64,000 nt of DNA, from NCBI RefSeq assembly GCF_017908595.1, contig NZ_JAGKTL010000003.1, positions 310,001 to 374,000 of the forward strand. The letters are read 5' to 3'. This DNA comes from Rhodothermus bifroesti (GTDB taxonomy: Bacteria > Bacteroidota > Rhodothermia > Rhodothermales > Rhodothermaceae). The position numbers and the translations under genes were made by a program. The stretch's first letter is position 1; each line of letters begins with the position of its first letter. Below the pieces are notes generated by a model that did no database searches, had not been told where the DNA came from, and worked only from the letters and a program-made list of their open reading frames with translations. Shown here in pieces: positions 1 to 64,000 of this stretch.

Positions 1-194
1 TCCCGATGGATTATGTAGTAACCGTGTGCGATCATGCTCGGGAGCATTGCCCGTATGTGCCGGCACGCCGAAAAAACTTGCACCAGAGCTTCCCTGACCC
101 TTCAGCCGTCGGGGGAGACGAAGAAGTGCGTTTGGAGGCTTTTCGCCGCGTGCGCGACCAAATTCGAAGTTGGCTTGAGAAGACTTTTCTGTAA
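1..194 (+). CDS. arsC: Arsenate reductase (thioredoxin-coupled ArsC type), C-terminal part
   Basis: The frame is open at the left edge of the window and ends at TAA, so only about 64 C-terminal residues are present. They carry the tail typical of the low-molecular-weight phosphatase-fold arsenate reductases: a TVCDHAREHCPYVP segment holding the two resolving cysteines, then a HQSFPDPS block and a closing amphipathic helix. These enzymes reduce arsenate to arsenite in the cytoplasm through a cysteine relay recharged by thioredoxin. The catalytic CX5R P-loop would lie upstream, outside the window. The family call rests on the two-cysteine spacing and the FPDP block. The gene ends directly at a terminator hairpin shared with the convergent tmRNA gene. 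Confidence 0.8.
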   Translation, partial: PMDYVVTVCDHAREHCPYVPARRKNLHQSFPDPSAVGGDEEVRLEAFRRVRDQIRSWLEKTFL

Positions 195-233
195 AAAAGT
201 TATGGCCTCCCGGGTAAGAGGCCATAACTTTTT
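194..233. terminator. Bidirectional intrinsic terminator between arsC and ssrA
   Basis: A perfect 16-base-pair stem (194-209 with 218-233) encloses an 8-base loop. The outer stem is A5 on one side and T5 on the other, and the inner 11 pairs are GC-rich. Read rightwards it ends in a T run and would stop arsC transcription. Read leftwards it also ends in a U run, just past the tmRNA 3' end. Confidence 0.85.
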
Positions 234-238
234 CGTAG

Positions 239-606
239 TGGAGATGGCGGGAGTCGAACCCGCGTCCGGATGGCCGCCCAGTCAGGCGTCTACGTGCGTA
301 GCCGGCCTATTGGGTGTCGTTCATGCCGTATGCCGGCCGGCGAGGCCAGGCATGAACCCAGGCCGATTGTGATCTCACTGCGCCAGTTCAGCCGGCACTG
401 GCCGCAGCCAGTCCGTCTTCGTCGATGCCTCACCACGCACGGACGGACGCGCAGCGTGGGAGACAGATGGCGGGCTTAATTAGGCCGCCATCGCGTACGA
501 GTAGTCGTTCGCACTTACCTTTTCCTGGCGAGATTAGCGAGCATGCCAGGCAGCTCGGCACGCAACCTGCCGTGCGTCTACCACCCGTCGAGACCGTTTC
601 ATCCCC
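239..606 (-). ncRNA. ssrA: Transfer-messenger RNA (tmRNA, SsrA)
   Basis: The minus strand begins GGGGATGAAACGGTCTCGAC and ends with the T-arm GGTTCGACTCCCGCC followed by CATCTCCA. The 5' GGGGATG pairs with the 3' CATCTCC to form the acceptor stem. The length is about 368 nt, usual for one-piece tmRNA, and the body between the two ends holds the tag reading frame and several GC-rich hairpins expected for pseudoknots. tmRNA with SmpB rescues stalled ribosomes by trans-translation. The genomic bases after the discriminator A are CTA rather than CCA, so the CCA end is probably added after transcription. Confidence 0.95.
480..512 (-). other. tmRNA proteolysis-tag reading frame (ANDYSYAMAA)
   Basis: Inside the tmRNA, the resume codon GCG opens a ten-codon frame that reads ANDYSYAMAA and ends at TAA, with a second in-phase-independent TAA just beyond. 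It matches the general bacterial tag layout: AND at the start, small hydrophobic residues at the end (cf. ANDENYALAA in E. coli). The terminal AA is what ClpXP-type proteases recognise. Confidence 0.9.
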
Positions 607-653
607 TCAAAAAACGCGCTTTTATGTACAGCCGGAGTTGCAAAAAGTTTCAC

Positions 654-1091
654 CTAACGTTCTTGAGGCACGCGTTGCAAAGCCGTGCCTGCAGGTGAAA
701 ATCCCTGTGCACCCAAGGCTGCGTGCAACTGAGGGAGTAAGTTAGCTTCTAGGCCTGCGGGAAGGTAGGGGATTTTACTCCGCCGTCCACCGAGGTACAG
801 GCGATAAGGGTGGATGAACAGGCGCACGTAGGTGCGGTCAATCGGTACGGCCTCTAGGCGGACAACCACCCGATACAGCCCCCAGTGTCGTAGCGTTCGG
901 GGTTGGGTTTGCAAAAAACTAGTGTCCGCTGCGATCAGCTCCCATCCAGAAGCCTGAAGTGCCTCAGCGACGTGCAACAGGGGCTGCCAGGTCGTGTCGG
1001 CTGCGCGGTAGTCGTAGTAAAGCGGCACCAAGCGTGGACTGCATCCCGCAACGAACCAAGCAAGCCCCCAAAACCAACTCCCGTAGCGCAT
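654..1091 (-). CDS. Small hypothetical lipoprotein
   Basis: This encodes 145 residues from the ATG at 1091. That start places a short hydrophobic signal with the lipobox-like VAGC at about residues 13-16 at the N-terminus; a longer in-frame extension upstream looks like non-coding sequence. The mature part is soluble and moderately basic, with alternating strand-like segments (RVVVRLEAVPI, TYVRLFIHPYRLYL). No family was recognised. It lies immediately upstream of the tmRNA gene on the same strand, and a strong terminator on its 5' side separates it from the hydrolase gene. It is probably attached to the periplasmic face of a membrane. The function is unknown. Confidence 0.65.
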   Translation of the reverse strand: MRYGSWFWGLAWFVAGCSPRLVPLYYDYRAADTTWQPLLHVAEALQASGWELIAADTSFLQTQPRTLRHWGLYRVVVRLEAVPIDRTYVRLFIHPYRLYLGGRRSKIPYLPAGLEANLLPQLHAALGAQGFSPAGTALQRVPQER

Positions 1092-1142
1092 AGGTTCTCG
1101 ATGGTCTTTAGCAGGCCTACGGGAATGAAAAACAGAAGATCC

Positions 1143-1185
1143 AAAAAACCGGGCAGGTACGCTCACCCGTTCGTACCTGCCCGGT
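1143..1185 (-). terminator. Intrinsic terminator downstream of the alpha/beta hydrolase gene
   Basis: A perfect 14-base-pair GC-rich stem (1148-1161 with 1172-1185) has a 10-base loop. On the minus strand it is followed by six U (the A run 1143-1148). It lies about 100 bases past the hydrolase stop and upstream of the lipoprotein start, so it should insulate the two genes. Confidence 0.85.
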
Positions 1186-1281
1186 CGGCGGAGGCTCACC
1201 GCGGTTGGCATGCAGCACCCAGGAGGCAGAGCGTGCAGCCATATCCTTCATAAAACAAAAGCAAGCAGCGTGCCAGTTCGG

Positions 1282-2145
1282 TTAGGTAGTGGAAGCGGTT
1301 CGGAAAAACAGGAGATTGGGGGATGTGGTGTCTGTTTCTGCAGACCGCGAGCGTCCGTTGAATGAGACGGTGGCCAGGCGCTGTAGAAAGGCAAGCAAAA
1401 CCGCATTAAATGCCTCGGGCTGCTCCATCATCGGCGCATGACCGCAGCGATCGATAAAATGCAGCGTAGCCTGGGGGAGCATTTGGGCAAAGCGTTGTGC
1501 CACCTCAGGTGGTGTGATGCGGTCGTTTTTTCCCCAAACCAACAGCACTGGCTGCTTCAACTGGTCGAGCCGATCGGCGACCGTTTCGGACTGAGCCGAG
1601 CGGGCCAGGCGAATCAGCCGTAGTGCTTTTTGCCGGTCATGGATAATCGCTAAAATGCGATCAATCAGGGCATCGGTAACCAGTCCAGGATCGTAGAACG
1701 TCAGCGCTGCGCGTTCACGAATATAGGCGCGGTCGTAGCGGCGAAAGGTACTGGTGCCTAGTTCAACTTCCTCGATACCGCTTGAGCCTGTAAGCACTAA
1801 GGCGACAACCTGGTCGGGATAAGTTAGGGTGTACAGCAGGGCCAGTTGACCCCCCAACGAGTTGCCTACAAAAATTACGGGCGATAGGTGAAGCGCACTT
1901 ACAAAGCGATGCATAAAGGCTACGAGGCTGGGTACATTAGCCGCTTTGAGCGGCATATCATACATCGGAAGTAGTGGCGCCAGTGCGTGGTAGCCGGCTT
2001 GGGCTAGGGCTAGGAGCGTATGATCCCAGTTTGACGGCTCTCCGAGCATGCCGTGCAACAAGACCAGGGAAGGTTTGCGTTGCGCCAGACCGGCTTCTAA
2101 ATACACAAAAGAGGCTTGTCGACGCTCTGTGACAACCAACGTCAT
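1282..2145 (-). CDS. Alpha/beta-fold hydrolase
   Basis: This 287-residue protein has the complete alpha/beta hydrolase signature. The oxyanion-hole motif LLHGMLG is near residue 29, the nucleophile elbow GNSLGG has Ser96, the acid is probably Asp208 in WGKNDRITP, and the catalytic His236 is in CGHAPMMEQPEAF. The layout is that of small cytoplasmic esterases and C-C hydrolases of the MhpC/BphD type. The substrate cannot be read from sequence. The start at 2145 was chosen because the protein family begins there; the frame extends about 80 codons upstream into sequence that does not look coding and that covers the divergent COX24-like gene. Its terminator follows about 100 bases after the stop. 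Confidence 0.85.
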   Translation of the reverse strand: MTLVVTERRQASFVYLEAGLAQRKPSLVLLHGMLGEPSNWDHTLLALAQAGYHALAPLLPMYDMPLKAANVPSLVAFMHRFVSALHLSPVIFVGNSLGGQLALLYTLTYPDQVVALVLTGSSGIEEVELGTSTFRRYDRAYIRERAALTFYDPGLVTDALIDRILAIIHDRQKALRLIRLARSAQSETVADRLDQLKQPVLLVWGKNDRITPPEVAQRFAQMLPQATLHFIDRCGHAPMMEQPEAFNAVLLAFLQRLATVSFNGRSRSAETDTTSPNLLFFRTASTT

Positions 2146-2251
2146 GAAGGCTTCCCCACGTTGCCTCAATCGTACGCGAAAAAGATACGATAAGGGGCAT
2201 GGTAGATGCCAATCTAAGCAATCTTTCGAAACCCGCTTGTAGAGCCTAGCG

Positions 2252-2280
2252 TTTACGTTTCCCTGTCTGTAGTGTAGATT
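2252..2280 (+). promoter_or_regulatory. Putative promoter for the COX24-like small gene
   Basis: TTTACG and TAGATT are separated by 17 bases, and the predicted start of transcription lies about 20 bases before the small gene's ATG. It fits a sigma70-type layout and lies in the divergent gap. It is prediction by pattern only. Confidence 0.35.
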
Positions 2281-2305
2281 CCCTAAACCTTGGATCAAAA
2301 AACGT

Positions 2306-2401
2306 ATGCCTTGCGGACGGAAACGGAAACGGAAAAAAATTGCTACGCACAAGCGGAAAAAGCGGCTTCGCAAAAACCGGCACAAAAAGAAAAACCGCTA
2401 A
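2306..2401 (+). CDS. AURKAIP1/COX24 domain-containing small basic protein
   Basis: This 31-codon gene runs from ATG to TAA and encodes an extremely basic peptide: about two thirds of the residues are Lys, Arg or His. It contains the run RKRKKIATHKRKKRLRKNRH. This matches the short bacterial proteins annotated as AURKAIP1/COX24 domain proteins, which are widespread in Bacteroidota and relatives. They are related to the C-terminal domain of the mitochondrial small-subunit protein mS38 (AURKAIP1 in animals, Cox24/Qri5 in yeast). A ribosome-associated role is therefore likely but is inference. The gene sits in the gap between the hydrolase and YtxH genes, with a promoter-like site about 20 bases upstream. 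It is too short for most gene finders, but its composition and family match make it convincing. Confidence 0.85.
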   Translation: MPCGRKRKRKKIATHKRKKRLRKNRHKKKNR

Positions 2402-2452
2402 TTGGCATGGCTTTTTGCGTATACTTGGGTGTTGGCTAACCAAGAAATCAAC

Positions 2453-2782
2453 ATGAAAACCTATACACGTGGGCAACTCCTGGTAGCCGGATTGGCGGGT
2501 ATGGTAGCAGGCAGCGTGGTTGGGTTTGTTGTAGGATTGCTGGTGGCACCGGAAACAGGAGGACAGTTGCGCCGCCGGCTGTCTTACCGTATGACCCAGC
2601 TGAGCGAGCGTTTGCAAGGAATGGTAGAATCCTTGCTGCATCCACCTGAGCCCAGCGAAGCACAGCGGACGGGAGATGCGCTGGTGGCCAATGCCCGAGC
2701 GCAAGCGGAAACCATCCGGCAGGATATTGACGCGCTTTTGGGCGACTTGCGCCGCAAGCGGGCATCTTCGTCGAGCGCCTAA
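2453..2782 (+). CDS. YtxH domain-containing protein
   Basis: This 109-residue protein starts at ATG 2453. Residues about 8-30 are a glycine-rich hydrophobic segment (LAGMVAGSVVGFVVGLLVAPETGGQ), the hallmark of the YtxH family. An amphipathic, probably coiled-coil tail rich in Gln, Arg and Glu follows, ending in Ser-rich residues. YtxH proteins are small membrane proteins of uncertain function, linked to general stress in Bacillus. In Bacteroidota they are common single genes. An upstream in-frame extension exists but would put extra hydrophobic residues before a clean start. It is followed 20 bases later by the yaaA-like gene and may be co-transcribed with it. Confidence 0.7.
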   Translation: MKTYTRGQLLVAGLAGMVAGSVVGFVVGLLVAPETGGQLRRRLSYRMTQLSERLQGMVESLLHPPEPSEAQRTGDALVANARAQAETIRQDIDALLGDLRRKRASSSSA

Positions 2783-2802
2783 AGCGCTAAGCAGCACGCT
2801 CC

Positions 2803-3615
2803 ATGCCTGAATTTGCCATTCTTCTACCTCCTGCCGAAGGTAAAAAGGCAGGGGGTAACCCGTTGGCTCCTAACGTGTTCGACTATCGCGCGCCGAACAC
2901 GTTTAACTACTTTAGCGAGCTCAACCTTGAGCGGCGGCGGCTCATCGATGCCTTACAGCAGGCAATTCATAAAGGATGTGACTTGGAAAAACTTTTCGGC
3001 CTCAAAGGCCCTATGTTGGACGAAGCGGTGCGCATCACGTTGGCGCTCTACAAAGCCCCGCTTATGGCTGCCTTAGACCGGTACAGTCCTGGCGTGATGT
3101 ACCAAGCTTTGGATTTTGCCAGTCTTCCTACCGGAGCGCAGCGCCGTTTTCTGGAAAATACAATCATTTTTTCGGGTCTTTTTGGACTGCTCCGGCCAGA
3201 TGATCTCATTCCCAACTATCGCTTGCGCATGGACGCCGTGGTGCCGGGCATCGGTAAAGTCTCGCGTTACTGGCGACCGCATATCAGTCCTCTGCTCAAT
3301 GAGCTGCTTAAGGACCGCGTGGTGTGGAACTTGCTTTCTACGGTTCATCAAGAAGCCTGGGAAGATGCCCACACCTATCACCAAATGGTTGAGGTGCGGT
3401 TCTTTCGGGAACAGAAGGGCGTACGCCGGCCGGTAACCCATGGCGTAAAACCGTTACGTGGGCGTTTAGTTAATTTTATTGTACGTGAAGGTTTGGCTGA
3501 CCCGGAAGGGCTTCGCGCTTGGCGCGATCCTGAAGGATACGTGCTCGACGCGGCTTCTAGCCAGTTCGATGCGGTCATGCGGCGCGTGGTACTGGTTATG
3601 GTCAAACGCAGCTGA
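2803..3615 (+). CDS. yaaA: YaaA family protein (peroxide stress / DUF328)
   Basis: The protein has 270 residues, close to the family norm of about 250-260. Family landmarks seen are the N-terminal ILLPPAEGKK motif, the central FSGLFGLLRPDDLIPNYRLRMD block, VVWNLLSTVHQEAW, and the C-terminal RGRLVNFIVREGL with a GYVLD end. E. coli YaaA limits free intracellular iron and so reduces Fenton damage during peroxide stress, and the fold binds DNA. The gene lies 6 bases before uridine kinase on the same strand, so the two probably share a transcript. Confidence 0.85.
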   Translation: MPEFAILLPPAEGKKAGGNPLAPNVFDYRAPNTFNYFSELNLERRRLIDALQQAIHKGCDLEKLFGLKGPMLDEAVRITLALYKAPLMAALDRYSPGVMYQALDFASLPTGAQRRFLENTIIFSGLFGLLRPDDLIPNYRLRMDAVVPGIGKVSRYWRPHISPLLNELLKDRVVWNLLSTVHQEAWEDAHTYHQMVEVRFFREQKGVRRPVTHGVKPLRGRLVNFIVREGLADPEGLRAWRDPEGYVLDAASSQFDAVMRRVVLVMVKRS

Positions 3616-3621
3616 CGGGCC

Positions 3622-4251
3622 ATGGGGCGACCGGTGGTCATTGGCATTGCAGGGGGATCCGGCTCGGGAAAAACAACTGTACTGCGCAAAATCGTCGAAG
3701 CCTTTGGGCCTGCTTACATCGCCGTTTTGGAGCACGATGCTTACTATAAAGACCTAAGTCATTTACCCTTTGAAGAGCGCGTGCGGGTTAACTTCGATCA
3801 CCCGGACGCACTCGAAACCGAACTGCTTCGGGCACACTTAGACGAGCTGCTGGCTGGAAGACCTATCGAAAAACCAGTCTACAACTTTACCACACACACC
3901 CGAGCCCCTTATACAGTTCGCATTGAACCCCGTCCGGTAATCATCTTGGAAGGTATTCTCGTGCTGGCTGAGCCCTTGCTACGCGAGCGTATGGACATTA
4001 AGCTTTACGTGGATGCTCCCGACGACGTACGGCTTATTCGCCGCATCCGGCGGGATATGGAAGAGCGGGGGCGCACAATCGAATCGATTCTGGAGCAGTA
4101 CGAGCGTACGGTCCGTCCTATGCATTTGGAGTTTGTCGAGCCTTCTCGACGCTTAGCCGACGTGATTATTCCTGGGGGTGGCTATAACCAGGTAGCCATC
4201 GACATGGTGCTGGCAAGAATTGCAGCGCTTTTAGAAACTTATGCGCTCTAG
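3622..4251 (+). CDS. udk: Uridine kinase
   Basis: The protein has 209 residues. The P-loop GIAGGSGSGKT is at residues 8-18, and the uridine-binding NFDHPDA block is near residues 57-63. The VYNFTTHTR and PVIILEGILVL segments, and an Arg-rich lid (RLIRRIRRDMEERGR), match uridine/cytidine kinases. It phosphorylates uridine and cytidine with ATP or GTP in pyrimidine salvage. It follows the yaaA-like gene closely. Its TAG stop overlaps the stop codon of the convergent coaX gene through CTAG. Confidence 0.92.
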   Translation: MGRPVVIGIAGGSGSGKTTVLRKIVEAFGPAYIAVLEHDAYYKDLSHLPFEERVRVNFDHPDALETELLRAHLDELLAGRPIEKPVYNFTTHTRAPYTVRIEPRPVIILEGILVLAEPLLRERMDIKLYVDAPDDVRLIRRIRRDMEERGRTIESILEQYERTVRPMHLEFVEPSRRLADVIIPGGGYNQVAIDMVLARIAALLETYAL

Positions 4252-5018
4252 CGGCCTCGCTCTGGGTTCAGTGCAAGCAGCAAGCGTACGCCTTCCAGCA
4301 CCAGATAGGGCTCTAGGTGTACTTTGGTCCCTAGGTGCGGCTCTAGTAGCGTAGCCCAACCACCGCTCAACACCACCACAGGTTCCGCAGCAAGTGCGGT
4401 CGTTACACGTCGAAGTAGGCCGCATGCGCTTTCAACAAAGCCGTATAAAATGCCGGCTTGGAGGGCTTCCTGCGTAGAACGCCCGATTGGAGAAAAAGGC
4501 CAGTCAAGCGGCACTTCGGGGAGCTGTGCGGTACCGGTAGCCAGCGCACGCCGAAGCAGCTCCGGACCTGGAGCAATGAGACCGCCCTGGAAGCATCCGG
4601 TTGCGTCAATCACCTCAAGGGTAAGTGCAGTGCCGGCCAAAAGCACCACAACCGGACGATGTCCTGCCTGGCCATAGTGCACCCAAGCTGCTGCTGCAGC
4701 GGCTAGACGATCGGCACCCAAAGTATGGGGCGTTTGGTAGCTTAGCCGCACAGGCAGCTGCCAATCCGGACCAATAAGCGCAGGGCATCGGCCAGTTATG
4801 CGCGCCACTGCTTCCTGCACGCGGCCGCTTAGCGCTGGTACAACCGAAGCCATGGCTGCCCGACTGGGCCGGTAGCCTTCCAGCGCGGCCTCGAGTGCCA
4901 CGTCTAACGCAACTCCCTTGATCGGTACGTTAAATGCATGGAGCAGGCGCTCTCCAGCAAAGAGGCCGCCTTTTAGCGCGCTGTTGCCTAAGTCAAGCGT
5001 TAGCCAAATTTCTTGCAT
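4248..5018 (-). CDS. coaX: Type III pantothenate kinase
   Basis: This 256-residue protein of the ASKHA fold has LTLDLGNSALKGG at the N-terminus (phosphate-binding Asp at about residue 7), THTLGADRLAAAAAAW (the GADR motif), and GTALTLEVID followed by GGLIAPG. It phosphorylates pantothenate as the first step of coenzyme A synthesis. Type III enzymes use monovalent cations and are not inhibited by CoA. Position 5018 is the ATG next to the family's normal start; a slightly longer frame is possible. An upstream lipoprotein gene lies 37 bases away on the same strand, and the two may be co-transcribed. Confidence 0.9.
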   Translation of the reverse strand: MQEIWLTLDLGNSALKGGLFAGERLLHAFNVPIKGVALDVALEAALEGYRPSRAAMASVVPALSGRVQEAVARITGRCPALIGPDWQLPVRLSYQTPHTLGADRLAAAAAAWVHYGQAGHRPVVVLLAGTALTLEVIDATGCFQGGLIAPGPELLRRALATGTAQLPEVPLDWPFSPIGRSTQEALQAGILYGFVESACGLLRRVTTALAAEPVVVLSGGWATLLEPHLGTKVHLEPYLVLEGVRLLLALNPERGR

Positions 5019-5055
5019 ATTACCAAGGCCGCTGCTCAAAAGGGCAAACGGCAAC

Positions 5056-5805
5056 CTATTGTTTGTGCGCTAAGACCGTTGGGTTTAGGTCAAAGGGCGG
5101 ATAAGTATAAGTAGCATGTAAGCATAAACGGTAAGGCGAAAGGCCGGGTGGATGGATTTCCAATGCCAGTTGCTCGGAGGCTAGGCGCCAGAAGCCCTGG
5201 CGGTCAGGAAGCAATTGCAGGCCTATGTACTGGTATTCTTGGCCAAAGAGCGTGCGCAAGGTACGCGATAGTTCGGCCCCCACCACCTGATGGTCAACCG
5301 TTAGGTAAAGTACACCCTGCCATAGCGCTTGGGCACGTTGCGTATCGACCGGTGTGATTTCTAACCTACGCAAGCGATGGCCGGCGACAAGCGTATCGTT
5401 TAGCCAATAGTAATGGTACAAACTCCGATACCGGGGTTGCACAAACGGCAAGGGTTGAGGCCAGAGGCTATGTAGTAGAGCTTGGGATGTTCGTAGGGGC
5501 GAAGCGGGTGCTTTTAAAAACGGCAGCTTCGGAAAGGTCCCGCCTCGTTGAGCCCGAAGCAAACGGGGTGGCATGCGGGGTTCAAAAAGAAATTGCTGCA
5601 CCTCCCAGCCTAGGATCTGTTTCGTAGTGCTTAAGAGGTAGGTGTGGCGTGTGACCGCTGCGGTATCTCGGGAGAGTCGCCTGAACGCCTGCACCACCGC
5701 AGTGGTGTCTAGTGGAATGGAAAGCGGTGTGGTCGGTCTCGAGGGTGGCGCAGGCGATTGGCAGGCGCCGAGGCTTAAAAAGATCGCCCAAATCAGGGAA
5801 CGCAT
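5056..5805 (-). CDS. Hypothetical lipoprotein
   Basis: The protein has 249 residues. The N-terminus MRSLIWAIFLSLGAC forms a lipoprotein signal with Cys15 in the lipobox LGAC, followed by a Pro/Ser/Thr-rich linker. The remainder has no recognised motif. It shows beta-rich segments with many Arg and Tyr (SLYHYYWLNDTLVAGHRLRRLEI) and ends with a strand-like block before a short tail. The layout suggests a beta-sheet protein anchored in the cell envelope. It lies upstream of coaX on the same strand and is divergent from the inositol-phosphatase-like gene 70 bases away. I do not recognise the family. Confidence 0.65.
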   Translation of the reverse strand: MRSLIWAIFLSLGACQSPAPPSRPTTPLSIPLDTTAVVQAFRRLSRDTAAVTRHTYLLSTTKQILGWEVQQFLFEPRMPPRLLRAQRGGTFPKLPFLKAPASPLRTSQALLHSLWPQPLPFVQPRYRSLYHYYWLNDTLVAGHRLRRLEITPVDTQRAQALWQGVLYLTVDHQVVGAELSRTLRTLFGQEYQYIGLQLLPDRQGFWRLASEQLALEIHPPGLSPYRLCLHATYTYPPFDLNPTVLAHKQ

Positions 5806-5875
5806 TGCGCTAACCGGTTTAGAAGGCGAGGCGCTCCAAGAACCCCTAAAGCGCGCTTAAGCTCCAGAGGTCTAT

Positions 5876-6685
5876 ATGTCTACATTGTACGAACAAGCGC
5901 GGGATGTAGCGGCTGAGCTCGCGTTGCAGGCCGGGCGTCTGGTGCGTTTTTATGCAGGCCGGGTAGCTGTTCGCGAGAAAGGTTATAACGAGCTGGTCAC
6001 GCGTGCTGACGAAGAAGTGCAGCGGTTTCTGGTGGAAGCCTTGCAGGCGCGCTTCCCCAATCACGCCATCCTGGCCGAGGAGGACATAGCTGGTTTGCAA
6101 GGCGCAGTTGGCCCTACGCCGTTTCGCTGGATCATCGATCCTATCGACGGTACTACAAACTTTACGCATGGCGTGCCGCCTTATGCTATTAGTCTTGCGC
6201 TGCAACATGAAGGGCAGACCGTAGTTGGGGTGGTCTACGACGTTCCCCACGATGAGCTGTTTACCGCAGTGCGTGGCGGTGGGCTCTACGTCAATGGTGT
6301 GCGCGCCCAAGTAAGCTCCACCCGTACGCTACGAGAGGCGCTGATTACAACGGGCTTCCCTTATCGCGAAGTGGTGCATCTGCGGGAGTATTTGGAAGCG
6401 CTGGGACGCGTCATTAAGGCAACGCGTGGGGTGCGGCGGCCTGGAGCGGCTTCGGTCGATCTGGCTTGGGTAGCCTGTGGGCGTTTCGACGGCTTTTTTG
6501 AAACAGGCTTGAGCCCCTGGGACGTGGCTGCCGGCATCTTGCTGGTTGAGGAAGGTGGCGGAAAAGTTACCGACTTTCACGGTCGACCCAATCCTGTCGA
6601 TGCCCGGCAGCTGCTGGCCACCAACGGCCATCTGCACGAAGCCCTCTGCAAGCTGGTCGCACCGCTCCACCACGTGTACGCTTAA
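5876..6685 (+). CDS. Inositol monophosphatase family protein
   Basis: The protein has 269 residues and carries all metal-binding motifs of the Mg-dependent, Li-sensitive phosphatase family: the AEED acidic motif (residues 67-70), WIIDPIDGTTNF (Asp88 and Asp91) and SPWDVAAGILLVEEGGG near the C-terminus. Members hydrolyse myo-inositol phosphates, and some act on NADP or fructose 1,6-bisphosphate. The substrate cannot be settled here. In bacteria the SuhB members also bind RNA polymerase. It is the first gene of a rightward run; fabI follows after 58 bases. Confidence 0.88.
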   Translation: MSTLYEQARDVAAELALQAGRLVRFYAGRVAVREKGYNELVTRADEEVQRFLVEALQARFPNHAILAEEDIAGLQGAVGPTPFRWIIDPIDGTTNFTHGVPPYAISLALQHEGQTVVGVVYDVPHDELFTAVRGGGLYVNGVRAQVSSTRTLREALITTGFPYREVVHLREYLEALGRVIKATRGVRRPGAASVDLAWVACGRFDGFFETGLSPWDVAAGILLVEEGGGKVTDFHGRPNPVDARQLLATNGHLHEALCKLVAPLHHVYA

Positions 6686-6743
6686 GGCCTCCAGTGTTGT
6701 AGTTTTGCCTTGAACCGATTCTCCAACCTGAAATTCTTGTCCT

Positions 6744-7592
6744 ATGGCACACAAGAGCTATGGCCTGCTTGAAGGCAAAAAAGGAGTTATTTTTGGCGCC
6801 CTGAATGAACAAAGCATTGCCTGGGCGATTGCCGAGGCTGTGCATCGCGAAGGTGGACGGTTCGTGCTCTCGAACGCTCCGGTCGCCAAACGGCTGGGCA
6901 CTTTAGAGACACTCGCAGCAAAAACCGGCAGTTCGATCATCTGGGCCGATGCCACCAACAACGAAGAGCTGCTTGCTCTTTTCCGGCAGGCAAAACAGAC
7001 GCTGGGTCCGCTGGATTTTATCGTCCACTCGATTGGTATGGGACTCAACATTCGCAAAAACCGTCCCTACGAAGACCTGAATTACGAGTGGTATTTTAAG
7101 ACGCTCGACATTTCGGCCGTAAGTCTGCACCGGATTATCCACTGCGCTTTAGCCGAAGAGGCGCTGGCCGATGGTGCCTCGATTGTCACGCTCAGCTATA
7201 TTGGCGCGCAGCGCACGTTTTCGCAGTACTCTGAAATGGGCGATGCGAAGGCGCTGCTGGAGAGCATTGTGCGTTCCTGGGGCTATCGTTTGGGCAAGCG
7301 GCGCATTCGGATTAATGCGATTTCACAGAGTCCAACGCGCACCACAGCTGGTTCAGGCATTACGGGTTTTGATGCAATGTATGAATTCGCGCAGCGCGTA
7401 TCGCCCCTAGGCAATGCGGATGCACAGAGCTGCGCCGATTATACCGTTACGCTGCTAAGCGACCTAACCCGTATGGTGACCATGCAGACCTTATACCATG
7501 ATGGGGGGTTTAGCAGCATGGGCATCTCCGACGAACTGATTGAGGCCTTGCAGCAGGCGTTAGAACCGCAAGGTGAGACCCAAACTTCATGA
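6744..7592 (+). CDS. fabI: Enoyl-[acyl-carrier-protein] reductase (FabI type)
   Basis: This 282-residue short-chain dehydrogenase-fold enzyme carries the FabI active site YX6K: Tyr162 and Lys169 in QYSEMGDAKA. FabI-type landmarks are GVIFGALNEQSIAWAIA (dinucleotide loop), LDFIVHSIG and RINAISQSPTRTTAGSGI. It performs the last, NAD(P)H-dependent reduction in each fatty-acid elongation cycle. It is about 20 residues longer than the E. coli enzyme, mostly at the C-terminus. The stop codon overlaps the start of the M1 peptidase gene as ATGA, suggesting translational coupling. Confidence 0.92.
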   Translation: MAHKSYGLLEGKKGVIFGALNEQSIAWAIAEAVHREGGRFVLSNAPVAKRLGTLETLAAKTGSSIIWADATNNEELLALFRQAKQTLGPLDFIVHSIGMGLNIRKNRPYEDLNYEWYFKTLDISAVSLHRIIHCALAEEALADGASIVTLSYIGAQRTFSQYSEMGDAKALLESIVRSWGYRLGKRRIRINAISQSPTRTTAGSGITGFDAMYEFAQRVSPLGNADAQSCADYTVTLLSDLTRMVTMQTLYHDGGFSSMGISDELIEALQQALEPQGETQTS

Positions 7593-9124
7593 GGCGCTGG
7601 ATTGCCATCTGGCAAGGCGTAGGATTACTGGGGTTGGTTGCCTGCAGCACGCCCCCCCAGGATTTCTACAGGCCGCCACCAGGCGTTAATGTGCAGCATT
7701 ATGCGGTGAGCCTTACACTTGAGCCCGAAACGCGCCGTCTTGAGGCCCAGGTGATGCTGGAGGTGCGCCACCAGCGAAACGTTGCCGAACTGCCGCTTTG
7801 TTTTACGGCTGCGTTAACCATCGATTCGGCGCGCGTTGGTGATCGCCCTGTGCAGCCGGTGCGCCGGGGCGAACGTCTGGTGATGCCGCTTTCGGGCAGT
7901 ACGCGAAGCCAGCTTACCCTTTGGTACCATGGCATTCCTGAAGTAGGGCTCTACGCTGGTCAACACGCCGGCCAAACGGTGGTGTTTACCGATTCCTGGC
8001 CTTACCGCGGGTGCGGCTGGTTGCCCGCTGTCCATCACCCTTCAGATCCGGCAACGCTGGATCTGACGCTGACGGTGCCTGTTGGCTACAAGGCCATTGG
8101 TAGTGGACGGCTTGTGCGTCGAGACACGCTAAGCGGCCACGTGCGCTATCAGTGGTGGTTGGACGCTTCGGCGCCTACCTATAGCTTTGCCTTTGCGGTA
8201 GGTGATTTTGTGCAAACCGACACCACGTTAGGCGATACACTTAAGGTATCGTATGTTTTGCTGTCTTCGGATCGAGACCGCGTCTATCGACTCTGGCGTA
8301 CGCCCGAAGCTTTACGCTGGTTTAGCCAATGGCTTGGACCTTACCCCTATCGCAGTTATGCCGTAGTGCAGGTGCCTATTGACTATGCTGGTATGGAAAA
8401 TGCCTCGGCACCGTTTCTGCGTGCCGACTTGTTTGAGCTGGGGGATATCGAGGGCGTGCAGGTGCACGAGCTCGTGCACCAGTGGTTCGGTAATCACGTT
8501 ACCATAGCAAACTGGCGAGACCTGTGGCTTTCAGAAGGCACAGCAACGTACCTGACTACGCTGTTTTACGAAGCAACCGTAGGCGTCGAGGTTGCCCGTC
8601 AGCAATGGGTTGAAATGGCCCGCCTAACGCCCGAGGCATTCCGGCTTCATGGCGCGCTGGTTCCCAGCCGTGTTGTGGATCCAGAAGCACACCTAACCTG
8701 GGTGCCTTACCGCAAAGGAGCTTGCGTGCTGCACCTGCTGCGGCTAAAGCTGGGTGATGCCGCCTTTCGTCAGGCCTGGCAGACGATCTATCAACGGTTT
8801 GCCGGAAAGCCACTCTCTACGGAAGGCTTTCGGGCAGTTTTAGAAGAGCTCAGTCACCAAGATCTTGGAGCGGTGTTTGCTTACTGGGTCTACAGCGATC
8901 GCCTGCCAACGCTGCACGTACGCTGGGAAGCGGAGACGCGCCGGCTACGCTGGTGGATTACTGGTGATGCCGGCACGCTTGCCGACGTTCCGTTCCTACT
9001 CGCCATCCGGCAAGAAGGCCAAGTGCAGTACGCCTATGCCCAGGAGCAGCAGGCGTTGCTGGCGGAAGCCTCGCGACCCGAAGTTCATCCCGTTGGGATT
9101 CTTATGCATATCACTGAAGAGTAA
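7589..9124 (+). CDS. M1 family zinc metallopeptidase, lipoprotein
   Basis: The protein has 511 residues. The signal ends in LGLVAC with Cys19 as the lipid-attachment site. After an aminopeptidase-N-like beta domain, the catalytic domain has the exopeptidase motif AGMEN and the zinc motif HELVH (293-297) with Glu316 nineteen residues after the second His (HEXXH-X18-E). It is shorter than classical PepN because the large C-terminal helical domain is missing. It is expected to remove N-terminal residues from peptides at the envelope. It is coupled to fabI by a 4-base ATGA overlap, and the HAD gene starts 5 bases after its stop. Confidence 0.88.
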   Translation: MRRWIAIWQGVGLLGLVACSTPPQDFYRPPPGVNVQHYAVSLTLEPETRRLEAQVMLEVRHQRNVAELPLCFTAALTIDSARVGDRPVQPVRRGERLVMPLSGSTRSQLTLWYHGIPEVGLYAGQHAGQTVVFTDSWPYRGCGWLPAVHHPSDPATLDLTLTVPVGYKAIGSGRLVRRDTLSGHVRYQWWLDASAPTYSFAFAVGDFVQTDTTLGDTLKVSYVLLSSDRDRVYRLWRTPEALRWFSQWLGPYPYRSYAVVQVPIDYAGMENASAPFLRADLFELGDIEGVQVHELVHQWFGNHVTIANWRDLWLSEGTATYLTTLFYEATVGVEVARQQWVEMARLTPEAFRLHGALVPSRVVDPEAHLTWVPYRKGACVLHLLRLKLGDAAFRQAWQTIYQRFAGKPLSTEGFRAVLEELSHQDLGAVFAYWVYSDRLPTLHVRWEAETRRLRWWITGDAGTLADVPFLLAIRQEGQVQYAYAQEQQALLAEASRPEVHPVGILMHITEE

Positions 9125-9128
9125 GGCA

Positions 9129-9902
9129 ATGATTCGGCTATTTGTCACTGACATTGATGGTTGTTTGGCTGAGCCGTATCGACCGTTTGCGTTGGATCGG
9201 TTTCAGGAGCTAGCGTTTCATGCGCGTCAGGCCGGTCGGCCGGGGGATCACCCTTGCTGGCCTGCGCTTTCAATCTGTTCCGGACGTCCTTATCCGTACG
9301 TTGAAGCCATTACGCAGGCGTTAGGGTTGCAGGTGCCGGTGTTGTTTGAAAGCGGTGCAGGTCTGTTTGACCCGATAGCCGCTGCTGTCTACTGGCATCC
9401 CGCTTTTACTGAAGATTTAGCCCGAGAGGTGGAGGCGCTGCGGCACTGGCTAACTGCAGAATGCCTGCCAGGCACCGCACTCATGCTTGATTTTGGCAAG
9501 CGCACGCAGGCCGGCGTCGTAGGTCCCAATCGTGAAGAAATCCAGCGTCTGTTGCCCGTCGTCGAAGCTTATGTGGCAACCCATCATCCGGCATTCCATG
9601 TGTTCCATACGCATATTTCAATCGATATTGTACCCAAAGGTCTGACCAAACGTGAAGGGTTGGCTTGGCTTTTGGAGGTTTTAGGGGTGTCGGCAGCCGA
9701 AACAGCCTATATTGGTGATTCCAATGGCGATTTGGGAGCCCTGGAGCTAGTGGGTTACGCGTTTGCCCCTGCTAACGCGGCCGAGGTAGTACGCCAACAG
9801 GTGGATCGGGTAATGGCTGAGCCAGATATTGGCGGTGTAGTGGCAGCTTACCATTGGTGTGCTGCCCATAACAGGGCATGTCGTCAGGTTGCAGCACCTT
9901 AA
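9129..9902 (+). CDS. HAD superfamily IIB phosphatase
   Basis: The protein has 257 residues from ATG 9129, where the DxD motif appears at once (VTDIDGC, Asp8 and Asp10). Motif II is LSICSGRPY, motif III is KGLTKREGL and motif IV is IGDSNGDLGALE, with a cap domain between motifs II and III. This is the layout of Cof-type and sugar-phosphate phosphatases, including archaeal phosphoglycolate and mannosyl-3-phosphoglycerate phosphatases. The substrate is not readable. The frame is open further upstream, but that sequence lies inside the peptidase gene. It is packed tightly between the M1 peptidase and the L,D-transpeptidase genes. Confidence 0.82.
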   Translation: MIRLFVTDIDGCLAEPYRPFALDRFQELAFHARQAGRPGDHPCWPALSICSGRPYPYVEAITQALGLQVPVLFESGAGLFDPIAAAVYWHPAFTEDLAREVEALRHWLTAECLPGTALMLDFGKRTQAGVVGPNREEIQRLLPVVEAYVATHHPAFHVFHTHISIDIVPKGLTKREGLAWLLEVLGVSAAETAYIGDSNGDLGALELVGYAFAPANAAEVVRQQVDRVMAEPDIGGVVAAYHWCAAHNRACRQVAAP

Positions 9903-9961
9903 CCGTTGCATTGCAACCCATTTTACTGTTTCTTTACGTTGTTCGTAAACGCCAAGAGGCC

Positions 9962-10678
9962 ATGTTTACCCTAGGGATATGGCTAGGTCTGCTGGTGGCT
10001 TTGTCTCCCGATAGCAGCACAGGGCTTTATTACGTGGCTGTCGAGCAAGCGCTGCTGTATCAGGCCCCAGCCAATGGGGCTTACTTGGCCCTATCGCGGC
10101 GCGAGCCGGTCCGTCTGCTCACACGCCAGGGTTACTGGTGGCGGGTGCGTACGCAAGACGGCGCCGAAGGGTATGTAGAGGCGCATGCGTTGTCGAACGT
10201 TTGGCTTCGGGTTTCGAAGCGTCAGCAACGGCTGTATCTATATCGGGGCACGACGTTGGTGCGCAGCTTTCCAGTTGACCTCGGTCCCAATCCGTATGCT
10301 GATAAAGTGCAACGCGGCAGTCTAACTAATCCCGACGACTGGCGCACGCCGGAAGGGGTTTTCTACGTAGCCGCAAAGAATGCCCGCAGCCGTTACTATA
10401 AAGCCCTGGTGCTGAATTACCCAACCGCTGATCATGCCCTACGCGGATTACAGGAAGGGCGAATCAGTCCAGCCGAGTACCGAGCTATTGTAGAAGCCGA
10501 AGCGGCTTTTCGAATGCCACCTATGAATACCGCGTTGGGTGGGTGGATTGAAATTCACGGACAAGGCACCGGCCAGCAAGTGAACTGGACCCAGGGCTGC
10601 GTCGCGCTGCGCAATGAGGACATAGACGCACTTTGGCCGCTGGTGGTCGTTGGCACCCCGGTACTTATTGAACCCTGA
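9962..10678 (+). CDS. L,D-transpeptidase with N-terminal SH3-like domain
   Basis: The protein has 238 residues. ATG 9962 was chosen because an AGAGG ribosome-binding sequence lies just upstream and a signal peptide follows; an earlier in-frame ATG overlaps the HAD gene. A bacterial SH3-like region (about 22-80) precedes a YkuD domain. The catalytic motif is IEIHGQGTG to TQGCVALRN, with His199 and Cys213. Such enzymes form 3-3 cross-links in peptidoglycan or attach lipoproteins to it, in the periplasm. The SH3-like part probably binds the wall. A methyltransferase gene follows 7 bases later. Confidence 0.87.
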   Translation: MFTLGIWLGLLVALSPDSSTGLYYVAVEQALLYQAPANGAYLALSRREPVRLLTRQGYWWRVRTQDGAEGYVEAHALSNVWLRVSKRQQRLYLYRGTTLVRSFPVDLGPNPYADKVQRGSLTNPDDWRTPEGVFYVAAKNARSRYYKALVLNYPTADHALRGLQEGRISPAEYRAIVEAEAAFRMPPMNTALGGWIEIHGQGTGQQVNWTQGCVALRNEDIDALWPLVVVGTPVLIEP

Positions 10679-10685
10679 TCGTTCT

Positions 10686-11291
10686 ATGCCACAGGGCGCG
10701 CTTTCTGGAAACCTACGACGGTATACGGTAAACAATCGGCTGTATCGCTGGCATATCGCGCAATTTCTAGAGCAGCTAGCCACCCTAGTTGCTCAGACGC
10801 AGCCGAAAACGCTACTGGATGTAGGCTGTGGAGAAGGTTTTGTGGCCGCATTCCTAAAGCAGCGCTTGCCGGAAGTCGAGATTACAGGCATCGACGCTTC
10901 AGTATCGGCGCTGGCGTATGCTCAAGCGCATTTTGGCCAGTATGCTACGTTTCGCCGAGGGGATATTTATAGCCTTCCTTTTCCCGATCGGGCTTTTGAT
11001 ACAGTGGTATGCAGCGAGGTGCTGGAGCATCTAGAGGATCCAGAAAGTGCCATTGCAGAGCTGAAGCGGGTAGCCCGACGCTACGTGGTGCTAACGGTAC
11101 CGCTGGAACCTTACTTTCGCTGGTTGAATCGCCTAGGACAGTGGCTGCGCGTGAGCGAAGATCCCGGCCACGTTCAGTTCTGGACGCATGCCGCATTTAA
11201 GCGCTTGGTACAACAGCACTTCAATGAGGCAAAGCTATACCGCAAGCACATCTACCAGCTTGCCTGCGGCTATGTTGATGCAGCTACTTGA
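10686..11291 (+). CDS. Class I SAM-dependent methyltransferase
   Basis: This 201-residue Rossmann-fold methyltransferase has motif I LLDVGCGEGFVAAFL at about residues 40-54, the acidic residue of motif II in ITGIDASVSA, and FDTVVCSEVLEHLEDPESA, the Methyltransf_11 pattern. The C-terminal part, with Trp and Arg (YFRWLNRLGQWLR), may bind the acceptor. The substrate is unknown; similar genes methylate quinones, lipids or sugars. It is cytoplasmic or loosely membrane-associated. The end overlaps the start region of the NfeD protease gene, so the genes are probably in one transcript. Confidence 0.8.
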   Translation: MPQGALSGNLRRYTVNNRLYRWHIAQFLEQLATLVAQTQPKTLLDVGCGEGFVAAFLKQRLPEVEITGIDASVSALAYAQAHFGQYATFRRGDIYSLPFPDRAFDTVVCSEVLEHLEDPESAIAELKRVARRYVVLTVPLEPYFRWLNRLGQWLRVSEDPGHVQFWTHAAFKRLVQQHFNEAKLYRKHIYQLACGYVDAAT

Positions 11292-12717
11292 ACCTTTACG
11301 CCAAATTTTGCGTAGGCTCCGCCAGAGCAACCCCGCTTTGCGACCGGTTATGTTGCGCTTTTTGCATTGTTGGCTTCCTTTGCGCTGGGGAGCAGCCCTG
11401 ATGCTTTGGGCCCTGATGCACCAGGCAGCTCGGGCTGAGGAAGGTCCAGTCTATGTCGTGGCTATCGAAGGGATGATCGACAATGTCTTGGTGCAGTATG
11501 TGGATCGAGCCCTGACCGAGGCAGAAGGTGCTGATGCGGCTTTGATCGTTTTTCACATCGACACGTTCGGGGGATTGCTGGAGGCTGCCGATCGCATTCG
11601 CCAGCGCATCCTAGACACGCCTATTCCTACAGTAGCCTGGATCGATAAAAACGCAGCTTCGGCAGGTGCACTGATTGCGTATGCCTGCGACCGCATTGTG
11701 ATGGCGCCAGGAGCATCAATAGGGGCGGCTACGGTGGTGGAGGGCACCACGGGCGAGCCCGCACCGGACAAGTATCAAAGCTACATGCGGGGACTGATGC
11801 GGGCTACGGCTGAAGCAAATGGCCGTGATCCACGTATTGCTGAAGCGATGGTCGATCCAGACGTAGCCATCGAAGGGTTGGTCCCTGCTGGTAAAGTGCT
11901 CACGCTTTCGGCTACCGAGGCGCTTCGCTGGGGCGTAGCCGATGCGTTGGCTGCTACGCTTGAAGAGGTGTTCCAGGCGCTCGGCTACAGCCCTCATCCC
12001 ATAGTGACCTACGCGCAAACACCGCTGGAACGTGGGCTGCGCCTGCTCGCTTCCCCAGTTTTACAAACGATTTTCCTGCTGATGATGCTGGTTGGGCTGT
12101 ACATTGAGCTGCAAACCCCGGGCGTGGGCTTAGCTGGCCTGGTAGGTGGGCTGGGTGCTCTGCTGTTTTTTGCGCCCAACTATCTTATGGGCCTGGTTGA
12201 ATTCTGGGAAGTGCTGCTGTTTTTGGTAGGCGTTGGGCTTTTACTGGTAGAATTGCTTGTACTTCCTGGATTTGGCATAGCCGGCATTGCGGGTATCCTC
12301 TGTATGCTGGGGGGATTGCTGGCGGCTTTGATTGGCAACATTGGGTTTTCGTTTCCTTCAGTCCGTCAGCTGACTTCGGCCCTGCTTACGCTAACCGCTA
12401 CCCTGGTGCTGTTTGGTGTGTTGCTGGCGGTGATAGGTCGCTATCTGCCGCGCACGCGGCGCTTCCAGTCGCTAATCCTCACCTCCGGCCTCTCCCGAAG
12501 CCAGGGCTACACGACCCGCATGATCGAGGCGCACCTGGTCGGTCGCCAGGGACGGGCGGTCACGCCGCTGCGCCCAACTGGAGTGGCCGAAATTGATGGA
12601 CAGCGTCTGGAAGTAACTACGCCAGGCCTGTTCGTTCCAGCCGGTACAGCGGTTGAAGTCGTCCGTGTGCACGGCAGCCGTATCGAAGTGCGTCCACTAC
12701 CTGCCGAAACGGCCTAA
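11278..12717 (+). CDS. NfeD family membrane serine protease (ClpP class)
   Basis: About 479 residues if translation starts at ATG 11278; ATG 11350 would give a cleaner signal peptide (MLRFLHCWLPLRWG) and is the main alternative. The N-terminal periplasmic domain is ClpP/SppA-like: FHIDTFGGLLEAADRIR is followed by NAASAGALIAYACDRIVMAP with the nucleophile Ser, and a lysine in PAPDKYQ could complete a Ser-Lys dyad as in archaeal 1510-N. Several membrane helices follow (about 290-420), then a C-terminal OB-like NfeD domain (GRQGRAVTPLRPTGVAEIDG). It is probably a membrane protease acting on SPFH-type proteins, but no SPFH gene is adjacent. The short NfeD gene follows. Confidence 0.85.
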   Translation: MQLLEPLRQILRRLRQSNPALRPVMLRFLHCWLPLRWGAALMLWALMHQAARAEEGPVYVVAIEGMIDNVLVQYVDRALTEAEGADAALIVFHIDTFGGLLEAADRIRQRILDTPIPTVAWIDKNAASAGALIAYACDRIVMAPGASIGAATVVEGTTGEPAPDKYQSYMRGLMRATAEANGRDPRIAEAMVDPDVAIEGLVPAGKVLTLSATEALRWGVADALAATLEEVFQALGYSPHPIVTYAQTPLERGLRLLASPVLQTIFLLMMLVGLYIELQTPGVGLAGLVGGLGALLFFAPNYLMGLVEFWEVLLFLVGVGLLLVELLVLPGFGIAGIAGILCMLGGLLAALIGNIGFSFPSVRQLTSALLTLTATLVLFGVLLAVIGRYLPRTRRFQSLILTSGLSRSQGYTTRMIEAHLVGRQGRAVTPLRPTGVAEIDGQRLEVTTPGLFVPAGTAVEVVRVHGSRIEVRPLPAETA

Positions 12718-12733
12718 AAGTCACGAGAAAGCC

Positions 12734-13231
12734 TTGGAACTGCTGCTGGCTCTCCTGCTCATTCTTGTCGGCCTTGCCTTGATTGTGGCCGAGGTGTACT
12801 GGATCCCGGGGATGAATGTTGCCGGGATTGTGGGGGTTGTGCTGGTACTGTTCGGGTTGGGATATGCCTTTACTGCCTCAGGTTGGCTTACTGGGCTGGC
12901 CGTGCTGGCAGGTACGTTGGTGCTCGGGGGTGTGCTGTTTGCGATGCTTTGGCGTAGTGGAAGCTGGAAGCAATTCGTGTTGGCCACCTCCCTCAAAGGA
13001 AGTGGGACAGAGCGCTTGGGGGAAAACCGGGCACGCTACCTCGGTCGAGAAGGCATTGCCGTAACCCCTTTGCGGCCTGTAGGCATTGTAGAAATCGACG
13101 GCGAGCGCATCGAAGTGGCAACCGAAGGCGAGTACATTGCAGCGGGTAGTCGCGTAAAGGTAGTGGCTATGGACCGGCGCCGCTATTTTGTACGCTTGGC
13201 GTCGCAACCAACCTTGCCGAACCAGACTTAA
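12734..13231 (+). CDS. Short NfeD family protein (TTG start)
   Basis: About 165 residues. No ATG precedes the first membrane segment in frame, and the best start is TTG 12734, giving MELLLALLLILVGLALIVAEVYW. Three hydrophobic helices are followed by a soluble NfeD OB-fold domain with GREGIAVTPLRPVGIVEIDGERIEV, nearly parallel to the domain in the preceding gene. Short NfeD proteins lack the protease domain and usually partner SPFH proteins in membrane microdomains. The gene is 16 bases downstream of the protease-type NfeD gene, probably in the same operon. The start codon is inferred. Confidence 0.8.
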   Translation: MELLLALLLILVGLALIVAEVYWIPGMNVAGIVGVVLVLFGLGYAFTASGWLTGLAVLAGTLVLGGVLFAMLWRSGSWKQFVLATSLKGSGTERLGENRARYLGREGIAVTPLRPVGIVEIDGERIEVATEGEYIAAGSRVKVVAMDRRRYFVRLASQPTLPNQT

Positions 13232-13241
13232 GCGGCCGCAT

Positions 13242-13273
13242 TTTGGCATCGGACAGGCTATTGTGTATCTTCC
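13242..13273 (+). promoter_or_regulatory. Putative TTTG / TAnnTTTG-type promoter
   Basis: TTTG (13242-13245) and TATCTTCC (13266-13273) are separated by 20 bases. This resembles the Bacteroidota sigmaABfr consensus TTTG-N19-21-TAnnTTTG with two mismatches in the second box. It lies 22 bases before the TonB-like gene. Prediction only. Confidence 0.3.
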
Positions 13274-13294
13274 CGCCAACTTGAAAGTTTACCT

Positions 13295-13987
13295 ATGTCG
13301 TTTCGCTTATGCTGGGCAGCCATACTTCTGATTTTTGTAGGATGCGGGCGCCCTTCGTTGCCTTCTGGACCCCCAGAAGGCTGGCAGGCTACCGAAGAAC
13401 GCTGGTGGCGTAGTGGCGTGGATACGACGGTGGCTTTTCGTCCCCTAGAATCGCTGGCAACCATGGGGCTGGAGACAGGCGCTTCAGCTACAGCTGCATC
13501 CAGGGGTGAGCTCCTCGTCGAAGCCGTGCGTCGTAGCCTGACGCCGCTATTTCGGGTGCAGCCCGAAATTATTGATTCACTCTTCCGTCGCTATGTTGCT
13601 CCAAAGGTAGCTCAGGCTACGTTGACCGAAGATGTAGAAGCTGAGATCGACCGGTTGCGCGAAGAAAGTTATCGCAGCCTGCTTCGATACTTCCGGGAGC
13701 CTCGGCCCATCACGCGTCTGGGGGAAGAGGTGCCGCTCATTTACCCGGACAGCCTGGTAGAAAAAGGCGTAACCGGCCGGGTCGAAATGCAGGTGTATCT
13801 CAACGCCGAAGGAGAACCAGAGGCGATCTGGAAACTGGAAGGCGTGCATCCGGTGCTTGACTTACTGGCCATGGAGGCCACTACGCAAATGCGTTGGCAG
13901 CCGGCCTACGTGCGCCAAGGGAATACATGGATCACTGTTCCTTCGTGGGTTCGCTTCAACATCCACTATCAAATCCAAGGTGAATAG
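13295..13987 (+). CDS. TonB C-terminal domain-like lipoprotein
   Basis: The protein has 230 residues. The N-terminus ends in FVGC (Cys17), a lipoprotein signal. A helical middle region is followed by a C-terminal part with the energy-transducer layout: LIYPDSLVEKGVTGRVEMQVYLNAEGEP, then LLAMEATTQMRWQPAYVRQG and a final strand. That pattern matches the TonB C-terminal fold found in many Bacteroidota periplasmic proteins. Unlike true TonB it is lipid-anchored and lacks the Pro-rich spacer, so it may not energise transport. A structural or partner-binding role is possible. The stop lies 2 bases from the convergent transporter gene. Confidence 0.7.
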   Translation: MSFRLCWAAILLIFVGCGRPSLPSGPPEGWQATEERWWRSGVDTTVAFRPLESLATMGLETGASATAASRGELLVEAVRRSLTPLFRVQPEIIDSLFRRYVAPKVAQATLTEDVEAEIDRLREESYRSLLRYFREPRPITRLGEEVPLIYPDSLVEKGVTGRVEMQVYLNAEGEPEAIWKLEGVHPVLDLLAMEATTQMRWQPAYVRQGNTWITVPSWVRFNIHYQIQGE

Positions 13988-13989
13988 TT

Positions 13990-15312
13990 TTAGCCTACCA
14001 GCACGCCGGCAATTGTTGCTGTCATCATGTTAGCCAGCGTGCCTGCCAGTACAGCCCGCACCCCTAGCTCAGCCAACTCTGAAGTGCGTGAAGGCGCTAA
14101 GGGACCAATGCCGCCGATCTGAATAGCAATGGACGAAAAGTTGGCAAAACCGCACAGTGCAAAGGTAGCCATAACAATGGCTTTCGGGGAAAGGGCATTT
14201 TGGGCAATCAGCTCAGAAAGGTTGAGATAGGCAACAAATTCATTTACGACCAACTTGGTCCCAACAAGTGCACCAAACTGAGCAGCGTCGGCCCAAGGGA
14301 TACCAATGAGCCAGGCTACAGGAGCCAAGACAAGACCAAAAAGGCGCTCTAGCGATAGCTCCAGGCCGAAAAGTCCGCCCGCCCATCCCAAAAAGTGATT
14401 GATCAGTGCGATGAGCGCAATAAAAGCAATCAGCATGGCTCCAACGTTAAGCGCCAGCTTAAGCCCGTCGGCTGCACCGGAAGCTGCGGCATCGATCACA
14501 TTGCGCGTGGTGCGCTCTAAGGGGACGCGTACGCTGCCTGCCGTTAGCGGCTGACCGGTTTCAGGAATCAGCATTTTGGCCAGCACCAGCGCGGCTGGAG
14601 CAGCCATTACGCTAGCCCCTAGTAAGTGCTCTGCAAACTGCAGCCGGGCCGCTTCTAGGGCTAGGCCGCGGGCCTGGGCATAGGCATCCCCCAAGAGCTG
14701 GATGTAGGCAGCCATCACCCCTCCAGCGATCGTCGCCATACCGCCCGTCATTACCGCCATCAACTCCGAACGTGTCATGCGCTCCAAGTAGGGCCGCACC
14801 ACTAAGGGGGCCTCAGTTTGGCCTACAAAGATGTTGGCCGATACCGAAAGCGACTCGGCGCCACTGGTTTTTAGCGTACGGCTGACCACCCAAGCTACTC
14901 CCTGCACCACGCGCTGCATGAGGCCCAAGTGGTAGAGAATAGCCATCAGCGAGCTAAAGAAAATGATCGTAGGGAGCACCTGAAAGGCAAAGAAAAAGCC
15001 TAGGCTGTCTTGCATGCCCGGACTGAGGGCGAGGTTACCAAAAACAAAACGAGCCCCTTCGGTCGTAAAGCGCAGGATCAACACAAAGAAAGAGCTGACC
15101 CAAGCAAAAAACGCTTTAGGCCAGCCTAAGGGCGCAAACCAAGCGCCCATTTCCCGTCCTTTTAAAATCAAGATCGCTAGTACGATCTGCAGCAGTAGTC
15201 CTCCGGCCACCGTACGCCAGTTAATATGGCGCCGGTTGTTGGAAAGCGCATAAGCAAAACCCAAGATAACGGCCAGACCTAATAGGCCACGTAGGAGGGC
15301 AATCCAGCTCAT
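13990..15312 (-). CDS. Concentrative nucleoside transporter (CNT/NupC family)
   Basis: This 440-residue integral membrane protein has about ten hydrophobic segments. CNT landmarks are the N-terminal block [21 protein letters not shown], the binding-site loop [17 protein letters not shown], and [16 protein letters not shown] near the C-terminus. CNT proteins import nucleosides with H+ or Na+. The gene is convergent to the TonB-like gene (2-base gap) and 13 bases downstream of the second M1 peptidase gene, so it may be the end of that transcript. Together with uridine kinase and Apt elsewhere in the window it fits nucleoside salvage. Confidence 0.9.
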
Positions 15313-15325
15313 AGGAATTCAACCT

Positions 15326-17257
15326 TCAAGGCGTAGTAACACCAGAAGTGGCTGCTCGAGGCCAAACGTTGTTGGTGCGGTCAATATCAGGAAGCAGGCC
15401 GTCGGGGTCCAATTGGAGGCGGACGACGCTTCCGGGTAGGCGAACCTGCTGGCGCACGCCGGTAGCCCAGAGGGCTACTGGAAAGCGATGGCGCATCGTG
15501 CGGCCATCGGCGTACGTGGCTTCAAGCACCACGGGGAAGACCAGGTGCTGGCGGTTATGGAGCTGCACCACTGTCTCCTCCGGGCTTACCTGTACACTGT
15601 CGATCGCCTGGTCCAGCAAGTCGGTCGTGTAAAACCAGCCACGCCAAAACCAGTCGAGGTCCTCACCGGCTACGTTTTCAATGGTTCGAAAGAAATCGGC
15701 GGGTTGCGGATGCTTAAAAGCCCAGCGGCGAATGTAGGTGCGAAAGGCTTCGTCAAAGCGTTCTGGCCCCAGCACGTATTCTCGTAGCAGGCGTAGCCCG
15801 TAGCCGGGCTTGCGATAAGCCACGAAGCCCAACGCTTGGGGGCGAATGTGATCGGGATAGGTCATGATCGGCTGATGCAGCAGCGTGTCCTGCATCATGC
15901 GGGCAATGTAGGCGGCTTCCATGAGTTGTGACCGCCGTGAAGCGCTACCGTAAAATGCTTGATGAGCGTAGTAGTTGATGAATGTATTGAACCCTTCGTC
16001 CATCCAGGCATAGCGGCGTTCATCGCTGCCCACAATCATGGGAAACCAGGAGTGTCCGATTTCGTGGTCAGTGACGCCAAAAAGGGCCTCTCCACGTGCC
16101 CGTACCGAGCAGAACACAATCATAGGATATTCCATCCCCCCTACAACACCGGCTACGTTGATGGCTACGGGGTAAGGGTAAGGGAACCAGTGCTCTGAGT
16201 AGTGCGCGATGCTGTGGCGTACATAGCGCGTAGAAGCTTCCCAGCCTGGTTGTTCTGGCGTACCCAACCCTTCATGTGGGTAGACCGACATGACCAGCAC
16301 CTCTTGCCAGGAGGCCGCGTCCCAAATGAAGGCCGGTGAGGCTGCCCAGGCTACATCACGCACATTTTCGGCGCGGAAGCGCCAAGTCAGCGACCCCGAT
16401 CCAGAAGGACGTGTTTCCGGCCGGCCTACTTCGTCGGGGGTAATGATAAAAACCGGATCTGCACTTTGGCGAGCTTGCTCCAGACGCTGACGCTGCGTTG
16501 GCGTGAGCACTTCTTCTGGATTGAGCAACTTACCCGTAGCAACCACAATAAAATTGCGAGGAACGGTAAGCTCTAGCTCAAAATCGCCATACTCCAAATA
16601 AAACTCACCTTGCCCAAGGTAAGGCGCTACGTTCCACCCATGGACGTCGTCGAACACGTACAGCCGGGGGTACCACTGAGCGATCTCATAGATTGTGCCG
16701 CGTGCCACCTGCAGCCGACCCATACGGTCAGCTCCATATTCTGGAACCGTAAAGCCAAAGTCGATCTCCAGCTTGAGCTGCCCCCCATTGGGTGCTAGCG
16801 GCTCTTCCAAAGCCAGTCGCATCCGGGTGTCGTCAATCAGATAGCGAGGGGTATAGCGGCGGTTGTTGTGGATCACTTCAATGCGAGTAATTTGAAAGCC
16901 GCCGCCAGAGAATGCGCCGCGCCACCGGGAATCAGGTGTAATAAGCGCATCCCCAAGGCTGCCTTCAGCAAATAGGTTCTGATCTAACTGCAGCCAAAGT
17001 GCCTCTAGCGCCACCGGAGCATGGTTGGTATAGGTGACGGTTTGGGTGGCACGGATGCGGTGTGTGCTAGCATCAAGCGTGGCAGCAATGTGGTAGTCAA
17101 CGCGCTGCTGCCAGTAGGCTGGACCAGGTTCGCCCGAAGCCATGCGTTGCAGGCTGGGTGCTGGTAGCTCCAAAGGAGCAAAAGCAGTCGGCTGCGCCTG
17201 TGCTTGAACCAAAATGACCCAACCGATCACCATCCAAAGAATATTGCGCCTATGCAT
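15326..17257 (-). CDS. M1 family zinc metallopeptidase, secreted
   Basis: The protein has 643 residues from ATG 17257, which begins a signal peptide (MHRRNILWMVIGWVILVQAQAQ). The gluzincin motif is HEIGH (398-402) with Glu421 nineteen residues after the second His, in YAWMDEGFNTFINYY. A GGMEYP block stands in place of the classical GAMEN. A long N-terminal beta domain and a C-terminal beta segment flank the catalytic part. It should act in the periplasm or outside the cell as an aminopeptidase. It is only distantly like the shorter lipoprotein paralogue at 7589-9124. It lies just upstream of the nucleoside transporter gene. Confidence 0.88.
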   Translation of the reverse strand: MHRRNILWMVIGWVILVQAQAQPTAFAPLELPAPSLQRMASGEPGPAYWQQRVDYHIAATLDASTHRIRATQTVTYTNHAPVALEALWLQLDQNLFAEGSLGDALITPDSRWRGAFSGGGFQITRIEVIHNNRRYTPRYLIDDTRMRLALEEPLAPNGGQLKLEIDFGFTVPEYGADRMGRLQVARGTIYEIAQWYPRLYVFDDVHGWNVAPYLGQGEFYLEYGDFELELTVPRNFIVVATGKLLNPEEVLTPTQRQRLEQARQSADPVFIITPDEVGRPETRPSGSGSLTWRFRAENVRDVAWAASPAFIWDAASWQEVLVMSVYPHEGLGTPEQPGWEASTRYVRHSIAHYSEHWFPYPYPVAINVAGVVGGMEYPMIVFCSVRARGEALFGVTDHEIGHSWFPMIVGSDERRYAWMDEGFNTFINYYAHQAFYGSASRRSQLMEAAYIARMMQDTLLHQPIMTYPDHIRPQALGFVAYRKPGYGLRLLREYVLGPERFDEAFRTYIRRWAFKHPQPADFFRTIENVAGEDLDWFWRGWFYTTDLLDQAIDSVQVSPEETVVQLHNRQHLVFPVVLEATYADGRTMRHRFPVALWATGVRQQVRLPGSVVRLQLDPDGLLPDIDRTNNVWPRAATSGVTTP

Positions 17258-17323
17258 CTTCTCTGGTGCGGAAGGTTTGCAGAACGGGGCCAATATACAG
17301 CTTGCGCCTTACAAAAAGGACAT

Positions 17324-17356
17324 AAAAAAACCCGGCCGGCATTGAAGCCGGCCGGG
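17324..17356 (-). terminator. Intrinsic terminator of wrbA
   Basis: A 10-base-pair perfect GC stem (17331-17340 with 17347-17356) has a 6-base loop. On the minus strand it is followed by seven U (the A run 17324-17330). It lies 15 bases after the wrbA stop, so it ends that transcript before the M1 peptidase gene. Confidence 0.88.
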
Positions 17357-17371
17357 TAGCAGTTGCTACGA

Positions 17372-18004
17372 TTAAGCCGTTTGGGCTTCAAGACGGCCTA
17401 TTTTAAGCTGGCGTGCAATTTCGGCTACGTAACGTCCTTGAAAGCGGGCAATGCGTCGCTCAAGTGCTGAAGGCATCCGACGGCCATCTCCCCCCGTAAT
17501 GGTACCAGCCCCGTAAGGCGAACCGCCGGCCAGCTCGTCGATCTGCGTTAGTTCAGCACAGCTAAACGGCACGCCGACCACAATCATGCCATGGTGCAAA
17601 AGGGTGGTGTGCACCGAAAGAATCGTACTTTCTTGGCCACCATGCTGCGTAGCCGATGCGGTAAACACACTGCCTACCTTGCCAATGAGCGCCCCACGCG
17701 CCCAAAGGGGACCTGTTTGATCCCAAAAATTGCGCATTTGCGCTGCCATGTTGCCAAAGCGGGTAGGCGTGCCCACAAGGATCGCATCATAGTGTTCTAG
17801 CTCCTCTACCGAAGCTACCGGTGCGGCTTGGTCCAGCTTTACGCCAATTTGGCGTGCCCGCTCCTCTGGAATCAGCTCAGGTACGCGCTTGATCACCACG
17901 TCGACGCCTTCCAGTTCGGCTGCGCCAGCTGCCACTTCTTGCGCTAAGGCTTCAACGTGCCCGTACATGCTGTAGTACAGCACCAGCACACGCGTTCTTT
18001 CCAT
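17372..18004 (-). CDS. wrbA: NAD(P)H:quinone oxidoreductase, WrbA type
   Basis: This 210-residue flavodoxin-like protein has an FMN phosphate-binding loop ([15 protein letters not shown], residues about 10-24), the WrbA-specific [21 protein letters not shown], and [14 protein letters not shown]. These match type IV NAD(P)H:quinone oxidoreductases, which reduce quinones by two electrons and so avoid semiquinone radicals. The ATG at 18004 matches the family start; the frame runs a further 36 codons upstream into AT-rich non-coding sequence. It is a single-gene unit with its own terminator, divergent from the helicase gene. Confidence 0.93.
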
Positions 18005-18187
18005 ACGTAACAACGATGGGTTAGTAGGAATGCCATTTTGTTGTTTAAACAAATAAATGATCGATACTGCGGTGAGGTTTCGTGAAGGGTTATCTAAAGG
18101 GGGTAACGGCATTCACGAAAAAGCGGTTGGCATTCGGGTTTGAAAAATCGTTTCTTTAATCCATTCCCTAAGGCATTATCCAGGCGT

Positions 18188-20482
18188 ATGCGCACCTTTT
18201 TGCTGCGAAAGGACGATGCAGAAGGTCGTTTAGTGGATGCATTGCCTGAGGCCGCTGCACGCATTCTGGAAGGGTTGAACCCTGTGCAGCGCCAGGCGGT
18301 GCAGCTGACCGAGGGGCCGGTGTTGATCATCGCTGGTCCTGGATCAGGTAAGACGCGCACGTTGACGCACCGCATTGCTTACCTCATTGCTACGGGTAAA
18401 GCGCAGCCGCATCAGATTTTAGCGCTTACTTTTACAAACAAGGCGGCCCGGGAAATGATGGAGCGCGTCGAACGTTTGGTGGGTGCGGCAGCCGCTCGGT
18501 ATATTTGGATGGGGACCTTTCACGCGATTTTTGCCCGCATTTTGCGCAAGGAAGGGCAGCAAATCGGCTACTCCCCCGATTTTACCATTTACGACACCGA
18601 CGACTCGGAGCGGCTTTTGCGGGCATTGATGGAGCGCTACCAGATAGATCCGCGCCAGTACAGCCCACGCGCGATTCGGCACCTTATTTCCAGTGCCAAA
18701 AACCAGATGATCGGTCCGGAGGAGTATGCTCGTTTGGCTGCCTCGCCCCTGCAAGAAAAGGCTGCGCGCTTGTATGGTCCCTATCAGGAGGCACTGCAAA
18801 AAGCGAATGCCTTGGACTTCGATGATCTGCTCCTAAAACCGATTGTGCTGTTTGAATCGCATCCCGAGTTGCTGCAACAGTACCAGGAACGCTGGCGCTA
18901 CCTGCACATCGACGAATATCAGGACACGAATCGGGCACAGTACGTGCTGGCGCGCAAGCTTGCCGAAGCGCATCGTAACCTGTGCGTTGTGGGCGACGAT
19001 GCCCAGTCGATCTATGCTTTTCGGGGGGCAGACATTGGCAATATCCTCTCGTTTCAGCGGGACTATCCAGACGCCGTCACGATTCGTCTAGAGCAGAATT
19101 ATCGCTCTACGCGGCGCATCTTGCGCCTGGCCGAAGCTATCATTCGGCATAATCGGGACCAGCTGGAGAAGCAACTCTGGACCGAAAATCCAGAAGGCGA
19201 GCCGATTGTACTCATCGAGGCGCTCTCGGAACGCGATGAGGCACAGAAGATTGAACAGCGCCTTCGCGATTTACATGTACGCTACGGCTACGCTTATCGA
19301 GATTTTGCCATTCTTTACCGCACCAATGCCCAAAGCCGTTCGCTCGAAGAGGCTTTGCGGCGTGGCGGGATTCCCTACCGCGTCGTAGGTGGCTTGTCGT
19401 TTTACCAGCGCAAGGAAGTAAAGGATGTGTTGGCTTATTTGCGCTTGCTGGTCAATCCGCACGATGCCGCCAGTCTGCAACGGGTCATCAACTATCCGGC
19501 CCGCGGGATTGGCCAGCGGACCATCGAAGAGTTGATGGCTTTTGCGCAGCGGCACGGGCTGAGTCTGTGGCAGGCTCTGGAGCGTGTTGAGGAAGTGGGT
19601 CTACCTGCCCGAACGCAAAAGGCCCTCCAAGATTTTCACTTTCTCATTGCCCGCCATGCAGCTCGGATGCAGACGGTGCCCGTCGACGAGCTCGTGCGCG
19701 ACTTGGTGGTTGAAAGTGGTCTGCTAGAAGAATTGCAGCGGGAAGGCACGCCTGAAGCGCTTGCGCGTTGGGAAAACGTGCAAGAGCTGCTCAATGCCAT
19801 CGCCGAGTATCAGGCTGCAGCAGGGGAGCAGGCCACGCTCAGTGGCTTTTTGCAGGAAGTAGCCTTGCTGACCGATCTCGATGAACTGCCCGAAGACAAC
19901 CGGGTTACGCTTATGACATTGCACGCCTCAAAAGGTCTAGAATTCCCGGTAGTGTTCATTACTGGCCTGGAAGAAGGACTATTTCCGCTGGCGCAGGCTA
20001 CGCAGGATCGCAAGGAGCTCGAAGAAGAGCGGCGGCTTTTTTACGTAGGCGTGACACGTGCCCAGCAACACCTGTTTCTCTCGTATGCCCGTAGCCGCTA
20101 TCGGTATGGCGAGCAGCTTCCAAGCGTGCGTAGCCGCTTCCTGGAAGAGCTCGACACCGATGTGATTGTGACAGAGGCCGGCTTGCCTTTTAGAAAGCGG
20201 ACAGAGGACGCTGTAGGGCCTACGCGGTACGCTGAACTCGACCCGCACTACTATCGCCAAAACCTAAGGCGTGCCGTGCAGCCAACACGGCGCCAAGTGG
20301 TCTATGACGAAGCGACCGAAGCCATTGCTCCTGGCATGCGTGTTGTCCATGCGCTGTTTGGCGAAGGGAAAGTGCTGGCGCTTGAAGGCGAAGGAGATGC
20401 GGCTCGAGCTATTGTGTTTTTCCCTGAAGTAGGCCAAAAAAAACTGGTACTCAAGTTTGCCCGTCTGCGACGCCTGGATTAA
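18188..20482 (+). CDS. ATP-dependent DNA helicase, UvrD/PcrA/Rep family
   Basis: This 764-residue SF1A helicase has motif I IAGPGSGKTRT (about 48-58), motif Ia ALTFTNKAAREM, motif II YLHIDEYQDTN, motif III VVGDDAQSIYAFRGAD, motif IV RLEQNYRST, motif V VTLMTLHASKGLEFPVVFITG, and motif VI RRLFYVGVTRAQ. The C-terminus has the Tudor-like segment (PGMRVVHALFGEGKVLALEGEG) seen in PcrA/UvrD. It unwinds DNA 3'-5' in repair and replication restart and can act on stalled RNA polymerase. ATG 18188 is preferred over a TTG 48 bases earlier. The stop is 4 bases from the convergent phosphodiesterase gene. Confidence 0.93.
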   Translation: MRTFLLRKDDAEGRLVDALPEAAARILEGLNPVQRQAVQLTEGPVLIIAGPGSGKTRTLTHRIAYLIATGKAQPHQILALTFTNKAAREMMERVERLVGAAAARYIWMGTFHAIFARILRKEGQQIGYSPDFTIYDTDDSERLLRALMERYQIDPRQYSPRAIRHLISSAKNQMIGPEEYARLAASPLQEKAARLYGPYQEALQKANALDFDDLLLKPIVLFESHPELLQQYQERWRYLHIDEYQDTNRAQYVLARKLAEAHRNLCVVGDDAQSIYAFRGADIGNILSFQRDYPDAVTIRLEQNYRSTRRILRLAEAIIRHNRDQLEKQLWTENPEGEPIVLIEALSERDEAQKIEQRLRDLHVRYGYAYRDFAILYRTNAQSRSLEEALRRGGIPYRVVGGLSFYQRKEVKDVLAYLRLLVNPHDAASLQRVINYPARGIGQRTIEELMAFAQRHGLSLWQALERVEEVGLPARTQKALQDFHFLIARHAARMQTVPVDELVRDLVVESGLLEELQREGTPEALARWENVQELLNAIAEYQAAAGEQATLSGFLQEVALLTDLDELPEDNRVTLMTLHASKGLEFPVVFITGLEEGLFPLAQATQDRKELEEERRLFYVGVTRAQQHLFLSYARSRYRYGEQLPSVRSRFLEELDTDVIVTEAGLPFRKRTEDAVGPTRYAELDPHYYRQNLRRAVQPTRRQVVYDEATEAIAPGMRVVHALFGEGKVLALEGEGDAARAIVFFPEVGQKKLVLKFARLRRLD

Positions 20483-20486
20483 AGAC

Positions 20487-21749
20487 CTAGGGGCTGAGCA
20501 CAGCTTGCGGTGCTGTGGCCAGCATAGAGGCGATAGCGCTTAGCCGGCCATCATGGACAGCCGGGGTAATCTGCAGCAGATGGCACATCAGGGCGTAGAG
20601 GTGAATGTTTTCAACGGGAGGAATACGCTTGCCTTGAGCAAAGGCGGGACCATGTGCAATCAGTAGGCCGTGCATTGAGGGATAGGTGGGGTCGTAGCCA
20701 TGCATACCCCCATTGAAGCGGGAAGGATCTTCAACAAAACGATTTCGCGTGGTAATGCTCCACCCTTCATCGGCAATACCGACAATTGGCGGAATACGCC
20801 GGTGTGTGCCAAAGTGCAGGTGTGCAGGCAAAGCCTCTTTGCGAAACACGTGCAGATGGGGATGAGCCCCCTGTAAGGCAGCCAAGACCGCATCCTCGCG
20901 GCCTGGACGTGGATAAAGCATGAGCACAGGCGACCAGGTGACAATGTGGAGCTCCTCTAGCGATACAAAATCGTCCAGAAAAATAACCCGCTCGGCTGAA
21001 GTGGCTGCCATACCATGGTCGGAAACGATAAGCAAGTTAACGCGGTCAAGTAGGTTACGCGCGCGTAGGCCTTCGATAAGCTGCTGCAAATAGCCGTCTA
21101 CCTTGCGAACGGCTTCAGCTACCTCTGGGGCGTCGGGTCCGTGCTCATGTCCAGCATGGTCGACGTCGCTAAAGTAGAGCGTGATCCAGTGCGGGCGAAG
21201 CGAATCAGGAAGATCTAGCCATGCAAGCACTTGCCGCACGCGTTCTTCACCAGGAATGCGGCTGTCGTAGGGCATCCAGTAGGTCGGACGCATACCGTGG
21301 ATTTCGGCTTCAGAACCTGGCCAAAAGTAGGTGGCGGTACGTAAGCCTTGGCGTTGAGCCGTGACCCAAAGCGGCTCGCCATCTGCCCACCAGCGGCCGT
21401 CGGCAATGGCTTCTCGATTGCTTAGGCTAAAGTGCCCCAGGGTCGAGTCAAACATCGTATTCCCAACAATGCCATGATGATCGGGGTATAGGCCAGTGAC
21501 CATCGTGTAATGGTTCGGAAACGTCAACGTAGGAAATGCAGGAATCAATGCTTCGGCCCGCACGCCTTGGCGAGCTAGCCTAGTGAGCACGGGTGGTGCA
21601 TAGCGTTCCAAATAGTCTGCCCGGAAGCCATCGATAGAAATCAGCAGTACCGGTGCAGGAGCGTTGACAGGTGCTATGCTGCGGCAACCGGCCAGCAGGA
21701 CTAAAAGCAGGAGTAGGCTAAGCCTTGGCCGTAACGTTTGGTGTGGCAT
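20487..21749 (-). CDS. Alkaline phosphatase superfamily nucleotide pyrophosphatase/phosphodiesterase (ENPP-like), lipoprotein
   Basis: The protein has 420 residues with a lipoprotein signal (LLLLVLLAGC). The catalytic core is LLISIDGFRADYLE, PTLTFPNHYTMVTGLYPDHHGIVGN with a Thr nucleophile, YFSDVDHAGHEHGP, LIVSDHGM and GMHGYDP. These are the two-metal ligands of the ectonucleotide pyrophosphatase branch. It should hydrolyse phosphodiester or pyrophosphate bonds of nucleotides or phospholipid head groups outside the cytoplasm, which would feed the nucleoside transporter in this window. The substrate is inference. Confidence 0.87.
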   Translation of the reverse strand: MPHQTLRPRLSLLLLLVLLAGCRSIAPVNAPAPVLLISIDGFRADYLERYAPPVLTRLARQGVRAEALIPAFPTLTFPNHYTMVTGLYPDHHGIVGNTMFDSTLGHFSLSNREAIADGRWWADGEPLWVTAQRQGLRTATYFWPGSEAEIHGMRPTYWMPYDSRIPGEERVRQVLAWLDLPDSLRPHWITLYFSDVDHAGHEHGPDAPEVAEAVRKVDGYLQQLIEGLRARNLLDRVNLLIVSDHGMAATSAERVIFLDDFVSLEELHIVTWSPVLMLYPRPGREDAVLAALQGAHPHLHVFRKEALPAHLHFGTHRRIPPIVGIADEGWSITTRNRFVEDPSRFNGGMHGYDPTYPSMHGLLIAHGPAFAQGKRIPPVENIHLYALMCHLLQITPAVHDGRLSAIASMLATAPQAVLSP

Positions 21750-21916
21750 AAGGCAGCTGATTTTATATCCAACAAACGGTTAGGTCCGGGCAAGTTAACC
21801 TGCTAGAGGGCCAGCAGAATCCCCACCGCAGGGATCCTGCGCAACAATGCATTAGGATTGTTTTGCCGGCGACAAGCACCCGTATTGAGTCCCACAAGCG
21901 TACCGCCGCAGATGAG

Positions 21917-22177
21917 CTAGGATTTCCGACCAAAGAAATAATACAGAATCAAACCGAGCACAGGAAAAAAGATGATAATTAAGGCCCAGAGGACCTTGCC
22001 GGAAAAGTCGCGGTCGCTTTTGGCTAAGTCTAACAAGGCTAAAATGTCCAATACAACGATCACGGTCCCGCAAAGGCCAAGCGACCAAAAGTTGCGCAAC
22101 CGGTCAAATAAATTGGGGCCGCAGCCGGTAAGTAGCAGGGCACTTAAAGGCAGAAGCCAGCGCGTCCGCAGTGTCAT
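21917..22177 (-). CDS. PLDc_N domain small membrane protein
   Basis: The protein has 86 residues. The N-terminus MTLRTRWLLPLSALLLTGC looks like a lipoprotein signal. Two hydrophobic helices follow (about 30-50 and 62-82) with the pattern of the PLD nuclease N-terminal domain: NFWSLG, VVLDILALLDLAKSD, LWALIIIFFPVLGLILYYFFGRK. Such proteins are common and of unknown function. Start 22177 was chosen for the signal. The region 21750-21916 downstream holds no recognised gene, only a short palindrome (GCAGGATCCCTGC on the minus strand). Confidence 0.7.
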   Translation of the reverse strand: MTLRTRWLLPLSALLLTGCGPNLFDRLRNFWSLGLCGTVIVVLDILALLDLAKSDRDFSGKVLWALIIIFFPVLGLILYYFFGRKS

Positions 22178-22263
22178 GGGTGGACCGTTTGGGTGAGTAT
22201 GCTTTTGTGCAATAAACAACAGTGCTGCCATAGAAGCAAGCCGAACAGGCACAAAAACCGTTA

Positions 22264-22292
22264 TTGACCTCCAGCAAAAACTCCCGTATTAT
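22264..22292 (+). promoter_or_regulatory. Putative sigma70-type promoter for the Xer-like gene
   Basis: TTGACC (22264-22269) and TATTAT (22287-22292) are separated by exactly 17 bases. This is the best sigma70 match seen in the window. It lies 30 bases before the ATG of the recombinase-like gene in the divergent gap. Confidence 0.55.
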
Positions 22293-22321
22293 TGAGCTAA
22301 AAGGGTAGATTTGTTTGGGCT

Positions 22322-23281
22322 ATGGCTAAAGCGACGGAACTTGAGCAGTCGGAGGAAGGGCTGCAGCTCACGCTGGGGGAGTTGCAGCGGCGCATTCGGG
22401 ACTTTCAGCACGAGTTTCTGAAAAACAAGAGTCCCGAGACGGTGGGGACGTATCGGCGATCGTTGCATGAATTTGAGCGCTGGTTTGCTTTGCAGCGAGA
22501 TCAGTTCCGGTTCACTTCAGCTGATGTGCAGCGCTACAAGCTGTATCTGATGCAGGCGAAGCAGTTGCATCAGGTTTCTGTTTCCACGTATCTCACGGCA
22601 CTGCGGCGATTTTGTCAGTATTTGGTAGATATTGGGCTATTGCGTGAAAATCCTGCGCGTACGGTTAAGGGGAATCGGCGGCCTTCGAGCCATTCTCGTT
22701 CGGTACTTACGCGCGTTGAGATTGAGCAGCTTCTGGAGGTGCTTGAGCACGATAGCTCGCCTATTGGCCTGCGCGATCGGGCAATTGTGCACCTGATGCT
22801 GTTTGCGGGTTTGAGCGAAGTAGAAATCGTACGGGCTGATGTGCGCGACCTGGATCAGACACTCCTGGGGTGTTTTTTGCGTGTGCAGGGCAAAGGCCAC
22901 ACGGCCAAAGACCAGCAGGTCCCACTAGATCCGCCAGTAGTCTCTGTTTTAGAGGCGTATTTAAACACGCGCGTGCCGCTTCGGCCTGAAATGCCGCTGT
23001 TTGTTTCGCACGGCCATCGGTCTGAAGGCAAGCGGCTCAACACCCGTTCGGTCCGCAGTCGCATTTCACAGCACCTAGAAGCCGCTGGCATTACCCGTCG
23101 TGGGGTTACGCCCCATAGCCTAACGCATACGGCAGCGCTGATCTGGCTCAATCAGGGGATGCCGATTGAGGAAGTGAAGCGCCGCATGCGGCACGGTACG
23201 CTGGAGACTACGATGATTTACTTCCGCAAGCAGGGATTGCTGAACCGTGATCCTGAAGAACTCAAGCGTCTGCTGGGTTAA
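22322..23281 (+). CDS. Tyrosine recombinase-like protein (Xer/integrase fold) lacking both catalytic arginines
   Basis: The protein has 319 residues. An N-terminal SAM-like core-binding domain (about 20-110) precedes an integrase catalytic domain. The expected six active-site residues align as follows: Arg-I is Ser165 (GLSEVEI instead of GLRxSEL), Lys191 is present (VQGKG), His265 is present (PHSLTH), Arg-II is Thr268, His291 is present (RHG), and the nucleophile Tyr300 is present (MIYFRK). Two residues needed to activate the phosphate are therefore missing, while fold and nucleophile remain. It is a single gene with no attachment sites or cargo nearby. It may be a DNA-binding or accessory protein rather than an active recombinase. 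Confidence 0.8.
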   Translation: MAKATELEQSEEGLQLTLGELQRRIRDFQHEFLKNKSPETVGTYRRSLHEFERWFALQRDQFRFTSADVQRYKLYLMQAKQLHQVSVSTYLTALRRFCQYLVDIGLLRENPARTVKGNRRPSSHSRSVLTRVEIEQLLEVLEHDSSPIGLRDRAIVHLMLFAGLSEVEIVRADVRDLDQTLLGCFLRVQGKGHTAKDQQVPLDPPVVSVLEAYLNTRVPLRPEMPLFVSHGHRSEGKRLNTRSVRSRISQHLEAAGITRRGVTPHSLTHTAALIWLNQGMPIEEVKRRMRHGTLETTMIYFRKQGLLNRDPEELKRLLG

Positions 23282-23913
23282 GGCGTGCTATCGGGCACGC
23301 GGCCTCCAATCACGAAGAAGTCGTCTACGCGCCAGGCGCAGTCCACGTCTACAAAGCCAGTGCGTTCAAGGGCTTTTAGGTGGCGATAAAGTGGTAAGAC
23401 GCCTACGTGATCGCCGATGATCAGGTGCCCGCCGGGCGTGAGGGAGTCCCGGATGCTTTGCAAAAGCAGCTCGTAACGGCTTTCGGCTTCCACGGGGTCG
23501 GTTTCGTGTCCTACCAGTGCGTGCAGGGCTAAGGAAGCCAGCACAACGTCGTAGGGTCCACCTGGAAGGGGTTCACCGTCAAAGCTTAAGAGGGTTTGAA
23601 TGGTGACAGCCTCGGGGCAATAATCGGCGACCTTGTCGTAGGCGATCGCCAGTAGCTCAGGGTCTTGGTCAATGAGCGTCAGGTGCACCAGCGGATAGGC
23701 TGAAACGACAGCGGCAGCTGCATTGCCGGTGCCACAGGCCAGGTCGCACACGCGCGTACCTTCGCGTAGGGGTGGCAGGGCCAGCACCATTTCGTCGATC
23801 ATTTCCATCGCCAACGGCATGCGGCGTTCCAGGTGCAGGTCATACCAGTAGCCGTCGCGCCAAAATCCGCTATGGCGTTGCAGGTTTTTGCGCCAACTGG
23901 GCAGATGGCTCAT
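23278..23913 (-). CDS. Class I SAM-dependent methyltransferase
   Basis: The protein has 211 residues. Motif I is VCDLACGTGNAAAAVV (about 56-71), motif II is LTLIDQDPELL, then YDVVLASLALHAL and a post-motif block LTPGGHLIIGDHVGVLPLYRHLKALERTGFVDVD. The pattern is that of small-molecule methyltransferases of the UbiE/Methyltransf_25 type. The substrate is unknown. It overlaps the stop of the convergent Xer-like gene through TTAA. It lies 55 bases downstream of recO on the same strand and may be co-transcribed with it. Confidence 0.78.
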   Translation of the reverse strand: MSHLPSWRKNLQRHSGFWRDGYWYDLHLERRMPLAMEMIDEMVLALPPLREGTRVCDLACGTGNAAAAVVSAYPLVHLTLIDQDPELLAIAYDKVADYCPEAVTIQTLLSFDGEPLPGGPYDVVLASLALHALVGHETDPVEAESRYELLLQSIRDSLTPGGHLIIGDHVGVLPLYRHLKALERTGFVDVDCAWRVDDFFVIGGRVPDSTP

Positions 23914-23968
23914 TGGTGTTGCATCGCGCTTGTAGAGGGAGCGCGCAATTCGACTGCATGGCGCAGCG

Positions 23969-24730
23969 TCAGGATCCCGGCTTGCGCATTTCCAACAGAC
24001 GCTCGATGACGCGTGGACTGCGTGAGGGAAATCCTTCGGGCACGTGATGCTGGAGGTAGGTCTCGATCAAACCAAGCAGTTCGTGGCGCAGTGCAGGCGT
24101 CAGTTGCAAACGCATGGCTGTTGCCGCATCCGTATGCGTTAGAAAAGCAAACGCCCTTAGGGCAGCCCGCGAAGCCGGCTTTTCAATGGCTAAGCCCTTA
24201 GCGATGCGGATGCGTCCATCTTGCAGGTCGAGTACACCGCCCGACGCGCCAAGCTGCTCCAGTTCAGCTCGTGTGACCTGGGGTGCAAAGCCTAAGGCGC
24301 CTGCCAACCGTAGCAGAAACCAAGGCAGTAAATTCCAAGCGCGCTTAGCTGCCGCATCAAGCTGGGCCAGCGTGTCCCAAAACGTGTTGAAAAAATCGGG
24401 CATGGGTTCTTCAGGAGGAAGCAGTGCTTGGGCAAGTTCAACCATACGCAGGCTCAGTGCCAGCTTTTCCAAATCTTGCGTAATATGCGGTAAGAATTGT
24501 TGAAAGCTGCTTTCGGTAAGCGTTTGCAGTTCGCGTGAGGGTTTGTAATAGAAGACGACCTGAAGGCAGGCTGGAGGTTGCAGCGTACCGCCAAAGCGGC
24601 TACCAGGCAGGCGCGCACCTTTTGCAAGGACCGACAGGCGGCCTTTGGCCCGCGTAAACAGGGAGGCAATCAAGCTCGTCTCGCCATAAGGCAGCGTACG
24701 CAGCACAATCGCTTCTGTGCGGATAATCAT
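23969..24730 (-). CDS. recO: DNA repair protein RecO
   Basis: The protein has 253 residues starting at ATG 24730; a TTG one codon earlier is less likely. The N-terminal OB-fold has the family pattern RTEAIVLRTLPYGETSLIASLFTRAKGRLSVLAKGAR. The C-terminal helical domain (LPWFLLRLAGALGFAPQVTRAELEQ) matches RecO. The Cys4 zinc site seen in many RecO proteins is absent. RecO loads RecA onto SSB-coated DNA with RecR. It is divergent from the ComEA-like gene, with 94 bases between the starts. Confidence 0.9.
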   Translation of the reverse strand: MIIRTEAIVLRTLPYGETSLIASLFTRAKGRLSVLAKGARLPGSRFGGTLQPPACLQVVFYYKPSRELQTLTESSFQQFLPHITQDLEKLALSLRMVELAQALLPPEEPMPDFFNTFWDTLAQLDAAAKRAWNLLPWFLLRLAGALGFAPQVTRAELEQLGASGGVLDLQDGRIRIAKGLAIEKPASRAALRAFAFLTHTDAATAMRLQLTPALRHELLGLIETYLQHHVPEGFPSRSPRVIERLLEMRKPGS

Positions 24731-24824
24731 CAACCATGCCCTCCTTAAAAAGAACCAACGTCCAAGCGCTGCTAAAAATATCGCATCGTCCTTATCTTAT
24801 ACGAAAAACAACACGCATAGGTCT

Positions 24825-25202
24825 ATGCACTTACCCTGGACGCTTACCCGTGCTGAGGCGGGTGTGCTGCTAGGGCTAGGTGGATTGCTTTTGTTGGGAT
24901 TGGGCTACCGGTGGTGGGAGAGAAAGCAGCCGCCACCCCCGCCCGTAGCCGAAGAAGTGCAGCGTTTTCAGGAAGGGGCTGCACGCATGCAGCAGGTGCT
25001 GACGCCGGAGCCGCTCAACGTCAACAGGGCTACTGCTGAAGAACTGGAGCAACTACCGCGCATCGGCCCTGTCTTGGCCCGACGCATTGTGGCCTTTCGA
25101 GAAGCCCATGGGCCATTTCAAGGTCTAAAAGACCTGGAGGCTGTTCCCGGCATTGGTCCTAAAACGATTGCCGAGCTCGCACCGCTTATTAGGTTTGAGT
25201 AG
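24825..25202 (+). CDS. ComEA-like helix-hairpin-helix protein
   Basis: The protein has 125 residues from ATG 24825. A single membrane helix (about 14-32, LLGLGGLLLLGLGYRWW) is followed by a Pro-rich linker and two helix-hairpin-helix units: LNVNRATAEELEQLPRIGPVLARRIVAFR and FQGLKDLEAVPGIGPKTIAEL. ComEA proteins bind double-stranded DNA at the outer face of the inner membrane during natural transformation, so a DNA-uptake role is plausible. Other competence genes are not seen here, so the role is inference. The 3' end overlaps the convergent small membrane protein gene by 14 bases. Confidence 0.82.
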   Translation: MHLPWTLTRAEAGVLLGLGGLLLLGLGYRWWERKQPPPPPVAEEVQRFQEGAARMQQVLTPEPLNVNRATAEELEQLPRIGPVLARRIVAFREAHGPFQGLKDLEAVPGIGPKTIAELAPLIRFE

Positions 25203-25395
25203 GCGGTGCTGGCCCATTAGGATCAGTAGCCCCGTCAGAATGCAGCGTTTGTTGCTGTTGCAAGTAGGCGTCTGTAAAGCGCCGAGCAGCTTCGTCTTCC
25301 CGCTGTAAAAACCGGTAGACGGGTATCAGCAGCAAGGCAGCCAGCAACAAAAAGCCAATCAACGAGACCAGAATAACAAGCGTGTAGTAGTCCAT
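25189..25395 (-). CDS. Small single-helix membrane protein, hypothetical
   Basis: This 68-residue protein starts at ATG 25395. One long hydrophobic segment (about 4-28, YTLVILVSLIGFLLLAALLL) is followed by a charged tail and a Pro/Thr-rich end. No family was recognised. The coding potential is supported by the clear membrane segment and charged flanks, but the 14-base convergent overlap with the ComEA-like gene leaves some doubt. Confidence 0.5.
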   Translation of the reverse strand: MDYYTLVILVSLIGFLLLAALLLIPVYRFLQREDEAARRFTDAYLQQQQTLHSDGATDPNGPAPPTQT

Positions 25396-25427
25396 GTGCA
25401 AAAAGTTTTAAGGCAAGCGCAGCAGGC

Positions 25428-25456
25428 TTGAAAACCTGTTGTAAAGCAGCTATGTT
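25428..25456 (+). promoter_or_regulatory. Putative sigma70-type promoter for the esterase gene
   Basis: TTGAAA (25428-25433) and TATGTT (25451-25456) have a 17-base spacer. The site lies 50 bases before the esterase ATG. Pattern match only. Confidence 0.35.
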
Positions 25457-25506
25457 GCCGCCGCTAAGGAGCGTGCCCGTGACACCTTAAATCAACTTTG
25501 TGCCCT

Positions 25507-26337
25507 ATGAATACAACAGCAACGTTGCTGCCCCTAAGCTTGTTGCTGAGCTTGGCGTTTGTAACGCCGGCAGCGCGTGCGCAAGACTGCCCCTGCGCCA
25601 GGCAGGTGGGTTTTTTGCTGCGCACTGTGGAAGTTAATGGCCAAACGCACCGCTACCAGGTCTACGTTCCGGCAGACTATACGCCTGACCAAAAATGGCC
25701 GGTGATTTTGTTTCTGCATGGTGCAGGTGAGCGAGGTGTGGATGGATTCAAGCAGACGGCTGTTGGCATTGGCCAGGCCATTCGGCTTGATCCAACACGT
25801 TTCCCAGCCATTGTGGTTTTCCCGCAAGTGCCTCCCGGGAAGGCCTGGTTTGGAGAGCAAGCCGAAGTAGCAATGGCTGCGCTGGATGCAGTGATGGCGA
25901 CCTATTCGGTGGATCCGGATCGGGTTTACCTAACCGGGCTGTCGATGGGAGGGCATGGTACCTGGTATGTAGCCTATCACTATCCCGATCGCTTTGCGGC
26001 TATAGTACCGATTTGCGGATTTGTAGTGTTTCCAGAAACTTCTCGGTCGTTTTTTGGCGAATTGCCGCCAGAGCAGCAGGCGATTCAATCTGCTGCAGAT
26101 CCTTATGCGAAAGTAGCCGAACGGATCAAACACTTGCCCGTCTGGGTGTTTCATGGGGCTGACGATCCAGTCGTTCCGGTCGAAGCCTCGCGGCGTATGG
26201 TAGAAGCCCTCAAAGCGCTTGGGGCTGAAGTGCAGTACACCGAATATAACGGCGTAGGGCACAACGCCTGGGACCCGGCCTATGCCGAAGCAGAGCTGAT
26301 GCCCTGGCTGCTCGCCAAGCGCAGGGGTCAAAAATAG
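25507..26337 (+). CDS. Secreted alpha/beta-fold esterase (carboxylesterase / PHB-depolymerase-like)
   Basis: The protein has 276 residues with a signal peptide (MNTTATLLPLSLLLSLAFVTPAARAQ). The hydrolase core has LFLHGAGERG (oxyanion region, about 68-77), the nucleophile elbow GLSMGG with Ser146, the acid in HGADDP (Asp219 or 220), and His252 in GVGHNAWDP. This layout is shared by feruloyl-esterase-like, PHB-depolymerase-like and phospholipase/carboxylesterase proteins. It should cleave esters outside the cytoplasm. The exact substrate cannot be told. It has its own promoter-like site and a terminator, so it is probably a single-gene unit. Confidence 0.83.
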   Translation: MNTTATLLPLSLLLSLAFVTPAARAQDCPCARQVGFLLRTVEVNGQTHRYQVYVPADYTPDQKWPVILFLHGAGERGVDGFKQTAVGIGQAIRLDPTRFPAIVVFPQVPPGKAWFGEQAEVAMAALDAVMATYSVDPDRVYLTGLSMGGHGTWYVAYHYPDRFAAIVPICGFVVFPETSRSFFGELPPEQQAIQSAADPYAKVAERIKHLPVWVFHGADDPVVPVEASRRMVEALKALGAEVQYTEYNGVGHNAWDPAYAEAELMPWLLAKRRGQK

Positions 26338-26350
26338 CAGTCATTTTTAA

Positions 26351-26390
26351 AAAATAAGCCGGAGCGCCTGAAAGCGCTCCGGCTTATTTT
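26351..26390. terminator. Bidirectional intrinsic terminator between the esterase and Spy-like genes
   Basis: A perfect 17-base-pair stem (26351-26367 with 26374-26390) has a 6-base loop. Its outer part is A-rich on one side and T-rich on the other, so it works in both directions. The right arm overlaps the stop codon of the Spy-like gene. Confidence 0.88.
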
Positions 26391-27234
26391 ACTGGGCACG
26401 AATCCCCTGCCAGGTGCGCCAAAGGCGGTGGTAGAGCTGCACAATTTCTTGCTGTTCAGGCGTTAGGATAAGCGACCAGCCTGCCCAGCGAAACGGTCCG
26501 GGTTGCAGGGCTTGTGCAGCAAGCTGTTGCTGCTGCTCGGGCGTCAGGCGCAGCACTTCGAGCATAGCCTGACGCTCGGCTGCAAGTTGTTGCCGCTGCT
26601 CTGGCGTCAGCAGCTGTTGCAGACGCGTTTGGTATTGGGTGCGTAGGGTTTGCTGTTGTTGCCAAAAGGCTTGGGCCGAAAGTGTGCCTGCGCGCCACTG
26701 CTGCTCAAGCTGTCGCATGGCATCACGGTGCCGCCGTGCCAGCACGGCCAGCGAATCACGCTGGGCCTCACTAAGGTTCAGCCAGTCTATCATACCGATG
26801 GGCATACCGGCGCAAGGCATAGCTCCATGCCATTGACCCCGGCAAGGACCCATACCGATGGGCATACCGGCGCAAGGCATAGCTCCATGCCATTGACCCC
26901 AGCCGTGGCCTTTACCCCAAAAACGTCCCCTAGGGCGGCCGGGGTGGTTCCGGTTTCGGTATAGGGGAGCTTGCCAGAATTCAGCCTTTTGCGCATCACT
27001 GAGCTGGCGCGCCAGGTCGGCAGCCACATACCAAAAGAAGCCGCCCCGATCGAATCGGCCTGCATGGCGTTCCATAGCTTCCTGCAACGCACGGGCCGTG
27101 GCCTCAGAAAGCTGAAGCCGATCGGCCATCTGGCTTGCCCGCGTGCGCACATCGACCTGGGCTTGGGCCGTTGTGCTCAGGCTTACAGCGAGCACCAGGC
27201 CTATTAGAAACCGGTTTTTCTTTATTTTTCGCAT
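26389..27234 (-). CDS. Periplasmic Spy/CpxP-like LTxxQ-repeat protein with His/Met/Cys-rich insert
   Basis: The protein has 281 residues with a signal peptide (RFLIGLVLAVSLSTTAQA). Five LTxxQ-type motifs occur: LSDAQKAEF, LSEAQRDSL, LTPEQRQQL, LTPEQQQQL and LTPEQQEIV, in Gln/Arg-rich helices. This is the pattern of Spy, CpxP and related periplasmic chaperones or metal sensors. Between the first and second motifs is an unusual insert in which GQWHGAMPCAGMPIGM occurs twice (residues 113-128 and 133-148), preceded by a Gly/His/Trp-rich run. His, Met and Cys spacing there suggests metal binding, perhaps copper; that is inference. A start upstream of 27234 is possible but would lose the signal peptide. 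Confidence 0.75.
   Translation of the reverse strand: MRKIKKNRFLIGLVLAVSLSTTAQAQVDVRTRASQMADRLQLSEATARALQEAMERHAGRFDRGGFFWYVAADLARQLSDAQKAEFWQAPLYRNRNHPGRPRGRFWGKGHGWGQWHGAMPCAGMPIGMGPCRGQWHGAMPCAGMPIGMIDWLNLSEAQRDSLAVLARRHRDAMRQLEQQWRAGTLSAQAFWQQQQTLRTQYQTRLQQLLTPEQRQQLAAERQAMLEVLRLTPEQQQQLAAQALQPGPFRWAGWSLILTPEQQEIVQLYHRLWRTWQGIRAQ
26791..26900 (-). repeat. Tandem in-frame 60-base duplication
   Basis: Fifty bases (26791-26840) are repeated exactly at 26851-26900, giving a 60-base period. The copies encode the same 16-residue His/Met/Cys-rich block in the Spy-like protein. Perfect identity suggests a recent duplication or maintained repeat. Confidence 0.95.
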
Positions 27235-27345
27235 AACGCTGCCCTTAGGATGGTACCCTGAAGTAATCCACAAGGTGGTACGAGCTTCAGAGGGCCGGGT
27301 TGTCACGATTTTGTGGCGAGTTTTCAGCAAAATGCTCCTACGTCT

Positions 27346-27798
27346 ATGGTCGAAACGATCGTTCGTGTTGTCGATGTGTATGCTTACCGTCACAAAGACG
27401 GTATTTTAAAGTTTTTGCTACTCCGACGGGCACCGGGGGTGAGCTATGCCGGCCAGTGGCGCATGATTGGCGGCAAGATTCGGCCAGGTGAGGTCGCCTG
27501 GCAGACGGCATTGCGGGAAGTGCAAGAAGAAACGGGACAGCGACCGCTTCGGCTTTGGGTGGTGCCTTCGCTGAACGCGTTTTACGAGTGGCAGCATGAC
27601 CGGATCAACCTAATTCCGGTTTTTGCCGCTGAGCTGCAAGCGGATCCAGTGCTCGACGATGAGCACGATGCTTTTGCCTGGCTTGGTCTTGAAGAGGCAA
27701 GCGAACGCTTGCTTTGGCCTGAGCAGCGTCGATTGTTGCGTTTGGTGGCCCAAATGTTGCACAACGGTCTGCCACCAGAAATTTTTGTCTCTTTCTGA
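27346..27798 (+). CDS. NUDIX hydrolase
   Basis: This 150-residue protein has a complete Nudix box at residues 43-65: GKIRPGEVAWQTALREVQEETG, fitting GX5EX7REUXEEXGU. The preceding strand FLLLRRAPGVSYAGQWRMIGG is typical. The family cleaves nucleoside diphosphates linked to other groups, and the Nudix box is the Mg-binding catalytic loop. The substrate is not readable; similar proteins act on dihydroneopterin triphosphate or modified dNTPs. ATG 27346 is preferred over an upstream GTG. The 3' end overlaps the proximal box of a promoter-like site for the next gene. Confidence 0.86.
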   Translation: MVETIVRVVDVYAYRHKDGILKFLLLRRAPGVSYAGQWRMIGGKIRPGEVAWQTALREVQEETGQRPLRLWVVPSLNAFYEWQHDRINLIPVFAAELQADPVLDDEHDAFAWLGLEEASERLLWPEQRRLLRLVAQMLHNGLPPEIFVSF

Positions 27799-27814
27799 GG
27801 CGTTTTTAATTTTG
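27784..27814 (+). promoter_or_regulatory. Putative TTTG-N19-TAnnTTTG promoter for the NapA-type gene
   Basis: TTTG (27784-27787) and TAATTTTG (27807-27814) are separated by 19 bases, a full match to the Bacteroidota primary-sigma consensus. It lies about 47 bases before the molybdoenzyme ATG, with its upstream box inside the NUDIX gene. Whether this host uses that consensus is unknown. Confidence 0.4.
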
Positions 27815-27860
27815 TACTGTTCTATTTTCCCTTGAGGTAAAACTGTAATCCTTCCCGGAT

Positions 27861-30131
27861 ATGTCTTCAGGTACGCTAACGCGCCGGGAGCTTTTGCAAC
27901 GGCTGGGCACGCTGGCTGGAGGGGTCATCATCACTGGACCACTTTCTGGCTGCGAAAGCCTATGGAAACGTCAGCCCATCGTTCCTGTCGATCGGTGGCA
28001 CAAAGCTGTATGCCGTTTTTGCGGTACCGGTTGTGGCATTATGGTTGGCGTACAAGGGGGGCGTGTGGTGGATGTTAAAGGCGATGTGTATGCCCACAAC
28101 CGGGGGCGTCTGTGCATTAAGGGCATCTTGAATCGAGAGCTGCTCTACGTGCGCGACCGAGCCCTTTACCCTATGGTCCGCCGCAACGGTCAACTCGAGC
28201 GGGCTTCCTGGGACGAAGCCATGGCGCTGGTGGCTGAGCGTTTTCGGGAAGCCATTGAGCGTTACGGTCCTGATAGTGTGGCCTTCTATGGTAGCGGTCA
28301 GCTTTTCACGGAAGAAAGCTACACCGCCAATAAGCTTTTCAAAGCTGGCATCGGCACCAATAATGTGGACGGCAATCCGCGTTTGTGCATGGCTTCAGCA
28401 GCAGCGGGCTACATCTCGGTTTTTGGTAAAGATGAGCCCATGGGATGCTACGATGACATCGATGCCGCTACCTGCTTTTTTATTACGGGCGCCAATATGG
28501 CCGATTGTCACCCAGTGCTTTGGGAGCGCGTGCTGGATCGCAAGCGAAGTCGCCCAGAAACCGTGCTGATTGTCGTCGATCCGAGGCGCACGCGGACTGC
28601 CCGGCAAGCCGACTATCATTTGCCCATTCTGCCAGCTACCGATGTGGCGCTGTATAATGCGATGATCTATGAATTTATTCGAAATGGCTTTATTGACCAG
28701 GACATGGTCGAAAACTATTTAACCTTTCGGGAAGGTGATGCAGCGCGGACGTTTGAGGACCTAAAACGCCACGTGGCGCACTATGCACCAGCGCGTGTAG
28801 CTCAAGTCTGTGGTGTCGAGGCGCGATTCATCGAGGAAGTAGCCTATCTGTTTGCTGCATCCGAAGCAACTATGTCGTTTTGGACCATGGGGCTAAACCA
28901 GCAGGTCCAGGGAACAGCCGCAAATCGACTGATTCATGCCATGCATCTTCTCACTGGGCACATCGGCAGGCCTGGAGCAACACCCTTTTCGCTTACCGGT
29001 CAACCGAATGCGGGCGGTGGCGTGCGGGATACTGGTGCCTTGGCGCATGCCCTACCTAACGGACGGGTTGTCACCAACCCGCAGCATCGGGCAGAGATGG
29101 AAGATCTCTGGGGGGTACCGCGTGGGCGCATCAGTTCCAAGCCCGGCTACGATGCCGTAGCCATGTTTGAGGCCATGGAGCGGGGAGAACTCAAGTGTGT
29201 GCTGGTTATGGGTACCAATCCTGCTCAGTCTTTACCCAACGTGTCGCGCTACCGGCAAGCCATGGAACGCACTTTTCTCGTGGTTGCCGATGCGGTCTTT
29301 CCAACGGAGACGACGCAGTTTGCCGACGTTTTCTTGCCAGCGGCCATGTGGCTTGAAAAAGGGGGCGTCTACAGCCAGTCGGAGCGGCGCTACCACCTCG
29401 TGCCCAAGCTGGTTGATCCCCCCGGTGAGGCGCGTTCCGACCTAGAAATCTTGGTTGAGCTGGCCGATCGCTTAGGCTATGGGGAACTGATCCAGGCACG
29501 AACGCCTGAAGCCGTTTGGGATGAATGGCGACAGATCTCAGCCCACTCGCCCTACAATTTTGCCGGTATTACCTATGAACGGCTTGAAAAGGAGCGTGGG
29601 CTGCGCTGGCCATGTCCTACTGAAACGCACCCCGGTACCTGCCGCCGCTACGTACCAGGAGAGGATCCGATGGCTAAAGGCCGTCGGCGTTTTGATTTTT
29701 ACGGGCGACCGGATGGGCGTGCCGTAATCTACCTGGAGCACCAACAGCCCCCTAGTGACCCAAGCTCAGAAGCATACCCGCTTACGCTGGTGACAGGACG
29801 CGTCTACGAACACTGGCACACCATGACCCTGACAGGAAAGTTGCCTGAACTGGAAACAATCGAAACGGATTTTCTCGTGGTGCATCCCCGCGATGCACAC
29901 CGCTACAACCTTCAGGACGGCCAGCCCGTGCTTGTCGAAAGTCGGCGGGGGCAGGCCGTACTTCGAGCACGCATAAGCACTGACATTACGCCTGGTGTCG
30001 TTTTCGCACCATTTCACGCACCGCAAGCACTGGTTAATCGCGTAGTCAACGGAAACGTTGATCCGATTTCCAAAGAACCGGCCTACAAGGAGAGCGCTGT
30101 CCGTATTCGGCCAGCAGGAACCCCAAGCTAA
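27861..30131 (+). CDS. NapA-type nitrate reductase, molybdopterin oxidoreductase, Tat-exported
   Basis: The protein has 756 residues. It starts with a twin-arginine signal (TRRELLQ, Arg8-Arg9) followed by a hydrophobic stretch and LSGC (Cys31), a possible lipobox. The 4Fe-4S cluster cysteines are Cys51, Cys54, Cys58 and Cys85 (CRFCGTGCG, RGRLC). The Mo-ligand Cys176 is in GNPRLCMASA, and KDEPMGCYDDI and ANMADCHP are typical of NapA. The length is like monomeric NapA of Desulfovibrio rather than the roughly 830-residue heterodimeric type. It reduces nitrate to nitrite in the periplasm, or possibly another oxyanion. No napB, napD or molybdenum-insertion genes are adjacent; the tetraheme cytochrome follows 1 base later. 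Confidence 0.82.
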   Translation: MSSGTLTRRELLQRLGTLAGGVIITGPLSGCESLWKRQPIVPVDRWHKAVCRFCGTGCGIMVGVQGGRVVDVKGDVYAHNRGRLCIKGILNRELLYVRDRALYPMVRRNGQLERASWDEAMALVAERFREAIERYGPDSVAFYGSGQLFTEESYTANKLFKAGIGTNNVDGNPRLCMASAAAGYISVFGKDEPMGCYDDIDAATCFFITGANMADCHPVLWERVLDRKRSRPETVLIVVDPRRTRTARQADYHLPILPATDVALYNAMIYEFIRNGFIDQDMVENYLTFREGDAARTFEDLKRHVAHYAPARVAQVCGVEARFIEEVAYLFAASEATMSFWTMGLNQQVQGTAANRLIHAMHLLTGHIGRPGATPFSLTGQPNAGGGVRDTGALAHALPNGRVVTNPQHRAEMEDLWGVPRGRISSKPGYDAVAMFEAMERGELKCVLVMGTNPAQSLPNVSRYRQAMERTFLVVADAVFPTETTQFADVFLPAAMWLEKGGVYSQSERRYHLVPKLVDPPGEARSDLEILVELADRLGYGELIQARTPEAVWDEWRQISAHSPYNFAGITYERLEKERGLRWPCPTETHPGTCRRYVPGEDPMAKGRRRFDFYGRPDGRAVIYLEHQQPPSDPSSEAYPLTLVTGRVYEHWHTMTLTGKLPELETIETDFLVVHPRDAHRYNLQDGQPVLVESRRGQAVLRARISTDITPGVVFAPFHAPQALVNRVVNGNVDPISKEPAYKESAVRIRPAGTPS

Positions 30132-30132
30132 A

Positions 30133-30858
30133 ATGATGATGAAACGCCTGCTATTCGCTTGGCTGCTGATGGTGCTAGGATGGCCTGAAGGGGCCTGGGC
30201 CCAAGGGCAATCGCCAGGAATTGCCGCAGCTGAGCTATTCCGCTGGATGGGTATTTTCGCCGCGGTGTTGGGTATCGGATGGCTAGTCCTCAATCATTGG
30301 GTACTACGCAACCGGCTGCCACGGGCTTTCTATCACTGGGCAATGCTTTTGGGGCTGTTTGCCTTACCCGCCCTAGCCCTAATGGGCGCTGTGGAATTTA
30401 TGTTTGAGGAGACCAAGACTGTTGCTTCGTGCAATACGTGCCATGTGATGGCGCCTTTTGTAGAAGATATGCAGGATCCTCATAGTGCTACGCTGGCCGC
30501 GCGGCACTTTCGCAACAAGTGGATTCCAGAAAAGCAGTGCTACGCCTGTCATACGACCTATGGGTTGCACGGCACGCTGGCTGCTAAGCGAGACGGATTT
30601 CGGCACTGGTTGTTGTACGTGACCCGAAGCTGGAATGAGCCTATTCGGTATGCAGGCGCCTTTCCTAATGTGAGCTGTTTGGCGTGCCATGACGGTACAA
30701 GCGCTTTTCAAGGCGTGCCTGCCCATGGTGCGCTCCTTACCGATTTGCGGAGCGATCGTGTGGCATGCACCAGTTGCCATGGCCCACCGCACCCAACACC
30801 CCTCGAACGCTTCCCGTTGCTTTCCTCAGGTTTGTTGCGCCAAGCGACAGTAAAATAG
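30133..30858 (+). CDS. Membrane-anchored tetraheme c-type cytochrome (NapC/NirT-like role)
   Basis: The protein has 241 residues. A signal-like N-terminus (MMMKRLLFAWLLMVLG) is followed by two membrane helices (about 38-57 and 68-90). Four heme-binding CXXCH motifs follow: CNTCH (100-104), CYACH (136-140), CLACH (182-186) and CTSCH (212-216). NapC/NirT/NrfH proteins carry four hemes and pass electrons from quinol to a periplasmic reductase, but they normally have one N-terminal helix; here there are two plus a signal. It lies directly after the NapA-type gene, so it probably hands it electrons. Three ATGs occur in a row at the start; the first is used here. Confidence 0.82.
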   Translation: MMMKRLLFAWLLMVLGWPEGAWAQGQSPGIAAAELFRWMGIFAAVLGIGWLVLNHWVLRNRLPRAFYHWAMLLGLFALPALALMGAVEFMFEETKTVASCNTCHVMAPFVEDMQDPHSATLAARHFRNKWIPEKQCYACHTTYGLHGTLAAKRDGFRHWLLYVTRSWNEPIRYAGAFPNVSCLACHDGTSAFQGVPAHGALLTDLRSDRVACTSCHGPPHPTPLERFPLLSSGLLRQATVK

Positions 30859-30860
30859 CC

Positions 30861-31075
30861 ATGACTATTGAAACAAAAACAGATCGGTTGCTGAGCGCTG
30901 CTATTGTACTAGCTATTACTGGCTTAGTCTGTTTGCTGGCGTTTCTCCTGCGGGGCTTTACAGCCTGGAGTGTAGGGATAGGCATCTTTTTCTAGGTGTA
31001 CCGCTTTTGCTCAGTGCCTTCGTGCTCTACGTCCTTGTGGTCGTTCGCGATTTGCGCCGGCGCGGGGCATTATAA
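30861..31075 (+). CDS. Small two-helix membrane protein with interrupted reading frame
   Basis: From ATG 30861 the frame reads 44 residues with one hydrophobic helix (LLSAAIVLAITGLVCLLAFLLRG) and stops at TAG 30993-30995. Just before the stop is a T5C run. If one base is added there (a -1 shift), the second half continues without a stop to TAA 31073-31075 as LGVPLLLSAFVLYVLVVVRD then LRRRGAL, a second helix with a basic end. Together they form a plausible protein of about 70 residues. Either a sequencing or assembly error, a real mutation, or programmed frameshifting could explain this. It is the third gene of the NapA/tetraheme unit. No family was recognised. Confidence 0.6.
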
Positions 31076-31141
31076 AAGCTGTGGATCAGCTCGGACGGGA
31101 AAAGCGTTCGAGACCCGTTGCGCTGTGGATTGATTTTGCGT

Positions 31142-32944
31142 ATGGGGACGCTTGCCCGGCTGAATTGGTATTTTTGGAAATACCGGCGTCTGTTTGGTCC
31201 CGGTCTCTTGTGCGCTATCGCTTCGGCTTTGTTTGCCATTTTGGCCCCAAGTGTGGTGCGGCAAGCCGTCGATAGCATTCCCCGTTTTGTCGCCTATTAT
31301 CAGGCGGTTGCTGGTACCTCGGCACAGCCTTTGATCTACGGCTATGTGCTTGCTGGACTGCTTTTCTATGGTGTGGTCATTTTAGGGCTTAGCCTGCTTA
31401 GCGGACTGTTTACGTTTTTGATGCGGCAGACGCTGGTGGTTGCTTCACGCCATGTGGAATACGATCTGCGCAATGCGCTCTACGAGCATTTGCAGCAACT
31501 TCCCCCTAGTTTTTACCGGAAATTTTCTACCGGAGATGTGCTCACGCGGGCTACAAGCGACATCGAACAAGTGCGGCGCTACGTAGGACCGGCGGTCATG
31601 TACGCCGCGCGAGCCCTGGTGCTCATGGTCACGGCCATTACAGCTATGATTTTAATTTCGCCTGAGCTGACGCTCTATACCCTTTTGCCTATGCCACTGC
31701 TGGCCGTGGGGGTCTTCTGGGTGGCACGCTTGGTGCATGAACGCAGCGATGCTTTGCAGGCGCAATATGCGCGCTTAACCAGCCGCGTCCAGGAAGCGTT
31801 CAGCGGCATTCGGGTGCTTAAAGCGTACGTGCGTGAAGCAGCTGAGGCGCGGGCGTTTGAGGCAGAAAGCGAAACTTACCGGCGTCGCATGCTTGAACTG
31901 GCCCGTGTTGATGCTTTCTGGTCGCCCATTTTTTTGCTGCTCACCGGCCTTTCGACGATCCTGGTGGTTTGGAAAGGGGGACAGCTCGTTATGGCCGGCA
32001 CCATAACGATTGGCAACATTGCTGAATTTATTATCTATGTGGCTCTGATGACGTGGCCGGTAGCCTCTGTGGGCTTTGTGCTTTCGATGATCCAGCGGGC
32101 TTCGGCCTCTATGGCGCGCCTGAGCGAGATTTTCGATACGGTACCTGAGATTCGAGACGATCCGGCATGGACTGACCCCAAAATCCGACATTTGGAAGGC
32201 CGCGTTGCTTTTCATCACGTGTACTTCCGCTATGAAACGAGCGGTCCTTGGGTGCTTCAAGACATCAGCTTTGAGGTGCCTGCAGGCAGCGTGTTAGGTA
32301 TTGTAGGGCGGACCGGTGCCGGTAAGACAACGCTGGTGGAGCTCATCCCGCGCTTGATCGAGCCAACGCAAGGCGTGGTGATGATTGACGGCCACGACGT
32401 GCGGCGCATTCCACTTGAGGTGCTGCGTCGCTCGATTGGGTATGCACCCCAGGATGTGTTTCTTTTTAGCGATACCATTGCAGCTAACATCGCTTTCGGT
32501 GAACTCGAGGCGGATCCTACGCGCATCGAGGAGGCTGCCCATGAGGCCGATTTGCTAGAGAACGTGCAGCGCTTTCCACGGGGATTTGAAACCTTCGTCG
32601 GTGAGCGGGGGATAACGCTCTCTGGTGGGCAGAAGCAGCGCACGGCTATGGCCCGAGCGCTCATTCGACGCCCCCGCATTTTAATTCTCGACGATGCACT
32701 CTCCGCTGTGGATACAGAGACGGAACGTCGGATTCTCGCGCAGCTTCGGCGGCACTATGGGAAGCGTACAATCATCATCGTCAGTCACCGCATTTCGGCC
32801 GTTCAGGAAGCCGATTTGATTCTGGTGCTTGATGAAGGCCGCGTTGTCGAGCGCGGCACGCACGCCGAGCTGCTGCGCCAAGACGGCCTGTACGCCCAGC
32901 TGTATCGCCAGCAGCTGCTAGAAGAAGAACTCAAACACTTGTAG
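31142..32944 (+). CDS. ABC exporter half-transporter, degenerate Walker B subunit
   Basis: The protein has 600 residues from ATG 31142; an upstream TTG is weaker. It has six membrane helices, then an ATPase domain with Walker A GRTGAGKTT, signature LSGGQ and Walker B ILILDDALSAVD. The catalytic Glu after Walker B is replaced by Asp, while the signature is canonical. With the ABC subunit encoded from 33880 it forms the expected pattern of heterodimeric exporters such as TM287/288 or BmrCD: one degenerate and one active ATP site. Likely substrates are lipids or drugs, but this is inference. Only RNase Z separates the two subunit genes. Confidence 0.88.
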   Translation: MGTLARLNWYFWKYRRLFGPGLLCAIASALFAILAPSVVRQAVDSIPRFVAYYQAVAGTSAQPLIYGYVLAGLLFYGVVILGLSLLSGLFTFLMRQTLVVASRHVEYDLRNALYEHLQQLPPSFYRKFSTGDVLTRATSDIEQVRRYVGPAVMYAARALVLMVTAITAMILISPELTLYTLLPMPLLAVGVFWVARLVHERSDALQAQYARLTSRVQEAFSGIRVLKAYVREAAEARAFEAESETYRRRMLELARVDAFWSPIFLLLTGLSTILVVWKGGQLVMAGTITIGNIAEFIIYVALMTWPVASVGFVLSMIQRASASMARLSEIFDTVPEIRDDPAWTDPKIRHLEGRVAFHHVYFRYETSGPWVLQDISFEVPAGSVLGIVGRTGAGKTTLVELIPRLIEPTQGVVMIDGHDVRRIPLEVLRRSIGYAPQDVFLFSDTIAANIAFGELEADPTRIEEAAHEADLLENVQRFPRGFETFVGERGITLSGGQKQRTAMARALIRRPRILILDDALSAVDTETERRILAQLRRHYGKRTIIIVSHRISAVQEADLILVLDEGRVVERGTHAELLRQDGLYAQLYRQQLLEEELKHL

Positions 32945-32953
32945 AGGTCGGTT

Positions 32954-33910
32954 GTGGAGCTGTTTATCATTCCTTTAGGTACAGCTTCGGCCATCCCAAC
33001 ACGCACGCGCGCATTGTCGTCGGTTGCGCTCGAGCGCGCTGGACGCCTGCTGCTGTTTGATTGCGGCGAAGGCACGCAGTACCGGCTCATGGCTGCTGGC
33101 CTAAAACCCTCCCGCCTAGAAGCTGTACTGATCACCCATTTTCATGGCGACCATTTTTATGGGCTGTTTGGGCTCCTTGCCACGCTCAGCATGATTAACC
33201 GAAAGCAACCGCTCGTCGTGGTGGGACCCCAAGGCCTTGCGCAAACTGTAGACCAACTTCCAGGACTTACGCCTACCGAGCGAAGCTATCCCATTCAATA
33301 CATAGAGCTATGTGAAGGCTTTGAGCAGCAGGTGGTACTGGAGACAACCGACTATAGGGTGATTGCAAGACCGCTCGAGCATCGAACGTTTACCATAGGC
33401 TACCGCTTTGAGGAGAAGCCGCGGCCCGGACGCCTTAACGCTGCGCGCGCTGCAGCGCTTGGCGTGACCGACTATGCCCAGCTGCGCGCGCTTAAGGAAG
33501 GACGCCCAGTGCAAGTGGGCAAGCGGTGGATTACTCCAGAAACAGTGCTTTCACCCCCCATCCCTGGACGCACCTTTGCTTACGTGGCCGATACGCGACC
33601 CTGTGAGGCCGGAATACGTCTAGCAGAAGGCGTGGACCTACTTTATCACGAGGCCACGTTTTGCCAGGCGCAGCACCGACTGGCTGTGGAGCGCGGGCAT
33701 AGCACAGCCCGCGAAGCCGCTGAGGTCGCGCTGCAGGCTGGCGCACGCCGACTGCTTCTAGGGCATTTTAGCGCTCGCTATGAAGATCCAATGCCCCTTG
33801 TTGAAGAAGCCCGAAGCATTTTCCCCGAAACCGAGGCCGCCGAAGAACTCAAGCGGTATGCAATCGCGAAAGATTTGCCGTGGATGATCAAAGCACACGC
33901 GACAACGTAG
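32954..33910 (+). CDS. rnz: Ribonuclease Z
   Basis: The protein has 318 residues, usual for the short bacterial tRNase Z. GTG 32954 is the start, since FIIPLGTASAIPTRTR is the family N-terminus. The metallo-beta-lactamase motif THFHGDH is at residues 61-67, and other metal ligands lie in EHR, VADTR and LLLGHFSARY. It cuts the 3' trailer from tRNA precursors, which fits the missing CCA in the tmRNA gene. The 3' end overlaps the second ABC gene by 31 bases, so the three genes from 31142 to 35679 are probably one operon. Confidence 0.93.
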   Translation: MELFIIPLGTASAIPTRTRALSSVALERAGRLLLFDCGEGTQYRLMAAGLKPSRLEAVLITHFHGDHFYGLFGLLATLSMINRKQPLVVVGPQGLAQTVDQLPGLTPTERSYPIQYIELCEGFEQQVVLETTDYRVIARPLEHRTFTIGYRFEEKPRPGRLNAARAAALGVTDYAQLRALKEGRPVQVGKRWITPETVLSPPIPGRTFAYVADTRPCEAGIRLAEGVDLLYHEATFCQAQHRLAVERGHSTAREAAEVALQAGARRLLLGHFSARYEDPMPLVEEARSIFPETEAAEELKRYAIAKDLPWMIKAHATT

Positions 33911-35679
33911 CCCTCGATCGCAGATTGCTGTGGCGGCTGGCCCGCTACCTGTGGCCCTACCGGCACTGGGTAGCGCTAGCCTTTGGCACCGTCATGGCAG
34001 CTGCTTTTTTGGGCCCTTTGCGACCAAAGCTGGTCCAGGTGGCCGTCGACCATCACATTGTCGCTGGCGATTGGCAGGGCCTGGAACGCATCATTCTGCT
34101 TTTGGTCGGCGTGCTGCTTGTAGAAGCTGTCCTGTCGTTTGTGAACGACTACCTCACCCAATGGATTGGGCAAAAAGCAATCTTCGATATCCGAACCCAG
34201 GTTTACCGGCACATCCAGCGGCAGTCGCTACGCTTTTTTGATCACACGCCAGTTGGACGTTTGATCACGCGCGTAACCAGTGATGTTGAGGCGCTCAGCG
34301 ACATGCTTTCGGCTGGCGTGGTACGCATTCTGGGCGACCTGTTTCGACTGGTCTTTATTGCCTATTTCATGTTTATGCTGGAGTGGCGACTAGCCCTGGT
34401 GACACTCTCGGTGATGCCCTTCATGATCGGAGCCGTGGCATGGTTCAGGCGCAAAGTGCGCCAACAGTATCGCGAAACGCGCCGGCAAATTGCCCGGCTG
34501 AATGCTTTCTTACAAGAGCATATCAGCGGGATGAAAATAGTTCAGCTCTTCAATAGAGAAGCAGAGGAAAAACAACGCTTTAGTCAGATTAACGACGAGC
34601 ACCGACAGGCCCAGATCAAAACGGTCTTCTACTTTGCCATTTTCTGGCCGGCGGTGCAGCTTGTCTCGGATGCAGCCTTGGGCTTGGTGCTTTGGGTAGG
34701 CGGCCTTCGGGCGCTTGAGGGCACCCTGACACTCGGTGTGCTGATCGCTTTTGTTCAGTACGTGCGCCAGTTCTTTGAGCCTATTCGCAACCTCTCCGAT
34801 CAGTACAACATGCTCCAAAGCGCCATGGCGGGTGCCGAGCGCATCTTTGGCCTGCTTGACCAGGATACGGCGTTGCCTGAACCAGCACGACCAGTTCGGG
34901 TGGAGCGACTGCGGGGTAGCATAGCTTTTCGCAATGTCTGGTTTACCTATGATACGCTGCCTCTAGATGGCCAAGAGCCTAATTGGGTGTTGCGTGACGT
35001 GTCGTTTAGCATTGAGCCTGGTCAGCATGTAGCCATCGTAGGGGCAACCGGTGCCGGTAAGACCACCATTATCCATTTGCTGCTGCGCTTCTACGATGTA
35101 CAGCGCGGCCAAATCCTTATCGACGGCCGAGACGTGCGCGACTATGCTTCGCAAGACCTGCGCCGGCACATTGGACTGGTCCTGCAAGACGTGTTTCTCT
35201 TTTCTGGCTCCGTGCGTGAAAACATCACTTTGGGAGACCCTTCTATTCCTTTGGAAAAAGTACGCGAAGCTGCTCGGCTCATTGGCGCCGATCGGTTCAT
35301 CGAGCAGCTTCCCGCGGGTTATGATCAGGACGTGCGTGAACGCGGCCTAACGCTGTCGCACGGCCAGCGCCAGCTTCTTTCGTTTGTCCGTGCGCTGGTG
35401 CATGATCCCGAAATCTTGGTGCTCGACGAGGCTACCTCAAGCGTGGATAGTGAAACCGAGCAGCTCATTCAACGCGCCATGGAAACATTACTTCGCGGCC
35501 GTACTGCCTTGATTATTGCGCATCGACTATCCACCATTCAGCATGCGGATCAAATTCTGGTCTTGCACCGCGGAGAAGTACGCGAATGCGGCACGCACCA
35601 GGAACTGCTCGCCCGCGATGGCCTTTACCGACGGCTCTATGAGCTGCAGTTTCAAGAGCAGGCGCGTAGTGCGGCCTAA
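33880..35679 (+). CDS. ABC exporter half-transporter, canonical Walker B subunit
   Basis: This 599-residue protein begins at GTG 33880, which lies inside rnz. Six membrane helices (about 25-320) precede the ATPase domain: Walker A GATGAGKTT, signature LSHGQ (non-canonical, His for Gly), Walker B ILVLDEATSSVD with the catalytic Glu, and H-loop IAHRLST. Its degenerate signature should face the degenerate Walker B site of the partner at 31142-32944, and its own Walker B faces the partner's LSGGQ. This is the usual asymmetric heterodimer layout. An ArsR-type regulator follows 64 bases later. Confidence 0.88.
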   Translation: MDDQSTRDNVALDRRLLWRLARYLWPYRHWVALAFGTVMAAAFLGPLRPKLVQVAVDHHIVAGDWQGLERIILLLVGVLLVEAVLSFVNDYLTQWIGQKAIFDIRTQVYRHIQRQSLRFFDHTPVGRLITRVTSDVEALSDMLSAGVVRILGDLFRLVFIAYFMFMLEWRLALVTLSVMPFMIGAVAWFRRKVRQQYRETRRQIARLNAFLQEHISGMKIVQLFNREAEEKQRFSQINDEHRQAQIKTVFYFAIFWPAVQLVSDAALGLVLWVGGLRALEGTLTLGVLIAFVQYVRQFFEPIRNLSDQYNMLQSAMAGAERIFGLLDQDTALPEPARPVRVERLRGSIAFRNVWFTYDTLPLDGQEPNWVLRDVSFSIEPGQHVAIVGATGAGKTTIIHLLLRFYDVQRGQILIDGRDVRDYASQDLRRHIGLVLQDVFLFSGSVRENITLGDPSIPLEKVREAARLIGADRFIEQLPAGYDQDVRERGLTLSHGQRQLLSFVRALVHDPEILVLDEATSSVDSETEQLIQRAMETLLRGRTALIIAHRLSTIQHADQILVLHRGEVRECGTHQELLARDGLYRRLYELQFQEQARSAA

Positions 35680-35743
35680 AGGCTTGTCTCCAGGGAGGTG
35701 AAAATGTTATCATAGACTGCGCTGTCCTAAAAAACGAAACAAT

Positions 35744-36097
35744 ATGGCACGGGCTGAGCCTAAACGATTTTTACCCCCTGAAGCGCGCATGGCAGCGCTC
35801 ATGCGTGCCTTAGGACATCCAGCTCGTATTGCCATCCTGAAGTTGCTGGCCGAGCGAGGGGCTATGCCTTGTTTTGAATTGGTCGAAGAGTTGCCCCTGG
35901 CGCAGGCGACCATCTCTCAGCACTTGCGCGCGCTTCGGGAGGTGGGGCTTGTGACGTTCCAGACCGAAGGGTCGCGCTCTTACTATCGCATTCAGCCCGA
36001 AGTGCTTCAGGAGCTTGACCGTGCCTTTCGCTTTCTGATGATGCAGCTGCGCCCGGCTGTGCCACCCGACGCAGCTTTCCCTTCGCATGTAGCTTAA
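35744..36097 (+). CDS. ArsR/SmtB family transcriptional regulator
   Basis: This 117-residue winged-helix protein has ALGHPARIAILKLLAERG at the start, the recognition helix in LPLAQATISQHLRALREVGLV, and a wing FQTEGSRSYYRIQPE. No metal-binding CXC (ELCVCDL) motif is present, so it may sense something other than metals or use a different site; one Cys (PCFELVEE) sits before the recognition helix. It probably controls its own gene or the ABC operon next to it; no operator was recognised. It overlaps a convergent small gene by TTAA. Confidence 0.85.
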   Translation: MARAEPKRFLPPEARMAALMRALGHPARIAILKLLAERGAMPCFELVEELPLAQATISQHLRALREVGLVTFQTEGSRSYYRIQPEVLQELDRAFRFLMMQLRPAVPPDAAFPSHVA

Positions 36098-36297
36098 AGC
36101 TGCTTTTTACCTGAGAGCGCCTCAACCCAAACCGGTGCATCGGCACGCTTGCGCCGAAAGTGCCATCCGAGAAGGACGCCCATGGATAAGAAGCCTTCAG
36201 CGATCAGGATCATTTTGTGAAGCGTCAAGCCCAAGGAAACCTGCCGAGAAGAAGAAGGCCTATTTTGCAGTTCACTGACGTGTCGTTTCAGCTGCAT
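36094..36297 (-). CDS. Small hypothetical membrane protein
   Basis: This 67-residue protein starts at ATG 36297; a TTG 12 bases upstream would add four residues. Its only feature is one hydrophobic segment (about 29-47, MILIAEGFLSMGVLLGWHF) followed by basic residues and a soluble tail. No family was recognised. The stop codon overlaps that of the ArsR gene, the same arrangement as other real gene pairs in the window, which slightly supports it. Confidence 0.45.
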   Translation of the reverse strand: MQLKRHVSELQNRPSSSRQVSLGLTLHKMILIAEGFLSMGVLLGWHFRRKRADAPVWVEALSGKKQL

Positions 36298-36659
36298 CGG
36301 TATGGCCAAATTCCTTTCGCAGCCAAATGCACTGCAGCTTTGGGCGTTGCTCTCGGGTGGCTGGTTGAGGCAGCGTGATGATGACCGCAGCGCCCCAAGT
36401 GCTTGTTTCTATACCGCACTGGCCGATCGGTTGGCGATTTGGGCTGAAAGCGAGCTTTGTGCGCTGACGTTGGGCAATGGGATTATCGACACACAAAAGC
36501 GTGGGCGGCGCCATGGGCGCTGAGCTGACTGGGCAAGGGGAGCAACATAAACGCTACGGCCGGCGTAATCGCCTAATGTCATCTCCAGACATTTGGGGGA
36601 TGCATTGAAGCTGAGCAGCGCAGTCGATTCTGCTCAGGACGTAACATATCCAGAGACGT
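36298..36659. other. Stretch with no confidently assignable gene
   Basis: About 360 bases between the small membrane gene and the antiporter gene. Two overlapping frames of about 70-80 codons run in opposite directions: plus 36302-36523 and minus 36514-36272. The minus frame begins PTLLCVDNPIA, which faintly resembles the start of a response-regulator receiver domain, but it lacks the rest. Neither is convincing. The last 140 bases, before the antiporter, probably hold its promoter, but no clear box pair was found. Confidence 0.5.
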
Positions 36660-38804
36660 ATGGAGACTTTTACAGCTGCTGCGCATCATGATGTACTCCT
36701 CTTGCTTGTCCAGATCGCGGTGCTTTTGCTGACCGCGAGGGGTTTGGGAGAAGTAGCCCAACGCCTGAATCAACCATCTGTGGTTGGTGAAATTTTAGCA
36801 GGTATTCTGCTTGGGCCCTCCTTGCTTAGCAGCTTATTCCCTGCATTAGGGAGCTGGATAATGCCGCAAACTCCGGTGCAGGGTTATCTACTCGAGGTGG
36901 TTTCGCTGTTAGGTGTAATGTTTTTGCTTTTAATTACAGGCTTAGAAACCGATCTAGCCCTTATCCGACGTCAAGCACGAACAGCTGTTGGTGCCTCTTT
37001 GGGAGGAATTTTAGTGCCTTTTATTTCTGGTTTTGTGTTAGGCTACTACTTGCCAGACGTCCTGCTTGTTCGCACTGAGCAGCGCCTCATTTTTGCGCTT
37101 TTTTTAGCTACCGCGATGTCCATATCGGCTATTCCAGTTATTGCAAAGGTGCTGATTGATATGAAGTTAATGCGGCGGGATGTGGGCCAGACCATTCTCG
37201 CTGCAGGTATGGTGGACGATGCTATGGGTTGGATCTTGCTGTCGATTGTTGCGGGGCTGGCAGCAGGCGCACAGGTGTCTGTCGAAAGCGTGCTATGGGC
37301 AGTTGCTAAAGTAGCGCTCTTTATCGCTTTTAGCTTTACTTTTGGGCGGTGGCTCGTCAAGAGATCGCTGGACTTTGTGCAAGACGAAGTGCGAAGCCGT
37401 GATCGTCTGCTCACATTGGTGATTGTGTTGACCTTTGTGTGGGGAAGCATTACGCAAGCGCTCAATCTTGAAGCCGTGCTGGGGGCATTTTTTATGGGGA
37501 TTCTTTTTGGGCAAATGCCACGTCTACCCAATGATGTGGTCCACAAGCTGGAGAGTATGACCATGGGCATCTTTGCCCCTATCTTTTTTGCCGTGGCTGG
37601 CTTGAAAGTGCACGTGCTCAACCTGTTTACGCCCCAGCTTATGGCTATCGCTTTGCTTGTGATTTTAGTAGCAACATTCGGCAAATTTGTTGGGGCTTAC
37701 GTGGGCGTGCGTTTCATGGGGCGACGTGATCCCTGGACAGCGCTCAGCTTAGGTGCCGGCATGAATGCCCGAGGGGCTATGGAAATTATTGTGGCTACGA
37801 TCGGGCTGCAGCTTGGCATCCTCTCTCAAGAGATGTTCTCGATCATCGTATTGATGGCGATGGTCACCTCACTCATGGCCCCTCCTATCCTTCGATGGAC
37901 TTTAAGCCGCATTACACCCGAGCCTCAAGAGCTAGAACGTCTGCGCCAAGAAGAATTGTTCAAAGACAGTGTGGTTGCGCAGATCCATCGGGTGTTGGTG
38001 CCTGTGCGTCGTCGCGATGAGCCAGACGCTATGTATCACATCAAAACGTATTTGTTAGATAAACTCAACCGCCATGCACCGCTTTCTGTAACCCTTTTTA
38101 ATGTTTGTGATCGTCACGAACACGCCTTAAGTATGGCGTTTTTAGATCAACTCGCGAAGGAACTCAAGGCCAAGGAGGTTACCAAAAAAGTGGTTGAAGC
38201 GCGAGCGCCTGTGCAGGCTATTTTAGATGAAGCCTTGAAAGATTATCACCTCATTGTGTTGGGTGCTACAGAAGAAGCAGATCGCCAAGGTGCGCTTTTT
38301 CATCCTATTATCGACGAGATGGTACGCCTGGCACCTTGTCCAACCCTTGTGGTCAAGGGCGGCAACAAGGCATCGCACTGGCTTCCAAAGCGCTTAATGG
38401 TCCCAACGAACGGATCTGTAGCTTCACAGCATGCGGCGGAGATTGCTTACCTTTTGGCCGATGAACCTAGCCATGAGGTGCTTCTCCTAAGCGTCATGCA
38501 ACGTCCAAGTCCAGAAAATCTTTTAGAGGCTGCGTTACTTGAGCGTGAACGAGAAGTGCGGCGTCAGATTTTGGATGAGCTTGTTGCGCGTGCTGTAGCC
38601 CGAGGCGTGCGTGCCCGTAGCCTGATCGAAACCGGTGCAGAGGTCGAAACGGTCATCGTGGACGTAGCCCGTCGTGAAGGCGTAGATCTTATCCTTTTAG
38701 GAACGGATGTGCGACCGGGCTCTGATCGCTTGTTTCTTGGTCCCCGGGTCGAACGTATTTTAAACAGTGCGCCTTGCCCAGTTGTCGTGTTTAATGCTTC
38801 TTAA
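36660..38804 (+). CDS. CPA2 cation:proton antiporter with two C-terminal Usp domains
   Basis: The protein has 714 residues. The first 400 or so form about 12 helices of the Na+/H+ exchanger fold, with landmarks GEILAGILLGPSLLS, ATAMSISAIPVIAKVL, AAGMVDDAMGWILL and AGMNARGAMEIIVATIGLQLGI. Two UspA-like domains follow (about 440-570 and 575-714). The second ends with GTDVRPGSDRLFLGPRVERILNSAPCPVVVFNAS, a nucleotide-binding type pattern. It should exchange Na+ or K+ for protons in the inner membrane, with the Usp domains sensing ATP or stress. The stop overlaps the convergent HD gene (TTAA). Confidence 0.88.
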   Translation: METFTAAAHHDVLLLLVQIAVLLLTARGLGEVAQRLNQPSVVGEILAGILLGPSLLSSLFPALGSWIMPQTPVQGYLLEVVSLLGVMFLLLITGLETDLALIRRQARTAVGASLGGILVPFISGFVLGYYLPDVLLVRTEQRLIFALFLATAMSISAIPVIAKVLIDMKLMRRDVGQTILAAGMVDDAMGWILLSIVAGLAAGAQVSVESVLWAVAKVALFIAFSFTFGRWLVKRSLDFVQDEVRSRDRLLTLVIVLTFVWGSITQALNLEAVLGAFFMGILFGQMPRLPNDVVHKLESMTMGIFAPIFFAVAGLKVHVLNLFTPQLMAIALLVILVATFGKFVGAYVGVRFMGRRDPWTALSLGAGMNARGAMEIIVATIGLQLGILSQEMFSIIVLMAMVTSLMAPPILRWTLSRITPEPQELERLRQEELFKDSVVAQIHRVLVPVRRRDEPDAMYHIKTYLLDKLNRHAPLSVTLFNVCDRHEHALSMAFLDQLAKELKAKEVTKKVVEARAPVQAILDEALKDYHLIVLGATEEADRQGALFHPIIDEMVRLAPCPTLVVKGGNKASHWLPKRLMVPTNGSVASQHAAEIAYLLADEPSHEVLLLSVMQRPSPENLLEAALLEREREVRRQILDELVARAVARGVRARSLIETGAEVETVIVDVARREGVDLILLGTDVRPGSDRLFLGPRVERILNSAPCPVVVFNAS

Positions 38805-39364
38805 CGTGCAGGATGTAGTCCCAGGCGTTTGGCCTCGGCTTGCAGGCCGGCAATAACGTGGGCGATGTGTTCGTCAAGCGGCAAGCCCAAGGCCTCAGCA
38901 CCTCGATAGATGTCTTCACGGCTAACAGCTGCTGCAAACGCTTTGTCCTTAAGCTTTTTGCGCACCGACGACACGGTCAGGCCCTCTAAGCGGGTAGGGC
39001 GCACGTAGGCTACAGCCACTAGAAAACCAGAGAGTTCATCGACAGCAAAAAGCGTTTTCGCCAAAAGCGTTTGACGTGGTGTGCCTGTATAATCCGCATG
39101 GCCTAAAATAGCCTCTAGCATCACTTCGGGGTAACCGAGCTCGCCCAGCACACGGACGGCCACATACGGGTGTTCTTCGGGCGTGGGATGCCGTTCGTAG
39201 TCCAAGTCGTGTAGGAGGCCCGTCATGCGCCAAAGCATCTCATCTGCGCCAAAATGACGGGCATAGTGCGCCATCGCTGCTTCAACGGCATAGCCATGGC
39301 GCCGGAGGTTTTCTGACTGGACCCATTCATGAAAAAGTTTTAGGGCATCTTCGTAGGTGGGCAT
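38801..39364 (-). CDS. HD domain hydrolase
   Basis: This 187-residue protein has an HD metal-binding pair His52-Asp53 (LLHDLDYERHP) and an earlier ligand His23 (NLRRHGYAVE). A later GHADYTG segment adds further ligands. It is the HDIG-type phosphohydrolase pattern of small stand-alone proteins. Members act on nucleotides or related phosphates. The substrate is unknown. It starts 3 bases after the stop of the TIM-barrel gene on the same strand, so the two are co-transcribed. Confidence 0.83.
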   Translation of the reverse strand: MPTYEDALKLFHEWVQSENLRRHGYAVEAAMAHYARHFGADEMLWRMTGLLHDLDYERHPTPEEHPYVAVRVLGELGYPEVMLEAILGHADYTGTPRQTLLAKTLFAVDELSGFLVAVAYVRPTRLEGLTVSSVRKKLKDKAFAAAVSREDIYRGAEALGLPLDEHIAHVIAGLQAEAKRLGLHPAR

Positions 39365-39367
39365 GGC

Positions 39368-40231
39368 CTACACATCACAAATGGCAATCGCATGGCGTAA
39401 CGATTCGATCGGGTCTGGCCGGGTAGGGATAAACTCCTGGGCCACAAAACCCTGAAAACCTGCATCGGCTATGGCCCGCATAATCGCCGGGTAGTAGAGC
39501 TCCTGCGAATCGTCAATTTCGTGACGGCCCGGCACCCCTGCAGTGTGGAAGTGGGCGATGTAGTCGATGTTTTCCCGGATGGTTCGGATAACGTCGCCTT
39601 CCATGATTTGCATGTGGTAGATATCGTAGAGCAGCTTAAAACGCTCCGAACCGATGCGTTTGACCAGCTGGACACCCCAGGCAGTGTGATCGCACATGTA
39701 GTCGGGGTGGTCAATCTTGCTGTTGAGCAGCTCCATGCAGATGGTCACCCCGTATTTTTCCGCAGTGGGGAGGATTTGCTTGAGGCCGAGCACGCAATTT
39801 TCCAACCCTTCCTCGTCGTCCATGCCTTTGCGGTTGCCAGAAAAGCAAATCACGTTTGGGATGCCCGCTTCAGCTGCTTCTTCGATACGCTTTTTGAACT
39901 GAGGAACGAGCCATTCATGATTTTCTCGGCGATTAAAACCATCGGGAATCCGTGAAGGGCCGTTGCCCATTGCGCAGGTAAGCCCGTACTTTTTAACTAT
40001 AGGCCAGTCTTGAGGGTCTAAAAGCTCAATCGACTGCAGGCCAATCTGTGCACCGATAGCGGCAAGCTCTTCCACGCTAAGGTTGGGATAGCACCACTTG
40101 CACACCGAGTGTTTGATGCGTCCTTTCCAGGAAGGACGCCTATTGCTAGCCAGGATGGCTGGCGCGCCAAAACTGCTTAGGGCTGCGGCACCTGCCAGTG
40201 TGCGCAACGCCTGACGACGTGTGAGGCCCAT
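39368..40231 (-). CDS. Tat-exported sugar isomerase/epimerase-like TIM-barrel protein (hydroxypyruvate isomerase-like)
   Basis: The protein has 287 residues. A twin-arginine signal (LTRRQALRTLAGAAALSSF) precedes an AP-endonuclease 2-type TIM barrel. Blocks such as SIELLDPQDWPIVKKYGL, GVTICMELLNSKIDHPDYMCD, FKLLYDIYHMQIMEGD and FVAQEFIPTRPDP carry the two catalytic glutamates and the metal-binding His and Asp. This matches the hydroxypyruvate isomerase/TIM-barrel family. Export of such a protein suggests it acts on sugars in the periplasm. The gene lies upstream of the HD hydrolase and downstream of the Mla operon, on the same strand. Confidence 0.8.
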   Translation of the reverse strand: MGLTRRQALRTLAGAAALSSFGAPAILASNRRPSWKGRIKHSVCKWCYPNLSVEELAAIGAQIGLQSIELLDPQDWPIVKKYGLTCAMGNGPSRIPDGFNRRENHEWLVPQFKKRIEEAAEAGIPNVICFSGNRKGMDDEEGLENCVLGLKQILPTAEKYGVTICMELLNSKIDHPDYMCDHTAWGVQLVKRIGSERFKLLYDIYHMQIMEGDVIRTIRENIDYIAHFHTAGVPGRHEIDDSQELYYPAIMRAIADAGFQGFVAQEFIPTRPDPIESLRHAIAICDV

Positions 40232-40300
40232 GGGTTTATTTGCCTTGCGTGATGCAATCTAAAGTAAGAAACAACACGCCAGGCTTTTACGCAACGGGCA

Positions 40301-41242
40301 TTAGAACACTTTTAAAAGGGGCATTTCGCGTAAGTAGCGGCCAGGCTGGCGACGGAAATCGCGCAGGATGGCGTTGAGCTCGGTGAGCGTGGTATCGAGC
40401 CGCAAGTAGAGCGTTTCGTCGTAGACAAGCCGTCCGAGCGTGCCTTCTCCTTGAGCCATGTACGCCAACATATGGTTTAAGGAAGCCCCTGCACGCTCGA
40501 GCGAGGCGGCACTATATTCCAGGCGGCGCAGAAGATGCCGCAGCTGGGTTGCTGCTTCACGGACGGAATCGGCCACAGGGCCTGCAGCTTCATGCAGTTG
40601 GGTAGAGGCATGCGCAAGGTTTTCGAGCGTACGGGCAATGTGTTGCTGCTCTTGGGCCAGCAGCGCGGCTAAGGTTTGCGTGCTTTGCCGCAGCGCTAGG
40701 AGGGCCTGACGCAGGTCGCTTGCGGGTGCGCTAAGCTGCGTAGCAGCAGCTTCGGCAACAGTATTGGCACGGTCGAGCAGGGCATTCAGACGCGCAAGCG
40801 TCTCTGGCGCCTCTTCGAGCACGGTATTTAAACCGCTTTCATTTTCGCTGGGAAGCACACTGCCCGGACGAAGCAAGGGATTGCCAGGTGGGCCAGGCAC
40901 GATTTCCATTTCTACATTGCCAAACACAGCCAAGCCCGCAATGCGTGTATAGGAACCCTCGGGGAGGGGTAAGCTGCCATGGATTTGAAAGCGTACGCGG
41001 GCCATGTTGCGCACAGCATCAAAACGCACGTCGGTGACGCGCCCAACCACCACCCCTTTGAGACGCACCAGGCTGCCGTCTACCAACCCTCCCGCGTCAG
41101 GCAGTAGCGTTTCGTAGCTGGCAGTGCGTTCAAAAAGCGGTAAGTTCATGAAAAAACGTGTGCCGAAAAACAAGATGAGGGCAGCTACAACAAGCGCTAC
41201 TCCTACTTTGATTTCGTTGCTGATCGTCATCGTTGGGTTCAT
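40301..41242 (-). CDS. mlaD: MlaD-like MCE domain protein (lipid-transport periplasmic component)
   Basis: The protein has 313 residues. An N-terminal membrane helix (about 12-32, VGVALVVAALILFFGTRFF) is followed by an MCE domain (about 40-120: YETLLPDAGGLVDGSLVRLKGVVVGRVTDVRF). A long helical part, rich in Ala, Leu and Gln, then gives a coiled-coil tail. MCE proteins form hexameric rings that carry phospholipids between inner and outer membranes. The gene overlaps the mlaF stop as ATGA, so the three genes mlaE-mlaF-mlaD are an operon. Its tail is longer than in E. coli MlaD (183 residues), as is usual in Bacteroidota. Confidence 0.9.
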   Translation of the reverse strand: MNPTMTISNEIKVGVALVVAALILFFGTRFFMNLPLFERTASYETLLPDAGGLVDGSLVRLKGVVVGRVTDVRFDAVRNMARVRFQIHGSLPLPEGSYTRIAGLAVFGNVEMEIVPGPPGNPLLRPGSVLPSENESGLNTVLEEAPETLARLNALLDRANTVAEAAATQLSAPASDLRQALLALRQSTQTLAALLAQEQQHIARTLENLAHASTQLHEAAGPVADSVREAATQLRHLLRRLEYSAASLERAGASLNHMLAYMAQGEGTLGRLVYDETLYLRLDTTLTELNAILRDFRRQPGRYLREMPLLKVF

Positions 41243-41997
41243 GCCGTGCGCGATAAAGGTTGACCTATTTGGTATTCACTGGCCTTCACAAAGGCCAGCA
41301 AGATAGGATCATCGCTGCGATGCAGCTCATCGAGCGTGCCAATCCAGTGCATGCGCCCTTGGTATAAAAAAGCCACACGGTCGGCAATCGACAGTACAGA
41401 GTGCATGTCGTGCGTAACCACAATGCCCGTTACGTTGAGGCGGTGATTTAGGTCACAAATTAGCTCATCAATGGCATTCGCGGTTTCTGGATCCAGGCCC
41501 GTTGTGGGCTCATCATAGATGATGTAGCGCGGCTTTAGGGCAATAGCCCGGGCCAGCGCGACGCGTTTTTTCATGCCACCCGAGAGCTCATCCGGCATTT
41601 TCGCGCCTACGTCTGGAAGCTGTACCAACTCGAGGCATTCCTGCACGCGACGGCGGATGTCCTCTTCTGAAAGGTTGGTAAACGTACGCAGCGGAAAGGC
41701 CACGTTCTCAAAAGCATTCATCGAGTCAAATAAGGCGCCGCCTTGAAACAACACGCCAAATTGACGACGAATGCGGCGCAGCTCACTGTAGGAGACCGCA
41801 TTGATATCGACCCCGTCAACCAGCACCCGCCCGCGGTCAGGCTTGAGCAGGCCAATCAAGTGCTTCATGAGCACACTTTTGCCTGAGCCCGAACGCCCAA
41901 TGATCGCTATCGTCTCACCGTCCTGAATTTCTAGCGAAACGTCTACCAGCACGGGGCGGTCATCAAAGCTTTTGTAGAGGTGTTCTACGCGAATCAT
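41239..41997 (-). CDS. mlaF: MlaF-like ABC transporter ATP-binding protein
   Basis: This 252-residue ABC ATPase has Walker A IIGRSGSGKSVLMKHL, Q-loop LFQGGALFDSMN, signature LSGGMKKRVALARA, Walker B YIIYDEPTTGLD and the H-loop VVTHDM. The LFQGGALFDS and LSGGM variants are specific to the Mla/Ttg2 group. It energises phospholipid transport together with MlaE and MlaD across the inner membrane. It starts 3 bases after the mlaE stop and overlaps mlaD by 4 bases. Confidence 0.94.
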   Translation of the reverse strand: MIRVEHLYKSFDDRPVLVDVSLEIQDGETIAIIGRSGSGKSVLMKHLIGLLKPDRGRVLVDGVDINAVSYSELRRIRRQFGVLFQGGALFDSMNAFENVAFPLRTFTNLSEEDIRRRVQECLELVQLPDVGAKMPDELSGGMKKRVALARAIALKPRYIIYDEPTTGLDPETANAIDELICDLNHRLNVTGIVVTHDMHSVLSIADRVAFLYQGRMHWIGTLDELHRSDDPILLAFVKASEYQIGQPLSRTA

Positions 41998-42000
41998 GAC

Positions 42001-42762
42001 CTACAGCAACACAATGGCCAGCACAAGATCAGCAACCAGAATGTAAACGCAGCTGAGCACAGCGGCTTGCGTAGTGCTCCGACCTACCCCTTCGGCACCG
42101 CCCTGGGTAAAATAGCCTTTATAGCAAGAGACCGACGTGATCACAAAGCCAAACACAAACGATTTGATCACGCCAAAAATTGGATCAAATGGTTTAAAAA
42201 ACTGCCGTGCTCCTTGAAGAAATTCGCCTGTTGACAAAAAGCCTCCCAGGTTGGCCACAATGATGCCTGCTAAAATGCCAATGAAGGTTGCCGCAACGTA
42301 GAGCACAGGCACCATAATCATGCCGGCCAGCACGCGAGGGGCGATCAGGTAACTGACCGAATTTAATCCCATGGCCTCTAAGGCATCGATCTGTTCGGTT
42401 ACGCGCATCGTTCCTAGTTCTGCCGCAATGCGCGCGCCAACGCGACCCGCCAAGATAAAGCCCGTGACAACAGCAGCCAACTCCAAAATCATGGAAGGGG
42501 CAACGACCGCACCAATCACCGTTTTGGGAATAAACGGCGATACGAGCTGATAGGCCGTTTGCACCGTCATCACCGCTCCAGAAAAGGCTGCAGCCATAGC
42601 CACAATCGGGATCGAGTCGATCCCGATGCGCACCATTTGCTGCACCAAATTTTTACGATAGGTTTTAAACTCGCCTAGGGCCGAGAAGGTCTGCACCAGG
42701 AGCAGCGTGTACTGACCCAAGGCATGAAAAGGGCGCAAAGGCCGGGGTATTGATGAAGCCAT
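42001..42762 (-). CDS. mlaE: MlaE-like permease
   Basis: This 253-residue membrane protein starts at ATG 42762; a GTG 18 bases upstream is the alternative. It has about five helices with the MlaE/YrbE landmarks GIDSIPIVAMAAAFSGAVMTVQTAYQL, MILELAAVVTGFILAGRVGARIAAELGTMRVTEQIDALEAMGLN, and the C-terminal FITSVSCYKGYFTQGGAEGVGRSTTQAAV. It is the membrane subunit of the Mla lipid transporter. It is the first gene of the mlaEFD operon, divergent from radA. Confidence 0.93.
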   Translation of the reverse strand: MASSIPRPLRPFHALGQYTLLLVQTFSALGEFKTYRKNLVQQMVRIGIDSIPIVAMAAAFSGAVMTVQTAYQLVSPFIPKTVIGAVVAPSMILELAAVVTGFILAGRVGARIAAELGTMRVTEQIDALEAMGLNSVSYLIAPRVLAGMIMVPVLYVAATFIGILAGIIVANLGGFLSTGEFLQGARQFFKPFDPIFGVIKSFVFGFVITSVSCYKGYFTQGGAEGVGRSTTQAAVLSCVYILVADLVLAIVLL

Positions 42763-42884
42763 ACCGGCAACTTTAAACACAGACTCGCGTCGGTAGCTGT
42801 CGAAAAACGCTCTTGGACAGAGCCGCTACAGCCTTAGCAAACGTAACACAAGCACCAGAGCAGGGGTTTCCTTGCAATCTGCCT

Positions 42885-44246
42885 ATGGCCCGCACTTCGA
42901 GTCGATACGTATGTCAAGTTTGCGGATATGAGGCCCCACGTTGGATGGGACGCTGCCCAGAGTGTGGGGGGTGGAACACTTTGGTCGAAGAAGTTCGCCC
43001 TTCTCCTTTAAAGACGCGCTTAGGCCGAGCGGCTGCGGAAGGTCCGCCGGCTGAGCCGCTGCCTTTGTCGGCTGTCCCCCTAGAAGCTGAGCTGCGGCTA
43101 ACGACTGGCGTAGCTGAGCTCGATCGGGTGTTAGGAGGGGGTATCGTGCCGGGGTCGTTAATTCTGCTGGCGGGTGAACCAGGCATTGGCAAAAGTACAC
43201 TGATGACCGAGCTCGCTCGCTACTTGCGCGATCGACGCCTTCTGTACGTAACAGGTGAAGAGTCGGTGCGGCAGGTGCGGCTGCGTGCTCAGCGCTTGGG
43301 CATTGAAGGCGAAAACTTGCTCCTTTTGGCTGAAACCAATCTGGAGGTCATTTTGGAAGCTGCCCAGCGTGCAGCTGCTGAAGTGCTCATTGTCGACTCG
43401 ATTCAAACGGTCTACCGGCCTGAGCTAGAAAGCGCTCCGGGATCGGTGAGCCAAGTGCGCGAAAGCGCTGCGTTGCTGCTTCGGTACGCCAAAACAACGC
43501 ATGTGCCCGTGTTTTTGGTCGGCCATGTGACCAAGGAGGGGGCTATCGCCGGACCGCGCGTGCTGGAGCACATGGTCGATACCGTGCTCTACTTTGAAGG
43601 GGACCGCCATCATGCCTATCGTATCTTGCGTGCCGTAAAGAACCGTTTTGGCGCAACGCACGAAATTGGTGTCTTTGAAATGCACGAAACTGGTCTTCAG
43701 GCGGTCGACAACCCTAGCGAACGGTTTCTGTCAGAGCGGCGCTATGGCATGAGTGGCTCGGCTGTGGTATGCACGCTGGAGGGTACGCGTCCTGTGCTGG
43801 TGGAAATTCAGGCGCTGGTTACACCCACTGCCTATGGTACACCCCAGCGCAATGCCACAGGTTTTGATTACCGGCGGCTGCAGATGCTGCTGGCCGTACT
43901 CGAGAAGCGGGAAGGGTGGCGTTTGGCCGCTTATGATGTATTTGTCAACGTTGCGGGAGGGTTGCGTTTGGAAGATCCAGCGGCTGATCTCGGCGTGCTG
44001 GTGGCGGTTGCTTCGTCGTTTCGAGACATTCCAGCCGATACCGGCACGGTACTGATTGGCGAGGTCGGGCTTGGGGGAGAAATTCGCGGCGTAAGTCAGC
44101 TTGAGCTACGCTTGCGTGAGGCTGCACGCCTAGGCTTTCAGCAGGCTTTAATCCCAGCACACCATCTCAAAGGGCTGCTGCGCCCTGAGCGTTTGGAAGT
44201 CGTTGGCGTGCGCACGCTCCAGGAAGCACTCGAACAGGTGCTTTAA
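42885..44246 (+). CDS. radA: DNA repair protein RadA/Sms
   Basis: The protein has 453 residues. An N-terminal C4 zinc finger (Cys10, Cys13, Cys24, Cys27 in CQVCGYEAPRWMGRCPEC) is followed by a RecA-like domain: Walker A GEPGIGKST, Walker B VLIVDSIQT and the RadA-specific KNRFG motif. A Lon-like C-terminal domain follows. RadA helps branch migration in recombination and repair. ATG 42885 is the family start; an upstream in-frame extension is unlikely. The stop overlaps that of the convergent CoA-binding gene (TTAA). Confidence 0.94.
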   Translation: MARTSSRYVCQVCGYEAPRWMGRCPECGGWNTLVEEVRPSPLKTRLGRAAAEGPPAEPLPLSAVPLEAELRLTTGVAELDRVLGGGIVPGSLILLAGEPGIGKSTLMTELARYLRDRRLLYVTGEESVRQVRLRAQRLGIEGENLLLLAETNLEVILEAAQRAAAEVLIVDSIQTVYRPELESAPGSVSQVRESAALLLRYAKTTHVPVFLVGHVTKEGAIAGPRVLEHMVDTVLYFEGDRHHAYRILRAVKNRFGATHEIGVFEMHETGLQAVDNPSERFLSERRYGMSGSAVVCTLEGTRPVLVEIQALVTPTAYGTPQRNATGFDYRRLQMLLAVLEKREGWRLAAYDVFVNVAGGLRLEDPAADLGVLVAVASSFRDIPADTGTVLIGEVGLGGEIRGVSQLELRLREAARLGFQQALIPAHHLKGLLRPERLEVVGVRTLQEALEQVL

Positions 44247-44782
44247 AACCAGCGGCGCGCGCGACGGGCCGTAATGATGCCGGTATTCATCCCCACCCAG
44301 TGCATGCTGCCGTTATAGCGACCGTGCTCCATCTTGATGCAGCGGTCCATAACGACCTTGAGGCCACCCGCTTCAGCAATCTGGGCTGCTTCTAGGCTGA
44401 CGATGCGCAGCTGAAGCCAAAGCGTTTTGGCACCGATTTCTACGGCTTGGCGGGCGTAAAGCGGGCATTCATGGGCCGGGCGAAACACATCAACCACATC
44501 GACAGGCTCCGGAATGCTCCGCAAGTCGGGGTAAGCCCGTTCGCCCAAGATTTCTTCCGCCCGCGGATTCACGGGAATGATCCGATAGCCGGCATATTGC
44601 AGGTAGGTTGCCACAAAGTGGCTGGCTTTCTGCCGATCGGCCGATAGCCCGACAATCGCGATCGTACGCGACTCAGCCAAAACTTTTCGGATGACGCTCG
44701 GGTTTTGGTACTTCTCCCGGAGCTCAGGAGGAAGGAGCGAGTTTAGCGTCAGATCGCATGCAAGGCCTGATCCAGGTCCCAT
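44243..44782 (-). CDS. CoA-binding domain protein (YccU-type)
   Basis: This 179-residue Rossmann protein has the block TIAIVGLSADRQKASHFVATYLQYAGYRIIPVNPRAEEILGE, VVDVFRPAHECPLYARQAVEIGAKTLWLQL, and a VVMDRCIKMEHGR ending. These match the CoA_binding_2 family found as small stand-alone proteins. It probably binds a CoA thioester or nucleotide; the reaction is unknown. Its start lies 34 bases inside the metY gene, so it is presumably co-transcribed with metY. Confidence 0.83.
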   Translation of the reverse strand: MGPGSGLACDLTLNSLLPPELREKYQNPSVIRKVLAESRTIAIVGLSADRQKASHFVATYLQYAGYRIIPVNPRAEEILGERAYPDLRSIPEPVDVVDVFRPAHECPLYARQAVEIGAKTLWLQLRIVSLEAAQIAEAGGLKVVMDRCIKMEHGRYNGSMHWVGMNTGIITARRARRWF

Positions 44783-46068
44783 AGCAAGTCGTCCAGGGTT
44801 TCTAGTCCAATCGATAGTCGAATCATTTCCGGTCTAATACCGGCTTCTTCTAGTTCTTCATCCGAAAGCTGTTGGTGCGTAGTGGTGGCTGGATGGATGA
44901 CCAGGCTGCGCACATCACCCACGTTGGCCAAATGCGAGAAAAGCTGGAGCGACTCAATAAACTTTTTGCCAGCAGCCCTTGGGCCTTCGCTGCCGTACTT
45001 GATGCCAAACGTGAAGACCGCACCAGGACCTAGAGGCGTATATTTCTGGGCCAGCTCGTAATAGGGATTGTCTGGCAATCCGGCATACGCTACCCAGGCT
45101 ACCTTGGGATGGTCATGCAGGAATTCGGCCACGGCGCGTGCATTAGCAACGTGGCGCTCCATGCGAAGCGAAAGCGTCTCTAGGCCTTGAAGGAGTAAAA
45201 AGGCATTAAAAGGCGATAAGCAAGCGCCTACGTCACGAAGCGTTTCGGCACGCAGCTTCATCAGAAAGCCATGGTGGCCAAAGGTGTCGTAGAAACGCAA
45301 ACCGTGGTATGAAGGCGAAGGCTCGGCAATCGTAGGGAAGTGGCTGTAGTCGAACGTTCCGGCTTCAACAACCACGCCAGCGATTGAATTACCATGGCCG
45401 CCAATGAACTTGGTGGCCGAGTGCACCACGATGTCAGCGCCCCAATCGATGGGTCGGCACAGGTACGGTGTGGCAAAGGTGTTGTCCACAATGAGCGGAA
45501 TACGGTGCGCGTGAGCCAGTTCAGCCAGACGCTCGATGTCGAGCACGCTGCCTTGCGGATTGCCAATAGTCTCGCCGTAGAGTGCACGCGTGCGCGTCGT
45601 AATCGCTGCTTCCCAGGCGTCGAAGTCGGTCGGATCAACAAAGTGCACCCTAACGCCCAACTTTTTGAGCGTATGGGTGAACTGTGTTTTTGTGCCCCCA
45701 TAAAGGTGCTTCGAAGCCACCACCTCGTCACCAGGCTCCAGCAGCGTCATGAGGGTGAGAAACTGGGCGGCCATCCCACTGGCCGTGGCTACAGCACCCG
45801 TTCCGTTTTCGAGAGAAGCCATGCGCTCTTCGAAAACGGCCGTTGTGGGGTTGTTGATGCGCGTATAGATGTTGCCGTACTGCTTCAGCTCAAAGAGCTG
45901 GGCTGCATAGTCCACGTCGTCGAAGACATAGGATGTGGTCTGATAAATCGGCACGGCACGGGAGCCGGTAACAGCATCAGGGATATGCCCTGCATGCAGC
46001 ATGCGTGTTTCAAAGCCAAACACGCGATTGGTCCGCGTTGCGGAAGCCGAAGCAGTGCGCTCAGCCAT
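44749..46068 (-). CDS. metY: O-acetylhomoserine aminocarboxypropyltransferase / cysteine synthase
   Basis: This 439-residue PLP enzyme of the Cys/Met metabolism family has FETRMLHAG and [12 protein letters not shown] at the start, [22 protein letters not shown], and the PLP-lysine region [18 protein letters not shown]. It makes homocysteine from O-acetylhomoserine and sulfide, in direct methionine synthesis. The length fits MetY (about 430) rather than the shorter cystathionine synthases. It is divergent from the sigma factor gene with a 161-base gap. No SAM riboswitch pattern was found in its leader. Confidence 0.93.
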
Positions 46069-46229
46069 AGTCTACAAGGTCCGATCACGATGCCAAAAGC
46101 GAAGGCACTAACCGCATACCGCCCGTAGGGTTTCGTGTGAACCTGTTGAAGGCTAAGCAATAAAACCTACAGCGCCTCCGTTATACGGAATGGCTGCGCA
46201 GCCCTCCTTCCGGAAGCCTAACCTGCCGG

Positions 46230-46826
46230 ATGCATCCTACCGACGACCAACTTGTTGCGGCCTACCTAGAGCAGGGCGATACGCAGGCGTTTCGACAACT
46301 GGTCGAGCGCCATCAAGAGCGTATTTACGGCTATTTGCTCGGCTGGGTACGCGATCCTGAAGTGGCAAATGACCTGTTTCAGGAGACGTTTTTACGGGTG
46401 CTGGCAGCGCTCCGGCAGGAGCGGGCTTCCTACACCCAGCAAGGGCGCTGGTTAGCCTGGGTGATGCGCATTGCCCGCAACGCAGCGCTGGATTACCTGC
46501 GCAGTCGCCGTAAATGGCACAATGTAGCCGAAAATGACCTTGAAGAAGGCGCTACGTTTTGGGATCGATTGCCGGATGAAGCCCCAGCAGCCGATCGGGA
46601 ACTAGAAAATGCCGAGCTTCAGGCCTTACTGGCCGACTGTATTGAACGGTTACCTCCGGAGCAGCGCGAAGTGCTGCTTTTGCGGCAAGAAGCAGAACTG
46701 ACCTTCCGTGAAATTGCAGAACTGACAGGTGTTTCCATTAACACGGCGCTGGGGCGTATGCGCTATGCCCTGATTAACCTGCGCAAAATGATGGTGCAAC
46801 GGCAAAAACAACTGGCCACGGAATGA
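46230..46826 (+). CDS. ECF-type RNA polymerase sigma factor
   Basis: The protein has 198 residues. Region 2 has LVERHQERIYGYLLGWVRDPEVANDLFQETFLRVLAAL and WLAWVMRIARNAALDYLRSRRKW. Region 4 has LPPEQREVLLLRQEAELTFREIAELTGVSINTALGRMRYAL. Region 3 is absent, as in extracytoplasmic-function sigma factors. The next gene overlaps as ATGA and is a membrane protein likely to be its anti-sigma factor, so the pair should respond to an envelope signal. The promoter recognised is unknown. Confidence 0.9.
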   Translation: MHPTDDQLVAAYLEQGDTQAFRQLVERHQERIYGYLLGWVRDPEVANDLFQETFLRVLAALRQERASYTQQGRWLAWVMRIARNAALDYLRSRRKWHNVAENDLEEGATFWDRLPDEAPAADRELENAELQALLADCIERLPPEQREVLLLRQEAELTFREIAELTGVSINTALGRMRYALINLRKMMVQRQKQLATE

Positions 46827-47503
46827 AAACAGGGCTACCACCGCAGCATGTGCCAGATTCCATGGAGGCAAAGCGTCTGCATCTGCTCTGCCGACTCTAC
46901 GGTGAAGTGCCTCCGAATGGCATTGATCCGGAAAGCGATCCGGAGTTAGCAGCCGAGTGGCAGGTCTGGCAGGAGGTGAAGGCATGGCTAGAGGCGCGGC
47001 CGCGGTCGCGTCCAGATCCGGCTGTAGTTGATCGTATTGTAGCAGCTGCTGCTCGGGCTGCGCGGGCAGCCGACCGATCGGCGCGCCCACGGCACTCCTC
47101 ATGGCGTACCCGAAAAACCTTAGCCATAGTCCTGACGGTGTCCATGGGACTGGTAGGTCTCTTCGCTTATGCCCTCCGTCCTGTGCCCGCTACACGTACG
47201 GGACGAATTCTGGCTGAGCAGGCCGCTACCACGCCCCAGGCTGTTGAGCTTCCGATGGCTAAAATGCTTCAGCCTGCTACGCCGCATGCCGCTATAGCCG
47301 CGACAGCACCGCGAACTTCCCAAACGCCACCGCTTTTCTTGGAATGGGACGACCGTGAAGCGGTACAACAAGTCTACCGCCAACTTCAGCTTTTGGAAGC
47401 CCGGAGCGCCCCCGATGCTTGGGAGCCAGCGCTTCCCCTGGAAGCCTGGCCTACAAGGCAAGCCACGCCTGGCTTGCTCCCAGCTTCTCGGCGTATGCCT
47501 TAG
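46823..47503 (+). CDS. Putative anti-sigma factor (single-pass membrane protein)
   Basis: The protein has 226 residues. The cytoplasmic N-terminal part (about 1-95) is Glu/Ala/Arg-rich and helical, without the zinc HX3CX2C motif. A membrane helix (about 98-117, KTLAIVLTVSMGLVGLFAYAL) follows, then a Pro/Ala/Thr-rich periplasmic tail. Position right after, and overlapping, an ECF sigma gene and this topology are the reason for the anti-sigma call; sequence similarity to known anti-sigma families was not recognised. The third gene of the unit starts 14 bases after the stop. Confidence 0.65.
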   Translation: MKTGLPPQHVPDSMEAKRLHLLCRLYGEVPPNGIDPESDPELAAEWQVWQEVKAWLEARPRSRPDPAVVDRIVAAAARAARAADRSARPRHSSWRTRKTLAIVLTVSMGLVGLFAYALRPVPATRTGRILAEQAATTPQAVELPMAKMLQPATPHAAIAATAPRTSQTPPLFLEWDDREAVQQVYRQLQLLEARSAPDAWEPALPLEAWPTRQATPGLLPASRRMP

Positions 47504-47517
47504 ACGACGTGCTTACC

Positions 47518-48360
47518 ATGAAGGGCATTGCATGGATACTGGGATGGATCGCCTTAGGATTGATGGGTTCAAGACTGCAGGCCCAGCCAACTGGTCCTGT
47601 GCGTTCGCTCATTATTGAGCAGGGAAAGGTATTGCTGGATGGACGGCCTGTGACTGCAGCGGAGCTGCCTGCAGAGCTGCAAACGGGCGACGTATCCTTG
47701 CACGTGCAGTTTAGTGGCGAGGTTAGCCCAGTTTTTGCCATCAAAGGTCAATTTTTCCGCATTGAGGGCGATCGATTGGTATCGTTGACCCCTGCACCTG
47801 AAAAGCTGCTCAAAAGTGAGAGGCCTGCCGCGATCGATGCGCAAGATACGCTAGACGTGTTGCGCGCTCACTTGGTCGCACAGGCGCAGGCGCTGCGCGA
47901 GGCTGCGCAGGCGCTTTACCAGCAGCTTGCGCAGAACCAGACGGCATGGTCGATGGACGTAGCGCGTCAGCTGGAAGTCTTGCAGCAACAGGCTGCAGTG
48001 CTTTCAGAATATGCACGCCAGCTGCCGCGCTTGGAATGGGAGGCCTATCTGCAGACGATGCATCAGCACAATGCTGAACTAGCCCGCCGATTGATGGAGG
48101 AATGGGAATGGGAACAGGACTTGCGCGCGCAGGCTGCGCGCATCCGGCAACTTCCTGAAGGGCCGCAGCGTCAGCAAGCTATAGCCCAACTGCGCCGACA
48201 GCTCGAAGCCGCCTTTGACCGTAAACAGCAAAACCGACAGGCTGAAATCGCTCAGCTAGAACGCCAAATCCAACGCTTGCGGCAGCGCCTGGACGAACGT
48301 GCCCGCTACCGGAAGCATATCGTCGAGCAATACCTGCAAGACCTGTTGCAAGGCCCCTGA
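47518..48360 (+). CDS. Secreted coiled-coil protein of the sigma-factor operon, hypothetical
   Basis: The protein has 280 residues from ATG 47518, where a signal peptide begins (MKGIAWILGWIALGLMGSRLQAQ). The first 90 residues look beta-rich (VLLDGRPVTAAELP, VSLHVQFSGE); the rest is almost wholly helical and Gln/Arg/Ala-rich, with heptad repeats. The C-terminal part (FDRKQQNRQAEIAQLERQIQ and following) has a repeated L..R..L spacing. No family is known to me. It lies 14 bases after the putative anti-sigma gene and could be the envelope sensor or target of that system. Confidence 0.7.
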   Translation: MKGIAWILGWIALGLMGSRLQAQPTGPVRSLIIEQGKVLLDGRPVTAAELPAELQTGDVSLHVQFSGEVSPVFAIKGQFFRIEGDRLVSLTPAPEKLLKSERPAAIDAQDTLDVLRAHLVAQAQALREAAQALYQQLAQNQTAWSMDVARQLEVLQQQAAVLSEYARQLPRLEWEAYLQTMHQHNAELARRLMEEWEWEQDLRAQAARIRQLPEGPQRQQAIAQLRRQLEAAFDRKQQNRQAEIAQLERQIQRLRQRLDERARYRKHIVEQYLQDLLQGP

Positions 48361-48491
48361 GTTGGCAAAAAGCATACGCATGTTGTACCTTTCTCTGCGC
48401 AGGGACCTTTGCGGTTGGCACAACTGCGCCTCCTAAAAAGGCGGTATGAAGCTTGCTATATGGCAGGCACTACGGGCAAACGCCAGGGCAT

Positions 48492-49715
48492 ATGCGACAC
48501 GCAAGACTACAGGTGGTGCTCGGATTGTGCATGCTGCTAGGCTGCCAGATGGCCTGGGGGCGGGCTGCAGTCCAAGTTACGCGCATATCGTTTACGCCAC
48601 GTGCCGATCAAACCGGATATGTCGTGCGCATTCACACGACCGACCACGTCAGCGCTTATCAGGAACCCGAGTGGCTGGATGCGCACCGGCTGCAATTGGT
48701 ACTGTTTTACACGGAACCCGCCCCTTCCTTACAGCATGACCCGCCGGCCGGCCCCGTCGTCTCTTATACCATTGAGCCTCAAAACGGCCACCTGATCCTG
48801 CGCTTCCAGTTCGCCGAAGGACTTGCTGTAGAAGCTGCTGCCTATCGCGACCGGTTGTCAACAGATATTTTGCTAGGACTGACCGTCACGTCTGCGCCGG
48901 TAGCCGACGTAGCTTCGCTCCCTAGCCCACAGCAAGCAAACACACCGCCTGCCCGTACAGTCGCACTCAAACCGGAATCCTCAACGCCGCGAAACCTCGA
49001 TCGCTGGCACCTGGACACGGTGGTGATCGATGCCGGTCATGGAGGTAAAGACCCCGGTGCTGTGGCTAACGGCGTGCGCGAAAAGGACGTTACCTTAGCG
49101 GTTGCCCTGAAACTGGGAGCCTACTTGCAACAGCAAGGCTTGCGTGTGATCTACACACGGACCAGCGACCGGTTTGTAGAACTGCGCGAGCGAGGGCGCA
49201 TCGCCAACGAAGCCGGAGGCAAACTGTTCATTTCGCTCCACTGCAATGCTGCCCCTGGCGATCGTTCGGCCTATGGCGCGGAGACGTACTTTTTGGGCTT
49301 GCATAAAACCGAAGCGGCCCGCCGCGTGATGGAACGTGAAAACAGCGTCGTTCGCTTGGAAAGTGATCCTTCCCAGTACGAAGCGTTTACCGAGCAGGAG
49401 CTGATTCTGATGACGCTAGCACAAAGTGCCTACCTGCGCAAGAGCGAAAAGCTAGCTATGCTCGTGCAGGAAGAGTTTGCCCATCGCACAGGCCGCGTCA
49501 ATCGCGGCGTAAAGCAAGCCGGATTTTATGTGCTCTGGAGCGCCTCCATGCCAGCCATCCTCGTCGAACTGGGCTTTTTGACCAATCCACGCGAAGCCGC
49601 CTTTCTAAAAAGTAAAGCAGGCCAAGAACAGATGGCCCAAGCGATCTTTCGGGCGGTGCAGGCCTTTAAGGAACTCTATGAACGGGAATTGGCGTTCCCC
49701 GCTTCGGCGCGTTAA
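48492..49715 (+). CDS. N-acetylmuramoyl-L-alanine amidase (Amidase_3), exported
   Basis: The protein has 407 residues from ATG 48492; a TTG start 39 bases upstream is less likely. The signal has a possible lipobox LLGC (Cys18). An AMIN-like beta domain (about 25-135) is followed by a linker and the zinc amidase domain: His183 (IDAGHGGKDPGAV), Glu198 (REKDVTL), His250 (ISLHCNA) and a C-terminal Glu in VELGFLTNP. It cleaves the amide between MurNAc and L-Ala in the periplasm during cell separation and wall recycling. It is followed by apt 5 bases later. Confidence 0.92.
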   Translation: MRHARLQVVLGLCMLLGCQMAWGRAAVQVTRISFTPRADQTGYVVRIHTTDHVSAYQEPEWLDAHRLQLVLFYTEPAPSLQHDPPAGPVVSYTIEPQNGHLILRFQFAEGLAVEAAAYRDRLSTDILLGLTVTSAPVADVASLPSPQQANTPPARTVALKPESSTPRNLDRWHLDTVVIDAGHGGKDPGAVANGVREKDVTLAVALKLGAYLQQQGLRVIYTRTSDRFVELRERGRIANEAGGKLFISLHCNAAPGDRSAYGAETYFLGLHKTEAARRVMERENSVVRLESDPSQYEAFTEQELILMTLAQSAYLRKSEKLAMLVQEEFAHRTGRVNRGVKQAGFYVLWSASMPAILVELGFLTNPREAAFLKSKAGQEQMAQAIFRAVQAFKELYERELAFPASAR

Positions 49716-49720
49716 GCAAC

Positions 49721-50269
49721 ATGATGACACGCATGAATAACGTCAAGACGCTGGAAACGCTTAAGCAGGCGGTACGTACGATCCCGGACTTTCCAGAGCC
49801 GGGTGTACTGTTCAAAGATATTACGCCTGTTCTGGGCCATCCTGAACTGCTTCGGCTGGCCATTGAAGCCCTGCTGGACCCCTTTCAAGATCAGGTGATC
49901 ACCAAGGTTGTGGGCATTGAGTCCCGGGGCTTTATTCTGGGAGGCATGCTGGCCCATCATCTGGATGCTGGTTTTGTACCAGTGCGCAAGAAAGGTAAAT
50001 TGCCTTACAAGACGCTCTCGGAAAGCTATCAGCTTGAATACGGCACCGACAGCATTGAAATGCATGTCGATGCGATTGAACCAGGAGATCGGGTGCTCAT
50101 TCACGACGATGTGATTGCTACCGGTGGAACGGCCGAGGCAACGATCCGGCTGGTAGAACGCGCCGGTGGGCAGGTCGTTGGGTGTGCCTTTCTGATCGAG
50201 CTGATGGCCCTCAAAGGGCGTCGGCGTCTGCCGGATCACATCCCTATACATGCGGTATTGCAACTTTAA
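49721..50269 (+). CDS. apt: Adenine phosphoribosyltransferase
   Basis: This 182-residue type I PRTase has the PRPP motif VLIHDDVIATGGTAEAT. The N-terminal FPEPGVLFKDITPVL and GIESRGFILGGMLA blocks are specific to Apt. It converts adenine and PRPP to AMP in purine salvage. A start at an internal ATG four residues in is possible. It is packed between the amidase gene (5-base gap) and a lipoprotein gene (6-base gap), so the three are probably one transcript. Confidence 0.94.
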   Translation: MMTRMNNVKTLETLKQAVRTIPDFPEPGVLFKDITPVLGHPELLRLAIEALLDPFQDQVITKVVGIESRGFILGGMLAHHLDAGFVPVRKKGKLPYKTLSESYQLEYGTDSIEMHVDAIEPGDRVLIHDDVIATGGTAEATIRLVERAGGQVVGCAFLIELMALKGRRRLPDHIPIHAVLQL

Positions 50270-50275
50270 CCTGGG

Positions 50276-50824
50276 ATGGGACTGCGCGCATATCCATGGC
50301 TATGGCTGCTAGGCTTGGTACTGGTGCTGGCTGGGTGTGAAGCAGCTGCAAACGAAACGCTCACGCTGCCACCGATCGAGGTGTCGTTTCGCTTTGAAGT
50401 GAACGGCAATGCGTTGCAGGATGGCCAAGCCTACACGGCTACGGCTACGGGTAGTGTAGACCTAACGCAGGCACTTGCCGAGCGAGGGGGGTACCGCAAA
50501 ACCGAAGTTACCCGTGCCCTTGTGACCGCAGCTACCCTCACGCGCATTCAGCCTGTTTTAACCAACTTGGCCGATTTGCTCACAGAAGCACGCTTACTTC
50601 TAACGGCTTCAGGGGTAAACGATACCGAGGTGGCCTCACGCACTGGCTTTCCTAGCGAAACCGAAGCGGCACTTTCTCCCCGAACAGGCATCGACGTCAC
50701 AGCCTTTGTGCAACAACCCTCTTTTGGGGCAAAATTGCGCCTGGTGCCCCGCAATCCCAACCCTCAAGAACAATACGTCTACGAAGTGCGCCTAACACTG
50801 CAAGTTCAGGTCGAAGGCGTTTGA
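50276..50824 (+). CDS. Hypothetical lipoprotein
   Basis: The protein has 182 residues. The N-terminus MGLRAYPWLWLLGLVLVLAGC ends in a lipobox (LAGC, Cys21). The mature part is predicted mostly beta-strand (VSFRFEVNGNALQD, LRLVPRNPNPQEQYVYEVRLTLQVQVEG), with a helical middle. No family was recognised; it resembles small beta-sandwich envelope proteins. It follows apt closely, and its 3' end overlaps the convergent ridA gene by 19 bases. Confidence 0.65.
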   Translation: MGLRAYPWLWLLGLVLVLAGCEAAANETLTLPPIEVSFRFEVNGNALQDGQAYTATATGSVDLTQALAERGGYRKTEVTRALVTAATLTRIQPVLTNLADLLTEARLLLTASGVNDTEVASRTGFPSETEAALSPRTGIDVTAFVQQPSFGAKLRLVPRNPNPQEQYVYEVRLTLQVQVEGV

Positions 50825-51228
50825 CGCACAGCAATGCACGAAATCTCAACGCGGGCACCGCGCGGCAGTGCCGCTACTTGCACAGCTTCGCGTGCCGGTG
50901 GAGACTCATTAAAGTACCGAGCGTACACCTCGTTGACCTGGGCGTAGTCGTTGATGTCGACCAGGTACACGGTGCAGCGCACCACGTCCTTGTAGTCCAT
51001 TCCTGCGGCCCGCAACACGGCCCCCAGGTTTTCCAGAACCTGTTCGGTTTCGCGCTCAATACTCTCAGTAATCAAACTCCCCGTTTTGGGATCAATAGCG
51101 ATTTGCCCCGAGCAGTACAGCGTGTCGCCCACCAAGATGGCCTGGCTATAAGGACCAATGGCCGCAGGGGCTCGTGGGGTCTTGATGATGGTACGTGCTG
51201 GCACGTGAAGATTCGGTCGATGATCCAT
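50806..51228 (-). CDS. ridA: RidA family enamine/imine deaminase
   Basis: The protein has 140 residues. RidA pattern: PAAIGPYSQAILVGDTLYCSGQIAIDPKTG, VLRAAGMDYKDVVRCTVYLVDINDYAQVNEVYARYF, PAREAVQVAALPRGARVEISCIAV, with the catalytic Arg in the last-but-one block (PAREAV). It hydrolyses reactive enamine intermediates from PLP enzymes such as threonine dehydratase. It is divergent from the SDR gene; the intervening gap is 72 bases. Confidence 0.93.
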   Translation of the reverse strand: MDHRPNLHVPARTIIKTPRAPAAIGPYSQAILVGDTLYCSGQIAIDPKTGSLITESIERETEQVLENLGAVLRAAGMDYKDVVRCTVYLVDINDYAQVNEVYARYFNESPPAREAVQVAALPRGARVEISCIAVRQTPST

Positions 51229-51300
51229 TAGGCATCTTTGGGTTTATTAACTTGCGACAACTGGTTGGGAAACTTCAAACGAAGAATCCGCTAAGGCGAT

Positions 51301-52116
51301 ATGGATTTGGGCTTACAGGATCGGATTGCCTTGGTAACAGGCGCCAGCAGTGGTTTGGGTTGGGCAGCTGCCCGCGAGTTGGCCCGCGAAGGCTGCAAAG
51401 TAGCCCTTTGCTCGCGCTCAGAGACGCGCATCCGGCAGGCAGCTGCACGTATCGCGGTCGAAACCGGGGTGGCCGAAGATCGCCTGCTCCCTTTGGTGTG
51501 CGATGTGCGTGAAGAAGCACAAATTGTTCAAGTGATTGAGCAGGTGGTAGCGCATTGGGGACAGTTGAACATTCTTGTGACGAATGCCGGCGGTCCTCCG
51601 GCTGGATATATCGGCGATTTTACCGCCGACGACTGGCGGGCGGCTTTAGAGCTGAACCTGCTTAGCACGATCAACCTTTGCCGGCATGCCTTGCCGCACC
51701 TGCGCCAGGCTGCCCGAAAACCAAACGGCTTAGCACGTATCTTGATGATTACGTCTATTTCCGCTAAGCAGCCGATCCCAAACCTGTATCTCTCCAATGC
51801 GGCACGTGCAGGCGTTCAGGGCTTTGCTAAAAGCCTGGCTGAAGAACTAGGCCCCGAAGGCATTACGGTAAATACGCTGCTACCTGGCTATACACGCACC
51901 GAGCGGTTGGCTGAACTGGCTCGCTTGCAGCAGCAGCGTACTGGACGTTCGGTCGAAGAGATCGAAGCTTCTTGGGCAGAACAAGCAGCCCTCAAACGCC
52001 TTGGCGAGCCCGAAGAGTTCGCTGCCGCTGTGGTTTTTTTGGCAAGTGCACGTGCGAGCTACATTACCGGTGTGGCGCTGCCCGTGGATGGTGGGCGCTC
52101 CAAGCATCTGCTCTAA
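51301..52116 (+). CDS. SDR family oxidoreductase-like protein with altered active site
   Basis: The protein has 271 residues. The dinucleotide-binding TGASSGLG is at 13-20, NNAG-like VTNAGGPP follows, and the Ser of the catalytic tetrad is in SIS (152-154). Tyr163 is present (NLYLSNAARAG), but the lysine expected four residues later is Ala167. This matches a divergent SDR group often listed as FabG-like. NAD(P)(H) may bind normally, while catalysis may use a different residue or be lost. The gene is a single unit upstream of mnmA, 74 bases apart. Confidence 0.82.
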   Translation: MDLGLQDRIALVTGASSGLGWAAARELAREGCKVALCSRSETRIRQAAARIAVETGVAEDRLLPLVCDVREEAQIVQVIEQVVAHWGQLNILVTNAGGPPAGYIGDFTADDWRAALELNLLSTINLCRHALPHLRQAARKPNGLARILMITSISAKQPIPNLYLSNAARAGVQGFAKSLAEELGPEGITVNTLLPGYTRTERLAELARLQQQRTGRSVEEIEASWAEQAALKRLGEPEEFAAAVVFLASARASYITGVALPVDGGRSKHLL

Positions 52117-52190
52117 CAGGGGGAACGGAAGCGATCCCCTTCCGTACAAAACGGCGCAAAGCGATAACCAAAAGCATACAAATAAAGACG

Positions 52191-53336
52191 ATGAGCCGAA
52201 ACGGACGCGTACTGGTGGCAATGAGCGGCGGCGTGGATTCGTCCGTAACGGCAGCACTGCTGCACGAGCAGGGCTACGAGGTGGTGGGCATCACGATGAA
52301 GACATGGGACTACGTCTCTAGCGGTGTGCGCACCGGCAAGGAGGTTGGGTGTTGCTCGCTGGAATCAATGAACGATGCCCGCGCCGTAGCCGTGCGCTTG
52401 GGTTTCCCACATTTCATCGTGGACATTCGTGAAGAGTTTGGGGATTGGGTGATCCAGCGGTTTGTCTCGGAATATTTGGCCGGGCGTACACCTAACCCTT
52501 GCGTGCTGTGCAACACGCACATCAAGTGGGCAGCGCTGTTGCGGCGGGCCGATCGCTTGGAGTGTCAGTATATTGCCACAGGGCATTATGCACGCGTGCG
52601 CTACGAAGAGGCACTAGGGCGGTACGTCATCTCACGTGGCCGCGACTTGAACAAGGATCAGAGCTATGCGCTCTGGGGCCTCTCGCAGGAACACCTGGCG
52701 CGCACGTTGCTGCCACTGGGCGACTACACCAAGCCAGAGATCCGTCGCCTGGCTGCTGAAATGGGCTTTGAACGCCTAGCGCAAAAGCCAGACTCCTACG
52801 AAATCTGCTTCATTCCCGATAATGACTATCGCCGGTTTTTGCGGCAGCGTGTGCCCGATCTAGATGCTAAGGTAGGACCGGGAAAGTTTGTGCTTGAAGA
52901 TGGCACGGTAGTGGGCACACACCAGGGCTATCCGTTCTATACCATTGGCCAGCGCCATGGCCTAGGACTTTCGCTAGGCTATCCGGTATACGTGACGCAT
53001 ATCGACCCGGAAACCAACACCATTACAGTAGGGCCGCGCGAGGCGTTGCTGCGTCAGCGGCTTGTGGCCCGCCAGATTAACCTTATCAAGTACCCCGATC
53101 TTTACGAAGAGCGTCCAGCGATAGGCAAGATTCGCTATAAGGATGAGGGCGCTCCCTGCTTGGTTTGGCAGGAAGACGACGCACTGCAGGTAGCCTTTGC
53201 CGAGCCGCGCGCTGCCATTACGCCAGGGCAGGCGGTCGTGCTCTACGAGGGCGACGATGTGCTGGCTGGCGGCTGGATCTACGAAGTGCACCGTGCGCAA
53301 GCGGCCGAAGCTGTTGATGCAGCCGCAGTGCGCTGA
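52191..53336 (+). CDS. mnmA: tRNA-specific 2-thiouridylase MnmA
   Basis: The protein has 381 residues from ATG 52191. The PP-loop is AMSGGVDSS (10-18), and the two catalytic cysteines are Cys107 (TPNPCVLCNTHIKW) and Cys206 (YEICFIPDN). GHYAR and KDQSYALWGL follow, and the C-terminal domain has the GQRHGLGLS segment. It adds sulfur to U34 of tRNAs for Glu, Gln and Lys, with ATP. A long in-frame extension upstream belongs to the SDR gene region. A response-regulator gene follows 72 bases later. Confidence 0.95.
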   Translation: MSRNGRVLVAMSGGVDSSVTAALLHEQGYEVVGITMKTWDYVSSGVRTGKEVGCCSLESMNDARAVAVRLGFPHFIVDIREEFGDWVIQRFVSEYLAGRTPNPCVLCNTHIKWAALLRRADRLECQYIATGHYARVRYEEALGRYVISRGRDLNKDQSYALWGLSQEHLARTLLPLGDYTKPEIRRLAAEMGFERLAQKPDSYEICFIPDNDYRRFLRQRVPDLDAKVGPGKFVLEDGTVVGTHQGYPFYTIGQRHGLGLSLGYPVYVTHIDPETNTITVGPREALLRQRLVARQINLIKYPDLYEERPAIGKIRYKDEGAPCLVWQEDDALQVAFAEPRAAITPGQAVVLYEGDDVLAGGWIYEVHRAQAAEAVDAAAVR

Positions 53337-53343
53337 AGTCCGC

Positions 53344-53372
53344 TTGTTTAAAGCAATGCGGTATTGTAGATT
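53344..53372 (+). promoter_or_regulatory. Putative sigma70-type promoter for the response regulator
   Basis: TTGTTT (53344-53349) and TAGATT (53367-53372) have a 17-base spacer. The site lies 36 bases before the response regulator ATG, just past the mnmA stop. Pattern match only. Confidence 0.35.
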
Positions 53373-53408
53373 CACGATAGTCCTTCCGCAAATAGCGCCT
53401 CTGCAGAT

Positions 53409-54119
53409 ATGGCCAAAGCGCGGCTGCTGATTATTGAAGACGAAGCCCAAGTACGCGAAGCGCTCACGCTTTACCTGGAAGCTGCAGGCTACGAAGTAGA
53501 TGCCGTTGCTACGGGCGAAGCCGGTCGAGAGCAGGCGATTCAGGTGCCCGGATATGACTTGATTTTGCTGGATGCCCGGCTGCCGGGCCGTGACGGCTTC
53601 GAGGTGCTGCGTCAGTTGCGAGAAGAAGACGGCGTGCTTACGCCTGTGCTGATGCTCACGGCGCTGGGTGATCGCGAGCATCGCTTGAAAGGCTTTGAGC
53701 TTGGCGCCGACGATTATCTTGCCAAGCCATTTACCCCTGAAGAGCTGCTGGCCCGCGTAGAAGCTGTACTCCGGCGCGCACGCAGTCAGCCCTTGCCCGA
53801 AAAACGGCGCTTCCGTGTAGGCGGGATTGAAGTAGACCTAGAGCAGGGTACCGTAACCCGCAACGGCCAGCCTGTTGCCCTGACCGACATGGAGTTTCGG
53901 CTGCTACGGTACCTGATTTTGCACCGCGGCCGCACGGTAAGGCGCGAGCAGCTCTTGCGGGAGGTATGGGGACTACCGCCTACCGTACAGACGCGCACCA
54001 TCGATCGCCACATCAACGCTTTACGACGCATCATGGATGGGGAAGACGAAGCCAGTTGGCCCATCCAGAGCGTTTACGGCATTGGCTATCGGCTGGTGGG
54101 AGGCGAGTTTGTCGATTAG
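53409..54119 (+). CDS. OmpR/PhoB-family response regulator (first of a convergent pair)
   Basis: This 236-residue protein has a receiver domain with the phosphorylatable Asp55 (LILLDARLPGRDGFEVL), acidic pocket Glu10-Asp11 and switch Thr (LMLTALG) and Lys (LAKPF). A winged-helix DNA-binding domain (about 130-230) follows, with RTIDRHINALRRIM and SVYGIGYRL. No sensor kinase gene is adjacent. It converges on the second response regulator gene with a 4-base overlap of stop codons (TTAG). The regulon is unknown. Confidence 0.92.
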   Translation: MAKARLLIIEDEAQVREALTLYLEAAGYEVDAVATGEAGREQAIQVPGYDLILLDARLPGRDGFEVLRQLREEDGVLTPVLMLTALGDREHRLKGFELGADDYLAKPFTPEELLARVEAVLRRARSQPLPEKRRFRVGGIEVDLEQGTVTRNGQPVALTDMEFRLLRYLILHRGRTVRREQLLREVWGLPPTVQTRTIDRHINALRRIMDGEDEASWPIQSVYGIGYRLVGGEFVD

Positions 54120-54823
54120 CCTTTAAACCGGTATCCTTTCCCGTAAACTGTCTCAATATACCGCGGCTGACGCAGATCAGGCTCAATTTTTTTGCGAATC
54201 GACGCGATGTGTCGGTCAATGGTGCGCGTTTCGACATCGCCTTCGATGTGCCACACGTCGCGCAATAGCTGACGGCGCGTAACGACTTGTCCGCGGTGAT
54301 GGATAAGATAGTGCAACACGTTGAGTTCCATGGCCGTGAAGTTGACGCGCTCGTTGCCTCGGTAGGCTTCATAAGTACTAAAGTTGATCTCTAGATCGCC
54401 AATGCGATAGCATTGCATAGGGGTGCGGTCAGGAGGTTGGGTACGTTGCAACACAGCACGCACGCGTGCAGCCACTTCGTCGGGATCGAAGGGTTTGACA
54501 ATATAGTCGTCAGCCCCCAGATCAAAGCCTTGTAACAGATGCTCCCGTTCTCCCCGCCCGGTTAAGACCAAAACGGGCACAGCACAACCTTGCTGCCGCA
54601 GCGCTCGAAGCACCTCAAAACCGCTTTGGTCTGGAAGCATGATGTCTAGCAGCACAACGTCAAACGGACGCCCATTTTTCACCAAATCCAGCGCCTGGGC
54701 ACCCTGGGCCGCGTGCGTAACCTGATAGCCTTGGAGCGTAAAGAAATCCTGGAGGGCCTGAGCAACGTCTGCGTCGTCTTCAACGATAAGCAAGTGATAT
54801 ACGGGTGCCGACGGGGTTGGCAT
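54116..54823 (-). CDS. OmpR/PhoB-family response regulator (second of a convergent pair)
   Basis: The protein has 235 residues from ATG 54823; a TTG 66 bases upstream gives a longer N-terminus. The receiver has Asp60 (VVLLDIMLPDQSGFEVL), Glu15-Asp16-Asp17, Thr (LVLTGRG) and Lys (IVKPF). The effector domain ends in RTIDRHIASIRKKIE and TVYGKGYRFKG. No histidine kinase is adjacent. It is divergent from the M42 peptidase gene with 92 bases between. The pair may be partners of one orphan kinase elsewhere or act separately. Confidence 0.91.
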   Translation of the reverse strand: MPTPSAPVYHLLIVEDDADVAQALQDFFTLQGYQVTHAAQGAQALDLVKNGRPFDVVLLDIMLPDQSGFEVLRALRQQGCAVPVLVLTGRGEREHLLQGFDLGADDYIVKPFDPDEVAARVRAVLQRTQPPDRTPMQCYRIGDLEINFSTYEAYRGNERVNFTAMELNVLHYLIHHRGQVVTRRQLLRDVWHIEGDVETRTIDRHIASIRKKIEPDLRQPRYIETVYGKGYRFKG

Positions 54824-54915
54824 AGCATCAAGACTTAGGTGAACAGGGAACTCTTTCTGGAGATTAGGAACTGAACAAGGCGCTGTCAACCGTTGACCCT
54901 AAGGAAAAATGCACG

Positions 54916-55977
54916 ATGATCAACCAACCCAACCAGGCATTTTTGCTTGAATTGCTCGGTACGCCTAGCCCCTCAGGGTTTGAGAGCGCCTTGCAGCAAC
55001 GTTGGCTGGAAGCCATACGCCCTTGGGCAGATGAGGTCGCGCAGGATAGCTACGGTACGGCGTGGGCTGTGCGCCGTGGTACGGAAAGCCTAGCACCACG
55101 CCTAATGCTAGAAGCCCATGCGGACGAAGTCGGGTTCATTGTGCACTACATTTCTGAAGAGGGCTTTTTGCATATTGCCCCTATCGGTGGCGCCGATCGG
55201 GTGCTAGCCCGTGCCCGGCGCGTACGCGTTTTGGGGAGCCAAGGGCCCGTAGACGGCGTGCTGGGTCACACGGCCATTCATCTCCGTGATCCTAAAGAAG
55301 ACAAGGTGCCGGAATGGCATGAGCTGTTTGTGGACGTAGGGGCTAGAAGTCGGGATGAAGTGGCTGCGTTGGGCATTCGCGTAGGACACCCGATCGTATT
55401 GGCCGAAGAACCCTTTTTGCTTGACAGACGTCGCTTGGTTGGCAGGGCACTGGATAACCGCCTAGGCGGGTTTATTCTTGTCCAGGTATTGCAGACGCTA
55501 GCTGCTGAACCCGTAGCCGCCACGGTGTATGCCGTCAATGCTGTGCAAGAAGAAATCGGGGGCTATGGAGCGCGCATGGTGGCTTATCGATTGCATCCAG
55601 ACCTGGCGCTGGTGCTGGAAGTCACCCATGCTACCGATGTGCCCGGAATTGAAGCCCGGCGACATGGATTGATCCGGTTGGGAAGTGGACCCGTAATAAC
55701 GCATGGTACCGCCAATCATCCCAAACTGGTTGAACGCTTGTTACAGGTTGCCGAAGCCGAAAGCATTCCGGTGCAACATGAAGCCTCCTCCCGACGCACT
55801 GGAACCGATGCCGACGATATTTTTGCTACACGTGAGGGCATCCCGTGTGCGCTGGTCTCGGTACCGCTGCGCTACATGCATTCGCCTGTAGAAATGGTCG
55901 ACCTCGACGATGTGGCGCACACCGTGAAGCTGCTGGTTGCGTTTATCCGTAGCCTACAGGCAGGCGATCCGTTTTAG
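54916..55977 (+). CDS. M42 family aminopeptidase (FrvX/glutamyl aminopeptidase-like)
   Basis: This 353-residue protein has the M42 layout: TPSPSGFE at the start, the first metal ligands His68 and Asp70 (LMLEAHADEVGFIV), GRALDNRLGG with the bridging Asp, the catalytic Glu pair in NAVQEEIGGYGA, and a later Asp in the EVTHATDVPG block. These cobalt- or zinc-dependent aminopeptidases form large tetrahedral shells in thermophiles and degrade peptides in the cytoplasm. No signal peptide is present. The stop overlaps that of the convergent aldehyde dehydrogenase gene (TTAG). Confidence 0.9.
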   Translation: MINQPNQAFLLELLGTPSPSGFESALQQRWLEAIRPWADEVAQDSYGTAWAVRRGTESLAPRLMLEAHADEVGFIVHYISEEGFLHIAPIGGADRVLARARRVRVLGSQGPVDGVLGHTAIHLRDPKEDKVPEWHELFVDVGARSRDEVAALGIRVGHPIVLAEEPFLLDRRRLVGRALDNRLGGFILVQVLQTLAAEPVAATVYAVNAVQEEIGGYGARMVAYRLHPDLALVLEVTHATDVPGIEARRHGLIRLGSGPVITHGTANHPKLVERLLQVAEAESIPVQHEASSRRTGTDADDIFATREGIPCALVSVPLRYMHSPVEMVDLDDVAHTVKLLVAFIRSLQAGDPF

Positions 55978-57422
55978 AAAAAAGGCAACAAGCGGTCGAT
56001 GAGTCGACGTGCGCGCTCGCTGTAGGGTGGATAAAGCTGGCGCAGTAGAGGAACCTCAAAGCGACGGTAAACGACAGGCCGCGCGTTGGAGAAGGCCAAA
56101 AAGCCATGATAGCGGTAAGCCTTCCCTAGACCACTTGGGCCAATGCCGCCGAAGGGAAGATCAGGATGGTTAAAGTGCAGCAGCGTGTCGTTGACGCATC
56201 CACCCCCTGCAGAAGTATGGGTAAGCACGTATTCCACCCGGCGGGCTTCTTGCGCAAACACGTAGAGGGCCAAAGGTTTGGGACGTCGGTTAATGGCCTG
56301 TAAGGCTTCGTCTAGATCGTCGAAGATCTGGATAGGGAGCAACGGACCAAAAATCTCTTCCTGCATGATCGCGGCTTCATCGGGCACATGGGTGAGCACG
56401 GTTGGGGGAATAAAGCGCTCAGCGGCACGCCAAGGCCCCCCAATGGCTTCGCGCGCCCCTTTGGCCAGGGCGTCTTCGTAAAGCAAGCGTAGCCGCGCGA
56501 AGTGATGGTCGTTTACGATGCGTGCATAACTTTCACTTTGCGCCCAAGCCTCAGCGTCAGGACCGTAGAAAGTTTCCAGTTGCTCTCGGAGCGCTTCGAC
56601 AAGGGCGTCATGCAGCTGGCGATGCACCAGGATATAGTCCGGGGCAATGCAGGTTTGGCCAGCGTTTGTAAACTTTCCCCAAGCAATTTTTGCTGCAGCC
56701 TGCGCGACATCGGCCGTTTCATCGACCACAGCAGGCGATTTGCCCCCGAGCTCCAGCGTGACCGAAGCCAAATGCCGAGCAGCTGCTTCCATAACCAATC
56801 GTCCGACACGAGGACTGCCAGTGAAAAAGATGTGGTCGAAGGGCAAGGTCAACAGCGTTTCGGCTACCGTGTGATCCCCTTCAAATACAGCAACTTCCTC
56901 AGGCTCAAATACCTCTTCAACGATACGGCGAATTACGCGAGCACTGTTAGGCGCCAGCTCTGAAGGCTTAATCATGACGCAATTCCCGGCAGCAACCGCG
57001 GTAACCAGCGGCGCCAGCGTAAGCGTAAATGGATAATTCCAGGGGGAAAGAATGAGCACTACGCCCTTAGGTTCATAGCGAATTTCGGCGCGGGTACCGA
57101 TATGCGTAGGAGCTGTGCCAACCCGTTTAGGCCGCATCCAGGCGGCTAGATGCCGCGCTACGTAGCCCGCTTCGGTAACGACTGGCGCGATCTCCGTGAG
57201 GTCTACTTCCAGTGCAGGTTTGCGAAAGTCGGCCCAGAGGGCCGCGCGGATGGTTTCCCGATGGTCGAGGACGGCTTCGCGGAGACGAATCAGCTGACGG
57301 CGCCGAGCACGAACAGTACGCGTCCGCACGTAGGCTTGATGCTGTCGCTGCCGTTCAAAAAGCAAGGCTATTTCACGCGCCAGTTCGGGCGTGCACGGTG
57401 TCGCCGCTGGATGGGGAGCCAT
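55974..57422 (-). CDS. Aldehyde dehydrogenase (class 3 type)
   Basis: The protein has 482 residues with the catalytic Cys258 (NAGQTCIAPDY) and the general base Glu224 (TLELGGKSP). The NAD-binding block ILSPWNYPFTLTLAPLVTAVAAGNCVMIKPSE and FFTGSPRVGR are typical. The C-terminal part (LPFGGIGPSGLGKAYRYHGFLAFSNARPV) and the absence of the extra N-terminal segment suggest the class 3 group, which oxidises medium- and long-chain fatty aldehydes and is often membrane-linked. It is divergent from pncA. Confidence 0.9.
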   Translation of the reverse strand: MAPHPAATPCTPELAREIALLFERQRQHQAYVRTRTVRARRRQLIRLREAVLDHRETIRAALWADFRKPALEVDLTEIAPVVTEAGYVARHLAAWMRPKRVGTAPTHIGTRAEIRYEPKGVVLILSPWNYPFTLTLAPLVTAVAAGNCVMIKPSELAPNSARVIRRIVEEVFEPEEVAVFEGDHTVAETLLTLPFDHIFFTGSPRVGRLVMEAAARHLASVTLELGGKSPAVVDETADVAQAAAKIAWGKFTNAGQTCIAPDYILVHRQLHDALVEALREQLETFYGPDAEAWAQSESYARIVNDHHFARLRLLYEDALAKGAREAIGGPWRAAERFIPPTVLTHVPDEAAIMQEEIFGPLLPIQIFDDLDEALQAINRRPKPLALYVFAQEARRVEYVLTHTSAGGGCVNDTLLHFNHPDLPFGGIGPSGLGKAYRYHGFLAFSNARPVVYRRFEVPLLRQLYPPYSERARRLIDRLLPFF

Positions 57423-57457
57423 GGCCTGTGGGAGGAAAGCCGAAGTAACCTTTTTTA

Positions 57458-57486
57458 ATGGTATACAATTTTGAAACTGGGGTCAA
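57458..57486 (-). promoter_or_regulatory. Putative sigma70-type promoter for the aldehyde dehydrogenase gene
   Basis: On the minus strand, TTGACC (57481-57486) and TACCAT (57458-57463) have a 17-base spacer. An alternative -10, TATACC, has a 15-base spacer. The site lies 36 bases before the ATG. Confidence 0.45.
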
Positions 57487-57556
57487 GCTTTTGGAACTTT
57501 TCTGGCTAGAGGTTCTCTTTTTTAAAGATCCCTTTAACCAACCTGTAAGGTAAGCA

Positions 57557-58189
57557 ATGAAAGCGCTGCTGATCGTAGATGTGCAGAACGATTTTTGTCC
57601 AGGGGGCGCCTTACCTGTACCAGAAGGAGATGCCGTGGTGCCTGTGATTAATCGCTTGAGCCGGTATTTCGAAAACCTTATCCTGACGCAGGACTGGCAT
57701 CCAGCTGGCCATGGATCGTTTGCATCGGCGCATCCTGGCAAAAAGCCTTTTGAAACCATCCAGCTCAGTTATGGCGAGCAGGTGCTTTGGCCGGATCATT
57801 GCGTGCAGGGCACGCCTGGGGCTGCTTTTCATGCGGGCTTGGACACTACGCGCGCGCAACTGATCATCCGAAAAGGGTTTCGCAAAGAAATTGACTCCTA
57901 TTCCGCCTTTTATGAGAATGACAAGCAAACGACCACCGGGTTGGCAGGTTACTTACGCGAGCGGGGGATAACGACCCTTTATGTCGTGGGGCTTGCGGCA
58001 GATTTTTGCGTTAAGTGGTCGGCTTTGGACGCCCGTCGGCTGGGCTTTGAGGTGTATGTGGTCACCGATGCCACGCGCGGCATCGACACCAACGGTTCGC
58101 TAGCCCGGGCTTGGGAAGAAATGCGGGCAGCCGGGGTGCACTTGGTGACGGCTGAAGAAGTCACGCGCCAGGCCCAGCCAGTGGGGTAA
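57557..58189 (+). CDS. pncA: Nicotinamidase / pyrazinamidase
   Basis: This 210-residue isochorismatase-fold protein has the catalytic triad Asp8 (LLIVDVQNDF), Lys106 (IIRKGF) and Cys151 (GLAADFCVKWSALDA). Metal ligands are Asp46, His48 and His52 in TQDWHPAGHGSFA. It turns nicotinamide into nicotinate for NAD salvage. The gene has its own gap upstream and no close co-directional partner; the next gene, a glycosyltransferase, starts 120 bases later. Confidence 0.94.
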   Translation: MKALLIVDVQNDFCPGGALPVPEGDAVVPVINRLSRYFENLILTQDWHPAGHGSFASAHPGKKPFETIQLSYGEQVLWPDHCVQGTPGAAFHAGLDTTRAQLIIRKGFRKEIDSYSAFYENDKQTTTGLAGYLRERGITTLYVVGLAADFCVKWSALDARRLGFEVYVVTDATRGIDTNGSLARAWEEMRAAGVHLVTAEEVTRQAQPVG

Positions 58190-58309
58190 AGCGTAAGCGC
58201 TGCCGATAGGGATAAAATTTGCTAGGAATCTGCCTTCGGTACGGCAGGGAAAAGCCCAAACTTTGCGTATCTTGCCGCCAACGATGGGGGAAGCTAAGCT
58301 TTGCACTTG

Positions 58310-59443
58310 GTGAGCTCAAAAAATAAACCACTCCATCTCGCTTATCTGATTACCCGTGCCGATGAGATTGGGGGGGCACAGATGCATGTGCTGTATCTAG
58401 CCCAAAGCTTTCAGGCACAAGGCATGCAGGTTACAGTTCTGGCGGGAAGTGAAGGATCTTTCTCAAAGCTGGTAGAAAACGCGGGAATTCCCTACGTCCA
58501 TGTTCCCTTCCTCCAAAGGGCCATTTCTCCAAAGGAGGATTACCGATGCTTTTGGGCGTTACGTCGCTTGTTTCGCAAATTGCAGCCAGACTTGGTCACG
58601 ACGCATTCTTCCAAGGCAGGCTGGTTAGGACGGCTTGCCGCTAAAAGCCTGCGGCTGCCCGTAACGTTTACAGCGCATGGATGGGCTTTTACGGAAGGTA
58701 TTCCCGAGGCACGTCGTCGCGCTTTTGCATTGGCCGAGCGGCTTGCTGCGCGCTTTGCAGATCGCATTATTACTGTATCCGAATACGATCGCCAGCTGGC
58801 CCTTCGGTATCGCGTAGCATCCCCAAGACAGTTGGTTACGGTCTACTATGGCATCCCAGATGTTCCCCCTGCATTATGGGCCCGCCCCGCAGCTGGAGCA
58901 CCCGTGCGCTTGATTATGGTAGCGCGCTTTAGTCCGCAGAAAGATCAGGCCTTGGTCTTGCAAGCCCTGGCAGCATTGCGTCATCTACCTTGGGAGATCG
59001 AATTTGTTGGAGACGGTCCTTTGCGGCCCAAATGCGAACAGTTAGCCTTGGCGCTTGGGATTAAAAACCGGGTCTATTTTTTGGGAGAACGTCAGGATGT
59101 GGCTGAACGCTTAGCACGAGCACAGATTTTTGTATTGGCCTCCAACTACGAAGGCTTACCCATAAGCATCCTGGAAGCAATGCGAGCAGGTCTGCCGGTA
59201 ATTGCCGCAGATGTGTCTGGGGTCAAAGAGGGTGTGGTCCATGGGAAAACAGGACTGTTGTTTGCCCGTGGCGACGTAGAAGGATTAAAAAACCATCTGC
59301 AGACCCTGCTTTTGCATCCAGCATGTCGGGAGCACTTGGGCACAGCTGGACGTCAACGCTACGAAACCCATTTTACGCTCGAACGCATGGTAACGGAAAC
59401 TTGGCAAGTTTACCAAGAAGTGTTGTGCCACTATAGCCGTTAA
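58310..59443 (+). CDS. Family 4 glycosyltransferase (GT4)
   Basis: About 377 residues from GTG 58310; TTG 58301, with a GGGGGAAG sequence 8-15 bases upstream, is the alternative. A GT-B fold is shown by DEIGGAQMHVLYLAQSF at the start, the nucleotide-sugar block VARFSPQKDQALVLQAL, and the C-terminal EGLPISILEAMRAGLPVIAADVSGVKEGV with the E-X7-E motif. It adds a sugar from a nucleotide donor to a lipid-linked or polysaccharide acceptor. The next gene is a polymerase-like membrane protein 9 bases later, so the two probably make a surface polysaccharide. No other sugar genes are adjacent. Confidence 0.88.
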   Translation: MSSKNKPLHLAYLITRADEIGGAQMHVLYLAQSFQAQGMQVTVLAGSEGSFSKLVENAGIPYVHVPFLQRAISPKEDYRCFWALRRLFRKLQPDLVTTHSSKAGWLGRLAAKSLRLPVTFTAHGWAFTEGIPEARRRAFALAERLAARFADRIITVSEYDRQLALRYRVASPRQLVTVYYGIPDVPPALWARPAAGAPVRLIMVARFSPQKDQALVLQALAALRHLPWEIEFVGDGPLRPKCEQLALALGIKNRVYFLGERQDVAERLARAQIFVLASNYEGLPISILEAMRAGLPVIAADVSGVKEGVVHGKTGLLFARGDVEGLKNHLQTLLLHPACREHLGTAGRQRYETHFTLERMVTETWQVYQEVLCHYSR

Positions 59444-59452
59444 GTCAAAGAG

Positions 59453-60493
59453 ATGATTTATCTCGTCGGTTGGCTGCTCGTGTATTATTACTTTGCACTT
59501 AGCTTCTTTACGCGAAATTATTCACGTCTTTTGGCAATCAGTGTTGTCGGAATCTTAGGGCTTATAGCAATCTTCCGCGGAGCTGTAGGTACCGATACAG
59601 CCGTTTATGAAAGACTGGCCTCTCAAGCTCATGTGTGGCAAGGATTAGAACCTGGATTTTGGTTGCTTACCTATCTGTTTTCTCTAATCTTTGATGATCC
59701 TGTAATTATTGTAAGGCTTTTTTCTCTATTGTTTACCCTGATTCTAGTTTGGTATCTGAATAGATCAAACAACGAGGAGTTATTTCTTTTGATGGCTTTT
59801 GTAGTTCCTTTGTTCTTTTATAACTTCAGTATGAATGTGATACGCGTAGGATTAGCTTTAGCTTTGTTGCTTATGGCATTTCAAGAAGAAAGAAGAGGAA
59901 AATATAAAAAGGCCATCCTTATCGCTTTTAGTACCGTATTTTTTCACTATTCTATGTTATTTGCTTTATTTTATTTATGGCTCACCCATGAATCCATAAA
60001 CTTCAGTTTTAGTAAGTTCAGAAACTTCTTGATTCTGTTTTTAGCTGTCCTAACTTTAATTGCATTTATATTAATTAATGAAAGTTATTTTTTGTTTAAA
60101 TTATCTCATTATGTAGTGCGTGAAGCTCCTAGTTTGTTTTCTGGGCTTTCTAGATTGGCTTTAGGCTTTGTATTGCTATCCTCTTTATTTTTTACGAAGA
60201 TAGATAAAAATTACAAATATAGAATTGTTGGATTTTCTGTATTTTTTATGATTGTGTTTTTCAGTTTGGGAATTTATGTAACACCGCGTCTTTTAGATTT
60301 GGTCAATTTCCTTATTCCTATCGCAATTTTTCGTGCTTACTATCGCATTCAGGAGCCTGTTGAGACTCCGGTCAAGATGGGACTTTTCATGGCGGGGTTG
60401 GCCGGTGCAGCAGGGATGTATCGCTACATGCTATATGAGAGTTTTTGGACGCCTTCCCCATTTCTTCCCTACCATACCTTTTTTGAGCACTAA
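59453..60493 (+). CDS. EpsG/Wzy-like polysaccharide polymerase, membrane protein, AT-rich
   Basis: This 346-residue protein has about ten hydrophobic segments. The block IFRGAVGTDTAVYERLASQA is followed by GLEPGFWLLTYL, NFSMNVIRVGLALALLLMAF and FFHYSMLFALFYLW, which match the EpsG family of exopolysaccharide polymerases (Asn/Arg loop, FHxS motif). Most of it (about 59,700-60,340) is clearly AT-rich, with AGA arginine and TTT/ATT/AAA codons unlike the rest of the window, while the last 50 or so codons are GC-rich. That suggests horizontal transfer, possibly with a hybrid 3' end. It follows the glycosyltransferase by 9 bases, with AAAGAG before its start codon. Confidence 0.83.
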   Translation: MIYLVGWLLVYYYFALSFFTRNYSRLLAISVVGILGLIAIFRGAVGTDTAVYERLASQAHVWQGLEPGFWLLTYLFSLIFDDPVIIVRLFSLLFTLILVWYLNRSNNEELFLLMAFVVPLFFYNFSMNVIRVGLALALLLMAFQEERRGKYKKAILIAFSTVFFHYSMLFALFYLWLTHESINFSFSKFRNFLILFLAVLTLIAFILINESYFLFKLSHYVVREAPSLFSGLSRLALGFVLLSSLFFTKIDKNYKYRIVGFSVFFMIVFFSLGIYVTPRLLDLVNFLIPIAIFRAYYRIQEPVETPVKMGLFMAGLAGAAGMYRYMLYESFWTPSPFLPYHTFFEH

Positions 60494-61695
60494 GGTGCAG
60501 ACTGCTGGAGTTGGGTGGCAATGGTTTCGACGGTTTCCCAGAGGCGCAGGAGATTGCCGCCCAGAATTTTTTCGATATCTGCCTCGCTGTAGCCGCGTCG
60601 CAGCAGTTCGGCTACCAGGTTGGGATACATGGATACGTCCTGCAAACCTTCAGGCAGGGCAAATACGCCATCAAAATCTGACCCGATGCCTACGTGGTCG
60701 ATGCCCACAAGCTGCACGACGTGGTCAATGTGGTCGGCTACATCGGCCACGGTACCTATAGGGTACCGCTTGCGCTGTTGGCCTAGCCAGCGTCTGGCTT
60801 CTGGGGTATCTGGTGTTAGGCCCTGCGCCTCTAGTGCGGCTTGTAGTTGCTGGCGGATGGAATCGCCGATTGCTTGATACGCGCTGCGCAAAAAGGAAGA
60901 CCCGAAATTGATCATGATGACGCCACCTTGAGCAGCCAGCGCTTGGATCATCTCGTCGCTCATGTTGCGCTCCCAGCCAGGGGTAAAGTGCCGGGCCGAG
61001 GAGTGCGAGGCGATCACAGGCGCTTTACTGATGCGCAGCACGTCGTAAAATGCGCTGTCAGAAACATGCGAGATGTCGACGAGCATGCCCAGTCGGTTCA
61101 TTTCATGCACTACCTGTTCCCCAAAGGGGCTCAGCCCGTTCCAAACGCGAACGGTGTCGTAGGAGCTGTCGCAAATCTGGTTGGCCCGAGCGTGCGTCAG
61201 CGTGATGTAACGGATGCCGCGCGCGTAAAAATAGGCTACGTTTTGCAGTTCGCCCTCAAGCCCGGAGCCGTTTTCCATACCCATGAGCAGCGCAATGCGG
61301 CCTTCTTGATGAGCTCGGCGTACATCGCTAGGTGAGCGCGCCAGCATGAACTTGTCGGGTGCTTGCTGGGCCAAAGATGCAACCATGTCGATCAGCGAGT
61401 CGGCCAGCTGCTTGGAAGCCCCCGGGATGTCCTGCAAGTTTGAAGGCAAATAGATGGAAAAAAACGGAGCGTCAAGTCCTCCCGCTTTAGCGCGCGCGTA
61501 GTCAAAGTCGCCCAGCTCGCTGCGGCCCGTGATGTCCTCAGGGAGTCGGTAGAGCCGGTAAGGGACGTCGATGTGGCCATCGATCAAGATAAACTGCTGC
61601 GTAAGCGCGCGTGCCTGTTCCAGTAGGCGATCTTCTTGCGAGCGGCAGGCCGTAAGCAGGCCAAGCAAAAGCATTGGGGCAAACCACAAACGCAT
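60490..61695 (-). CDS. Membrane (renal-type) dipeptidase, M19 family, lipoprotein
   Basis: The protein has 401 residues from ATG 61695; a longer start at 61737 is possible. The signal ends in LLTAC (Cys17). Zinc ligands are in IDGHIDVPYRL (His and Asp), MGMENGSGLEG (bridging Glu), VDISHVSDSAFYDV (His) and ASHSSARH (His). The terminal block HVGIGSDFDGVFAL carries the conserved Asp. These enzymes cleave dipeptides, often with D-residues, and could act on peptidoglycan fragments or peptides in the periplasm. The stop overlaps that of the convergent EpsG-like gene (CTAA). Confidence 0.91.
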   Translation of the reverse strand: MRLWFAPMLLLGLLTACRSQEDRLLEQARALTQQFILIDGHIDVPYRLYRLPEDITGRSELGDFDYARAKAGGLDAPFFSIYLPSNLQDIPGASKQLADSLIDMVASLAQQAPDKFMLARSPSDVRRAHQEGRIALLMGMENGSGLEGELQNVAYFYARGIRYITLTHARANQICDSSYDTVRVWNGLSPFGEQVVHEMNRLGMLVDISHVSDSAFYDVLRISKAPVIASHSSARHFTPGWERNMSDEMIQALAAQGGVIMINFGSSFLRSAYQAIGDSIRQQLQAALEAQGLTPDTPEARRWLGQQRKRYPIGTVADVADHIDHVVQLVGIDHVGIGSDFDGVFALPEGLQDVSMYPNLVAELLRRGYSEADIEKILGGNLLRLWETVETIATQLQQSAP

Positions 61696-61751
61696 TTTTC
61701 TACAGCAGCGGGTTTGGAGGTACGGTAGTTTAAACATACAAAATCCCGCCT

Positions 61752-62561
61752 TTAAAAGGACAAGGCCTTTTTGAGCTGGTCACGCAGCGCTTGCATATAA
61801 GCGGGGGTTTCGAGCAGCCGGGCGCCGTACCAAGAGAAAAGCTGGCCGTCTACAAGCAGCACGGTAGCTTGTGGGCAAAGGGCTTGCAGTTCGGGTAGGT
61901 GTTTTTCTTGAAACGGATAGGGCTCGCTACTCAGCAGGATGAGCTCAGGCTGCAGGGTAGCCACCATTTCGGGCGTAAGCACCGGGTAGCGGGTATAAGC
62001 AGCGCATACGTTTTCAAAACCGCCGCGTTGGAGCATGTCGTGAATAAACGTGTCGGCCCCGATGCTCATGTAAGGTTGTCGCCAGATGAGGTAAAGCGTT
62101 CGCAGCGTGGGAAATGTGGGCAAGGTGGCAAAACGCTGCGCAATAGTGGCAGCAAGTGCTTCAGCAGCGTGCTTACGGTGGGTGAGCAGACCCACATGGT
62201 GGATCATCATTAAAGCCTCCTCGAGCGTGCGCACGTGCGTCACAAAGACTGGCACATGGGGTTCTAGGGCTTCAACCATCTCGCGCGTGTTTTCTTCTAG
62301 GTTAGCGAGCACTAGATCGGGCTTCAACTGGAGCAGCCGTTCCACATTGAGCTGTTTTGTGCCCCCGACGATGGTTTTACGGCGTTTCCAGTCAGGTGGG
62401 CGCACGCAAAAGCGCGTTAAGCCTACCACCTGCTCGTCTAACCCCAGCACAGCCAGGAGTTCAGTCAGGCTAGGTACTAGGGAAACGATGCGCTGGGGTG
62501 GATGTCTCAGCCTCAGAAGGTGGCCTCGGCTATCTGTTAGGTTAAGCGGAAAAGGGGGCAT
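61752..62561 (-). CDS. BtuF/FhuD-like helical-backbone metal or cobalamin-binding protein
   Basis: The protein has 269 residues from ATG 62561. The substrate-binding fold of class III ABC-binding proteins is shown by RIVSLVPSLTELLAVLGLDEQVVGLTRFC, LLQLKPDLVLANLEENTREMVEALE, the long backbone helix, and a second half with VLTPEMVATLQPELILLSSEPYPF. The closest pattern is the cobalamin-binding BtuF group. No clear signal peptide is seen with this start, and no BtuC/BtuD genes are adjacent, so the ligand and location are open. It overlaps the mpl gene by 20 bases. Confidence 0.78.
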   Translation of the reverse strand: MPPFPLNLTDSRGHLLRLRHPPQRIVSLVPSLTELLAVLGLDEQVVGLTRFCVRPPDWKRRKTIVGGTKQLNVERLLQLKPDLVLANLEENTREMVEALEPHVPVFVTHVRTLEEALMMIHHVGLLTHRKHAAEALAATIAQRFATLPTFPTLRTLYLIWRQPYMSIGADTFIHDMLQRGGFENVCAAYTRYPVLTPEMVATLQPELILLSSEPYPFQEKHLPELQALCPQATVLLVDGQLFSWYGARLLETPAYMQALRDQLKKALSF

Positions 62562-63984
62562 TAGGGAAGGAGGCTGGTGTTGTTTGGGTACGGCTTTGCA
62601 GGGCGTGCAACAACCGGGCTGGTAGGTTACCAAAAGCGCCGTTGCTCATAAGCAGGGCCACATCGCCTGCTTGTAGGCTTTCTAAAAGGCGTGGAAGCAG
62701 GGCGTCGGCACCGTTGGCTACTTCAGCGGGAATACCACGGGCACGAATGCCAGCAGCCACATGCTCCGGGTCAAAGAAATCCTCTGGATGATCGTTATGC
62801 CGAAAGGGCGGCATGCTAAGCCATACGGCATCAGCATCGTCGAAGGCTTCTATGTAGTCGGATTCGAAGCGACGACGCCGGCTTGAGTTGGAACGGGGTT
62901 CAAAGACGGCTATGAGGCGGCGATTGGGCCACCGCTGGCGTGCTGCCCGCAAGGTTTCCCGCACAGCTGTTGGATGATGGGCAAAATCGTCGACCACCAG
63001 TATCCCGCCCGCCTCGCCCCGTACTTCTAGGCGGCGCTTCATCCCCGGAAAAGTAGCCAGCCCTTCATGAAGCTGCTCGGGTGAAAGGCCCTGCTGCAAA
63101 GCAAACGCGCAAACCGCCAGTGCATTGCGCAAGTTGTGCCGACCGCTTAGCGGAAGAAAGAAGCGACCGATTTTTTGACCGTCGGCAATGAGTTCAAAGT
63201 GCTGCCCCTCAAAGGTAGGATGCAGGCTGCCCACCGTAATGTCGCAAGGCGTGTGCAGTCCATAGGTGCGCACCTGGGCTGGGCACTGACGCGCCAACTG
63301 GCGCACCAGGGGATCATCGCCGTGTGCAATAAGCAGCCCTTGGGTAGGCAAAAGCGCAACCAGCTGCTCAAAAGCTTCTCGGTAATCTTCGAGGTCGTCG
63401 TAGAGGTCTGCATGGTCAAATTCGATCGCAGTGAGCAGTACACTCTGCGGACGGTAATGCAAGAACTTGGGGCGCTTGTCAAAATAAGCGCTGTCGTACT
63501 CATCGCCTTCGATGACAAACCAAGGACCGGAGCCTATGCGGCCGCTCGTTTCAGCACCAATCATGACGCCCCCAATAAAAAAGCCTGGATCCCATCCTGC
63601 ACAGTGAAGCACATGAGCCAGTAGGCCACTGGTGGTGGTTTTGCCGTGCGTGCCAGCGACAACGACAGGGCGCCGATGGCGCAGAAAAAAATGAGCTAGC
63701 GCTTCCGGTAGCGAAAGTTGCGGTAGGCGACGCTCGCGGGCGGCAGCGGCTTCGGGATGGGTAGGCGTGCATGCGTTGCCCACCACAACCAGATCGGGTG
63801 GGGGTTCTAGATGCGCTGGATCGTAGTCCTCATAAAAGGAAATGCCGCGCTGGCGGAGGTACGTACTCATAGGCGGGTAAGCCGCCGCGTCGCTTCCGCG
63901 TACCTTGTAGCCCGCTTCATGCAGCAAAACCGCCAGCGTGCCCATGCCGCTGCCGCAAATGCCAATCAGGTATACCTCGCGCAC
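62542..63984 (-). CDS. mpl: UDP-N-acetylmuramate:L-alanyl-gamma-D-glutamyl-meso-diaminopimelate ligase
   Basis: The protein has 480 residues, starting GTG at 63984. The frame stays open to the window edge, so a few codons more at the N-terminus are possible. The Mpl pattern is clear: IGICGSGMGTLAVLLHEAGYKVRGSD, the ATP-binding loop VAGTHGKTTTSG (109-120), FVIEGDEYDSAYFDKRPKFLHY, FDHADLYDDLEDY, and RRLEVRGEAGGILVVDDFAHHPTA. Mpl re-attaches the tripeptide recovered from old peptidoglycan to UDP-MurNAc. It fits with the amidase and L,D-transpeptidase seen elsewhere in the window. Confidence 0.94.
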   Translation of the reverse strand: MREVYLIGICGSGMGTLAVLLHEAGYKVRGSDAAAYPPMSTYLRQRGISFYEDYDPAHLEPPPDLVVVGNACTPTHPEAAAARERRLPQLSLPEALAHFFLRHRRPVVVAGTHGKTTTSGLLAHVLHCAGWDPGFFIGGVMIGAETSGRIGSGPWFVIEGDEYDSAYFDKRPKFLHYRPQSVLLTAIEFDHADLYDDLEDYREAFEQLVALLPTQGLLIAHGDDPLVRQLARQCPAQVRTYGLHTPCDITVGSLHPTFEGQHFELIADGQKIGRFFLPLSGRHNLRNALAVCAFALQQGLSPEQLHEGLATFPGMKRRLEVRGEAGGILVVDDFAHHPTAVRETLRAARQRWPNRRLIAVFEPRSNSSRRRRFESDYIEAFDDADAVWLSMPPFRHNDHPEDFFDPEHVAAGIRARGIPAEVANGADALLPRLLESLQAGDVALLMSNGAFGNLPARLLHALQSRTQTTPASFPNAPFSA

Positions 63985-64000
63985 TGCTTCAGGAGGGGGC

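Follow-up and report, generated by a model that had tools for sequence, protein, structure and literature searches.

A gene at positions 22322–23281 of the 64,000-nucleotide stretch of Rhodothermus bifroesti DNA analysed here (the window) encodes a Xer-type tyrosine-recombinase-fold protein without either catalytic arginine, and this protein, referred to below as the dead Xer, is retained where XerC, XerD, and the canonical dif site have been lost. The sequence comparisons, a predicted structure, and an analogy with phage repressors make it reasonably probable that the dead Xer is a housekeeping, non-catalytic DNA-binding protein with a tyrosine recombinase fold, belonging to an ancient clade that lost Arg-I early on.

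Gene structure and catalytic positions

The gene is an intact ORF on the plus strand, with an ATG start, 319 codons for amino acids, and zero stops. The protein matched the Pfam family Phage_integrase (PF00589; E = 3.9e-22, 79.3 bits against a cut-off of 27.1) and, at its N-terminus, a SAM-like integrase domain; it is a two-domain member of the tyrosine recombinase fold superfamily. The features of the locus are as follows.

22264..22292, plus strand: promoter-like element TTGACC-17-TATTAT (scan match; same –35/–10 pair in six congeneric genomes)
22322..23281, plus strand: gene for the Xer-type tyrosine-recombinase-fold protein without Arg-I and Arg-II, 319 amino acids (ORF, Pfam, alignments, model)
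22373..22675, plus strand: N-terminal core-binding (SAM-like) domain, approximately residues 18–118 (Pfam SAM_1 at residues 34–103; helices in the model)
22703..23230, plus strand: catalytic-type domain (PF00589), residues 128–303 (Pfam)
22814..22816, plus strand: codon AGC, Ser165 at the Arg-I position (alignments)
22892..22894, plus strand: codon AAA, Lys191, kept (alignments)
23114..23116, plus strand: His265, kept (alignments)
23123..23125, plus strand: codon ACG, Thr268 at the Arg-II position (alignments)
23192..23194, plus strand: His291, kept (alignments)
23219..23221, plus strand: codon TAC, Tyr300 at the nucleophile position, kept here and Ser in several orthologues (alignments)

The strong promoter proposed in the initial annotation was weak by the scan alone, in which the element was not significant (one match versus 0.8 expected in shuffled sequences), although the pair recurs upstream of the gene in six congeneric genomes, all six of which were read. 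Elsewhere in the window, the predicted translation of 26389–27393 on the minus strand is an exported-looking protein with the internal repeat GQWHGAMPCAGMPIGM.

The protein was aligned with XerD (1A0P as the reference in the HMMER alignment), XerA, and archaeal Xer structures, and with 62 intact tyrosine recombinases from the same phylum, plasmids, or viral contigs. Its catalytic positions read S165-K191-H265-T268-H291-Y300, in which S165 occupies the Arg-I column, K191 the Lys column, H265 the His-I column, T268 the Arg-II column, H291 the His/Trp column, and Y300 that of the nucleophile, so that every residue and coordinate given in the initial annotation was correct. All 62 intact comparators carry R-K-H-R-H-Y, whereas the window protein and its close orthologues carry S-K-H-T-H-Y; the acidic residue three positions after Arg-I (E168) is kept. 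The alignment contained no replacement arginine in adjacent active-site columns, and R171 and R290, considered as arginines that might compensate from beside Arg-I or Arg-II, were rejected because they are also present in relatives that have both arginines. The window protein thus lacks the catalytic set of an active tyrosine recombinase, R-K-H-R-H/W-Y. Arg-I and Arg-II steady the transition state at the scissile phosphate; Cre and Flp mutants without either arginine can be rescued by neutralising that phosphate, and a recombinase without either one is defective on native DNA (PMC4499138). Judging from these mutants, a protein without both arginines should not recombine native DNA.

The AlphaFold2 model of the window protein (pLDDT 87.8) best matched the DNA-bound structures of XerH, lambda Int, and Cre (Z 18–21 over 257–288 residues), with XerH on top (5jjv; Z 20.7, rmsd 3.8 over 288 residues). 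The repressors MrpR/YopR and SroF also matched the model, with Z 12.6–15.7 and 13–15% identity. The same kind of fold was predicted, with a pLDDT of 90.5, for a member of the clade in which the active site is mostly erased. Separately, chain 14 of PDB 9i5v, which has 401 amino acids and is labelled as the ribosome-associated inhibitor RaiA, aligns with Xer recombinases across its residues 20–280, which reflects either a fusion or an error of naming or translation.

Conservation of the dead Xer and its clade

Orthologues were found in 104 of 114 Rhodothermales genomes, and nine of the ten genomes without one are less than 95% complete; the near relatives that carry names are Rhodothermus and other Rhodothermales. 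Among 34 aligned members from the order, Thr268, Lys191, His265, and His291 were invariant, the Arg-I position was Ser in 31, Gly in two, and Ala in one, and Tyr300 was Tyr in 30 and Ser in four. Across the Rhodothermales orthologues as a whole, the Arg-I position is Ser and rarely Thr, Gly, or Ala; outside one further-degenerated family, every member examined has Thr268. In family f15 of the Rhodothermales, most of the catalytic set is gone, including the Tyr in most members read. The close orthologues share both substitutions, so that a lone substitution or sequencing error, which the initial annotation would have read from close orthologues with intact arginines, is excluded, as is chance. 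All four Thr codons are used at Thr268 and both AGY and TCN codons at Ser165, and therefore the residues, not merely the DNA, are conserved. The dN/dS ratios against the congeners (0.06–0.08) place the gene under strong purifying selection and, with the open frames, bear out the view that it is not a decaying pseudogene. Protein identity within the genus is 87–89%, compared with 69–74% for the neighbouring RecO, 84–85% for the UvrD-type helicase, and 87–90% for the adjoining methyltransferase.

Profile searches of whole genomes across the host phylum recovered the same clade in other classes. There, Arg-I is again mostly Ser, but most members retain Arg-II and many have instead replaced His-I or His-III with Phe, Ile, or Leu. 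In the phylogenetic tree, the clade formed one side of a branch with an SH-aLRT support of 100 (XerC 99, XerD 99), and its members were again split from the intact Xers in a second tree, in which long branches were flagged, leaving its finer placements uncertain. Ser predominates at Arg-I in both deep halves of the clade, which indicates that the loss of Arg-I predates the Rhodothermales. In one distant group at the genus level, the Arg-I position is occupied by Arg, with Gln at the Arg-II position in three of the four members. The sole clade member with all six catalytic residues (R-K-H-R-H-Y) is L113 (G460:C39:585-1454), which may have regained them or may represent the last active form still present; on the tree topology, a regain would be a shorter path than about five separate losses, which is not a proof. 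Y44, R46, Y72, L76, Y90, R151, D152, D176, R242, and S266 were invariant across 64 members, and five of them, R46, Y72, Y90, R242, and S266, are seldom seen among intact recombinases. These family-specific residues are candidates for a retained DNA contact surface. Judging from the alignments and models, other lineages lost other catalytic residues, while the predicted fold and the family-specific residues persist.

The genomic setting, with neighbour names read from the sequences, is that of chromosomal housekeeping rather than of a mobile element. In 40 Rhodothermales loci, the gene is preceded on its own strand by a 2-oxoacid dehydrogenase E2 gene, and convergent PorQ-like and secA genes often lie downstream; elsewhere in the phylum, leuS often comes directly after it. 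The E2 subunit gene was rejected as a universal operon partner, since it is absent from this position in Rhodothermus and in other classes. No defence or mobile genes occurred in the gene neighbourhood, and an origin as a mobile-element gene was rejected because the closest phage, plasmid, and viral matches are just 24–36% identical. By these comparisons and the tree, the gene is inherited vertically as an ordinary chromosomal gene.

Xer machinery and dif-like sites in Rhodothermales

As an order, the Rhodothermales appear to be without XerC, XerD, and canonical dif, with the dead Xer retained. Both XerC and XerD were absent from all 15 Rhodothermales first tested, and in a wider test XerD was found in none of 114; every genome tested outside the order had an XerD over the cut-off and a second, XerC-like protein. 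Of the 124 other genomes of the class that were scanned, 76 had a dif-type 28-mer, compared with only one of 114 Rhodothermales, and no dif-type match was found in the host genome. The FtsK gamma domain was kept in 14 of 14 Rhodothermales tested. The dead Xer itself shares the two-domain architecture of XerC and XerD and is approximately 26% identical to XerD over the aligned residues, but it falls far below the cut-offs of the equivalog models (NCBIfam TIGR02224 for XerC and TIGR02225 for XerD; 140.5 versus 335.15 and 119.8 versus 329.6 bits). The protein has neither Arg-I nor Arg-II, and its clade is separate from theirs and occurs together with both proteins in other classes. A role in which it replaces XerC or XerD as a partner is disfavoured, since genomes of other classes have the clade in addition to both proteins and those of the order have kept it in their absence.

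In place of the XerC/XerD pair that the initial annotation suggested seeking elsewhere in the genome, the host has one intact Xer, L060 (C2:579028), which is its sole other PF00589 gene and has the full catalytic set. Just upstream of this gene lies a perfect 11-6-11 palindrome, ATGTTTGATAA-GTATTA-TTATCAAACAT (L060:1850-1877; G000:C2, ~578982-579009). Its core is TTTGATAA-N6-TTATCAAA; six further genomes, drawn from several families (L064, L065, L059, L250, L254, and L260), have variants of this core at a distance of approximately 700 bases or less from an L060-type gene. This arrangement resembles the linked XerS/difSL and XerH modules (PMC2731167), and L060 with its palindrome is probably a new single-Xer/dif-like module that replaces XerCD/dif in part of the Rhodothermales. 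Given the symmetry of the dif-like palindrome, an intact L060-type Xer should need no second subunit. The L060-type Xers are patchy, being present in 36 of 60 genomes, and L060 is 63% identical to L064, from another family, versus 45% to L061 and L063 from its own genus, a pattern suggestive of turnover of the active Xer or of its replacement by horizontal transfer.

Of the tyrosine-recombinase-fold proteins seen in the Rhodothermales, the dead Xer is the most constant, and no constant partner for it was found in the order. A binding palindrome of its own beside the gene was also sought; no 11-6-11 palindrome with at least nine of 11 pairs was present in 21500–24000 of the window.

Proposed function of the dead Xer

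Two of the closest known parallels are phage proteins. MrpR (YopR), the master repressor of the SPbeta prophage of Bacillus (PDB 8a0a, 8bpz), combines, like the dead Xer, a full tyrosine-recombinase fold with an active site that does not work, and the same is true of SroF from phage phi3T (PDB 9rd5, 9rgl). In MrpR, Val/Ser stands at Arg-I and most catalytic residues have been lost, while Lys and Tyr are kept; it is a proven DNA-binding repressor that binds a repeated element, represses the prophage, and has no recombination activity, and its Tyr304 matters for DNA binding (PMC10516654). The dead Xer differs from both in keeping both His residues and in having Thr at Arg-II, and it is a bacterial core gene whereas they are phage proteins. 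XerH of Helicobacter and XerS of Streptococcus are single-Xer systems, whereas the dead Xer has neither a linked dif-like palindrome nor the catalytic arginines and scored 54.5 of 267 bits against the XerS model. Streptococci also have XerDL, a conserved XerD-like paralogue that is annotated as not acting at difSL, but this belongs to another phylum. A limited literature search found nothing on dif/Xer in Rhodothermus or Salinibacter, on XerDL, or on the dead-Xer clade, and no family that could be found explains the dead Xer.

The loss of both arginines and the precedent of MrpR favour a non-catalytic DNA-binding role. By analogy, the dead Xer most likely works like the phage repressor: as a dimer or tetramer unable to cut or exchange strands, it would hold a specific, probably palindromic, chromosomal site in its C-shaped clamp and would either regulate transcription or have an architectural role. 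The retained Lys, His, and Tyr would then contribute to DNA contact and the stability of the fold, as Tyr304 does in MrpR. The suggestion in the initial annotation of a regulator or architectural protein built from a recombinase is thus the most likely prediction on the basis of fold, conservation, and this analogy. Some points count against this reading: no palindrome lies near the gene, His and Tyr seem to be kept more often than a pure DNA binder would need, and the distant member L113 has the full catalytic set.

The kept core of the catalytic domain, with its His and Tyr, would also suit a tetramer with an active partner, and the dead Xer might then serve an active recombinase as its non-catalytic subunit or regulator, one that occupies one half-site and positions or switches the cutting partner, as in the mutual control of XerC and XerD. 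Outside the Rhodothermales, XerC and XerD are always present, and the host genome has an intact Xer and the FtsK gamma domain is kept; however, the dead Xer remains in an order from which XerC, XerD, and canonical dif are missing, the L060-type Xers are patchy, and the L060-linked site in the host, a perfect palindrome, could be filled by a single protein, and we regard such a subunit as unlikely. That the protein instead antagonises foreign DNA, as a dead recombinase occupying the sites that plasmids, phages, or integrating elements use for attachment or resolution, is very unlikely: its nearest relatives outside the clade do include intact plasmid-borne recombinases with 30–36% identity and the same motif around Arg-I, but its neighbourhood is of the housekeeping type, and its slow, vertical evolution is unlike that of a defence gene.

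A different chemistry, also raised in the initial annotation, would require Ser165 and Thr268 to act for the arginines, or a partner to supply them in trans. Across most Rhodothermales, Lys, Tyr, and the two His residues are invariant or nearly so, and Ser at Arg-I is maintained by different codons, all of which would fit such a route, but it is disfavoured and very unlikely, considering that Tyr300 is Ser in several Rhodothermales lineages, that hardly any of the catalytic set survives in one family with the fold still predicted, that other classes lost His-I or His-III instead of Arg-II, and that the Cre and Flp arginine mutants require a neutralised phosphate (PMC4499138).

Whether non-catalytic DNA binding extends to the whole clade is evenly balanced in our estimate from the sequences: the ancient, phylum-wide dead-Xer clade may be an unrecognised chromosomal DNA-binding protein, regulatory or architectural, that one entire order has retained after losing XerC, XerD, and dif. 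The known recombinase-fold regulators that we found in the literature and the PDB are phage-derived; if the proposal is true, a conserved bacterial core gene would bring recombinase-fold regulation into ordinary chromosome biology. The Rhodothermales offer a clean natural experiment in this respect, with XerC, XerD, and dif gone and the FtsK gamma domain and the dead Xer remaining, and the dead Xer is a caution against labelling every PF00589 match an integrase or recombinase.
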